Assembly: GCA_024402495.1 (NCBI GenBank)
Contig: JAKSTR010000002.1
Span: 80,708 to 117,689 of the forward strand
Direction of reading: 5' to 3'
Length of the DNA stretch: 36,982 nucleotides
Source: Treponemataceae bacterium
Lineage (GTDB): Bacteria; Spirochaetota; Spirochaetia; Treponematales; Treponemataceae
Under the pieces are notes generated by a model. That model was not told where the DNA came from. It saw only the letters and a program-made list of their open reading frames with translations, and did not search any database. Numbering within the stretch: position 1 is the first letter of the stretch; every line of letters starts with the position of its first letter. The translations under genes were made by a program, and so were the position numbers. Below, one piece after another: positions 1-36,982 of the stretch.

Positions 1-909
1 CGCTACGGACAGCTGCAGGTTTTGAACGGAACTTTGTGCAATCAGGCTGGCAAACCGGTGCAGCTGCGCGGAATGAGTTCCCACGGCTTGCAGTGGCACG
101 GCAAATACGCAAATCAGGACGTTATCGGCTGGCTGCGCGACGACTGGAACTGCCAGCTGTGGCGCCCGGCAATGTACCTTACCGAAGGCGGCTATATTGG
201 CAACAAGGCAATTAAAGTTAAGGTAATTGATTCAATTGAAGCCTGCATAAATCTTGGAATGTACGTTCTGGTTGACTGGCACGTTTTGGGCAACGGCGAC
301 CCTATGGTTCACAAGGCACAGGCAATTGAATTTTTTACGGAAATTGCCCAGAAATACGGCAGCTACCCGAATATTATTTACGAACTTTGCAACGAACCTA
401 ACGGCGATAACGTTACATGGGAAGGAAATATCCGCCCGTATGCGGAAGATGTAATTAAGGCTATCCGCCAGTACGACAAGAACAATGTTATTGTTGTCGG
501 CACGCCGCACTGGTCGCAGTATGTTGATAAAGTTATTGCAAACCCGCTGCAGGACGAAAATGTTATGTACACCGTGCATTTTTATGCCGGAAGCCACGGC
601 AAAAAGAACATGAACATTGCCAGAAAGGCGTTAAAAGCCGGTTTGCCTGTTTTTGTAACGGAATGGGGCTGCACGAAAGAATCTGGTGACGGCGGCGTTT
701 TTGAAAAAGAAACCCTGGCATGGATTAAGTTTCTGGAAGAAAACAATATTTCGTGGGCAAACTGGTCTGTTAACAACAAAGGCGAAGATTCGGGCGTATT
801 AAAATACAATGCAGACCGAAATGCAAAAGGTCATTGGGCAGAAAGTGATTTAAGCCCTGCCGGTATTTTTGTTCGTAAGATTTTGCGCAACGAAACAGAA
901 AACAAATGA
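1..909 (+). CDS. GH5-family endoglucanase (cellulase), 5'-truncated by the window
   Basis: Glycoside hydrolase family 5 enzyme, expected to cleave internal beta-1,4-glucan bonds outside the cell. The frame is already open at base 1 and the first residues (RYGQLQVLNG) look like the start of a GH5 catalytic domain, so the true start, and probably a signal peptide, lies upstream; the TTG at 22 is not a convincing start. Visible landmarks are GMSSHGLQW near the start, the VDWHVLGNGDP strand, the acid/base Glu in LCNEPNG (codon at 394) and the nucleophile Glu in FVTEWGC (codon at 661), with HFYAGSHG between them. The domain ends almost at the stop, so no carbohydrate-binding module follows. A strong terminator lies immediately downstream. 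The cellulase assignment within GH5 is likely (subfamily 2-like), but the substrate is inferred from family resemblance. Confidence 0.93.
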   Translation, partial: RYGQLQVLNGTLCNQAGKPVQLRGMSSHGLQWHGKYANQDVIGWLRDDWNCQLWRPAMYLTEGGYIGNKAIKVKVIDSIEACINLGMYVLVDWHVLGNGDPMVHKAQAIEFFTEIAQKYGSYPNIIYELCNEPNGDNVTWEGNIRPYAEDVIKAIRQYDKNNVIVVGTPHWSQYVDKVIANPLQDENVMYTVHFYAGSHGKKNMNIARKALKAGLPVFVTEWGCTKESGDGGVFEKETLAWIKFLEENNISWANWSVNNKGEDSGVLKYNADRNAKGHWAESDLSPAGIFVRKILRNETENK

Positions 910-930
910 TTTTTTGAAACATTCAAATAA

Positions 931-995
931 AAACGCCGGGCGGAACGCGGTTTTGCAGCAGACTGTAAAAACCTTGTTCCGTCCGGCGTTTTTTT
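931..995 (+). terminator. Long-hairpin intrinsic terminator after the GH5 gene
   Basis: Arm 931-946 (AAACGCCGGGCGGAAC) pairs with 976-991 with one G-U, followed by a T run to 995. The loop folds again (GGTTTTGCAG against CTGTAAAAACC). The left arm is preceded by As, so it can also work on the minus strand. Confidence 0.85.
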
Positions 996-1009
996 ATATG
1001 CGCTGTGCT

Positions 1010-1055
1010 TTTAATATGCGGCAGGCGGTTCGTTCGCACTGCATATATTAAAAAC
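1010..1055. terminator. AT-rich hairpin between convergent genes
   Basis: TTTTAATATGC on the left and GCATATATTAAAA on the right form a near-palindrome about 45 bp long, 20 bp beyond the stop of the minus-strand tRNA-binding gene. It is a plausible terminator for that gene. Confidence 0.5.
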
Positions 1056-1074
1056 CCGGCGTTTGGTATGTAAA

Positions 1075-1608
1075 TTAGCCGACTGTGCCGTTTACGTATT
1101 TATGCGCCTGCAAAAATACGCCGTCTTTACCGATTTTTTTGCCGTCAATTTCTACAAAACCGTCTTTTGTAAACATCGGCATTTCAAAAAACTTATCCGG
1201 CTTAACGTAGCACAATTCTTCTGCCGGTTCTTCAAAACCTTCCGGTTCCAGAATTGTTCCGGGTTCAAACTGCGGCGCAAAAAGCACTTCGCAGGTTTCG
1301 TGTTTTTCGCTTTCGTTTGCGTCGCTGGCGGCTAAAAGCATGCCGTTGGAACGCACGCCGCGGAAATTAGCCGGCTTTAAGTTGTAAACAAGAACGATGT
1401 TCTGGTTTAAAAGTTCTTCGGCTTTGTAAAAAGGCACAATAGAACTTACAATCTGCCGCGGTTCCGGGTCGCCGCATTCAAGGCTTAAAATATACAAAAA
1501 TTCGCCGCCGGGATGTTGTTCTACTTTTACGATTTTTGCAACTTTCAAAATTACGCGTTTTGCAAAACGTTCAGCAAGCGGCATTTCATCAAAATTAACC
1601 TGTGTCAT
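1075..1608 (-). CDS. Stand-alone MetRS-beta-like tRNA-binding protein
   Basis: A 177-residue protein made almost entirely of the OB-fold tRNA-binding domain that is otherwise the C-terminal part of bacterial methionyl-tRNA synthetase (Arc1p/EMAPII/Trbp111 type). Visible family signatures are KVAKIVKVEQHPGGEFLY, the stretch PRQIVSSIVPFY and NLKPANFRGVRSNGMLLAA. The start at 1608 is chosen because AAGGAAC precedes that ATG; the longer open frame to 1704 adds a low-complexity extension with no such site and runs into a hairpin repeat. About 65 residues follow the OB fold. It may act as a separate subunit or tRNA-delivery partner for MetRS, or as a general tRNA-binding chaperone; the sequence cannot separate these. 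No MetRS catalytic domain lies in the window. Confidence 0.85.
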   Translation of the reverse strand: MTQVNFDEMPLAERFAKRVILKVAKIVKVEQHPGGEFLYILSLECGDPEPRQIVSSIVPFYKAEELLNQNIVLVYNLKPANFRGVRSNGMLLAASDANESEKHETCEVLFAPQFEPGTILEPEGFEEPAEELCYVKPDKFFEMPMFTKDGFVEIDGKKIGKDGVFLQAHKYVNGTVG

Positions 1609-1650
1609 AGGTCGTTCCTTTTTAGTTAAAAAATCAAAATTTTGTAAATT

Positions 1651-1750
1651 AAAAAACAGCCTTTCGACAGGCACAAATAAGAAAAAAAGACTTGTGCTTC
1701 GCACGGCGTATTTTTTTTCGTATTTGTGCCTGCCTGCGGCTGTTCTTTTT
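1651..1750. repeat. Composite hairpin A (core subtype I, inverted)
   Basis: Outer arms ACAGCC and GGCTGT are flanked by A and T runs. The middle stem is CAGGCACAAATA (1668-1679) pairing with TATTTGTGCCTG (1721-1732). The core at 1681-1719 begins GAAAAAAAGAC, has the small hairpin GTGCTTCGCAC and ends in a T run plus C. Read on the minus strand the core matches that of element C at 19396-19432. It lies between the nucleotidase and the tRNA-binding gene. Confidence 0.75.
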
Positions 1751-1762
1751 TCTATATAAAGC

Positions 1763-1837
1763 TTTCAGCAATTTACAGAAAAAAGGCTCTAAGCGTTAAA
1801 AAATAATTCAACAGCCTGATGCCTTTTTCTGCTGAAA
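1763..1837 (-). terminator. Hairpin terminator behind the 5'-nucleotidase
   Basis: Right arm GCCTTTTTCTGCTGAAA (1821-1837) pairs with TTTCAGCA plus AGAAAAAAGGC on the left (1763-1787), which carries a 6-nt bulge. It sits 2 bp beyond the stop of the minus-strand nucleotidase gene. Confidence 0.65.
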
Positions 1838-1839
1838 AC

Positions 1840-3444
1840 TTACGGCAGTTTTGCGCCGCCAACAACCTTAATGCGTCCGTCGGTGGCAGGTGTTACCGGC
1901 TGCGGCAAGGTTTTTACGTAATCAACAAACATATCGTTTGTAAGGATTGACGCATTGTAAACAGCCGTGCGTTTGGTCATTGCGGTATAACCGTCGCCGC
2001 CGTTTGCCATATAGTCGTTTGTGCCCACGCGGTAAGTTTTGTTCGGGTCAATCGGCTTGCCGCCAATGGTAACATTGCTTATTTTTCCGTGCGTACCGTT
2101 TTCGTCGTAGGTAAGCGTGTAATTTACTTCCTTGCTGACCTGCGGAAAACCGCCTGCGCCCTGATTTAAGGTTGGAATGAAATCAAAAAGTTCCTGAACA
2201 ACCGTGCCCGGCAAATCTACAACGTAAACGTAGTTTTCAAAAGGAAGCATTGTAACGATGTTTTCTTTGGTAACGTCGCCTTTTGGCAAAGACGTGCGGA
2301 TATTGCCGCCGTTGTGAATTGCAAAATCTACGGTTACGCCGGTGGTTTTAAGATAGCCGACGGTTGCATCGCACAAAAGGTCGCCGCTTGCCATTTCCTT
2401 ATAGCGCGGCCATTTTTTGCCAAAATCAAATTCGGCGGTGGTCTGCATTACAACTTCTTTAAGCGAACTGTTTGCCTTTTCAACATAAGGCGCCAAAAGG
2501 GCTGCAACTTTTTCGTCCGGCGGAAAATCCTTGTCGTTGATTTCAACCGGCTGCCATTCAAAGCCTGTAATTTTTTTATCTTTAATGGTAAATACGCCTT
2601 TGCCCATGTATTTGCCCTGTTCGTTGGCGCTTACAATCGGGGTATCGTTTACGTATTTTATGCTTTCAAAGAAAGAATGAGAGTGACCGTCGATAATCAG
2701 GTCAATTCCGCTTACGTTTTCTGCAACCTTAACCGAAGTTTCCTGCGATTCGGTTTCCAGAACGTCGCCAAGGTGACCAAGCAGAATGACGATGTCAACT
2801 TTTTTCTTGTTTTTAAGTTCGTCTACAATTTTCTGTGCGGTTTCAATTTCGTCGCAAAATGTCAGGCTTGCGTCCGGGTTTGCAATTACCAGAGTGCGCA
2901 AAGTTGTCAAACCGAAAATTCCCACTTTGTAGCCGTTAAAATTTTTTATGATGTAAGGTTCGCCCAGAGTTTTGCTGCCGTTTTTAATGTTTGCGCTGAG
3001 CCACTTAAAATCTGCCATTTTCATCTGCTTTTGCAGTTTTGCAAGGCTTTTGTCGAATTCGTGGTTGCCGAAAACTACGGCATCAACGCCCATTGCGTTG
3101 TATGCAAGAATGTCCGGTTCTGCATCAAACATATTGGAAACCGCTGTTCCGGTGTTAATGTCGCCGGCGTCCAGTACCAGAATGTCCGCGCCGTTCTGTG
3201 CCGCTTTTGCCCGTTCCTGTTTAATGAATGTTGCGCGTTCCGCAAGTCCGCCGTGGCCGATGCCGTCTTTATCGGTGCGTGTTAAAACCGAACCGTGGTG
3301 GTCGTTGGTGTGCAGAACCACCAGCTGCTGGTCGGCTGGTTCTGCGGCGCTGTAATAATGGGTTGTTATTGCGCAGCCGCTTAACAAAAATGAAAATACC
3401 AGCGCAAGCACTGATATTTTTTTGATGATTGATGGGTTTTTCAT
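1840..3444 (-). CDS. Lipoprotein 5'-nucleotidase / 2',3'-cyclic phosphodiesterase (UshA family)
   Basis: A 534-residue dinuclear-metal phosphoesterase of the UshA/YfkN family, which hydrolyses nucleotides outside the cytoplasm to release nucleosides and phosphate. A lipoprotein signal peptide ends in LLSGC with Cys24 as lipidation site. Metallophosphatase motifs appear in order: HTNDHHG, VLDAGD, FGNHEFD, LLGHLGD and DGHSHS. The C-terminal nucleotidase domain shows IHNGGNIR and YMANGGDGY, the substrate-binding segments. GAGGAAA precedes the ATG. Gene length and motif order are complete for the family. Its 5' side faces a repeat-rich gap with eight tandem dyads starting about 110 bp upstream, which could influence its expression. 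Exact substrate (AMP, UDP-sugar or cyclic nucleotides) cannot be read from sequence. Confidence 0.93.
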   Translation of the reverse strand: MKNPSIIKKISVLALVFSFLLSGCAITTHYYSAAEPADQQLVVLHTNDHHGSVLTRTDKDGIGHGGLAERATFIKQERAKAAQNGADILVLDAGDINTGTAVSNMFDAEPDILAYNAMGVDAVVFGNHEFDKSLAKLQKQMKMADFKWLSANIKNGSKTLGEPYIIKNFNGYKVGIFGLTTLRTLVIANPDASLTFCDEIETAQKIVDELKNKKKVDIVILLGHLGDVLETESQETSVKVAENVSGIDLIIDGHSHSFFESIKYVNDTPIVSANEQGKYMGKGVFTIKDKKITGFEWQPVEINDKDFPPDEKVAALLAPYVEKANSSLKEVVMQTTAEFDFGKKWPRYKEMASGDLLCDATVGYLKTTGVTVDFAIHNGGNIRTSLPKGDVTKENIVTMLPFENYVYVVDLPGTVVQELFDFIPTLNQGAGGFPQVSKEVNYTLTYDENGTHGKISNVTIGGKPIDPNKTYRVGTNDYMANGGDGYTAMTKRTAVYNASILTNDMFVDYVKTLPQPVTPATDGRIKVVGGAKLP

Positions 3445-3557
3445 AAGATTTCCTCAATTGCCCGAAGATTTTGCAAATTGCAAACAGCAATCAGGGTTTC
3501 AGTTTAGCAAATAGCGCAAAAAACTTCCACGTTTTGTTTGCTGCGCAAAAGCCGGGC

Positions 3558-3860
3558 TTTCTACAAACGTAGAAGCACTGTTTTTTTTTCTGGGCTTTCT
3601 ACAAACGTAGAAACGTCGTTTTTTTTAAAGTTGGGCTTTCTACAAATGTAGAAAAGCTGTTTTTTTAAAAGTTGGGCTTTCTACAAATGTAGAAAAGCTG
3701 TTTTTTAAAAAGTTGGACTTCCTACAAACGTAGAAACGCTGTTTTTTTAAAAAGTTGGGCTTTCTACAAATGTAGAAAAGCTGTTTTTTTTAAAGTTGAG
3801 CTTTCTACAAATGTAGAAACGCTGTTTTTTTAAAAGTTGGGTTTTCTACAAATGCGGAAA
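3558..3860. repeat. Tandem array 1: eight dyads at 38-42 bp spacing
   Basis: Eight units, each centred on the inverted repeat TTTCTACAAATGTAGAAA (8-bp arms, AA centre; some copies have ACGT in place of ATGT). Dyads start at 3558, 3596, 3637, 3678, 3719, 3761, 3802 and 3843, so spacings are 38, 41, 41, 41, 42, 41, 41. Between dyads lie GCTG, a run of 6-9 T, then AAAAGTTGGG. The first and last copies are the most degenerate. Units are near-identical throughout, so there are no CRISPR-like unique spacers. The TACAnnTGTA core resembles CopY/BlaI-type operators; that is only a resemblance. Confidence 0.9.
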
Positions 3861-3936
3861 GCCGTTTGCAGGATTGATTTTAAGTTGCTAGAAACTGATA
3901 AATATGAATGATTTTTCGGAATACGGTTCATTTTCA

Positions 3937-4022
3937 TCATGCTGAACTTGTTAGCCTTCGGCGGCTGCGCACAGCATCCGATTTGTTATCAGAATCAGAT
4001 TCCGAAACTAGTTCGGAATGAC
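3937..4022 (-). repeat. Inverted copy of the GTCATTCC palindromic repeat
   Basis: Read on the minus strand this begins GTCATTCCGAACTAGTTTCGG, continues with ATCTGATTCTGATAACAAAT and CGGATGCTG, and ends TTCAGCATGA. That matches the first about 70 bp of the two tandem copies at 17466 and 17662, except that a different linker separates the ATGCTG and TTCAGCAT arms here. Confidence 0.8.
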
Positions 4023-4087
4023 AAAACTTTCCAGCCCGGCATTCGGGCTATATTTTTTTCAGCCAGGAACCTGATGAATAAATCATA

Positions 4088-4203
4088 AAAAAAGCAGTCT
4101 CAGGCAAGCACAGACACGAAAAAATCGTCACAACCGAAGGGCGTATTTGCTGCGCAGCTTCGAGCAACGCTTTTTTTCGAGGCTGGAATTGCCTGTGGCT
4201 GCA
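4088..4203. repeat. Composite hairpin B (core subtype II, with insert)
   Basis: Outer arms GCAG and CTGC, then CAGGCAA (4101-4107) against TTGCCTG (4188-4194). The core at 4118-4178 starts GAAAAAATCGTCACAACC, continues GAAGGGCG and ends AACGC plus a T run and C, as in element D. Relative to D it carries a 22-nt insert containing the palindrome GCTGCGCAGC. It lies just beyond the 3' end of lysR and may terminate it. Confidence 0.7.
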
Positions 4204-4233
4204 TTCTATTAAAACATTCTTTAGTTTGATAAT

Positions 4234-5151
4234 TCAGATGATGTTAAGATATTTTTTCAGCTGCTTTATGTATTCTTCGGCGCAGGTGCTTAGGGCGAAA
4301 CCTTTTTTGGTAATATAGACAATTTCCATTCTGGCATTCGGGTATTTTTCGTCTACAAAAGGAACGGCAATGCAGTCGTCGCCGTTCAGTTCTTCGCAGA
4401 TAATGCCGGAACACATTGTATAGCCGTTCAGACCAATCATCAGGTTCAGCATGGTGCTGCGGTCGTTTACTTTTATGGTCTGAAAATATTTTTCTTCGCT
4501 CATTATTTCTTCTGCAAAATAAAAAGAATCGCTGTCGCTCTGTTCAAACGAAAGATTAGGATAATCCTGCAGCTGGGCAAAATTGATGGACTTTGCCGCC
4601 GCCAGCGGATGATTTTTCCACAGGTAAATGAAAGGCTTGCAGTCGATGAGGGGCGTGTAATTCAAGTCGCTGGCGTTCAAAAGGCGGCATATTGTAGAAC
4701 GGTTAAAGTCGCTCAAATAGATTATGCCAATCTGGCTTTTAAAATTCGCCACGTCTTCAATTACTTCACGGGTTTTGGTTTCGCGCAGGGCAAATTCGTA
4801 TTCGTTGCGGTCAAAATTTTTTACCATTTCTACAAAGCTTTTTACCGCAAAAGAATAGTGCTGGCACGAAACGCCGAATTTCTTCTTGATTCCGTCGCCG
4901 CTGCTGTATTTTTCAATAAGGCTTTCGTACTGGCTGTAAACCTGATAGGCGTGCTTTATGAATTCCGTGCCGTCGTTGGTAAGTTTTACGCCTTTAGAAG
5001 TACGCACAAAAATTGCAAAACCCAGTTCGTTTTCCAAATCTTTAATTGCGGCACTAAGCGAAGGCTGGGAAATGTACAGTTTTTCGGATGCTTTGTTAAC
5101 CGAACCGACTTTGCTGATTTCTATTGCGTACTTTATCTGCTGAATCGTCAT
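4234..5151 (-). CDS. LysR-type transcriptional regulator
   Basis: A 305-residue LysR-family regulator. Residues 1-60 form the winged helix-turn-helix (MTIQQIKYAIEISKVGSVNK, then ASEKLYISQPSLSAAIKDLE), followed by a linker helix and a periplasmic-binding-protein-like effector domain to the C-terminus. Length is standard. It starts 7 bp after the stop of the M24 peptidase gene, so it is probably co-transcribed as the last gene of the murJ-peptidase-lysR run; no strong Shine-Dalgarno is visible, consistent with translational coupling. Most LysR genes sit divergent from their target, so the target here is not obvious from position. The effector is unknown. Confidence 0.92.
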   Translation of the reverse strand: MTIQQIKYAIEISKVGSVNKASEKLYISQPSLSAAIKDLENELGFAIFVRTSKGVKLTNDGTEFIKHAYQVYSQYESLIEKYSSGDGIKKKFGVSCQHYSFAVKSFVEMVKNFDRNEYEFALRETKTREVIEDVANFKSQIGIIYLSDFNRSTICRLLNASDLNYTPLIDCKPFIYLWKNHPLAAAKSINFAQLQDYPNLSFEQSDSDSFYFAEEIMSEEKYFQTIKVNDRSTMLNLMIGLNGYTMCSGIICEELNGDDCIAVPFVDEKYPNARMEIVYITKKGFALSTCAEEYIKQLKKYLNII

Positions 5152-5158
5152 TTTTTTT

Positions 5159-6298
5159 CTACAGGCGGATAATTTTTGAGCGCGTTAAAACCTGATTTCC
5201 GTCTTCCGTAATGAGAACGTCGTTTTCAAGGCGAACGCCGCCGGCAACCGGGTCGTACAGACCGGGTTCAAGGGTAACAATCATGCCTTTTTCAAATACT
5301 TCGTCGTCGCCGGCGGTTTCTTTTACAAAAGGCCATTCGTGTATCTGCAATCCAATTCCGTGTCCCAAACCGTGCGGCATGTGCATTTTTTCTTTTGCAA
5401 AAATGCTCTGGGCTTTTTCGGCGGCGGCTTTTATGCTCAGTCCCGGTTTGTACAGGTTAAGGCAGGTATCGTAGGCTTTCTGTACCAGGTCAAGCATGGT
5501 CTGCTGCTGTTCGGTAAGTTCGCCTCGGGCAACGGTAATGGTAACGTCGCTTGTATAGCCGCCGTAAATCAGCCCGAAATCCAGAATTGAAAGGCCGTCG
5601 CTGCCAAAATCGCCGTCCGTATAGCCGGGAAAACAGTGAATGCCGAAACTGCGTGCAGGTCCTGCCGCCAGCGTATCAAAACCGGTATTTTCGCAGCCGT
5701 TGCTGTGGGCGGCGCGCTCTATTAAAAGCGCAACGTCGGTTTCTGTTTTTATTGAACCGTCGCGAAGTCCCTGCTCAATCTGGTCAATCAGTACGCCGGT
5801 AAATTCTGCGGCTTTTTGGGTAAGTTCAATTTCGGCTTTGTCTTTGCAGGCGCGCAGTCTGGTAATGTAATTAAACGCGCCGTTGTCGCGGCAAAGAACG
5901 TCGTATTTGTTCAGTTTATCTACAAACTGCAAAAAGCGCGGGTATGCGGTTGCAGGCGAAATTTCAATGCGTGCGCCAGCCGGTAAATTTGCCATTTCGG
6001 CAATGGCGGCAGCCGCGGCGGTTGCAGAACGGTTGAACTGGTTAAAGCCTGCTACAATATCCGCAAAGGCAATTTTTGCGGCAAGGTTTTCGTCCCACGG
6101 CGAAAGTATAGAAAGCCCGTTGATGGAAATTCCCAAAATGCCGTCGCTTGGCAGACCGCAAAAATAGCGCAGTGCCGGGTTACGGTTTGCTTCGCTGTCT
6201 TCTATTAAAACCATGCCGATGCTGTTCTGTGCCATCCATGTGCAAAGGTTTGCCCGGCGGCTTTTATAAATTTCTTCCAAATCTTTCAAATCGTTCAT
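5159..6298 (-). CDS. M24 metallopeptidase, Xaa-Pro aminopeptidase type
   Basis: A 379-residue cytoplasmic peptidase expected to remove N-terminal residues before proline. An N-terminal creatinase-like domain (about 1-145) precedes the pita-bread catalytic domain. The five metal ligands are all visible: Asp in SILDFGLIY, Asp in GGYTSDVTIT, His in LGHGIGLQIHEW, Glu in VTLEPGLYDP and Glu in VRLENDVLI. AAAGGAAACG precedes the ATG. It starts 17 bp after the murJ stop and ends 7 bp before lysR, so it belongs to the same operon. A prolidase activity on dipeptides is the main alternative; the sequence alone does not settle substrate length. Confidence 0.9.
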   Translation of the reverse strand: MNDLKDLEEIYKSRRANLCTWMAQNSIGMVLIEDSEANRNPALRYFCGLPSDGILGISINGLSILSPWDENLAAKIAFADIVAGFNQFNRSATAAAAAIAEMANLPAGARIEISPATAYPRFLQFVDKLNKYDVLCRDNGAFNYITRLRACKDKAEIELTQKAAEFTGVLIDQIEQGLRDGSIKTETDVALLIERAAHSNGCENTGFDTLAAGPARSFGIHCFPGYTDGDFGSDGLSILDFGLIYGGYTSDVTITVARGELTEQQQTMLDLVQKAYDTCLNLYKPGLSIKAAAEKAQSIFAKEKMHMPHGLGHGIGLQIHEWPFVKETAGDDEVFEKGMIVTLEPGLYDPVAGGVRLENDVLITEDGNQVLTRSKIIRL

Positions 6299-6315
6299 GT
6301 CGTTTCCTTTAGTTT

Positions 6316-7938
6316 CTAGTTTTCTTCTGTTGTACTGGTTGAATTTGCGGTGTTTTTACCGCGCCCCAGTTTGCGCAGAACTGCGTTTTTTATAACTGCA
6401 ATAACCGGGTCTTTGGTTAAAAGCAGCAGCGCTACGCCGATAACTGCAAAAATGCACACGGCAATTGCCAGCGGTACGCCCTGTGCAATAAAGCGGTTGC
6501 AGTGTGCAAAAGGCGCAAGCAGAACCGGGCGCAAATACCATACCGGCACGGCAGCAATAACAGAAAGCAGTACAAGCTTAAGCGTATATGCAAGGGTGCT
6601 TTTGGCAATTTTCAGGGCGCTTACATTGGGGCATTTTTTTAAGAATGCAAAAAGCAGAACCGTATTTGCAAAGCTTGCGGCAGAAAGTGCAAAGGCAATT
6701 CCACTGCCTGCAAAAAAGTTTACCAGTATAGAAGCAAGAATCATGTTCACCACAAAGCCCAGAATGCCGGCAAGGGTTGGCAGCTTGGTATTGCCCTGCG
6801 CATAAAACGCCGGCGCCATAATTCTGTTTAATGCAATAAAATACAAGCCGGCAATGTGCCATTCAAAAGCCTGTTTTGTAAGCAGTACCGATTCGTCCGT
6901 AAAACGCTTGCTTTGATATACAAGTTTTATGATGTTTTCGCCGTATACAAGGGCAAAAAACGTAACCGGAATTGTAATTAGCGCGATAATTTTTACCGCC
7001 TGCCCAAGCATTCTGTTGAATTCTTCCCATTTTTCGCTTTGAGCAAGCCCGGAAAGGTCTGGCAAAATTACCGTGCCGATTGAAACGGCGAAAATTCCCA
7101 GAATAAGTTCCTGAAGGCGAAGCGAATACTGAAGGCTTGAAACCACGCCCGTACCGGCTTTTCCGGCAAGGCTGGTAGAAACTACGTCGTTAAGCTGGTA
7201 AGCCGCCATACCGATTACCGTTGGCAGAACCAGCGCAATAACTTTTTTTGTTCCGGGGTTGGTAAAGGCTTTTTTTAGGCTGGTAAAACTTAAAAGCCAG
7301 CCGTTTTTTATTACAAACGGCAGCTGAAAAAGCGCCTGCACCGTGCCGCCCAGAATAACACCAACAGACATAGCCCGCGCCGGGTTTGCAAAAAAAGGCG
7401 AAAGCAGATAAGTAGAAAGAATTACTATAAGGTTAAAGAATACCGGCGTTAAACCAGAGGGCGAAAAAATTTTAAGGCTGTTCAAAATGCCCTGCAGCAG
7501 CGCCGCAATTGAAATTACAAAAAGATAGGGGAACATAATGCGCGTTAAAAGCGTCATTTCGTCCAGCACGCCACCGGAATTTTCGTCTGCAAAAAGCGGA
7601 ACGATAAACGGCGCGGCGATAATGCCCAGAACCACAACCACCGCGGTTAAAAAACTTACCAGCGTAAAAGTGGCGTTTATAAATTCCTGGGTTTCTTCTT
7701 TTGAATTTTTCTCTAAATAGCCTCTGAATGTTGGAATGAATGCAACGCTTACGCTGTTTTCTGCAAAAAGGCGGCGAAAAAGATTTGGCAGCATGAATGC
7801 AACTCCAAAAGCGTCTGCCAGTGCCGAAGTTCCTAAAAAGGCGGCTTTTGTCATTTCGCGTATAAGGCCCAGAACCCGGGAACAGAGGGTTAGTGCCGAA
7901 AGCTTTACGCCTGCCGCAGCAAGTGATGTTTTTCTCAT
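6316..7938 (-). CDS. murJ: Lipid II flippase MurJ (MviN family)
   Basis: A 540-residue polytopic membrane protein of the MOP superfamily that moves lipid II across the cytoplasmic membrane for peptidoglycan synthesis. The N-terminus carries the family signature (TLCSRVLGLIREMTKAAFLG, then ADAFGVAFMLPNLFRRLFAE, and SVAFIPTF). About 13-14 hydrophobic segments are spread over the length, ending in a basic, Ser/Thr-rich tail. The ATG at 7938 has no clear Shine-Dalgarno. It is the first gene of a three-gene minus-strand operon with the M24 peptidase and LysR regulator. Length and motifs are normal for MurJ. Confidence 0.95.
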   Translation of the reverse strand: MRKTSLAAAGVKLSALTLCSRVLGLIREMTKAAFLGTSALADAFGVAFMLPNLFRRLFAENSVSVAFIPTFRGYLEKNSKEETQEFINATFTLVSFLTAVVVVLGIIAAPFIVPLFADENSGGVLDEMTLLTRIMFPYLFVISIAALLQGILNSLKIFSPSGLTPVFFNLIVILSTYLLSPFFANPARAMSVGVILGGTVQALFQLPFVIKNGWLLSFTSLKKAFTNPGTKKVIALVLPTVIGMAAYQLNDVVSTSLAGKAGTGVVSSLQYSLRLQELILGIFAVSIGTVILPDLSGLAQSEKWEEFNRMLGQAVKIIALITIPVTFFALVYGENIIKLVYQSKRFTDESVLLTKQAFEWHIAGLYFIALNRIMAPAFYAQGNTKLPTLAGILGFVVNMILASILVNFFAGSGIAFALSAASFANTVLLFAFLKKCPNVSALKIAKSTLAYTLKLVLLSVIAAVPVWYLRPVLLAPFAHCNRFIAQGVPLAIAVCIFAVIGVALLLLTKDPVIAVIKNAVLRKLGRGKNTANSTSTTEEN

Positions 7939-8079
7939 AGTGTAAAGATACTTTTGTTGCGGATTTGTTGCAATGGGTGTAAAATGTTAACGTTTGCTGA
8001 AAAATAGAGATTTTGAATATTTTGGTGATTTTAGAAAATATACTGTAGAGATTTTGACGAAAAGTTTTTGTTTTTAGAT

Positions 8080-8154
8080 CAAATATCGAGTTTTAGATAT
8101 TTGCCTGAAATTTGCAGGCTGCTTTTTACAAGAGTTCAAAAACTTGATATTTGG
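8080..8154. other. Large nested hairpin between divergent operons
   Basis: CAAATATCGAGTTTT (8080-8094) pairs with AAAACTTGATATTTG (8140-8154) over 15 bp with one G-U. Inside lies GCCTG-AAATTTG-CAGGC (8103-8119), and GATATTTG at 8096-8103 offers a competing partner for the left arm. Function unknown. Confidence 0.55.
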
Positions 8155-8247
8155 GCTGTTTTTTTTAGCTTGGCAGCCCTTTACGCGGTTTTTTGCCCTG
8201 CAAAACATGGCGCCTGCATAATTCATTCTGCATAAATTTTTACCGAA

Positions 8248-8253
8248 TATAAT
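8248..8253 (+). promoter_or_regulatory. -10 candidate for the cyclase operon
   Basis: TATAAT about 80 bp before the cyclase start. The 14-mer TATAATAGAAGAAA is repeated exactly at the thrS promoter (20774-20787). No convincing -35 element was seen. Confidence 0.5.
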
Positions 8254-8333
8254 AGAAGAAAGTTGCACGTTCTTTTGTTTTTTCGGCTTATAAACTGAAA
8301 AAAACGTACACTTTTTGGCTTTTGGAGGGGATT

Positions 8334-10019
8334 TTGAATAAGCCTGTGATTTTTCAGAAGGTGGGGAAAACTTCGATTATTCCAATTTCGGCAAAGCTTC
8401 TTTTGGTTTTCATCATAATGATGCTTCTGTCTAATTTTTCTACCAATTACATAAACATTCTGTTAAACCAGCGCCAGCTTGTAGTTTTAACCAACCAGCT
8501 TTTAATACGCGACCTTAAAGAACTTTACAGCAATGCCGGAAACCAGTACGAAATTTACAAATTTTCCAACGATTTGGACGAGTGCGTAAAAACCATGACC
8601 AGCGGTGCGGTAAAAAATTTCAGCTATGAGCACAGCATGGTCTGGGCGGTACGACCGGGCGCGGGCATTCTGTTTTCTGCGGCGGCGGACGGGCAGCAGT
8701 ATCAGACTTTCCCCGATGTTGAAGCTTTAGCCGAACTTTTGACCGCCCGGAAAGAAGGCGTTACCGAAGGTTCACTGCATTTTAAAACCGAACACGGCGA
8801 CAACCTTGCGGTTTACAAATACCACGAAGCCTGGGACTGTTTTTTTATCCGGTCTGAACTTGTGCAGGACATGAACGCCGAATCGGCAAGAGTTTTTGCG
8901 GTAGTTTCTGTAATCATTGTTTTTTTGACCGCGTTTTTTATGGTAATTGGCTACATCGTTTTTGGGCGTATTTTGCGCTACGTAAAACAGATGATTAACA
9001 GCCTTTACGAAATGCAGCAAAGCCAGAATCTTGGTCTGCTGGATTTAAGCGGCGCGCCAAACGACGACATTACCTATCTTGGTGCTTCGTTCAATTCGCT
9101 TTCTTCTACAATCAACAATCTTCTTTCTATTTTTCAGCGTTTTACCACCCGCGACGTTGTAGAACAGGCTTATAAAAACCACTACGTCGGGCTTGAAGGC
9201 AACCAGCGCAATCTGACCATTCTGTTTTCGGATATACGCGGGTTTACGTACATGACCGAAACTTTGGGCAACGACATCATCAACCTTTTGAACATTCACT
9301 ACGAGCGCGCGATTGGAAAAATACACAGCGAGGACGGCATTATCGGTTCCATTATTGGCGATGCCATTCTGGCGGTTTACGGCGCGGTAGAAAGCAGCAG
9401 CAACAAATCGTTGCAGGCACTGCGCAGCGCGTGGGAAATTACGAAGGCGACAGCCGTTCTGCGCGAAACCATGATTGAAAGCCGGCGCGAAATTGAAGCT
9501 TCTCGTACCCTTACCGAAGCCGAAGAACGCATTTTTAAGGCGGTTTTAATTGATGTTGGCGTGGGCATTGACGGCGGTACGGTTTTTTACGGCAACATCG
9601 GTTCTAACGAGCGCATGACCACCACCGTAATCGGCGACAATGTAAACTCGGCTTCGCGCCTGGAAGGTTTGACCAGAGTTTATCATCTGCCGGTCATCGT
9701 TTCGGAATACGTGAAGGACGACGTTTTGAGCGTTACCGACCGCTACCGTTTTTACGAAGTTGACACGGTACAGGTTAAGGGAAAAACCGAAGGCAAAAAA
9801 ATATTTTTCCCATATGACACAAACGAAAAAAACGAAGAGCTTGAAAACAAATGGCAGATATTTGAAAGTGCCCTGCAAAATTATTACAGCGGCGACTGGG
9901 CGCAAAGCCGTTCGCTTATGCAGGGCTGCGGTCTGGAACTTTGCGGCGTTTTTATTGAAAGAATGAAAAACAGCCTGCCCGAAAACTGGAGTGGAATATG
10001 GACAATGACCTCAAAGTAA
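8334..10019 (+). CDS. Membrane class III adenylate/guanylate cyclase with extracytoplasmic sensor
   Basis: A 561-residue class III nucleotide cyclase. TTG at 8334 is chosen as start because GGAGGGG sits just upstream; the frame extends 12 bp further to another TTG. Order of parts: transmembrane helix at about 20-42, an extracytoplasmic region of roughly 140 residues, a second helix at about 184-207, a HAMP-like linker with a coiled coil, then the catalytic domain from about 285. Metal-binding Asp300 (FSDIRGFT) and Asp343 (GDAILAVYG) are present, as are GVGIDGGTVFYGNIG and the transition-state pair Asn438/Arg442 (NVNSASRLE). A Thr occupies the usual purine-specifying Asp position (TTTVIGDN), as in many bacterial adenylate cyclases. 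A C-terminal tail with a TPR-like helix (ESALQNYYSGDWAQSRSL) follows. The gene overlaps the next by 22 bp. cAMP is the likely product. Confidence 0.9.
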   Translation: MNKPVIFQKVGKTSIIPISAKLLLVFIIMMLLSNFSTNYINILLNQRQLVVLTNQLLIRDLKELYSNAGNQYEIYKFSNDLDECVKTMTSGAVKNFSYEHSMVWAVRPGAGILFSAAADGQQYQTFPDVEALAELLTARKEGVTEGSLHFKTEHGDNLAVYKYHEAWDCFFIRSELVQDMNAESARVFAVVSVIIVFLTAFFMVIGYIVFGRILRYVKQMINSLYEMQQSQNLGLLDLSGAPNDDITYLGASFNSLSSTINNLLSIFQRFTTRDVVEQAYKNHYVGLEGNQRNLTILFSDIRGFTYMTETLGNDIINLLNIHYERAIGKIHSEDGIIGSIIGDAILAVYGAVESSSNKSLQALRSAWEITKATAVLRETMIESRREIEASRTLTEAEERIFKAVLIDVGVGIDGGTVFYGNIGSNERMTTTVIGDNVNSASRLEGLTRVYHLPVIVSEYVKDDVLSVTDRYRFYEVDTVQVKGKTEGKKIFFPYDTNEKNEELENKWQIFESALQNYYSGDWAQSRSLMQGCGLELCGVFIERMKNSLPENWSGIWTMTSK

Positions 10020-11428
10020 CAATTTCTAAGCCCGAAGTTGAGCTTTTTTTGAATCAAAATCTTTTTCCAAAAAACGAAGGTTCCGGGGCAACCTATAATC
10101 TGGAAGAAGAATACGCAAAAACCAAAAACAATCGTTCTTTTAAAGTATGGGCAATTTTGGGCGCAACGGTTCTGGCAACGCTTTTGGGCGTTTTAAGTAC
10201 GCATTTTTTTGTAAAAGCCCAAAACAACAAAATCGCCGTAAGCGTAGAAGAATTTGAAGAACTGAACCTTAAGGCGCTTCTGGATTCGGTTGCGCGCGTA
10301 GAAAACGAACTGAATCTTGCGCTGGCGCAGAAGAAAAAACTGGACGCAAATTACGCGGAAGACATTCACAATGCAGAACAGCAGCGCGACAACGATTTGT
10401 ATACTTTGCAGTCGCTTAACTTAACCCGCGCCGAATACGCGAAACAGTCGAATGCGGTAACAGACCAGTGCAAGCGGAGCATTGCCTTAATAGAAGCAAA
10501 CTATAAGAAAGCAACGGCAGAAATTGATGCGCGCATAGAAGAACTGACCGGTCAGCTTGCGGCAATGGACAGTGCCAATATTGAACAGGCGCAGAAATTT
10601 CAAAGTGAATTTGACAGCCAGAAGCAGCTTTACGAGCTGGAAAAAGAAGCGCTGGTAAAAAGCTACGAGCTTCAGCTTGCCGACATGCAGAAACAGATTG
10701 CCGCGCGAGAAGAACTTGCAATAAAGGAACGCAAGCGCGCCATTGATACGGTTGCAAACCGCTATAAGGCAGAAATTAACCGGCTTAACCGGCGCATTGC
10801 AGAACTTGACCCGGTTTGGGTTGACGAATACGCCGATGCGATTATTTACGAATCTTCAATTCTGGATAACCTTGATCAGAAATCTTTAATTTCTCAGCTT
10901 GATAAAAAAGCTCTTAGCGAAAGCGACCTTTATCTGGTAAAATCCATAGACCACAAAAACGAAAATCTTGCCTATTTGAACAGCCGCATTTTTTCGCTGC
11001 CAATGGAAAATTCCATAACGCGCTATCTTGAAGCCCAGAAAAACTTAAGCATTTCCATGCAGAACGATACCGCAGACCTTCTGGACAGCATGATTTCGGT
11101 ACGTTCCGGGGCAGAAAAAACAACGGTTTCGCTTCAGCAGCTTTTAAGTTCTTTCCGCTACTATCTGGATATGCAGCTTAAAGAAAGCGGCGACGCGGGC
11201 TGCGTGCTGGACAGCCGGGATAAAAACCGTCTGGTAATTTACATTTCGCCCCTTTACAGCGATGCAATTGACGGCAGGCGCGCCTATATTTTTAGGGAAG
11301 CAGAAAATTTTCTTTGCGAAGTTACCTTGAAGCAGGACGGCGAACAGATTTTTGCCACCTGCGAAGAACCTTATAACTTTAACAATGTTGTGCCCGGCGA
11401 CAGGGTTTTGATTGATTTTAACTGGTAG
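9998..11428 (+). CDS. Membrane-anchored coiled-coil protein of unknown function
   Basis: A 476-residue protein that I do not recognise. Residues 1-46 are polar and cytoplasmic, a single transmembrane helix lies at about 49-72 (VWAILGATVLATLLGVLSTH), and residues 80-275 form a long, charged coiled coil rich in Glu, Lys, Gln and Ala. The C-terminal about 200 residues are globular and include RLVIYISPLYSDAIDGRRAY; the last residues (VVPGDRVLIDFNW) resemble a beta-barrel-like edge. It starts inside the end of the cyclase gene (22-bp overlap), so the two are translationally coupled and probably act together, for example as signal receiver or scaffold. No enzyme motif is visible. Confidence 0.85.
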   Translation: MDNDLKVTISKPEVELFLNQNLFPKNEGSGATYNLEEEYAKTKNNRSFKVWAILGATVLATLLGVLSTHFFVKAQNNKIAVSVEEFEELNLKALLDSVARVENELNLALAQKKKLDANYAEDIHNAEQQRDNDLYTLQSLNLTRAEYAKQSNAVTDQCKRSIALIEANYKKATAEIDARIEELTGQLAAMDSANIEQAQKFQSEFDSQKQLYELEKEALVKSYELQLADMQKQIAAREELAIKERKRAIDTVANRYKAEINRLNRRIAELDPVWVDEYADAIIYESSILDNLDQKSLISQLDKKALSESDLYLVKSIDHKNENLAYLNSRIFSLPMENSITRYLEAQKNLSISMQNDTADLLDSMISVRSGAEKTTVSLQQLLSSFRYYLDMQLKESGDAGCVLDSRDKNRLVIYISPLYSDAIDGRRAYIFREAENFLCEVTLKQDGEQIFATCEEPYNFNNVVPGDRVLIDFNW

Positions 11429-11447
11429 TTTGCGTGGGAGGAAACAG

Positions 11448-12692
11448 ATGAAAAAATTGAATGTTTGCGCCGGCGGTGCAAAAAACGTCGTGCAGTTTTA
11501 TAATTTTTCTATAAAAACAAAAGCAGCAGACGGGAAAAATAAATTTTGGCGCAATACGGCGTGCTTCTGTATTTTTGCCGGTTTGGTTTTCTGCCCTTTG
11601 TCTGCCCAAAGCCAAAACGCCGTGCAGCCTTTAGCCGAACCGATTGCGGTGGATTTGCCCAGCCCGGAACTGAACGCCCAGACCGTGCAGGACGTGCCCA
11701 GCGCCGAAGCTGTTGAACAGACCGAAATCAGCACGGTTTCTATAGAAAAAAACGACGTAATTGAAGTTGAAGAAAATCTTTCCTTTGATTTGCCGCAGAA
11801 CGCGCCAAACATAAGCGAAAGCGAAAATGCCGAAACAGAAAAACCGGCAGGCGAAAATGCAGAAAATGCTGAAATTGCAGAACCCGTGCCGGAAGTTGTA
11901 GAAGTTCAGTTAAGCGATGTTTTGCCGGACGACGTGCAAAATGCCCTGAAAGAAATTAACAGGGAACTTGCAGAAAATAAGGAAACTGAAAAAATTGAAG
12001 AAGATACCGGCTGGGAAGGCTGGAAAATTACCAGAAACGCCACGCCGGAAAACCCGAATCGCGTAGAAATTGCAACTTTTGAAGGCAAAACTGCGTCTGT
12101 TACTATAAGCGGCGGTTTTATTTCCGACGATAAAGTTGCCGCAATAGGGCGCGCGCTGGATGCGGCGTGGCTTGTACCGGATTTGGTAATAAAATCGGTT
12201 TCGGTTTATATGGAAGACACCGAGCGTTTCCGTTTCGTGCTTTTCCCCGAATCTTTTACTTACAACGATTTGGATTTGTGCCAGTTTTTGCCTTCAGGCA
12301 TAGCTTTTTCTTACAGCGGCGCGCTTTTTTACGACGTTATATTAAAAGTTGGCAACGTAAAGCCGCGCCTGAACGGCACCTATGTAGAACCTGCGGATTT
12401 TGCCGCGCAGGTTTATAAAGGCGTCATGTTTCCGGACATGATTCTGGAAGGCAATCTGCAGGATCGCGTTGCGCGTCTGGAACAGGCTCTTTTGGGGCTT
12501 GCTTCACGCGGCTTTTATGCGCGCCCAAGCAAAATCGACATTGAACTTATTCAGCAGGTGCGGATGATGTACAGTGAAAATAACCTGATTACAAAAAAAG
12601 AAGTTATGGCAAAACTGAAAGAGCAGGGCATAAAGTACACTTCCGCAGAAATTGATACGATTTTTGTTGTTTTACTTGGCGTAATTGAGTAA
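11448..12692 (+). CDS. Secreted or anchored acidic protein of unknown function
   Basis: A 414-residue protein that I do not recognise. The ATG at 11448 is preceded by GGGAGGAAACAG, a strong ribosome binding site, so the upstream extension of the frame is rejected. A basic leader of about 33 residues is followed by a hydrophobic segment (NTACFCIFAGLVFCPLSAQS), giving either an unusually long signal peptide or a signal anchor. Residues 55-185 are acidic and low in complexity (Glu, Asn, Ala, Pro, Val), like a flexible linker. The rest is globular, with several aromatic strands (WEGWKITRNATPENPNRVEI, FRFVLFPESFTYNDL) and a helical end. It follows the coiled-coil gene by 19 bp and completes the cyclase operon. 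Confidence 0.85.
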   Translation: MKKLNVCAGGAKNVVQFYNFSIKTKAADGKNKFWRNTACFCIFAGLVFCPLSAQSQNAVQPLAEPIAVDLPSPELNAQTVQDVPSAEAVEQTEISTVSIEKNDVIEVEENLSFDLPQNAPNISESENAETEKPAGENAENAEIAEPVPEVVEVQLSDVLPDDVQNALKEINRELAENKETEKIEEDTGWEGWKITRNATPENPNRVEIATFEGKTASVTISGGFISDDKVAAIGRALDAAWLVPDLVIKSVSVYMEDTERFRFVLFPESFTYNDLDLCQFLPSGIAFSYSGALFYDVILKVGNVKPRLNGTYVEPADFAAQVYKGVMFPDMILEGNLQDRVARLEQALLGLASRGFYARPSKIDIELIQQVRMMYSENNLITKKEVMAKLKEQGIKYTSAEIDTIFVVLLGVIE

Positions 12693-12731
12693 ATTACTAG
12701 TATTAAACTTTTAAAAAATATTACAAACAAA

Positions 12732-12783
12732 TATAATGCAAGCTAATGCACCAAAAAGCAGAATTTGGACGCGTTAGCTTGCA
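12732..12783 (+). promoter_or_regulatory. -10 box with overlapping 13-bp-arm dyad, leader of the activase gene
   Basis: TATAAT at 12732-12737 runs straight into TGCAAGCTAATGC (12737-12749), which pairs with GCGTTAGCTTGCA (12771-12783; one G-T). The 21-nt loop has its own CCAAA/TTTGG stem. The predicted transcription start falls inside the left arm. It could be an operator or the first hairpin of the mRNA. The -35 region is weak. Confidence 0.6.
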
Positions 12784-12803
12784 CTTGTTATATAGGGAAT
12801 CTA

Positions 12804-15800
12804 ATGGAAGAAAAAACACAATCAAATGAATTGCCTTTGCGGGTTGGTATTGACGTTGGTTCTACCACGGTAAAAATTGTAATTCTGGACGAAAACGACA
12901 AAATGCTTTACGGCGATTACGAACGGCACCGGGCTGACATCCGCAGCACGATTATTACCGTTGTAAAAACTGCCTTGCAGAAAGTGCAGGGCGAAGTTGC
13001 CGGCGGCGAAAACCGGAAACTTTCAGTACGTGTTACCGGTTCCGGCGGTTTTGCCGTTTCTCAGTGGCTTTCCATTCCATTTATTCAGGAAGTTGTCGCT
13101 TCTACCACTGCGGTGCGCAATATTATTCCCCAGACAGACGTTGTAATTGAACTTGGCGGCGAAGATGCCAAAATTACATATTTTACCGGCGGCATAGAGC
13201 AGCGCATGAACGGCACCTGCGCCGGCGGTACGGGTGCGTTTATTGACCAGATGGCGGCACTGCTTGAAACCGATGCTTCCGGCTTGAACGAGCTGGCAAA
13301 AGGCGCAGGTACCATTTATCCTATTGCGGCACGCTGCGGTGTTTTTGCCAAAACCGATGTTCAGCCGCTTATTAACGAAGGTGCCCGGCGCGAAGATATT
13401 GCCGCCTCTATTTTTCAGGCTGTTGTAAGCCAGACAATTTCCGGTCTTGCCTGTGGCAAACCGATACGCGGCAAAGTTGCATTTTTGGGCGGTCCGCTGC
13501 ACTTTTTAGACCAGCTGCGCCACCGCTTTATTGAAACCTTAAAACTTACTGGCGATGCAATTATCGTGCCGGAAGATTCCCAGCTTTTTGTTGCGTCCGG
13601 CGCGGCTTTTTCCGCAAGTCTGGGCAGCGCAAAAACTTCACCAGATGCAGAAAACATAAAATGTTCAGGCGGCTGTGCAAATTGCGGCAGTTCGGCAAAC
13701 TGTTCGGTACAGCAAACCCAGAACCCGGCACAGGGCGAAGAAAAATTTGTAACGATAAAAGAACTTGCAGATTCGTTGCAGAAGCTTGTCGGTGCGGAAA
13801 TGACCGAAGTTCAGCGTCTGGAACCGCTTTTTGCAAATCAGGCAGAACTGGACGAATTTTACAAGCGCCATTCTGCTGAAATGGCTGCAAGTGCCGGCCT
13901 TAACACGGCAAAAGGTCCGGTATTTTTAGGTCTGGACGCAGGTTCTACAACCACAAAAGCTGTTTTAATTGATCAGGAAGGCAGAATTTTATGGCGCTTT
14001 TACGATGTTAACGCCGGCAACCCTGTTGACCTTGCCGTGCGCGTATTGAAAAACCTTTACAAACAGCTGCCGGACGACGTTTACATTGCCCGTTCTGTTT
14101 CTACCGGCTACGGTGAAGCGCTTTTTCAGGCGGCACTTGGCGTAGACGACGGCGAAGTTGAAACAATTGCCCACTATCGCGCCGCCGATTTTTTTGTTCC
14201 CGGCGTTGAATTTTTGCTGGATATCGGCGGTCAGGACATGAAATGCCTGCGCATGAAAGACGGCGCAATTACTTCCATTCAATTGAACGAAGCCTGTTCT
14301 TCGGGCTGCGGAAGCTTTCTGGACAATTTCGCCCGTTCGCTGGGAATGGATGTGCGCGAATTTAGCCGCAAGGCGCTTCTGGCGGAAAAACCTGTAGATT
14401 TGGGAAGCCGCTGTACCGTATTTATGAACAGCCGCGTAAAACAGGCGCAGAAAGAAGGCGCAACCGTTGCCGATATTTCTGCCGGTCTGTCATATTCGGT
14501 AATTAAAAACGCGCTTTTTAAGGTTATAAAATTGCGCCGCGCCAGCGAAATCGGCACAAAAGTAGTAGTGCAGGGCGGTACGTTCAACAACGATGCCGTT
14601 TTGCGCGCCTTTGAAAAAATTGCCGGCGTAAACGTTTTCCGCCCGGATGTTGCAGGACTGATGGGCGCTTACGGTGCAGCCCTTATTGCCCTTGACCAGT
14701 GGCTTGATATGGTTAAGCTTAAGCCGGGCGACGACGGCTACAACCCTGATATTTCTGTAAAAGAAGAACTTAGAAACAGAACGAACATTCCGCAGATTCA
14801 TTCTAACCTTGCAAGCGTTGAAGATTTGGAAAAATTCAAGGTAAGCCTTGAACTGAAACGCTGCGGAAAATGTGCAAACAACTGTCTTTTGACGATTAAC
14901 ACATTTACCAACGGCGAAAACAGCGAAAAAGCTGCGCGCCGCTTTATAACCGGCAACCGCTGCGAGCGCGGTGCAGAACTTTCGCCGGAAGAAAAAGCTG
15001 CTTCTACCACGATTGACGCAAGCAACGCCAAAAACAAAGACGAAGACAGCAAAAACGTACCGAATCTTTTTGCATGGAAATATAAACGCCTGTTCAGCTA
15101 CGTGCCGCTTAAAAAAGATGCCGCACCGCGCGGCGAAGTTGGCTTGCCTCGCGTTCTGAATATGTACGAAAATTATCCGCTCTGGTTCACTTTCTTTACC
15201 GAACTGGGATTTTCTGTAAAGCTTTCGCCGCGTTCAACCCGTTCGGTTTACGAGCTTGGTCTTGAAACCATTCCTTCGGAATCGGTCTGCTATCCGGGCA
15301 AAATCAGCCACGGGCATATTGAATCGCTTTTGAAGAGCGGCGTAAAGTTTATTTTTTACCCGTGCGCGCCATACGAAATTAAGGAAGATCAGGGTGCAGG
15401 CAACCATTACAACTGCCCGATTGTTACAAGCTACCCTGAAGTTTTGCGCAACAATGTTGACGCATTGCGCCGCGACCACAATGTAGTTTTCAAAAATCCT
15501 TTTTTGCCGATTTACGACAAAAAACGCCTTGCCGAGCGTCTTTTTGAAGAATTAGGCGGCGATTTTAATATTTCCCAAAAAGAAATTACCGCCGCGGTAG
15601 AAAAAGCCTGGGCAGAACAGCACAAATTCCGCATGGAAGTTCAGCAGAAAGGTGAAGAAGCTCTTGAAGAAATTATCCGCCGCGGAATAAACGGCGTTGT
15701 TCTTGCCGGCCGCCCGTACCACCTCGACCCGGAAATTAACCACGGTATTCCGGAACTGATTGCCGGTTTGGGGCTTGCGGTATTTACCGAAGACAGCCTT

Positions 15801-17372
15801 GCACATTTTGGCAATATTGAACGGCCTCTGCGTATTGTAGACCAGTGGACTTACCACAACCGCCTTTACCGTGCGGCGGCTTTTGTTGCCGGTACGCCAA
15901 ACCTTGAACTTGTTCAGTTGACAAGTTTTGGCTGCGGTCTTGATGCGGTAACAAGTGATCAGGTTGAAGAAATTCTGCGTGCCAAAAACAGAATGTACAC
16001 GCTTATAAAAATTGACGAAGGTTCAAACCTCGGTGCAGTCCGCATTCGCATACGCAGCCTTATTGCCGCCGTAAAAGAACGCGAACGCAACCGCCGCCGT
16101 TATGGCGATGAAATTAGCGCCGCCTATAACCGCGTAGTTTTTACAAAAGAAATGAAAAGCAAGTTTACTATTCTTGCTCCGCAAATGTCGCCGATTCACT
16201 TTAAGCTTTTGCAGAAGGCCTTTGAATATTCCGGCTTTAATTTTGTAATCTTGCCCGAAGTTGACGCGCAGGCGGTTGATACCGGTTTGCAGTTTGTAAA
16301 CAACGATGCCTGTTATCCTTCAATTATTGTAACCGGGCAAATGATTGCGGCGCTGAAAAGCGGCAAATACGACCTGAACAAAACCGCCCTGCTGATTACC
16401 CAGACCGGCGGCGGCTGCCGTGCAACAAACTACATCGGTTTTATCCGCCGTGCGCTGGCAGACGCAGGCTGGGCAAATATTCCGGTAATTTCCCTCAGCG
16501 CGCAGGGCTTGGAAAGCAATCCGGGATTTAAAATTACGTTCCCGCTTTTGCAGCGTGCCATGATGGCTGTTATGCTGGGCGACCTTTTGATGCGTTGTCT
16601 GTACCGTGTGCGCCCTTACGAAAAAGTGCCGGGTTCTGCAAACGAAATTTACAGCAAATGGGATGCGAAAATTAAAAAGTCGCTTAAAACACCGCTTTTT
16701 ACAACATACCACAGCCTGATCAGGGGAATTGTAAAAGATTTTGATAATCTGGAACTGAAACCAGGGCGCAAGCCGCGCGTTGGCGTTGTAGGCGAAATCC
16801 TTGTAAAATTCCACCCTACGGCGAACAACAATCTGTTCCAGACCATTGAAAACGAGGGCGCCGAATGCGTTGTGCCGGATCTGGCAGACTTTTTGTTCTA
16901 TTCATTTGCAACGGGCATTTACCGCCACGAAAAACTGGCATTTCCTAAAAAAACTGAACAGAATGCCAGACGTTTGGTTTGGGCGGTTGAAATTTACCGG
17001 CGCTATATGAAAAAGTGCCTTAAAAAAAGCCGCCGTTTTGAACCGCCAAAATCAATTTACGATTTGATGAACGGCGTTGATGATGTTGTTCAGCTGGGCA
17101 ATATCACCGGCGAAGGCTGGTTTTTGACTGCGGAAATGGTAGAACTTATCCAGATGGGCGTGCCTTCAATTGCGTGCGTTCAGCCTTTTGCCTGTTTGCC
17201 AAACCACGTAACCGGCAAGGGAATGATTAAAGAACTGCGCCGCCGTTATCCTGGCGCAAATATCAGCGCAATTGACTACGATCCGGGTTCTAGCGAAGTT
17301 AACCAGCTGAACCGCCTTAAGCTGCTTTTGGCAAATGCGCCGCTGGGCAGTCACCCGGACGACGACGAATAA
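12804..17372 (+). CDS. Giant fused acyl-CoA dehydratase activase-type protein (BadF/HgdC ATPase + DUF2229 + HgdB-like)
   Basis: A 1522-residue protein of the 2-hydroxyacyl-CoA dehydratase activator group, whose members use ATP to drive low-potential electron transfer from an interface [4Fe-4S] cluster. Two ASKHA ATPase domains are visible: the first from about residue 16 ([15 protein letters not shown]; cluster-region Cys in [23 protein letters not shown]) and the second from about 370 ([44 protein letters not shown]). A Cys-rich linker ([14 protein letters not shown], about 286-300) lies between them. A CoA-activase-associated DUF2229 region follows at about 760-890, then an HgdB-like reductase part with several conserved Cys ([33 protein letters not shown]). 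ATG at 12804 is preferred over the upstream start, which lies inside the leader hairpin. No acyl-CoA partner genes lie nearby, so substrate and true reaction are unknown. Confidence 0.9.
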
Positions 17373-17380
17373 TCGAACAG

Positions 17381-17414
17381 AACCCCGGTTTGAAAAACAG
17401 ACCGGGGTTTTTCT
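17381..17414 (+). terminator. Intrinsic terminator of the activase gene
   Basis: AACCCCGGTTT and AGACCGGGGTT form a compact GC-rich hairpin followed by TTTTTC, 9 bp after the stop. Confidence 0.9.
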
Positions 17415-17465
17415 TTAAGGCTTTGTCATCCAGAATGAAACATTCTTGTCATTCTGAAAGAAAAC

Positions 17466-17857
17466 TGTCATTCCGAACTCGTTTCGGAATCTGATTCTGA
17501 CAACAAATCGGATTCCGAAATAAATTCAGCATGACACAGCTTTTGCTGTTTGCCTTGTCTCTAACCATATCTTGGTGTGCGCAAAAGCCCCCAGTTTTCG
17601 CTTGTGCAAAAACTGGGTCTATTTTTATGGACGTTTGAACGTGCTTTTGCTTTTTTCCTTGTGTCATTCCGAACTCGTTTCGGAATCTGATTCTGACAAC
17701 AAATCGGATGCTGAAATAAATTCAGCATGACGGAGCTTTTGCTGTTTGCCTTGTCTCTAACCATATCTTGGTGTGCGCAAAAGCCCCCAGTTTTCGCTTG
17801 TGCAAAAACTGGGTCTATTTTTATGGACGTTTGAACGTGCTTTTGCTTTTTTGCAGA
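17466..17857. repeat. 196-bp tandem duplication with palindromic GTCATTCC head
   Basis: Copy 1 starts at 17466 and copy 2 at 17662; they differ at only a few bases over about 190 bp. Each copy holds a hairpin ATTCCGAA/TTTCGGAAT, an ATGCTGAA/TTCAGCAT hairpin (intact in copy 2, broken in copy 1), a CCCAGTTTT/AAAAACTGGG hairpin followed by TCTATTTTT, and the palindrome ACGTTTGAACGT. Fragments of the GTCATYC head also occur at 17426-17456. Minus-strand frames crossing both copies repeat the same peptide and are artefacts. A third, inverted partial copy lies at 3937-4022. Confidence 0.9.
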
Positions 17858-18068
17858 AAAATACCGGAAGGTCACAATTTTTCAATTAGCTTTTGCCCTT
17901 GGTTTAAACTTTTTTATAAAAATGCTATGTTTTTAGCTGTGTAAATTACTTGCATTTGCACAAAAAGGCGCATAAGCCTTATTTTTCAATTGAAATTACT
18001 TCGTGATTTGCGGTTTTGCGCCGTTTGTGCCGCCGCAAACGCGGTGTTTTTGTTTATAGGAGAATAAA
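17858..18068. other. tyrS upstream region
   Basis: 211 bp without a gene. A small hairpin AAGGC-GCATAA-GCCTT lies near 17967-17983 and a GC-rich segment near 18010-18045 could fold. No T-box sequence was recognised. Confidence 0.5.
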
Positions 18069-19298
18069 ATGACATTTTATGAAGAACTTCAGTGGCGCGG
18101 CTTGATTAAAGATGTAGCCGGCGACGACATTGCAGACAAACTGAACAATGAAAAGATTACTTTTTATTGGGGCACCGACCCAACTGCTGACAGCCTTCAT
18201 TTGGGCCATTATTCTTCGCTTGTTACTGCAAAACGTTTTGCAAAAGCTGGTCACCACCCGATTTTGCTTGTTGGCGGTTCTACCGGCTTGATTGGCGACC
18301 CGCGCCCAACTGCCGAACGCGAAATTATGGCAAAAGACCGCCTTGCAAAAAACATGGAAGGCATCCGCGCTCAGGTTGACCGCATTTTTGAAGGCAAGGC
18401 AGAAATTGTAAACAACTACGACTGGACAAAAGACTATACATTTCTGGAATTTTTGCGCGACATTGGTAAATACATCAACGTAAGCTATATGCTTAACAAA
18501 GATATTATTGCCCGCCGTCTTGAAAGCGGCATTACTTTTGCAGAATTTTCTTACACTTTGCTGCAGGGCTATGACTTTTTGCATTTGTACCGCACCAAAA
18601 ACTGTATTTTGCAGGCAGAAGGCGCAGACCAGTGGGGCAATATTACCACCGGTCTTGAACTTATCCGCAAAATTGAAGGCAAGGAAGCCTATGGCTTTAC
18701 CATGCCGCTGGTTCTGGACAAATACGGCAACAAGTTTGGTAAAAGCGCCGGTAACGCACTCTGGCTTGACATTAATAAAACTTCCAGCTACGAACTTTAC
18801 CAGTACCTTATCAACGTTGACGATTCCATGGTTATTGATTATCTCAAGATTTTCACTTTCCTTACGCCGGAAGAAATTATGGAATTTGATGCCAAAAACA
18901 AGGAACACCCGGAACTGCGCGAAGCCCATAAGGCGCTTGCCCACGAAATTATTAAAGATTTGCACGGTGAAGCGGAATTTGAAAAAGCTGTAGCAATCAG
19001 TCAGGCGCTTTTTAGCGGCAACATTAAAGGCTTAAGCCTGAAAGACATTGAACTTGGTTTTAAAGACGTGCCAACCGTAGAAATTAAAGAAGGCGCCGCT
19101 TTAATTGAAGTTCTTGCCGAAAACAAAATCGTTTCAAGCAAGCGCGAAGCCCGCGAATTTTTAAGCGCCGGTTCTATCACCTTGAACGGTGAAAAAGTTA
19201 GCGACGAAAACCTGCCTTTAACAAAAGATTTGGCAATTGAAGGCAAAATCATCGTTCTTCGCCGCGGAAAGAAAAAGAATTATCTGCTTAAATTCTAA
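18069..19298 (+). CDS. tyrS: Tyrosyl-tRNA synthetase
   Basis: A 409-residue class I aminoacyl-tRNA synthetase that charges tRNA-Tyr in the cytoplasm. The HIGH motif appears as HLGH (residues 44-47) and the KMSKS loop as KFGKS (222-226), with the TyrRS signature GADQWGNITTGLELIRK between them. The C-terminal about 60 residues form an S4-like RNA-binding domain (SKREAREFLSAGSITLNGEK). AGGAGA precedes the ATG. Length is normal. The gene is monocistronic, faces perR tail to tail, and shares composite hairpin C with it as a likely bidirectional terminator. Confidence 0.97.
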   Translation: MTFYEELQWRGLIKDVAGDDIADKLNNEKITFYWGTDPTADSLHLGHYSSLVTAKRFAKAGHHPILLVGGSTGLIGDPRPTAEREIMAKDRLAKNMEGIRAQVDRIFEGKAEIVNNYDWTKDYTFLEFLRDIGKYINVSYMLNKDIIARRLESGITFAEFSYTLLQGYDFLHLYRTKNCILQAEGADQWGNITTGLELIRKIEGKEAYGFTMPLVLDKYGNKFGKSAGNALWLDINKTSSYELYQYLINVDDSMVIDYLKIFTFLTPEEIMEFDAKNKEHPELREAHKALAHEIIKDLHGEAEFEKAVAISQALFSGNIKGLSLKDIELGFKDVPTVEIKEGAALIEVLAENKIVSSKREAREFLSAGSITLNGEKVSDENLPLTKDLAIEGKIIVLRRGKKKNYLLKF

Positions 19299-19365
19299 TC
19301 ATTCGTTTTTCGTTCACGTTTGGCAAAAAAAGCAAAACGAAAAATTGAATAATTTTATAAATGTT

Positions 19366-19464
19366 AAAAAGCAGCCGTAGGTAACCTTCTGGTATGAAAA
19401 AAATACGCAGTGCAAAGCACAAGTCTTTTTTCATACCAGAAGACTGCCGACAGGCTGCTTTTTT
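19366..19464. repeat. Composite hairpin C (core subtype I), between convergent tyrS and perR
   Basis: AAAAAGCAGCC and GGCTGCTTTTTT form the outer arms. The middle stem TTCTGGTATGAAAAAA pairs perfectly with TTTTTTCATACCAGAA. The core at 19396-19432 contains TACGCAGTGC, AAA and GCACAAGTC, and matches the reverse of element A. Its position and flanking A and T runs suit a bidirectional terminator. Confidence 0.8.
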
Positions 19465-19506
19465 ATAATTTGCATAAACTTTTACATTTATCTTTTATAT
19501 TTATTT

Positions 19507-19944
19507 TCAGTTCTGTACTTCTGTTTTGGTCTGGCAGCTTTTGCAAAGCCCCCAGATATTTGTCTGTATTTTTTCCATAAAAAAGCCTTCGGGCAGAATA
19601 TCTTCGTTCGGGCTGAAATCTGTATAAACGTCAAAAATCTCGCCGCATTTCCGGCATTTAAAATGAATATGATTCGCTGTGTCCGCGTCAAAGCGCAGAA
19701 TGCCGTCTTCTATTGTCAGGGTTTGTACCAGACCGCAGTCTACAAACTGTTTAAGCGTATTGTAAACTGTTGTGCGCGACAGCGTTGGTATGGTTGGCGC
19801 AAGTGCGGCGTAAATGTCATCGGCGGTGGGGTGAATATGGTTTTCAATTATAAACTGGTAAATTGCAAGGCGCTGCACCGAAGGGCGAATATTAAAAGCC
19901 TGCAATTTTTCGGATAAATTGGGAATTGTGTTCTGATTCTGCAT
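19507..19944 (-). CDS. perR: Peroxide-responsive Fur-family repressor PerR
   Basis: A 145-residue Fur-family repressor. The start at 19944 is chosen because AAAGGTG precedes that ATG; the frame runs 20 codons further upstream without a site. An N-terminal winged helix (about 1-85) is followed by the metal-binding domain. Regulatory metal ligands line up one residue off the Bacillus subtilis PerR numbering: His38, Asp86, His92, His94 and Asp105; the Asp in EIFDV, rather than Glu, favours PerR over Fur. Structural zinc is held by Cys97/Cys100 (CRKC) and Cys134/Cys137 (CKSC). The gene lies 93 bp behind reverse rubrerythrin, whose promoter has a PerR-like box, so it probably controls its own operon. 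Confidence 0.92.
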   Translation of the reverse strand: MQNQNTIPNLSEKLQAFNIRPSVQRLAIYQFIIENHIHPTADDIYAALAPTIPTLSRTTVYNTLKQFVDCGLVQTLTIEDGILRFDADTANHIHFKCRKCGEIFDVYTDFSPNEDILPEGFFMEKIQTNIWGLCKSCQTKTEVQN

Positions 19945-19992
19945 ATATTCACCTTTTGAATGTTTGGATTTTGCCAGCTGAATTAAAAATTT

Positions 19993-20023
19993 AAAAAGCC
20001 GCAAGTTTTACCAGCGGCTTTTT
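19993..20023 (-). terminator. Terminator or attenuator between rubrerythrin and perR
   Basis: AAAAAGCCGC pairs with GCGGCTTTTT around an 11-nt loop; T-rich on both strands. On the minus strand it lies between the rubrerythrin stop and the perR start, so it may lower read-through into perR. Confidence 0.8.
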
Positions 20024-20037
20024 CCGGCAAACGTGTT

Positions 20038-20625
20038 TTATTTGAAATATCTTTCCAGCAAACCTTTAAGCGCTTTTCCGTGGCGTGCTTCGTCGCGTGC
20101 CATTTCGTGCACGGTGTCGTGAATTGCGTCCAGACCGTTATCTTTTGCGCGTTTAGCAAGTTCAAACTTGCCGTTTGTTGCGCCGAATTCGCAGGCAACG
20201 CGCCATGCAAGATTTTTCTTCGTGCTGTCTGTCATGTTCGGTTCAAGTTCTGCGCCCAAAAGTTCTGCAAATTTTGCCGCGTGTTCGGCTTCTTCGTAAG
20301 CGGCTTTTTCCCAGTAAAGACCAATTTCCGGATATCCTTCCCGGTGGGCAATGCGTGCCATGCACAAATACATTCCAACTTCCGAACATTCGCCGTTAAA
20401 GTTTGCTTTCAGCTGTTCCAGAATATATGCTTTGTCCGCTTCGCTTACATTCCCGTTATTTTTTACGGTTTTGCCGTAAACACCGTATTCGTGTTCTGCG
20501 GCAAGAGCCATGTCTTCAGTTTTTTCCTTGAACATTTTAGCCGGTGCCTTGCACTGCGGGCATTTTTCCGGTGCTTCATCGCCAGTGTGAACATAGCCGC
20601 AAACGCTGCAAACCCATTCCTTCAT
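20038..20625 (-). CDS. Reverse rubrerythrin (N-terminal rubredoxin, C-terminal diiron domain)
   Basis: A 195-residue cytoplasmic peroxidase-type protein of anaerobes that reduces hydrogen peroxide with electrons passed through its rubredoxin iron. The rubredoxin domain is at the N-terminus, with Cys6, Cys9, Cys22 and Cys25 (CSVC and CPQC), and the four-helix ferritin-like diiron domain follows with [23 protein letters not shown] and [13 protein letters not shown], giving the Glu and ExxH ligands. This order is the reverse of classical rubrerythrin. GGAGG precedes the ATG. A consensus promoter and a PerR-type dyad lie directly upstream and perR follows downstream, so peroxide induction is the likely regulation. 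Confidence 0.94.
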
Positions 20626-20650
20626 TGTGTGCCTCCGTAGAATTTAATGG

Positions 20651-20681
20651 TTATAAAATTGTAATTAGTACAATTTTATAA
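20651..20681. promoter_or_regulatory. PerR-type operator, 13-bp perfect inverted repeat
   Basis: TTATAAAATTGTA (20651-20663), spacer ATTAG, and its exact complement TACAATTTTATAA (20669-20681). The centre matches the 15-bp PerR consensus TTATAATnATTATAA at most positions. It overlaps the -10 box and the expected transcription start of the rubrerythrin gene. A second dyad, ATAAAACAAGTTTTAT (20681-20696), abuts it inside the promoter spacer. Confidence 0.85.
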
Positions 20682-20706
20682 TAAAACAAGTTTTATAATC
20701 TGTCAA
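20678..20706 (-). promoter_or_regulatory. Sigma-70-type promoter of the rubrerythrin gene
   Basis: On the minus strand: TTGACA (20706-20701), 17-bp spacer, TATTAT (20683-20678). This is a near-consensus promoter firing toward the rubrerythrin start at 20625. Confidence 0.85.
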
Positions 20707-20767
20707 TCAATCAAAATGAAAGTGCAGCATTGAAAAAAAACATGCGATGGGCTAAAATTGAAAAACT

Positions 20768-20784
20768 CTTCTATATAATAGAAG
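20768..20784 (+). promoter_or_regulatory. thrS -10 region inside a dyad
   Basis: TATAAT (20774-20779) lies within the inverted repeat CTTCTAT-ATA-ATAGAAG. The same TATAATAGAAGAAA string occurs before the cyclase operon. No clear -35 box was seen. Confidence 0.5.
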
Positions 20785-20798
20785 AAAATCACGATTTC

Positions 20799-20815
20799 CG
20801 CAGGTTGTATCTGCG
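20799..20815 (+). promoter_or_regulatory. tRNA-Thr anticodon-arm mimic in the thrS leader
   Basis: The mRNA would read CGCAG-GUUGUAU-CUGCG: a perfect 5-bp stem and a 7-nt loop. At tRNA positions 33-37 the loop gives U, UGU and A, the anticodon triplet of tRNA-Thr(UGU). The hairpin ends 4 nt before the Shine-Dalgarno AAAGGAAG and 17 nt before the ATG. Escherichia coli thrS is known to be repressed by ThrRS binding such an arm in its leader; use here is inference. Confidence 0.7.
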
Positions 20816-20832
20816 AGTCAAAGGAAGCTATT

Positions 20833-22581
20833 ATGGCAGTAAAAAATGAAAAACTTGAGATTGTACGCCACAGTACAGCTCACGTTATGGCACAAGCAGT
20901 GTTAAAACTTTTTCCTGGGGCAAAAGTTGCTATTGGACCGGCAATTGACAACGGTTTTTATTACGACTTTGATTTGCCACGCCCTATAAAAGAAGAAGAT
21001 TTGGGCGAAATTGAAAAAGAAATGCGCCGCATCGTAAGCGGCAATCACGATTTTGTTCGCACTGAAGTAACAAAAGAACAGGCTCTTGCCCAGTTTGCAG
21101 ACCAGCCGTACAAAATTGAGCTGATTAAAGATTTACCGGACGACGCAACAATTACCACTTACAAACAGGACACATATATTGATCTTTGCCGCGGCCCGCA
21201 CGTAGCAAACACAAAAGAAATTAATCCGCAGGCTTTTAAATTGATGAAAGTTGCCGGCGCATACTGGCGCGGCGATGTTACACGCCCTATGCTTACACGC
21301 ATTTACGGTACTGCATGGGAAAAACCAAACGATTTGAAAGATTACCTCAACATGCTTGCAGAAGCAGAAAAACGCGACCACCGCAAAATCGGAAAAGATT
21401 TGGATTTGTTCCACATCGACGACGAAAACCCGGGCGAAATTTTCTGGCACCCGAACGGATGGACAGTTTATTCAATTATTAAAGACTACGTTCGCGACAA
21501 AATCCGCAAAGACGGCTATGTTGAAGTTAATACACCTTTCGTTATGCCGCGCAGCTTGTGGGAACGCAGCGGACACTGGGCAAAATATCAGGAAAATATG
21601 TTCATTACCGAAAGTGAAAAACGCACTTTTGCATTGAAGCCAATGAACTGCCCTGGTCACGTAGAAATCTTTAAAAACCGCCTGCGGTCTTACAAAGATT
21701 TGCCGCTGCGTATTGCCGAATTCGGCAGCTGTACTCGCAACGAAGCCAGCGGCGCACTGCACGGAATTATGCGCGTGCGCGGTTTTGTTCAGGACGATGC
21801 CCATATTTTCTGTACGGAAGAACAGATTCCGGACGAAGTTGCAAAATTCTGCGCATTGCTGAAAGACATGTACAAAGATTTTGGTTTTGAAGACGACAAA
21901 ATTGTTGTTAAGTTTTCTACCCGCCCGGAAAAACGCGTTGGTACAGACGAAGACTGGGACAGAGCAGAAGGCGCACTTGCAGATGCCTGTAAAAAAGCCG
22001 GTCTGGAATACGAAATTCAGCCGGGCGAAGGCGCTTTTTATGGTCCAAAACTTGAATTTACTTTGATTGACGCATTAGGCCGCCCGTGGCAGTGCGGTAC
22101 AATTCAGGTAGACTACCAGCTGCCAAGCGCAGAACGCCTCAATGCCGAATATATCGGTTCTGACAACGCAAAGCACCACCCGGTAATGCTTCACCGCGCC
22201 GTTTTGGGTTCTTTGGAACGCTTTATCGGTATTCTTATTGAAAACTTTGCAGGTGCTTTGCCGGCATGGCTTTGCTTCCAGCAGGTTGCAATGATTCCGG
22301 TTGCCCCGGCTTTTAACGATTACGCCGAAGAAATCATGAACAAGCTTAAAGACGCAGGTTTCCGCGCCGAAGCTGACCTTGGTTCTGACAACATGAAAGG
22401 AAAAATCAAGGCTGCACAGTTGCAGAAAATTCCTTACATGCTGGTTGTCGGCGAAAAAGAAAAGGCAGAAGGCAATGTAGCCGTTCGTTTCCGCGACGGC
22501 AGACCGCAGCAGATTATGAAAGTAGACGAATTTATTGCCTACATTCAGGACAAAGTAAATACCCGTTTTGTTGGTATTTAA
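20833..22581 (+). CDS. thrS: Threonyl-tRNA synthetase lacking the TGS domain
   Basis: A 582-residue class II synthetase that charges tRNA-Thr. The protein opens directly with the editing (N2) domain: His13 and His17 in HSTAHVMAQ, and Cys119/His123 in LCRGPHV, the residues that clear Ser-tRNA-Thr. The N-terminal TGS (N1) domain of the about 640-residue standard enzyme is absent; AAAGGAAG before the ATG supports this start, and the region upstream is a leader. The catalytic core shows the zinc-site Cys in MNCPGH, motif 2 ([20 protein letters not shown]) and motif 3 ([14 protein letters not shown]), followed by the anticodon-binding domain. A terminator follows. The leader carries an anticodon-arm mimic, suggesting autogenous control. 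Confidence 0.97.
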
Positions 22582-22603
22582 TTGCTGAATAATTGAAGAA
22601 AGT

Positions 22604-22650
22604 AAAGGCTGCCTTTGTTAAAGTGAAAACTTAACAGAGGCAGCCTTTTT
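22604..22650 (+). terminator. Intrinsic terminator of thrS
   Basis: AAAGGCTGCCTTTGTTAA (22604-22621) pairs with TTAACAGAGGCAGCCTTT (one bulge or mismatch) before a T run. Its GGCTGCC arm resembles the outer arms of the composite hairpins, but it has no conserved core. Confidence 0.9.
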
Positions 22651-22831
22651 GTTTTCCGCAATGCAGCGTCTTGGGAACGCACCGGCTGCGGCGAATGTTT
22701 GCGGAATATTGAAAAAACGTTGCATAATCTGCGGCTTTTAAGGTTTTTGCAATACCGAAAATTACTAAAAACTCTAATATCTTTAATCTTTCTATATAAA
22801 ATTTAACAATTGTGTGATAAACTGTTAACCT

Positions 22832-24775
22832 ATGAATTTTTTCTTTTTTAAAAGCAGAAAAATGAACGATTCTTTTAGCGGCAAAAAATGCCCGAAAAAT
22901 GTAAAAATATTCGCTTTTTGTTTAGCACTTTCTGCAGCCTGCAACTTTTTCACCTTTGCAGAACAAACCCCGGCATTGCAGCCTGCCGCCAGACAGGCAG
23001 ATTTTATATTCATGCACGATGTTCACGATTTTTTAGACCGCCTTGCCCAGGCAAAACTGATAATCGATGAACAGTTCAAAAAAAATCCGCAAACCTTCGT
23101 ACTGGATGCCGGCGATTTTTCGATGGGCACCTTGTACCAGACTTCTTTTGCACAGTACGCGCCGGAATTACGCATTCTGGGCGCAATCGGCGTAGAAGCC
23201 ACCACGTTTGGCAACCACGAATTTGATTACGGCATAGAAACTCTGGCGCAAATGTTTGAAACGGCACAGAATGCCAGAAAACAGGGCGAAAAATTGCCTG
23301 CCTTTACAATAGCAAACCTTGACTATGCTTCTTCCAAAAGCGAAAGTGCAGGGCTTTTTGGCGCAATGCAGAATTATGGCGTTGAAGAATATTTTGTGCT
23401 GAACCACGGCGACATAAAAATTGCCGTTTTCGGCATAAACGGCAAAGATTCGCTGTTTTACACCTATGCGCCGGAACTTGCGTGGCTTGACCAGATTGAA
23501 AGCGCAAAAAAAACCGTTGCCCGCATAAAGCAGAACGAAAAAGTTGACATGATTGTGTGCCTTTCACATTCCGGCACAAACCCAAACGCTTCAAAATCGG
23601 AAGACCAGATACTTGCCAGAAACGTGCCCGAAATAGACCTGATTGTAAGCGGCCATACCCATACGGTTTTGCAGAAACCGATAATTCAGGGTGAAACCGC
23701 AATAGTTTCCTGCGGCGCGTATTCGCAGAATTTGGGCACAGTCAGCCTTTCGCAAAAAGAAAACGGGCGCTGGCAGGTAAAAAAATACGAACTTGTACCC
23801 GTTACCGATAATCTTCCAAAAGACCCCAAAATAAAGGAAATGCTGGACGGTTTTGCCAGAAACATAGACGAAAACGTTTTAAATCAGTTCGGCTGGGAAA
23901 TGAACCAGATAATTGCCCTTAACAGCTACAACGTGGATTTTTATCACGAAGTTGGCTATCTGATGGCAGATTCAATGAAAAAATCGGTAGAAAGCTTGCA
24001 GATACCGCCCAAAGACCAGTCAAAAGCCGACGATTTGGGCTACGGCTATCCGGTGGACGTGGTTATCGTTCCTTCCGGCGTGGTGCGCGACAGTTTTCGC
24101 CCCGGCGTTGTTACCGTAAAAGATGTTTTCAATTCTTATTCGCTGGGCATGGGCAGCGACGGCTTGCCCGGCTATCCGCTGATAAGCGTATGGCTTACCG
24201 GCAAAGATTTGCGCGCCGCAGCCGAAGTTGACGCAACGGTTTCCAAAATACTGGATTCCTGCCGGCTTTTCACTTACGGGCTGGCTTACGAAAAAAATTC
24301 GCGCCGCCTGATTTTTGACAAAGTTACCAGCGTATGGCTGGTTGATGCCGCCGGCGAAAAAACGGCAATTGAAGATAAAAAACTTTACCGCGTTATAACG
24401 GACCTTTGCACCGGCGAAATGCTTAGCGATGTTTTAAAAACTTCTTACGGCTTAATTTCCATTGTGCCGCGGAATGCAAAGGGCGAAGCGCTGAAAAACC
24501 TGAACGAAAATATAATTTATACCGGGCGCGGCGAGCTGAAAGGCTGGGAAGCGATTGCCGCAGATCTGGAAAAGCGCGGAACAGTCGGCGATTATTCCAA
24601 TGCCGAAGCCGCCGCAATAATAGAAAAACCGTCGGTAAATCCGGTGAACTTTTTTGCCCGGCCTTCAAAGGCGGCGATGCTTATTTATGGCGCAGTAATT
24701 GTTCTGCTTGCCCTTATTGCACTTGCAGTGCTTGCCGTTTGCAGAATTATTAAAAAACACCGCCAGTTAAAATAA
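22832..24775 (+). CDS. Membrane-anchored 5'-nucleotidase-like metallophosphoesterase
   Basis: A 647-residue relative of UshA with a signal peptide (hydrophobic stretch about 25-42, ending TFAEQ) and a C-terminal transmembrane helix (about 617-640, MLIYGAVIVLLALIALAVLA) followed by a basic tail, so the enzyme should face the periplasm. Metal motifs are MHDVHDFL (replacing the usual HTNDxHG but keeping Asp and His), VLDAGDFSMG, FGNHEFDYG, CLSHSG and SGHTHT. In the C-terminal domain the usual NGGxIR is replaced by PSGVVRDSF. No Shine-Dalgarno precedes the ATG at 22832, and an in-frame ATG at 22862 is an alternative. The variations suggest a substrate different from that of the lipoprotein nucleotidase at 1840-3444. 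A tandem dyad array begins at its stop codon. Confidence 0.87.
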   Translation: MNFFFFKSRKMNDSFSGKKCPKNVKIFAFCLALSAACNFFTFAEQTPALQPAARQADFIFMHDVHDFLDRLAQAKLIIDEQFKKNPQTFVLDAGDFSMGTLYQTSFAQYAPELRILGAIGVEATTFGNHEFDYGIETLAQMFETAQNARKQGEKLPAFTIANLDYASSKSESAGLFGAMQNYGVEEYFVLNHGDIKIAVFGINGKDSLFYTYAPELAWLDQIESAKKTVARIKQNEKVDMIVCLSHSGTNPNASKSEDQILARNVPEIDLIVSGHTHTVLQKPIIQGETAIVSCGAYSQNLGTVSLSQKENGRWQVKKYELVPVTDNLPKDPKIKEMLDGFARNIDENVLNQFGWEMNQIIALNSYNVDFYHEVGYLMADSMKKSVESLQIPPKDQSKADDLGYGYPVDVVIVPSGVVRDSFRPGVVTVKDVFNSYSLGMGSDGLPGYPLISVWLTGKDLRAAAEVDATVSKILDSCRLFTYGLAYEKNSRRLIFDKVTSVWLVDAAGEKTAIEDKKLYRVITDLCTGEMLSDVLKTSYGLISIVPRNAKGEALKNLNENIIYTGRGELKGWEAIAADLEKRGTVGDYSNAEAAAIIEKPSVNPVNFFARPSKAAMLIYGAVIVLLALIALAVLAVCRIIKKHRQLK

Positions 24776-24777
24776 TA

Positions 24778-25068
24778 TTTGTTAATTGCGAAAAAGTTTT
24801 TGGTCGTTATTAACATTTGTTAATGCCGCCAAAAACTTTTTATGCTATTAACATTTGTTAATGCCGCCAAAAACTTTTTATGCCATTAACATTTGTTAAT
24901 AACGCAAAAAGACATCTTTTTTACCAATTCACAAATGTTAACGCCTCAAAAAGAATTCTTTTTTATCAATTAACAAATGTTAATAGCCCAAAAAGAACAC
25001 TTTTTTACCAATTCACAAATGTTAATGGCACAAAAAGAATTCTTTTTTATGAATTAACATTTGTTAAT
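24778..25068. repeat. Tandem array 2: eight dyads at 38-42 bp spacing
   Basis: Units centred on ATTAACAAATGTTAAT or ATTAACATTTGTTAAT. The first is a half-site at 24778-24786; full dyads start at 24809, 24847, 24885, 24927, 24969, 25011 and 25053. Spacings are 38 bp for the first three intervals and 42 bp for the last four. Between dyads lie A/T tracts such as AAAAACTTTTT or the palindrome AAAAAGAATTCTTTTT. The array begins at the nucleotidase stop codon. A plus-strand frame of 83 codons crosses it as a 14-residue repeat only because 42 is divisible by 3; it is not called as a gene. Confidence 0.9.
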
Positions 25069-25441
25069 GCCCCAAAAAGACATTTTTTTATAAAAAACAC
25101 TTGCACAAACTGCGCTATTGCCTGCTATTAGCCTTTGCCAACTTAGCTTTACAAATTTCAACATAAAAAAAGAAACAAAAGAATATTTAACAATGAATAA
25201 AGAGGCGGCCTTGCGGCAAGCCCTGCCATGAAAAAAATCGTCACGACCGAAGGGCGAACGCTTTTTTCATGGAGGGATTACCGCAAGGCTGCTTTTACAC
25301 ATTCATTAAACATTATTTTATTTCGATGATTATTTTTACCATTCAATTTTGCAACCCAAAAACACAGCACCATAAAAAAACTGTTATAAAATAGTACAAA
25401 TTTGAAAAAATATAGAATTTTACGTTTTTTTGGCGTAAAGT
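25069..25441. other. Non-coding region between array 2 and the ABC exporter
   Basis: AT-rich. It holds composite hairpin D (25201-25295), then a promoter-like AT-rich stretch and a small hairpin TTTACG/CGTAAA (25419-25439) directly before the exporter start. No gene seen. Confidence 0.7.
25201..25295. repeat. Composite hairpin D (core subtype II)
   Basis: Outer arms GGCCTTGCGG and CCGCAAGGCT, middle stem CCATGAAAAAA against TTTTTTCATGG. The core at 25230-25268 has TCGTCACGACC, GAA, GGGCG and AACGC between A and T runs, matching element B apart from the insert in B. Confidence 0.75.
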
Positions 25442-27262
25442 ATGCGTATGTCTAACAAACCTAAAGAACATTCACTTAAAAAGCTGCTTTTCGGCTTGGA
25501 AAAGCGCTACAAAACCTGTGCCGTTCTGGCACCTGCCACAATCATGGTAGAAGTTTTGCTTGAAGTTTTTATTCCATTCATTATGGCAAAAATCATTGAC
25601 GTTGGCATTGCCAACCGCGATGTTGCCTACGTATTAAAAACCGGCGCACTTATGATAGTCTGCGCCCTTTTTTCACTCGGTTTCGGTGTCGTTTCCGGAA
25701 GGTTCGCCGCCGTGGCTTCGCTTGGCTTTGCCAAAAACCTGCGCCGCCGCCTTTTTGCAAAAGTGCAGGATTTTTCCTTTGCAAACGTTGACAAATTCAG
25801 CACCGCGTCGCTGGTAACGCGCCTTACAACCGACGTTACAAACACCCAGAACACCTTTCAGATGATAATCCGTATGTGCGTGCGTTCGCCTTTTATGTTT
25901 ATAAGCGCAATTATCATGAGTTTTTACATAAATGCCGAACTTTCGCTTATATTTCTGGTTGCAATACCCGTAATCGCAATTCCTCTTGCCGTCATTATGG
26001 TAAAAGCTTTTCCGCGTTTTCAGCTGATGATGAAAAAATACGATGCGCTGAACGCCGCCGTGCAGGAAAACCTGACCGGCATACGCGCCGTAAAAGCCTT
26101 CGTCCGCGAAGACCACGAAAACCAGAAATTCCGGGACGCTGCCGATGCCGTGCGCCAGACCCAGCTGAAAGCCGAACGGCTTGTAATTCTGAACATGCCG
26201 ATTATGCAGATGGTAATGTATTGCAGCGTTATTGCAATGTTCTGGTTTGGCGGAAATTACATTATTGCCGGCAAAATGCAGACAGGCGAACTGATAAGTT
26301 TCATTACATATTTAATGCAGATTTTAATGTCGCTGATGATGATTTCCTTTATTTTTGTAATGCTTGTAATTTCAAGGGCTTCTATGGCGCGCATTTGCGA
26401 AGTTTTAGACGAAGAAATTGACATTAAAAACGAAGAAAGCCTGATGAAAGCTGCAAATGCAGAAAATGTTGCGCCGGAAAACGGTTCGGTATGCTTTAAA
26501 AACGTAAGTTTCAGTTACGACAAGCGTGAAGAAACCGCGGTTTTGCGCAACATTAACCTTCAGATTAATTCGGGCGAAGTTGTGGGCATTATCGGCGGAA
26601 CCGGTTCTTCCAAAACTACGCTGGTTCACCTTATTCCGCGCCTTTACGACTGCTTAAGCGGCACGGTTGAAGTTGCCGGGCGCGACGTTAAAAGCTACGA
26701 CATTGAAGCGTTGCGTTCAAAAGTTGCAATGGTTCTGCAAAAAAACGTACTTTTCAGCGGTTCAATAAAAGAAAACATGCGCTGGGGCAACGAAAATGCT
26801 ACCGATGAACAGATTTTTGAAGCGTGCAAAATTGCCTGCGCCCACGATTTTGTCCAGAGTTTTCCTGACGGATACGATACCCAGCTGGGGCAGGGCGGCG
26901 TAAACCTTTCCGGCGGACAAAAACAGCGCCTTTGCATTGCCCGCGCCCTTATCAAGCAGCCCCAGATTTTAATTCTGGACGATTCTACCAGCGCGGTTGA
27001 TACTGCCACCGATGCAAAAATCCGCGCGGGGCTTCGCAGTACCCTGCCGGACTGTACAAAAATCATTATTGCCCAGCGCATTTCTTCCGTAATTGATGCA
27101 GACAGGATTTTTGTTCTGGATCAGGGGCAGCTGATAGACAGCGGCAGGCACGAAGATTTGCTTAAAACCTGTTCCATTTACCGCGAAGTTTACGAACAGC
27201 AGCAGAAAGGCAGCGATTTTGATAATCCCGGCAACGATTTGACAGAAAAAGGAGGCAAATGA
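25442..27262 (+). CDS. ABC exporter half-transporter 1 (degenerate NBD)
   Basis: A 606-residue half-transporter of the type IV (multidrug/lipid exporter) class: an N-terminal six-helix membrane domain (about 30-330) and an ATPase domain. Walker A reads GGTGSSKTT (about residue 385), signature LSGGQKQR is canonical, Walker B is ILILDDSTSAVD with Asp where the catalytic Glu should be, and the H-loop is AQRIS with Gln for His. This is the pattern of the non-hydrolytic subunit in heterodimeric exporters such as TM287/288. The last 4 bp overlap the start of the partner gene, so the two are coupled. Another in-frame ATG lies two codons in; no strong ribosome binding site separates them. Substrate unknown. 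Confidence 0.93.
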   Translation: MRMSNKPKEHSLKKLLFGLEKRYKTCAVLAPATIMVEVLLEVFIPFIMAKIIDVGIANRDVAYVLKTGALMIVCALFSLGFGVVSGRFAAVASLGFAKNLRRRLFAKVQDFSFANVDKFSTASLVTRLTTDVTNTQNTFQMIIRMCVRSPFMFISAIIMSFYINAELSLIFLVAIPVIAIPLAVIMVKAFPRFQLMMKKYDALNAAVQENLTGIRAVKAFVREDHENQKFRDAADAVRQTQLKAERLVILNMPIMQMVMYCSVIAMFWFGGNYIIAGKMQTGELISFITYLMQILMSLMMISFIFVMLVISRASMARICEVLDEEIDIKNEESLMKAANAENVAPENGSVCFKNVSFSYDKREETAVLRNINLQINSGEVVGIIGGTGSSKTTLVHLIPRLYDCLSGTVEVAGRDVKSYDIEALRSKVAMVLQKNVLFSGSIKENMRWGNENATDEQIFEACKIACAHDFVQSFPDGYDTQLGQGGVNLSGGQKQRLCIARALIKQPQILILDDSTSAVDTATDAKIRAGLRSTLPDCTKIIIAQRISSVIDADRIFVLDQGQLIDSGRHEDLLKTCSIYREVYEQQQKGSDFDNPGNDLTEKGGK

Positions 27263-29178
27263 TGGCTGGTCCAGGAAAAAGAGGAATGCCGATGCAGAAA
27301 CCTAAAAACACCGGCAAAACCATAAAACGTTTGTTTTCTTATTTAAGCGAGTTCAAATTGCATCTTGTGCTGGTTTTCTGCTGCATTCTGATTTCTGCCG
27401 GTGCAGGCATTTTAGGCAATTACATGCTGAAACCTGCGCTGAACGACTTTATCATTCCGCTTATTGGTGCAGAAAACCCTGATTTTACGCCTTTTATCAC
27501 GATGCTCTGCAAGATGCTGGTAATTTTCTTGTTCGGCGCGCTGGCTGGCTATGCAAACAGCCGCCTTATGCTGAACATCAGTACCAGAATCCTTTATAAA
27601 ATTCGCACGCAGCTTTTTACCCAGATGGAAAAGCTGCCGCTTAAATATTTTGACACAAACAGCCACGGCGATATCATGAGCCGCTACACCAACGATACCG
27701 ATACTTTGCGCGATATGCTCAGTCAGGCATTGCCGCAGATGTTTTCTTCGGTGCTGACAATCGTTGCTTCTTTTGTAATGATGCTGGTTTTAAGCCCGGT
27801 TTTAACAGTTGTGGTAATTCTGTGCATTGTGTTTATGGTTTTCTGTGTTGGCGTTGTGGGCAAGCATTCTGCAAAAGCCTTTAGGGAACAGCAGGCGGCA
27901 ATTGGCGCGGTTAACGGTTTTATTGAAGAATTAATTGAAGGGCAGAACGTTGTAAAGGTTTTTTGCCGCGAAGAAAACGCAAAAAAAGATTTTAACGAAC
28001 TGAACGAACGGCTCTGCAAAGCCGGTACGCGGGCAAACAGCCTTGCAAATATCCTGCCGCCAATGATGAACAACATGGGACATATCAGCTACGCCCTTGT
28101 TGCAATTGCCGGCGTTCTTCTGGTAATTGCAAACAAATCAAATCTGGGTACAATTGCGGCATTTTTGCAGTATTCCAAAAACTTTACCCAGCCTGTTACC
28201 CAGATGGCGCAGCTTTTTAACGGCATATTGAATTCGTTAGCCGGTGCCGAACGTATTTTTGCCATAATTGACGAAACTGCCGAAGTTGACGACGGTTATG
28301 TTACATTGGTTTATGCCAACGTTTTGAACGACGGTACGATTACCGAAGCATTTTTGCCAACCGGCGAATGGGCGTGGAAACATCCGCACCACGACGGCAC
28401 CACAACTTATACCCGGCTTAAAGGCGAAGTGGTATTTGAAAATGTTAATTTTGGCTACACCGATAAAAAAACCGTTTTGCACGACATCAATTTAACGGCA
28501 AAGCCGGGGCAAAAAATTGCGCTGGTAGGTTCAACAGGTTCGGGCAAAACCACCATTACAAATCTTATTAACCGCTTTTACGAACTTAGCCAGAAGCCGG
28601 CAGAAAACGGTGAATCTGCCTTGGGCGGAAAAATTCGTTTTGACGGCATAAATATTACCAAAATCAAAAAAGCGGATTTACGCCGTTCGCTCAGCATGGT
28701 TTTGCAGGATACGCACCTTTTTACCGGCACGATTGCCGACAATATTCGCTTTGGCAAGCTGGACGCAAGCATGGCAGAAGTTGAAGAAGCTGCAAAACTT
28801 GCCAACGCCGATTATTTCATCCGCCACTTGCATCAGGGTTACGATACCGTTATAAGTGGCGACGGTGCAAACCTAAGCCAGGGTCAGCGCCAGCTTCTTG
28901 CCATTGCCCGCGCCGCTATTGCAAATCCGCCGGTTTTAATTTTGGACGAAGCCACAAGTTCCATTGATACGCGCACCGAAGTTTTAATTGAAAAGGGTAT
29001 GGACAGCCTGATGCAGGGCAGAACGGTTTTTGTAATTGCCCACAGGCTTTCTACCGTGCGCAACGCGGATATGATTCTGGTTCTTGAAGACGGCAAAATT
29101 ATAGAAAGCGGCAACCACGACCAGTTGATAGAACAGAAAGGGAAATATTACAGGCTTTACACGGGCTTAAACAACTAG
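27259..29178 (+). CDS. ABC exporter half-transporter 2 (catalytic NBD)
   Basis: A 639-residue half-transporter partner of the preceding gene. Six membrane helices occupy about 25-340; the ATPase domain has Walker A GSTGSGKTT (about 423), Walker B VLILDEATSSID with the catalytic Glu, and the H-loop His in IAHRLST. Its signature is LSQGQ instead of LSGGQ. Together the subunits give one competent ATP site (this Walker A/B with the partner's LSGGQ) and one degenerate site, as known for heterodimeric exporters. An insert of about 50 residues (VTLVYANVLNDGTITEAFLP to HDGTTTYTRLKG) lies between membrane and ATPase domains. GGAGG precedes the ATG. A terminator follows. Confidence 0.94.
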   Translation: MMAGPGKRGMPMQKPKNTGKTIKRLFSYLSEFKLHLVLVFCCILISAGAGILGNYMLKPALNDFIIPLIGAENPDFTPFITMLCKMLVIFLFGALAGYANSRLMLNISTRILYKIRTQLFTQMEKLPLKYFDTNSHGDIMSRYTNDTDTLRDMLSQALPQMFSSVLTIVASFVMMLVLSPVLTVVVILCIVFMVFCVGVVGKHSAKAFREQQAAIGAVNGFIEELIEGQNVVKVFCREENAKKDFNELNERLCKAGTRANSLANILPPMMNNMGHISYALVAIAGVLLVIANKSNLGTIAAFLQYSKNFTQPVTQMAQLFNGILNSLAGAERIFAIIDETAEVDDGYVTLVYANVLNDGTITEAFLPTGEWAWKHPHHDGTTTYTRLKGEVVFENVNFGYTDKKTVLHDINLTAKPGQKIALVGSTGSGKTTITNLINRFYELSQKPAENGESALGGKIRFDGINITKIKKADLRRSLSMVLQDTHLFTGTIADNIRFGKLDASMAEVEEAAKLANADYFIRHLHQGYDTVISGDGANLSQGQRQLLAIARAAIANPPVLILDEATSSIDTRTEVLIEKGMDSLMQGRTVFVIAHRLSTVRNADMILVLEDGKIIESGNHDQLIEQKGKYYRLYTGLNN

Positions 29179-29200
29179 GCTGGTTCTGCAAAATTGAAAA

Positions 29201-29246
29201 GCAAAAAGCCGCGGCTAATCTGAACGGATTTACTGCGGCTTTTTGC
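29201..29246 (+). terminator. Terminator of the ABC exporter operon
   Basis: GCAAAAAGCCGC and GCGGCTTTTTGC are perfect 12-bp outer arms, 22 bp after the stop, with a T-rich tail. Confidence 0.88.
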
Positions 29247-29413
29247 TTTTATTCGTGCATCGGGATATGTTGATTCGTGCTCGGCGCAATCTGCCCAGAT
29301 GCGTTTTTGTTCCGTACCAAAACTTAACCTAAAAAAACGAACCTTTTTAATTTTTCAATTTACGTATGCGCCGTATTTTATAAAAAACTTCCACGTGCTA
29401 AAATAAACCACTT

Positions 29414-31330
29414 ATGAATTTAATTTCCATTGACAATGTTTCTAAAAACTTAAAAGAACAGGCACTTTTTACAGACGTAAGTTTCGGCATAGATTCCGGC
29501 GAAAAAATTGGTTTCGTCGGGCCGAACGGCTGCGGAAAATCAACATTTCTGCGCCTTATTACCGGCGACCTTCTGCCCGACACGGGTTCAATTTCAATTA
29601 ACCGCGCCGTAACGATGAGCGTTTTAGACCAGCGCCCGGCTTTTGCCAGCGACGATACACTTTTAACTTTTCTGTATAAGGGCAGCGACCCGCTTTTGCA
29701 GCTTGCAGGCGAATATTCTGCGTGCTTGCAGCAGGTGGCAGCAAACGGCGGCAAAAACGCAGGCTTGCAGCAAAAATTAAGCGCCCTTACCCAAAAAATG
29801 GAAGAATTAAAAGGCTTTTCCATAGAGCACACCTACGAATCTTTTTTAACGGAACTGGGCGTATGCGACAAAGACCACGGTTTAGATCAGAAACTTTCCC
29901 AGATGTCCGGCGGAATGGTAAAAAAAGCGGCGATTGCCCGGGTTTTTACCGCAAATTCCACCCTGATTTTGCTTGATGAACCTACCAACCACCTTGATAT
30001 TGAAACTATTGAATGGATGGAAAAGCGCCTGAAAGATTTTGAAGGCACGTTTATTCTTGTAACCCACGACCGCCATTTTTTGGACGCGGTTTGCAACACC
30101 ATGATAGACATTGACCGGCGGAAAGTGAACAAATATCCGGGCAATTTTTCCAGCTATTTGCGGCGCAGGCAGGAACGCGCCGAAGAAGAAGCCCGGCATG
30201 ATGCAAAGCGCGAATCGATTCTGGCGGTGGAACAGGAATGGCTGAAACGCGGTCCAAAAGCCCGCGCCTTAAAAGACAGCCACCGCAAGGCGCGCATTGA
30301 ATCGCTTCTGGCAGAACGGCAGGAAGCTGCGGCGCAGATGGAAAGTTTTGCCGCAGCCGGCAGACGCATGGGCGGCAAGGTATTAAAGCTTGAAGGCGTC
30401 AGCAAAAGTTTCGGTGATAAAAATGTGCTTCTGCCTTTTTCCTACGAGTTTACAAAAGGCGAACGCATCGGCGTAATCGGGCCAAACGGCAGCGGCAAAA
30501 GTACGTTTTTAGACCTTATCGCCGGGCGTCTTGCTCCAGATGGCGGCGTAATAGACTGCGGCGTTAACACGGTTTTTGGCTATTTTGACCAGACCGCAAA
30601 GTTTGTAGACCGCAATTTAACCGTTTTGGAATATATGCGCGCCAAAGCCCAGCACGTAACGCTAAAGGACGGCTCGGTTTGTTCAATTGAAACATTTCTG
30701 GAACGGTTTCTGTTCCCTCACGCCATGTTCAATACCCAGCTTGCTTATTTAAGCGGCGGCGAACTGCGGCGTTTGCAGTTAATTCAGGTTCTGGCAAGCA
30801 ACCCTAACTTTTTGCTTTTTGACGAACCGACCAACGATTTTGACATTGAAACCATCAGCCTGCTTGAAGATTTTCTGAAAGATTTTGCAGGCTGTATTTT
30901 AACCGTAAGCCACGACCGCGCCTTTTTGGACAGTGTAACCGACTTTCTGTTTGTGCTTGACGGCAACGGCAACGTGGGTTATTTTTCGGGTTCTTACGCA
31001 GATTACCGCCTGTTTTGCGACCAGCAGAAAGCTGAAAATGCAGTTCAGCCTGCAGCGCCTAAAAGCACGCCCAAAACCGAAGCAGCGCCGGAAGAAAACC
31101 GGAAGAAAAAGAAACTTACCTATAAAGAAAAGCAGGAATTTGACGGGCTTTTAGACCAGATTGCAGAACTTGAAGAAGAAAAATCGGCTTTGGAAGAATA
31201 TTTTGCAGGCAGCGGTTTTAGTAAAGGCGGCGCCGAAGCCGGCGTAAAGCAGCAGCGCTATGACGAAATATTGAAGCTGATTGACGCGAAAACCGCACGC
31301 TGGGAAGAACTTGCAGAATATGCAGAATAA
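29414..31330 (+). CDS. ABC-F protein, Uup type
   Basis: A 638-residue soluble ABC-F ATPase with two ATPase domains and no membrane part; family members act on the ribosome or in DNA metabolism. Domain 1 has GPNGCGKST, a degenerate signature MSGGMVKKA and LLDEPTNHLD; domain 2 has GPNGSGKST, LSGGELRRLQ and FDEPTNDFD, the second Walker B form typical of Uup. The interdomain linker is basic and helical (ERAEEEARHDAKRESILAVE, GPKARALKDSHRKARI). After domain 2 comes a Pro/Ala/Glu-rich spacer and a coiled coil (about 565-635), as in Uup. There is no Shine-Dalgarno before the ATG at 29414. Whether it serves translation, recombination intermediates or antibiotic protection is not readable. Confidence 0.9.
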   Translation: MNLISIDNVSKNLKEQALFTDVSFGIDSGEKIGFVGPNGCGKSTFLRLITGDLLPDTGSISINRAVTMSVLDQRPAFASDDTLLTFLYKGSDPLLQLAGEYSACLQQVAANGGKNAGLQQKLSALTQKMEELKGFSIEHTYESFLTELGVCDKDHGLDQKLSQMSGGMVKKAAIARVFTANSTLILLDEPTNHLDIETIEWMEKRLKDFEGTFILVTHDRHFLDAVCNTMIDIDRRKVNKYPGNFSSYLRRRQERAEEEARHDAKRESILAVEQEWLKRGPKARALKDSHRKARIESLLAERQEAAAQMESFAAAGRRMGGKVLKLEGVSKSFGDKNVLLPFSYEFTKGERIGVIGPNGSGKSTFLDLIAGRLAPDGGVIDCGVNTVFGYFDQTAKFVDRNLTVLEYMRAKAQHVTLKDGSVCSIETFLERFLFPHAMFNTQLAYLSGGELRRLQLIQVLASNPNFLLFDEPTNDFDIETISLLEDFLKDFAGCILTVSHDRAFLDSVTDFLFVLDGNGNVGYFSGSYADYRLFCDQQKAENAVQPAAPKSTPKTEAAPEENRKKKKLTYKEKQEFDGLLDQIAELEEEKSALEEYFAGSGFSKGGAEAGVKQQRYDEILKLIDAKTARWEELAEYAE

Positions 31331-31389
31331 AGCCGCGCGCCGGGCAGAAAAATTTTCGGCGCAAAATATTTTAAGAGGTTATTAGTTTT

Positions 31390-31851
31390 ATGATTCATTC
31401 TTTGGCAGATGTAAAAGCAAAAAATATTGATTCTTCTACAAATATCTGGCAGTTTTGCGTAATTTTTGAACACGCCAAAATAGGCAAAAACTGCAATATT
31501 TGCGCAAATGTTTTAATTGAAAACGATGTAAGCGTTGGCGATAACGTTACCGTTAAAAGCGGCGTGCAGCTTTGGGATGGCGTTACCGTTGAGGACAATG
31601 TTTTTATTGGTCCGAACGTAACTTTTACCAACGATATTTTTCCGCGCTCAAAAGTTCATCCGGCGGAATATGCAAAAACGCTTATTAAAAAAGGCGCAAG
31701 TATTGGTGCAAATTCCACAATTGTTTGCGGCGTAACAATTGGCGAAAATGCAATGATTGGTGCCGGCAGCGTAGTTACAAAAGATGTTGGCGCCGACGAA
31801 GTCTGGTTCGGCAATCCGGCAAAGTTTATCCGCAAAGTAAACGAAAAATAA
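31390..31851 (+). CDS. Hexapeptide-repeat (left-handed beta-helix) acetyltransferase, WbpD/WlbB-like
   Basis: A 153-residue trimeric acyl-CoA-dependent O- or N-acetyltransferase built from hexapeptide repeats ([40 protein letters not shown]). The segment [20 protein letters not shown] and the following [20 protein letters not shown] are very like UDP-2-acetamido-3-amino-2,3-dideoxy-glucuronate N-acetyltransferases, which act in surface polysaccharide synthesis, though it lacks the longer C-terminus of some members. AAGAGGTTATT precedes the ATG. It lies 59 bp after the ABC-F gene, with no other sugar gene next to it except the nearby acyltransferase-3. Exact sugar substrate is inferred only. 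Confidence 0.85.
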
Positions 31852-31880
31852 AAACACTTTGGTGCAAACAGAAGTTTTTG

Positions 31881-31919
31881 AAGAATACGGCAAAGCCCAC
31901 ATTTTTTATGCGGGCTATT
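31881..31919. repeat. Terminator-like direct repeat, copy 1
   Basis: AAGAATACGGCAAAGCCCAC with the hairpin GCCCACA/TGCGGGC (one mismatch). It is a direct copy of the segment at 33127-33165; the two bracket the acyltransferase gene. Confidence 0.75.
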
Positions 31920-31934
31920 TAAATTTTCAGCTAG

Positions 31935-31984
31935 CCGGTAAAAACGCTGGTGCAAAGCCTTGTTCGTCTGCGTTTTTTGCCCGG
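31935..31984 (-). terminator. Hairpin behind the acyltransferase gene
   Basis: CCGGTAAAAACGC pairs with GCGTTTTTTGCCCGG (small bulge), 13 bp beyond the minus-strand stop and between convergent genes. Confidence 0.6.
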
Positions 31985-31997
31985 TATATTTTCAGTT

Positions 31998-33110
31998 TTA
32001 TTCAGCGGTTTTTATGTGCGCTAAAACATTGCTAATTATTTTTTCAACTGGTTTGGTAAGCCAGTAAACTGCAAACCCGGTAACGGTCAAAAGTCCGCAG
32101 CGCACCAGCAGCGACATAAAAAAGTTTTCGCCGATTTGCGGATATTTTTGAAAAAGCGGCGTATATACAAAAATGATTACAAAAGCGTGAGTAAAATATA
32201 AAATTACAGAAGCTTTTCCGCAAAAATGCCCTATATTCGTTAAAAATTTACTTTCTTTGGGTGTGTAAGAAAATTCAAATAACAGCAAAACCGAAGTGAA
32301 CACAATGAAAACAAAATCCATTACTGTATTCATCGCGTAATTCATAAAGGCAAAAACCAAAAGCGGCAGGGCGATTTTGAAAACCGTTTCTGCAAATTTT
32401 GATTTTATTTCAATTTTGTAGTTTGCAAGAAAAATACCGATAGCCATGTCTGCAAAACCGCGCAGAAAACCGCCGGGCAAATAAAGCAGCTTAACAGGTC
32501 CTTGTGATAATGCCAGCTGTTTGGTTTCGTTTACCAGATAGCAGAAAATGAAAACCGGGAAAAGCAGAACCCAGCCGTAATTTGATTTTTTTTCGTCTTT
32601 TGAAGCAAGCAGAAGCAGCGAATACCAGACAAAACTTGCTACAACCATTGCCGAAACATACCAGATTGGAATGTTTTCGATGCGGGATGGAATAAAATTT
32701 TCTACAACCGGAATAAATAATTGAAGGAAAAATACGTCCGGAAGGGTTGCAATGAAGTTGATGAAAAAGTTGTAAATTGATTTTAACAGTTCTGCTGCTG
32801 AAAAATGTGCAAAAACGCCGGGAAAAACTGTAAATGCGCTGAATAAAAACAGCATCAAAAGGTTTAACGGAAAAAGCCGCTTTACTTTTGAACCGAAATA
32901 TTCAAATCCGCTTTGGTAGCGCCGGGCTTTGAAAGAATACATCAGTAAAAAGCCGCTTAAAATGAAGAAAAAATCTACGGCGCGCCCAAATCCTTTTATT
33001 CCTTTGCCGGGAAAAATTGGATAAAAGGTTTCAAAGTGCAGAACAACTACGCACAGACAAAAAATCAAGCGCAGAATGTCGATCCGGTAAAAATATTTTT
33101 TGTTTTCCAT
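31998..33110 (-). CDS. Acyltransferase family 3 membrane protein (OafA/YrhL-like)
   Basis: A 370-residue integral membrane O-acyltransferase with about ten hydrophobic helices. The N-terminus shows the family pattern: RIDILRLIFCLCVVVLHF with the conserved Arg and His, then GRAVDFFFILSGFLLMYSF. Such enzymes acetylate or succinylate cell-surface sugars using cytoplasmic acyl donors. AAAGGAAAAACA precedes the ATG. It follows the DEAD-box gene on the same strand by about 60 bp, with a terminator-like hairpin between, and stands opposite the hexapeptide acetyltransferase; both could modify surface glycans. Direct 39-bp repeats flank the gene, so it may be a later insertion. Confidence 0.9.
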   Translation of the reverse strand: MENKKYFYRIDILRLIFCLCVVVLHFETFYPIFPGKGIKGFGRAVDFFFILSGFLLMYSFKARRYQSGFEYFGSKVKRLFPLNLLMLFLFSAFTVFPGVFAHFSAAELLKSIYNFFINFIATLPDVFFLQLFIPVVENFIPSRIENIPIWYVSAMVVASFVWYSLLLLASKDEKKSNYGWVLLFPVFIFCYLVNETKQLALSQGPVKLLYLPGGFLRGFADMAIGIFLANYKIEIKSKFAETVFKIALPLLVFAFMNYAMNTVMDFVFIVFTSVLLLFEFSYTPKESKFLTNIGHFCGKASVILYFTHAFVIIFVYTPLFQKYPQIGENFFMSLLVRCGLLTVTGFAVYWLTKPVEKIISNVLAHIKTAE

Positions 33111-33126
33111 TGTTTTTCCTTTGCAA

Positions 33127-33165
33127 AAGAATACGGCAAAGCCCGCATTTTTTATGCGGGCTTTT
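33127..33165. repeat. Terminator-like direct repeat, copy 2
   Basis: AAGAATACGGCAAAGCCCGC with a perfect GCCCGCA/TGCGGGC hairpin and T run. It is 8 bp beyond the DEAD-box stop (minus strand) and likely terminates that gene; A-rich and T-rich on the two sides, so usable in both directions. Confidence 0.8.
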
Positions 33166-33172
33166 TTACAGA

Positions 33173-35275
33173 TTAATATTTATCGCTTTTTTTATACAGG
33201 CTGGCATTGCTTGTGCGGTACTGCAACGGCATCATTTCCGGAGACTGACCTTTGCCTTTTGGTGCGCGGCGTTCCTTGCGGTCAAAACGGTCGCGGTCTC
33301 TGCCGCCCTTGCCGTAGCCAGGCCCGCGTCTGCCTCTGCTTTCACGGTCGTCAAAGTGGCGGTCAAAATCGCGGTCTCTGCCAAAACGTCTGCCGCCGCG
33401 GTCTCCGCGGTCGCGTTTGCGGCTAAAACCGTCATCGCCGCCGGATTTTGTATCTATGTGCATATGCGGCAGCGATTTATCGTGTTTTGCCATATCAAGG
33501 GCGCGCATTGCAACGTCCGGCGGCAGGCTTGCAAGCGAAAAGTTTTCTGTTACTTCAATGCGGTCTACCAGGCGGCCTGGAATGCGGAGCAAATCGCTGA
33601 AAAAGCGTGCAATTTCCGGGCGACCCATACCGTCGCGGTGACCAAGACCGATGTAAAGGCGGATTTGTTTTACGTTTGTATTGCCGCCGCCAATCTGCGA
33701 AACTTCGCCGTAACGCTTCGGGTTCAGCTGCTGACCGAAATTGTCTTCCAGTACGGCGGCAAGAACTGCTAACGGATCGTTGTTTTCACAAAGTCTGTTT
33801 GCAAAATCTACAAAATCTTTTGACGCGGCTTTTACAACCAAAGGTTTTTCTTCTGCCGGTACAGTTTCTCCAGCAGTTTCAGTTTCGTTTTCGGTTTCAG
33901 CTGAAGCTGATTCGCCGCCGAAAGATTCTTCTTTCTGGTCTTCTTTTTTTACGAATTTCTCGTAAAAAGGTGTTTTTTCATCTGCCTGAACATTTTCATT
34001 TTCAGCATTTCCAGCATTTCCAGCATTTTCTGCGGCTGGAACGTTCTGCAAAGTTTCTTCGTTTGGCAATTCTTCTTCGTCTTTTAAAAGGCCAAGGCTT
34101 TTTGCTGTTTCGTCAAACAGACGCGCCCTTTTAACTTTCAAAACTTCGTTTACGGAAGGAATTTTTTCTTCTTTCAGGTTGCCGCTGCTTACGCTGATTA
34201 AATAGCGCAGTTTTCTGCGTTCTTCAGGGCGAACCAAAGTATAGGCTTTGCCTTTTGCGCCGGCGCGGCCTGTGCGCCCGATGCGGTGAATGTATGTCGG
34301 ACCGTCAAATGGCATGGCATAGTTTACAACGTGGCTCAAGCCGGTAACGTCAATACCGCGGGCGGCAACGTCGGTTGCAACCAGAATGCGTGTTTTTTTA
34401 TTGCGGAAGCGCAGAAGAATTTTTTCGCGCTGTGACTGCGGAATGTCGCCGTGCAGGGCAACCGCCGCATAACCGCGGTCATCCAGCGCTTTTGCAACCA
34501 TATCGGCATCGGCTTTGGTCTGGGTAAAAATCAAGCCGTAAAAATCCGGTGCAATATCAATTAAGCGTACAAGCGCGTTGATTTTTTCGTTTTCGCGCAC
34601 AGTCCAGTAATATTGTTCTGTTAAAACAGGTTCTTCCGGGCGGGCTTCTTCTTCAATAATTTCGTAATCGCCCATAAACTGACCGGCAATTTTCAGAATT
34701 TCTGAAGGCATTGTTGCCGAAAAGAGCAGGACGCGGCTGTTTGGATTTGCCTGGGCAAAAATGGCTTCAATGTCGTCAATAAAGCCCATGTCAAGCATTT
34801 CGTCAGCTTCGTCAAGAATAAAATAGTCAATTTTGTCAATTTTCAGGCTGCCGCGTTCAAGGTGATCCTGTACACGGCCCGGCGTACCGACAACAATTTC
34901 AACGCCGCTTCTAAGTTTGCGCAGCTGATCGCCCATTCCGGCACCGCCGTAAACCGATGCAATGCGCGGAAATTTGCCGCAGGCTAAAGATTCAACTTCC
35001 TTGCTTACCTGAAGCGCAAGTTCGCGGGTAGGGGTTAAAACCAAAGCCTGAACGCTGCCGTTGTCGCTGCGGATATTTTGTACAAGCGGAATACCGAATG
35101 CGGCGGTTTTTCCTGTTCCGGTGCGTGCTTTTGCAATCATGTTTGCATCGCCGTTTAAAAGGCGCGGAATTGCGAGAGCCTGAATTGGTGATGGCTGTTC
35201 AAAACCCTTGGCTTTTACCGCTTCAAGGGTTGCCTCGTCTAAGCCGAGGTCTTCAAAAGAGATAGTTTCTTCCAT
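33173..35275 (-). CDS. DEAD-box RNA helicase, DeaD/CsdA-like, with DbpA-type RNA-binding domain
   Basis: A 700-residue ATP-dependent RNA helicase. ATG at 35275 is chosen because AAAGGA lies 6 nt upstream; the upstream ATG is one nt from that site. Motifs in order: Q motif (GFEQPSPIQALAIP), I (ARTGTGKTAAF), Ia (PTRELALQV), TPGR, DEAD (LDEADEMLDMGF), SAT, ARGIDV and HRIGRTGRAG. An acidic, repetitive linker (about 405-490, rich in Glu, Asn and Ala) leads to a DbpA/CsdA-like RNA-binding domain (about 530-605, RLYIGLGHRDGMGRPEIARF) and a basic Arg/Gly/Asp tail for RNA contact. Roles in ribosome assembly, mRNA decay and cold adaptation are family knowledge. The upstream gap could hold a long leader. 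Confidence 0.94.
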   Translation of the reverse strand: MEETISFEDLGLDEATLEAVKAKGFEQPSPIQALAIPRLLNGDANMIAKARTGTGKTAAFGIPLVQNIRSDNGSVQALVLTPTRELALQVSKEVESLACGKFPRIASVYGGAGMGDQLRKLRSGVEIVVGTPGRVQDHLERGSLKIDKIDYFILDEADEMLDMGFIDDIEAIFAQANPNSRVLLFSATMPSEILKIAGQFMGDYEIIEEEARPEEPVLTEQYYWTVRENEKINALVRLIDIAPDFYGLIFTQTKADADMVAKALDDRGYAAVALHGDIPQSQREKILLRFRNKKTRILVATDVAARGIDVTGLSHVVNYAMPFDGPTYIHRIGRTGRAGAKGKAYTLVRPEERRKLRYLISVSSGNLKEEKIPSVNEVLKVKRARLFDETAKSLGLLKDEEELPNEETLQNVPAAENAGNAGNAENENVQADEKTPFYEKFVKKEDQKEESFGGESASAETENETETAGETVPAEEKPLVVKAASKDFVDFANRLCENNDPLAVLAAVLEDNFGQQLNPKRYGEVSQIGGGNTNVKQIRLYIGLGHRDGMGRPEIARFFSDLLRIPGRLVDRIEVTENFSLASLPPDVAMRALDMAKHDKSLPHMHIDTKSGGDDGFSRKRDRGDRGGRRFGRDRDFDRHFDDRESRGRRGPGYGKGGRDRDRFDRKERRAPKGKGQSPEMMPLQYRTSNASLYKKSDKY

Positions 35276-35774
35276 GTCCATTCCTTTTGCATTTAGCTGT
35301 AATCGCAAAATTCATGAACCAGATTTTATTAGACAGTAAATTAATTGGCGATTGTTCAGTAAAAATGCAGGTTTGCGCTTTAACTGTAGATTTTGGCTGC
35401 CTTACCGGCTGCCCTTAAAAAGCGCATCGTATGTGAAAACTGTAATTTTTCACGCCTAAACTTTTGCTTTCGGCAGAAAAGTTTATACACTCGCTAGAAA
35501 GAATAAAGGTTTTTCTTTCTTTATGGAAGTAGCTTTTTGCATAAAATTACAATATTTTCAAGAGTTTTCAAAGTTTTTCTAATAATGCTTCTTTCAGGCT
35601 GAATTTTTAAGGCATTTTAAATCGTGCCGCCGGCTGAAAATATTTTAAAATTTGAAATTTTCAATATTCTGCCTTTCGTTTTGTTGAATTTACAAAATAA
35701 AGCGGTTTAGGGCTTGAAAAGCGTGGTATAATTTTTTCAATTTTATTTACAAATTTTTATTTTGTGGAGATTTT
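35276..35774. other. Divergent intergenic region with consecutive hairpins
   Basis: About 500 bp without a gene. On the helicase side it holds hairpins GTGAAAA/TTTTTCAC (35433-35453) and AAACTTTT/AAAAGTTT (35458-35484), then AGAAAG/CTTTCT near 35496-35520. The remainder is AT-rich. Confidence 0.6.
35724..35732 (+). promoter_or_regulatory. Extended -10 promoter of the DUF362 gene
   Basis: TGGTATAAT, an extended -10 (TGnTATAAT), 42 bp before the start codon. No -35 match at the usual spacing, which extended -10 promoters can tolerate. Confidence 0.6.
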
Positions 35775-36881
35775 ATGGAAGCTTCTGATGTTTTTTTTAC
35801 GGATATGCACGCCACAAGCGAAGTAAACCTGCTTAAAAAGATGCAGCTTTTGATGAAAAAAGCCGGTTTTGAAAAAATTGATTTTACTGACAAATTTGTG
35901 GCTGTAAAAGTTCACTTTGGCGAACCGGGTAATCTGGCTTTTTTGCGCCCGAACTACGCCGCAACAGTTTGCGAATATATTAAACGGCTTGGTGGCAAAC
36001 CTTTTGTTACCGACTGCAATACTCTGTATGTTGGCGGCAGAAAAAACGGGCTGGATCATTTGGACAGTGCTTACAAAAACGGCTACAACCCGTTTGTTAC
36101 CGGCGTGCATACGATTATTGCTGACGGCATTAAAGGCAAGGACGAAGTTCTGGTTCCGCTGGAAGGCTGTACTTACGTAAAGGAAGCAAAAATCGGTGCC
36201 GCCATTATGGATGCCGACATTGTAATTTCGCTGAACCATTTTAAAGGCCACGAATCTGCCGGTTTTGGTGGCGCGCTGAAAAATCTTGGAATGGGCTGCG
36301 GCAGCCGTGCCGGTAAAATGGAAATGCACTGCGCCGGAAAACCTGTAATTGAACAAAGCGCGTGTATTGGCTGCGGAAAGTGCGCCCAGATTTGCGCCCA
36401 CGATGCGCCGCAGATTGCCAATAAAAAAGCCCAGATAAAACAGGAAAAATGCGTTGGCTGCGGGCGCTGTATTGCCGTGTGCCCCAAAGACGCAGTTACG
36501 CCGCTTTTTGACGAAGCAAACGACGTTTTGAACTTTAAAATTGCCGAATATACCAAGGCCGTTATTCAGAACCGTCCGAATTTTCACATAAATCTGGTAA
36601 TTGATGTTTCTCCAAACTGCGACTGCCACGCCGAAAACGACATTCCGATTGTACCTAATATCGGTATGTTTGCTTCGTTTGACCCGGTTGCGCTTGATAT
36701 GGCTTGTGCCGATGCCGTAAACCGCCAGAACGCCGTACCGGGCAGCGCGCTTGATAAGGCGCACCGTTGCCACCACGACCACTTTACCGATGTTGCGCCG
36801 TCTACCAACTGGCGCAGTCAGCTTGAACACGGCGAAAAAATCGGTATTGGTTCTACAAAATACAATTTGCACACAATGTAA
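35775..36881 (+). CDS. DUF362 domain protein with two [4Fe-4S] ferredoxin motifs
   Basis: A 368-residue cytoplasmic iron-sulfur protein. The DUF362 part (KVHFGEPGNLAFLRPNYAA, LNHFKGHESAGFGGALKNLG, CGSRAGK) is interrupted at about residues 190-250 by a bacterial ferredoxin domain with two clusters: CIGCGKCAQIC plus CAHDAP and CVGCGRCIAVCPKDA. The DUF362 fold resumes after it (VSPNCDCHAENDIPIVPNIG, FASFDPVALDMACADAVNR). GGAG precedes the ATG. Members occur widely in anaerobes and presumably move electrons, but no reaction is established for this type. It is not linked to an obvious partner here. The long minus-strand frame covering the same bases is a shadow. Confidence 0.92.
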   Translation: MEASDVFFTDMHATSEVNLLKKMQLLMKKAGFEKIDFTDKFVAVKVHFGEPGNLAFLRPNYAATVCEYIKRLGGKPFVTDCNTLYVGGRKNGLDHLDSAYKNGYNPFVTGVHTIIADGIKGKDEVLVPLEGCTYVKEAKIGAAIMDADIVISLNHFKGHESAGFGGALKNLGMGCGSRAGKMEMHCAGKPVIEQSACIGCGKCAQICAHDAPQIANKKAQIKQEKCVGCGRCIAVCPKDAVTPLFDEANDVLNFKIAEYTKAVIQNRPNFHINLVIDVSPNCDCHAENDIPIVPNIGMFASFDPVALDMACADAVNRQNAVPGSALDKAHRCHHDHFTDVAPSTNWRSQLEHGEKIGIGSTKYNLHTM

Positions 36882-36982
36882 TTTAATTTGTTGCAGTTCT
36901 TAATAAGTGGTTGCAGTCGGTATTAATACCTCCGCACGAATAAAAGCCTGCGGTTTTGTAAAAAGTTTTTACGAACTTTACA
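36882..36982. other. Window end, no gene recognised
   Basis: About 100 bp of AT-rich sequence after the DUF362 stop. I see no convincing terminator, promoter or reading frame. Confidence 0.6.

Follow-up and report, generated by a model that had tools for sequence, protein, structure and literature searches.

The window, by which we mean the whole stretch of 36,982 nucleotides analyzed here, carries thrS on its forward strand behind a leader of ~70 nt (Table 1). An earlier note had read this downstream gene as encoding a threonyl-tRNA synthetase (ThrRS), an assignment confirmed by (i) its Pfam domains, namely tRNA-synt_2b (class II core), HGTP_anticodon, and tRNA_SAD (N2 editing), as well as by (ii) its match to E. 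coli ThrRS (1qf6, E 9e-206), in which the alignment begins at E. coli residue 65; the closest named ThrRS, that of 'Spirochaetales bacterium Spiro_07', is 89% identical, and the source of the window is a Treponema-like metagenome genome. The protein has no TGS match, and the accompanying claim that this ThrRS lacks the N-terminal domain is correct for N1/TGS, whereas the N2 editing domain is present. Among the Treponemataceae loci inspected (L084-L115, for example), ThrRS frames begin only a few residues before N2, so that TGS loss seems to be family-wide and independent of the hairpin described below.

Elsewhere in the window, an intergenic tandem array with a 38-42-base period and units bearing the palindromes TTAACATTTGTTAA / TTAACAAATGTTAA occupies 24773-25090, and an array of the same style, with a 41-base period and the palindrome TTTCTACAAATGTAGAAA in its units, lies at 3547-3867. 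Between genes upstream of tyrS, a direct duplication of 191 nt (98% identity, spacing 196) occupies 17466-17852, and the tyrS leader of the window (17931-18068) has, ahead of its Shine-Dalgarno, the GC-rich inverted repeat TTTGCGG...CCGCAAA.

Table 1. Features of the thrS locus, in window coordinates.
Feature	Position	Strand	Description	Basis
Candidate thrS promoter	20730..20758	+	TTGAAA-17-TAAAAT; placement inferred	consensus scan, 10/12
Hairpin 1 (tentative second element)	20767..20785	+	TCTTCTAT-ATA-ATAGAAGA; near presumed transcript 5' end	
Outer helix, 5' strand	20793..20796	+	GATT	covaries with 20816-20819 in relatives
Bulge	20797-20798	+	TC, between GATT outer strand and core stem	
Core hairpin	20799..20815	+	CGCAG (20799-20803), GTTGTAT loop (20804-20810), CTGCG (20811-20815)	sequence and relatives
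Invariant UGUA	20806..20809	+	UGU (20806-20808) at loop positions 34-36, plus A37	identical in 15/15 leaders with the element
Outer helix, 3' strand	20816..20819	+	AGTC; abuts the Shine-Dalgarno	covaries with 20793-20796
thrS Shine-Dalgarno	20820..20825	+	AAAGGA, 7 nt before the ATG at 20833	sequence
thrS	20833..22581	+	threonyl-tRNA synthetase without TGS domain	Pfam; PDB match

The leader RNA contains a hairpin, CGCAG-GUUGUAU-CUGCG, whose end is separated from the thrS Shine-Dalgarno by 4 nt. The presence of a UGU hairpin at this place, as first noticed from the sequence, is thus confirmed by the letters themselves, and relatives carry it too. The stronger claim, that the leader matches an anticodon arm 'exactly' in its geometry, can be kept for the 5-bp stem, the 7-nt loop, and UGU at positions 34-36, but the predicted minimum-energy fold of the window allele, as an isolated RNA, adds G32-U38 and U33-A37 pairs and leaves a UGU triloop; in alleles with A33, a pair of the U33-A37 type is impossible, and the predicted fold keeps a larger loop. 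Because the free fold of the window allele closes these two pairs, the mimicry would concern the anticodon bases more than the geometry of the whole anticodon loop. The structure also extends further than had been described, since folding of the window leader suggested, in addition to the core hairpin, an outer helix (GATT/AGTC) across a UC bulge. Folding of the 27-nt element gives z = -3.2.

When 75-nt leaders are shuffled, 0.5% of them contain a perfect 5-bp stem that closes a 7-nt loop with GU at positions 35-36, a share that falls to 0.04% if U33 and A37 are also required; at the former rate, and with many genes read, a single leader is weak evidence on its own. An unrelated thrS leader, L014, has a chance UGU hairpin, which we rejected as a true element because it is not conserved (being absent as a conserved feature from the near relative L211 and from 40 further Treponema leaders). 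That the window hairpin is likewise a chance structure in one leader has a negligible probability, and we regard this explanation as already refuted by covariation, by conservation in seven genera, and by the blind recovery of a further leader, all described below.

Among thrS loci gathered from the genus and the family (no thrS was matched in G005 or G006, which are thus uninformative on the element), the hairpin was found in 13 further genomes and on the named contigs L004 and L005; 14 Treponemataceae genomes besides that of the window have a related hairpin in the same position before thrS, which amounts to 15 genomes and seven genera overall. In the core stem, 60 of 60 cells are paired (12 distinct sequences), two-sided changes occur in four of the five pairs, and the observed covariation is reached by 0 of 500 shuffles, with slid registers nowhere near it. 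The stem reads, for instance, CGTAA/TTACG in G044, CACGG/CCGTG in G019, and CGCGG/CCGCG in G063, and G-U wobble pairs in the stems of G025 and G023 point to an element that acts as RNA rather than as DNA. A DNA-level operator, in which a transcription factor would bind the inverted repeat CGCAG-N7-CTGCG, would suit the location of the dyad downstream of the candidate promoter; however, the half-sites vary (CGTAA, CACGG, CGCGG) with compensation, G-U pairs occur, the spacing differs in G063, and the asymmetric loop is invariant, all of which make this explanation very improbable.

The outer helix, too, varies in sequence, with GGUU/AACC, GGUU/AGCC, GGCU/AGCC, CUAU/GUAG, and GUAU/AUAC as alleles in relatives. 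At least three of its four pairs form in 13 of the 15 leaders, and 52 of 60 cells are paired, where shuffles average 35, a comparison in which pairing is favored by a bulge register set by hand. In an unedited MAFFT alignment, two-sided changes were found in seven of the nine pairs of the whole structure, a level reached by 0 of 500 shuffles. Judged by its compensating core stem, its covarying outer helix, and its invariant UGUA, the thrS leader element is an RNA structure under selection. A ligand-free hairpin, acting as a stabilizer or as a ribosome standby structure by the ribosome-binding site, would be compatible with a stable stem that adjoins an unpaired Shine-Dalgarno in short leaders, but a structural role of this kind needs no invariant loop, whereas UGUA is the most conserved part of the element while the stem sequence varies; we therefore consider this explanation improbable.

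The loop is 7 nt long in 14 of the 15 leaders (8 nt in G063) and has the consensus G-W-UGUA-W, in which UGUA is found in 15/15 leaders and position 38 is U, A, or G. The earlier note had proposed looking for compensatory stem changes around an invariant U-UGU-A loop; the stem and UGUA behave in this manner, but U33, which is present in the window allele, is U in eight of the 15 leaders and A in seven. Conversely, G32, which had been considered an oddity for a tRNA-like loop, is kept in 14 of 15 leaders. In the assembly from which the window derives, a contig end (G000:C164:15) truncates the tRNA-Thr(UGU) gene, and in four carriers the loop of this tRNA is UUUGUAA, whose positions 34-37 are UGU-A as in the thrS hairpin. 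The window genome's own tRNA-Thr(GGU) and tRNA-Thr(CGU) have the loops AUGGUAA and CUCGUAA, respectively, so that G35-U36-A37 is common to all three Thr tRNAs and the thrS hairpin loop. Real anticodon loops keep U33, and ThrRS must accept any base at position 34; the conservation of U34 and G32, despite this tolerance at position 34, indicates a constraint on the loop beyond plain NGU mimicry. Threonine identity elements comprise acceptor-stem pairs and anticodon nucleotides (review, PMC9976931), and G and U are named as conserved residues of the E. coli operator loops (PMC7373986).

Searching the full set of 274 family genomes with the covariance model R1 yielded 15 matches at E < 2e-7, all of which are thrS leaders, from seven genera (g1, g9, g10, g13, g14, g17, and g19). 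The G023 thrS leader, which is absent from the model, was recovered blind by this search, and its downstream frame was read as thrS. The weaker R1 matches examined in the 274 genomes (E 2e-4 and worse) lie in or beside unrelated genes, which gives no sign of a regulon; a G002 match at E 2e-4, considered as a second target, was discarded on the same grounds, as it lies inside a reading frame or beside an unrelated gene. No further strong match was found among 394 genomes drawn from the order, where matches in G334 and G349 proved unrelated (the G334 thrS has a T-box-like sequence), and R1 gave no match, even with E values of up to 10 allowed, in the thrS leader of E. coli. It is conceivable that the hairpin regulates thrS through another factor (an RNA-binding or ribosomal protein, an RNase, or a small RNA) and that its Thr anticodon is coincidental, a proposal consistent with the conservation of U34 and G32, neither of which ThrRS needs, with the lack of conservation of U33, and with a prior of ~1 in 16 for NGU at positions 34-36. 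However, the restriction of the element to thrS among 274 genomes, without a regulon, the match of G35, U36, and A37 to all tRNA-Thr, and a location next to the Shine-Dalgarno, like that of the E. coli operator, all speak against another factor, as do the lack of a conserved TACA in the leaders that could serve as a pseudoknot partner for UGUA and of any Rfam (15) match to the element in the window. We consider this alternative unlikely.

The outgroup spirochaete branches (g3, g18, L007, L019, and L021) have T-box leaders before thrS, and 40 further thrS leaders, nearly all from g4, a large Treponema genus, contain no such element. On the ThrRS tree, the carriers need 3 state changes, versus 11.9 in shuffles (0/500). 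Two congeners of the window, G002 and G004, have no UGU element and a g4-like ThrRS, and the G002 leader contains a weak remnant (14.3 bits, CCGC/GCGG, no UGU). Loss of UGU in close relatives had been named in advance as an observation that would count against the operator; it does occur in G002 and G004, but because their thrS genes belong to a ThrRS clade without the element, and because G002 has a decayed remnant, we read this as loss of the element by that lineage. From one gene tree, in which several branches are weak, we infer that the hairpin took the place of a T-box close to the root of these Treponema and was then lost in the g4 line. T-box leaders (RF00230) likewise precede thrS and would respond to tRNA-Thr charging; in contrast to the spirochaete hairpin, which sits in a leader of ~70 nt and shows UGU in the anticodon sense, they read the tRNA by codon (ACN) and need an antiterminator. 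A T-box in the window was rejected, since there is no RF00230 match and no antiterminator GGUGGNACCGCG, and UGU is an anticodon rather than a Thr codon. As the outgroups carry T-box leaders instead, control by an anticodon mimic looks to have arisen independently in spirochaetes.

The earlier comparison with the E. coli thrS operator (domains 1-4; 1kog) is well founded as to place, in that a hairpin lies directly upstream of the thrS Shine-Dalgarno in the window and in its relatives, with the cognate enzyme downstream and a Thr anticodon in the loop (CGU in E. coli, UGU here). The two nevertheless differ, as (i) the E. coli leader, whose operator loop region reads UUUCGUG, has no detectable sequence similarity to the spirochaete element; (ii) the E. 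coli operator binds the ThrRS dimer symmetrically through two anticodon-like hairpins (domains 2 and 4), whereas here there is mostly one; (iii) the outer helix here abuts the Shine-Dalgarno, and the ThrRS is without TGS; and (iv) a U33-type anticodon loop, which characterizes the E. coli type of operator, is not maintained here. Hairpin 1 is a tentative second element, and three congeners (genus g1) have hairpins that correspond to it in position but not in sequence; its shuffle p is 0.004 in the window and 0.0007 in G007, the other two of the four are not significant singly, and the leaders of most other genera could not accommodate it. The loop of hairpin 1 in genus g1 contains no NGU, so that this hairpin does not reproduce domain 4 of the E. 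coli operator. In E. coli, a switch of the operator anticodon to CAU is reported to transfer control to MetRS.

In the solved E. coli structure 1kog, which we take to be the ThrRS-operator complex, ThrRS is represented by a 401-residue core without N-terminal domains, and the absence of TGS should thus not preclude operator binding. Autocontrol by ThrRS has its precedent in E. coli (PMC7373986, PMC9976931, PMC11088916), where the amino-terminal region of ThrRS excludes the 30S subunit and its deletion abolishes regulation (PMC7373986). With a probability of about 0.75, we propose that the thrS leader element is a cis-acting translational operator, a hairpin that ThrRS would bind and thereby repress translation of its own mRNA. 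ThrRS unoccupied by tRNA-Thr would recognize G35-U36 of the loop, and probably U34 and A37 too, via its C-terminal anticodon-binding domain. With the Shine-Dalgarno directly beyond the outer helix, any protein bound to the hairpin would occupy the ribosome-binding site; the bound ThrRS dimer would cover the adjacent Shine-Dalgarno and keep 30S subunits from loading, with the N2 editing domain probably adding to the steric block. As N2 is kept and the hairpin lies against the Shine-Dalgarno, N2 or the core itself could suffice without TGS. Upon accumulation, uncharged tRNA-Thr would compete for ThrRS, and the freed operator would allow more ThrRS to be made. Counting against an operator are (i) the seven leaders with A33, the conservation of U34 and G32, and the longer loop of G063; (ii) the leaders of G002, G004, and the sampled g4 genomes, in which the element is missing; and (iii) the natural absence of TGS, which is part of the region that the E. 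coli control needs. We lean, with less assurance, toward the fuller proposition that this is a ThrRS-binding operator independent of the enteric one, which replaced a T-box and combines a single hairpin and a TGS-less ThrRS with a loop (G32, A/U33) unlike that of tRNA.

In yeast, mRNA elements that resemble anticodon arms are bound by synthetases, as in the ThrRS-RPC10, HisRS, and AspRS mimics (PMC9956033, PMC6542539), and similar binding is presumed here. The yeast mimics are eukaryotic and differ in their targets and positions, and in the case of RPC10 the effect seems to be activation, not repression. No report of such a spirochaete element was found in the open-licence literature, to which our search extended. 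To our knowledge, autogenous control of a synthetase by an anticodon mimic has been studied well in a single bacterial example, that of E. coli thrS; the kind of control is thus already known, and what would be new here is a second, apparently independent bacterial instance of anticodon-mimic thrS control. The thrS leader element is a structured RNA that Rfam 15 does not contain, and its target is clearly a single gene. If its second, apparently independent origin in spirochaetes is true, the anticodon-mimic solution would be repeatable, and the roles of the second hairpin and of the N-terminal domain would become testable by comparison.
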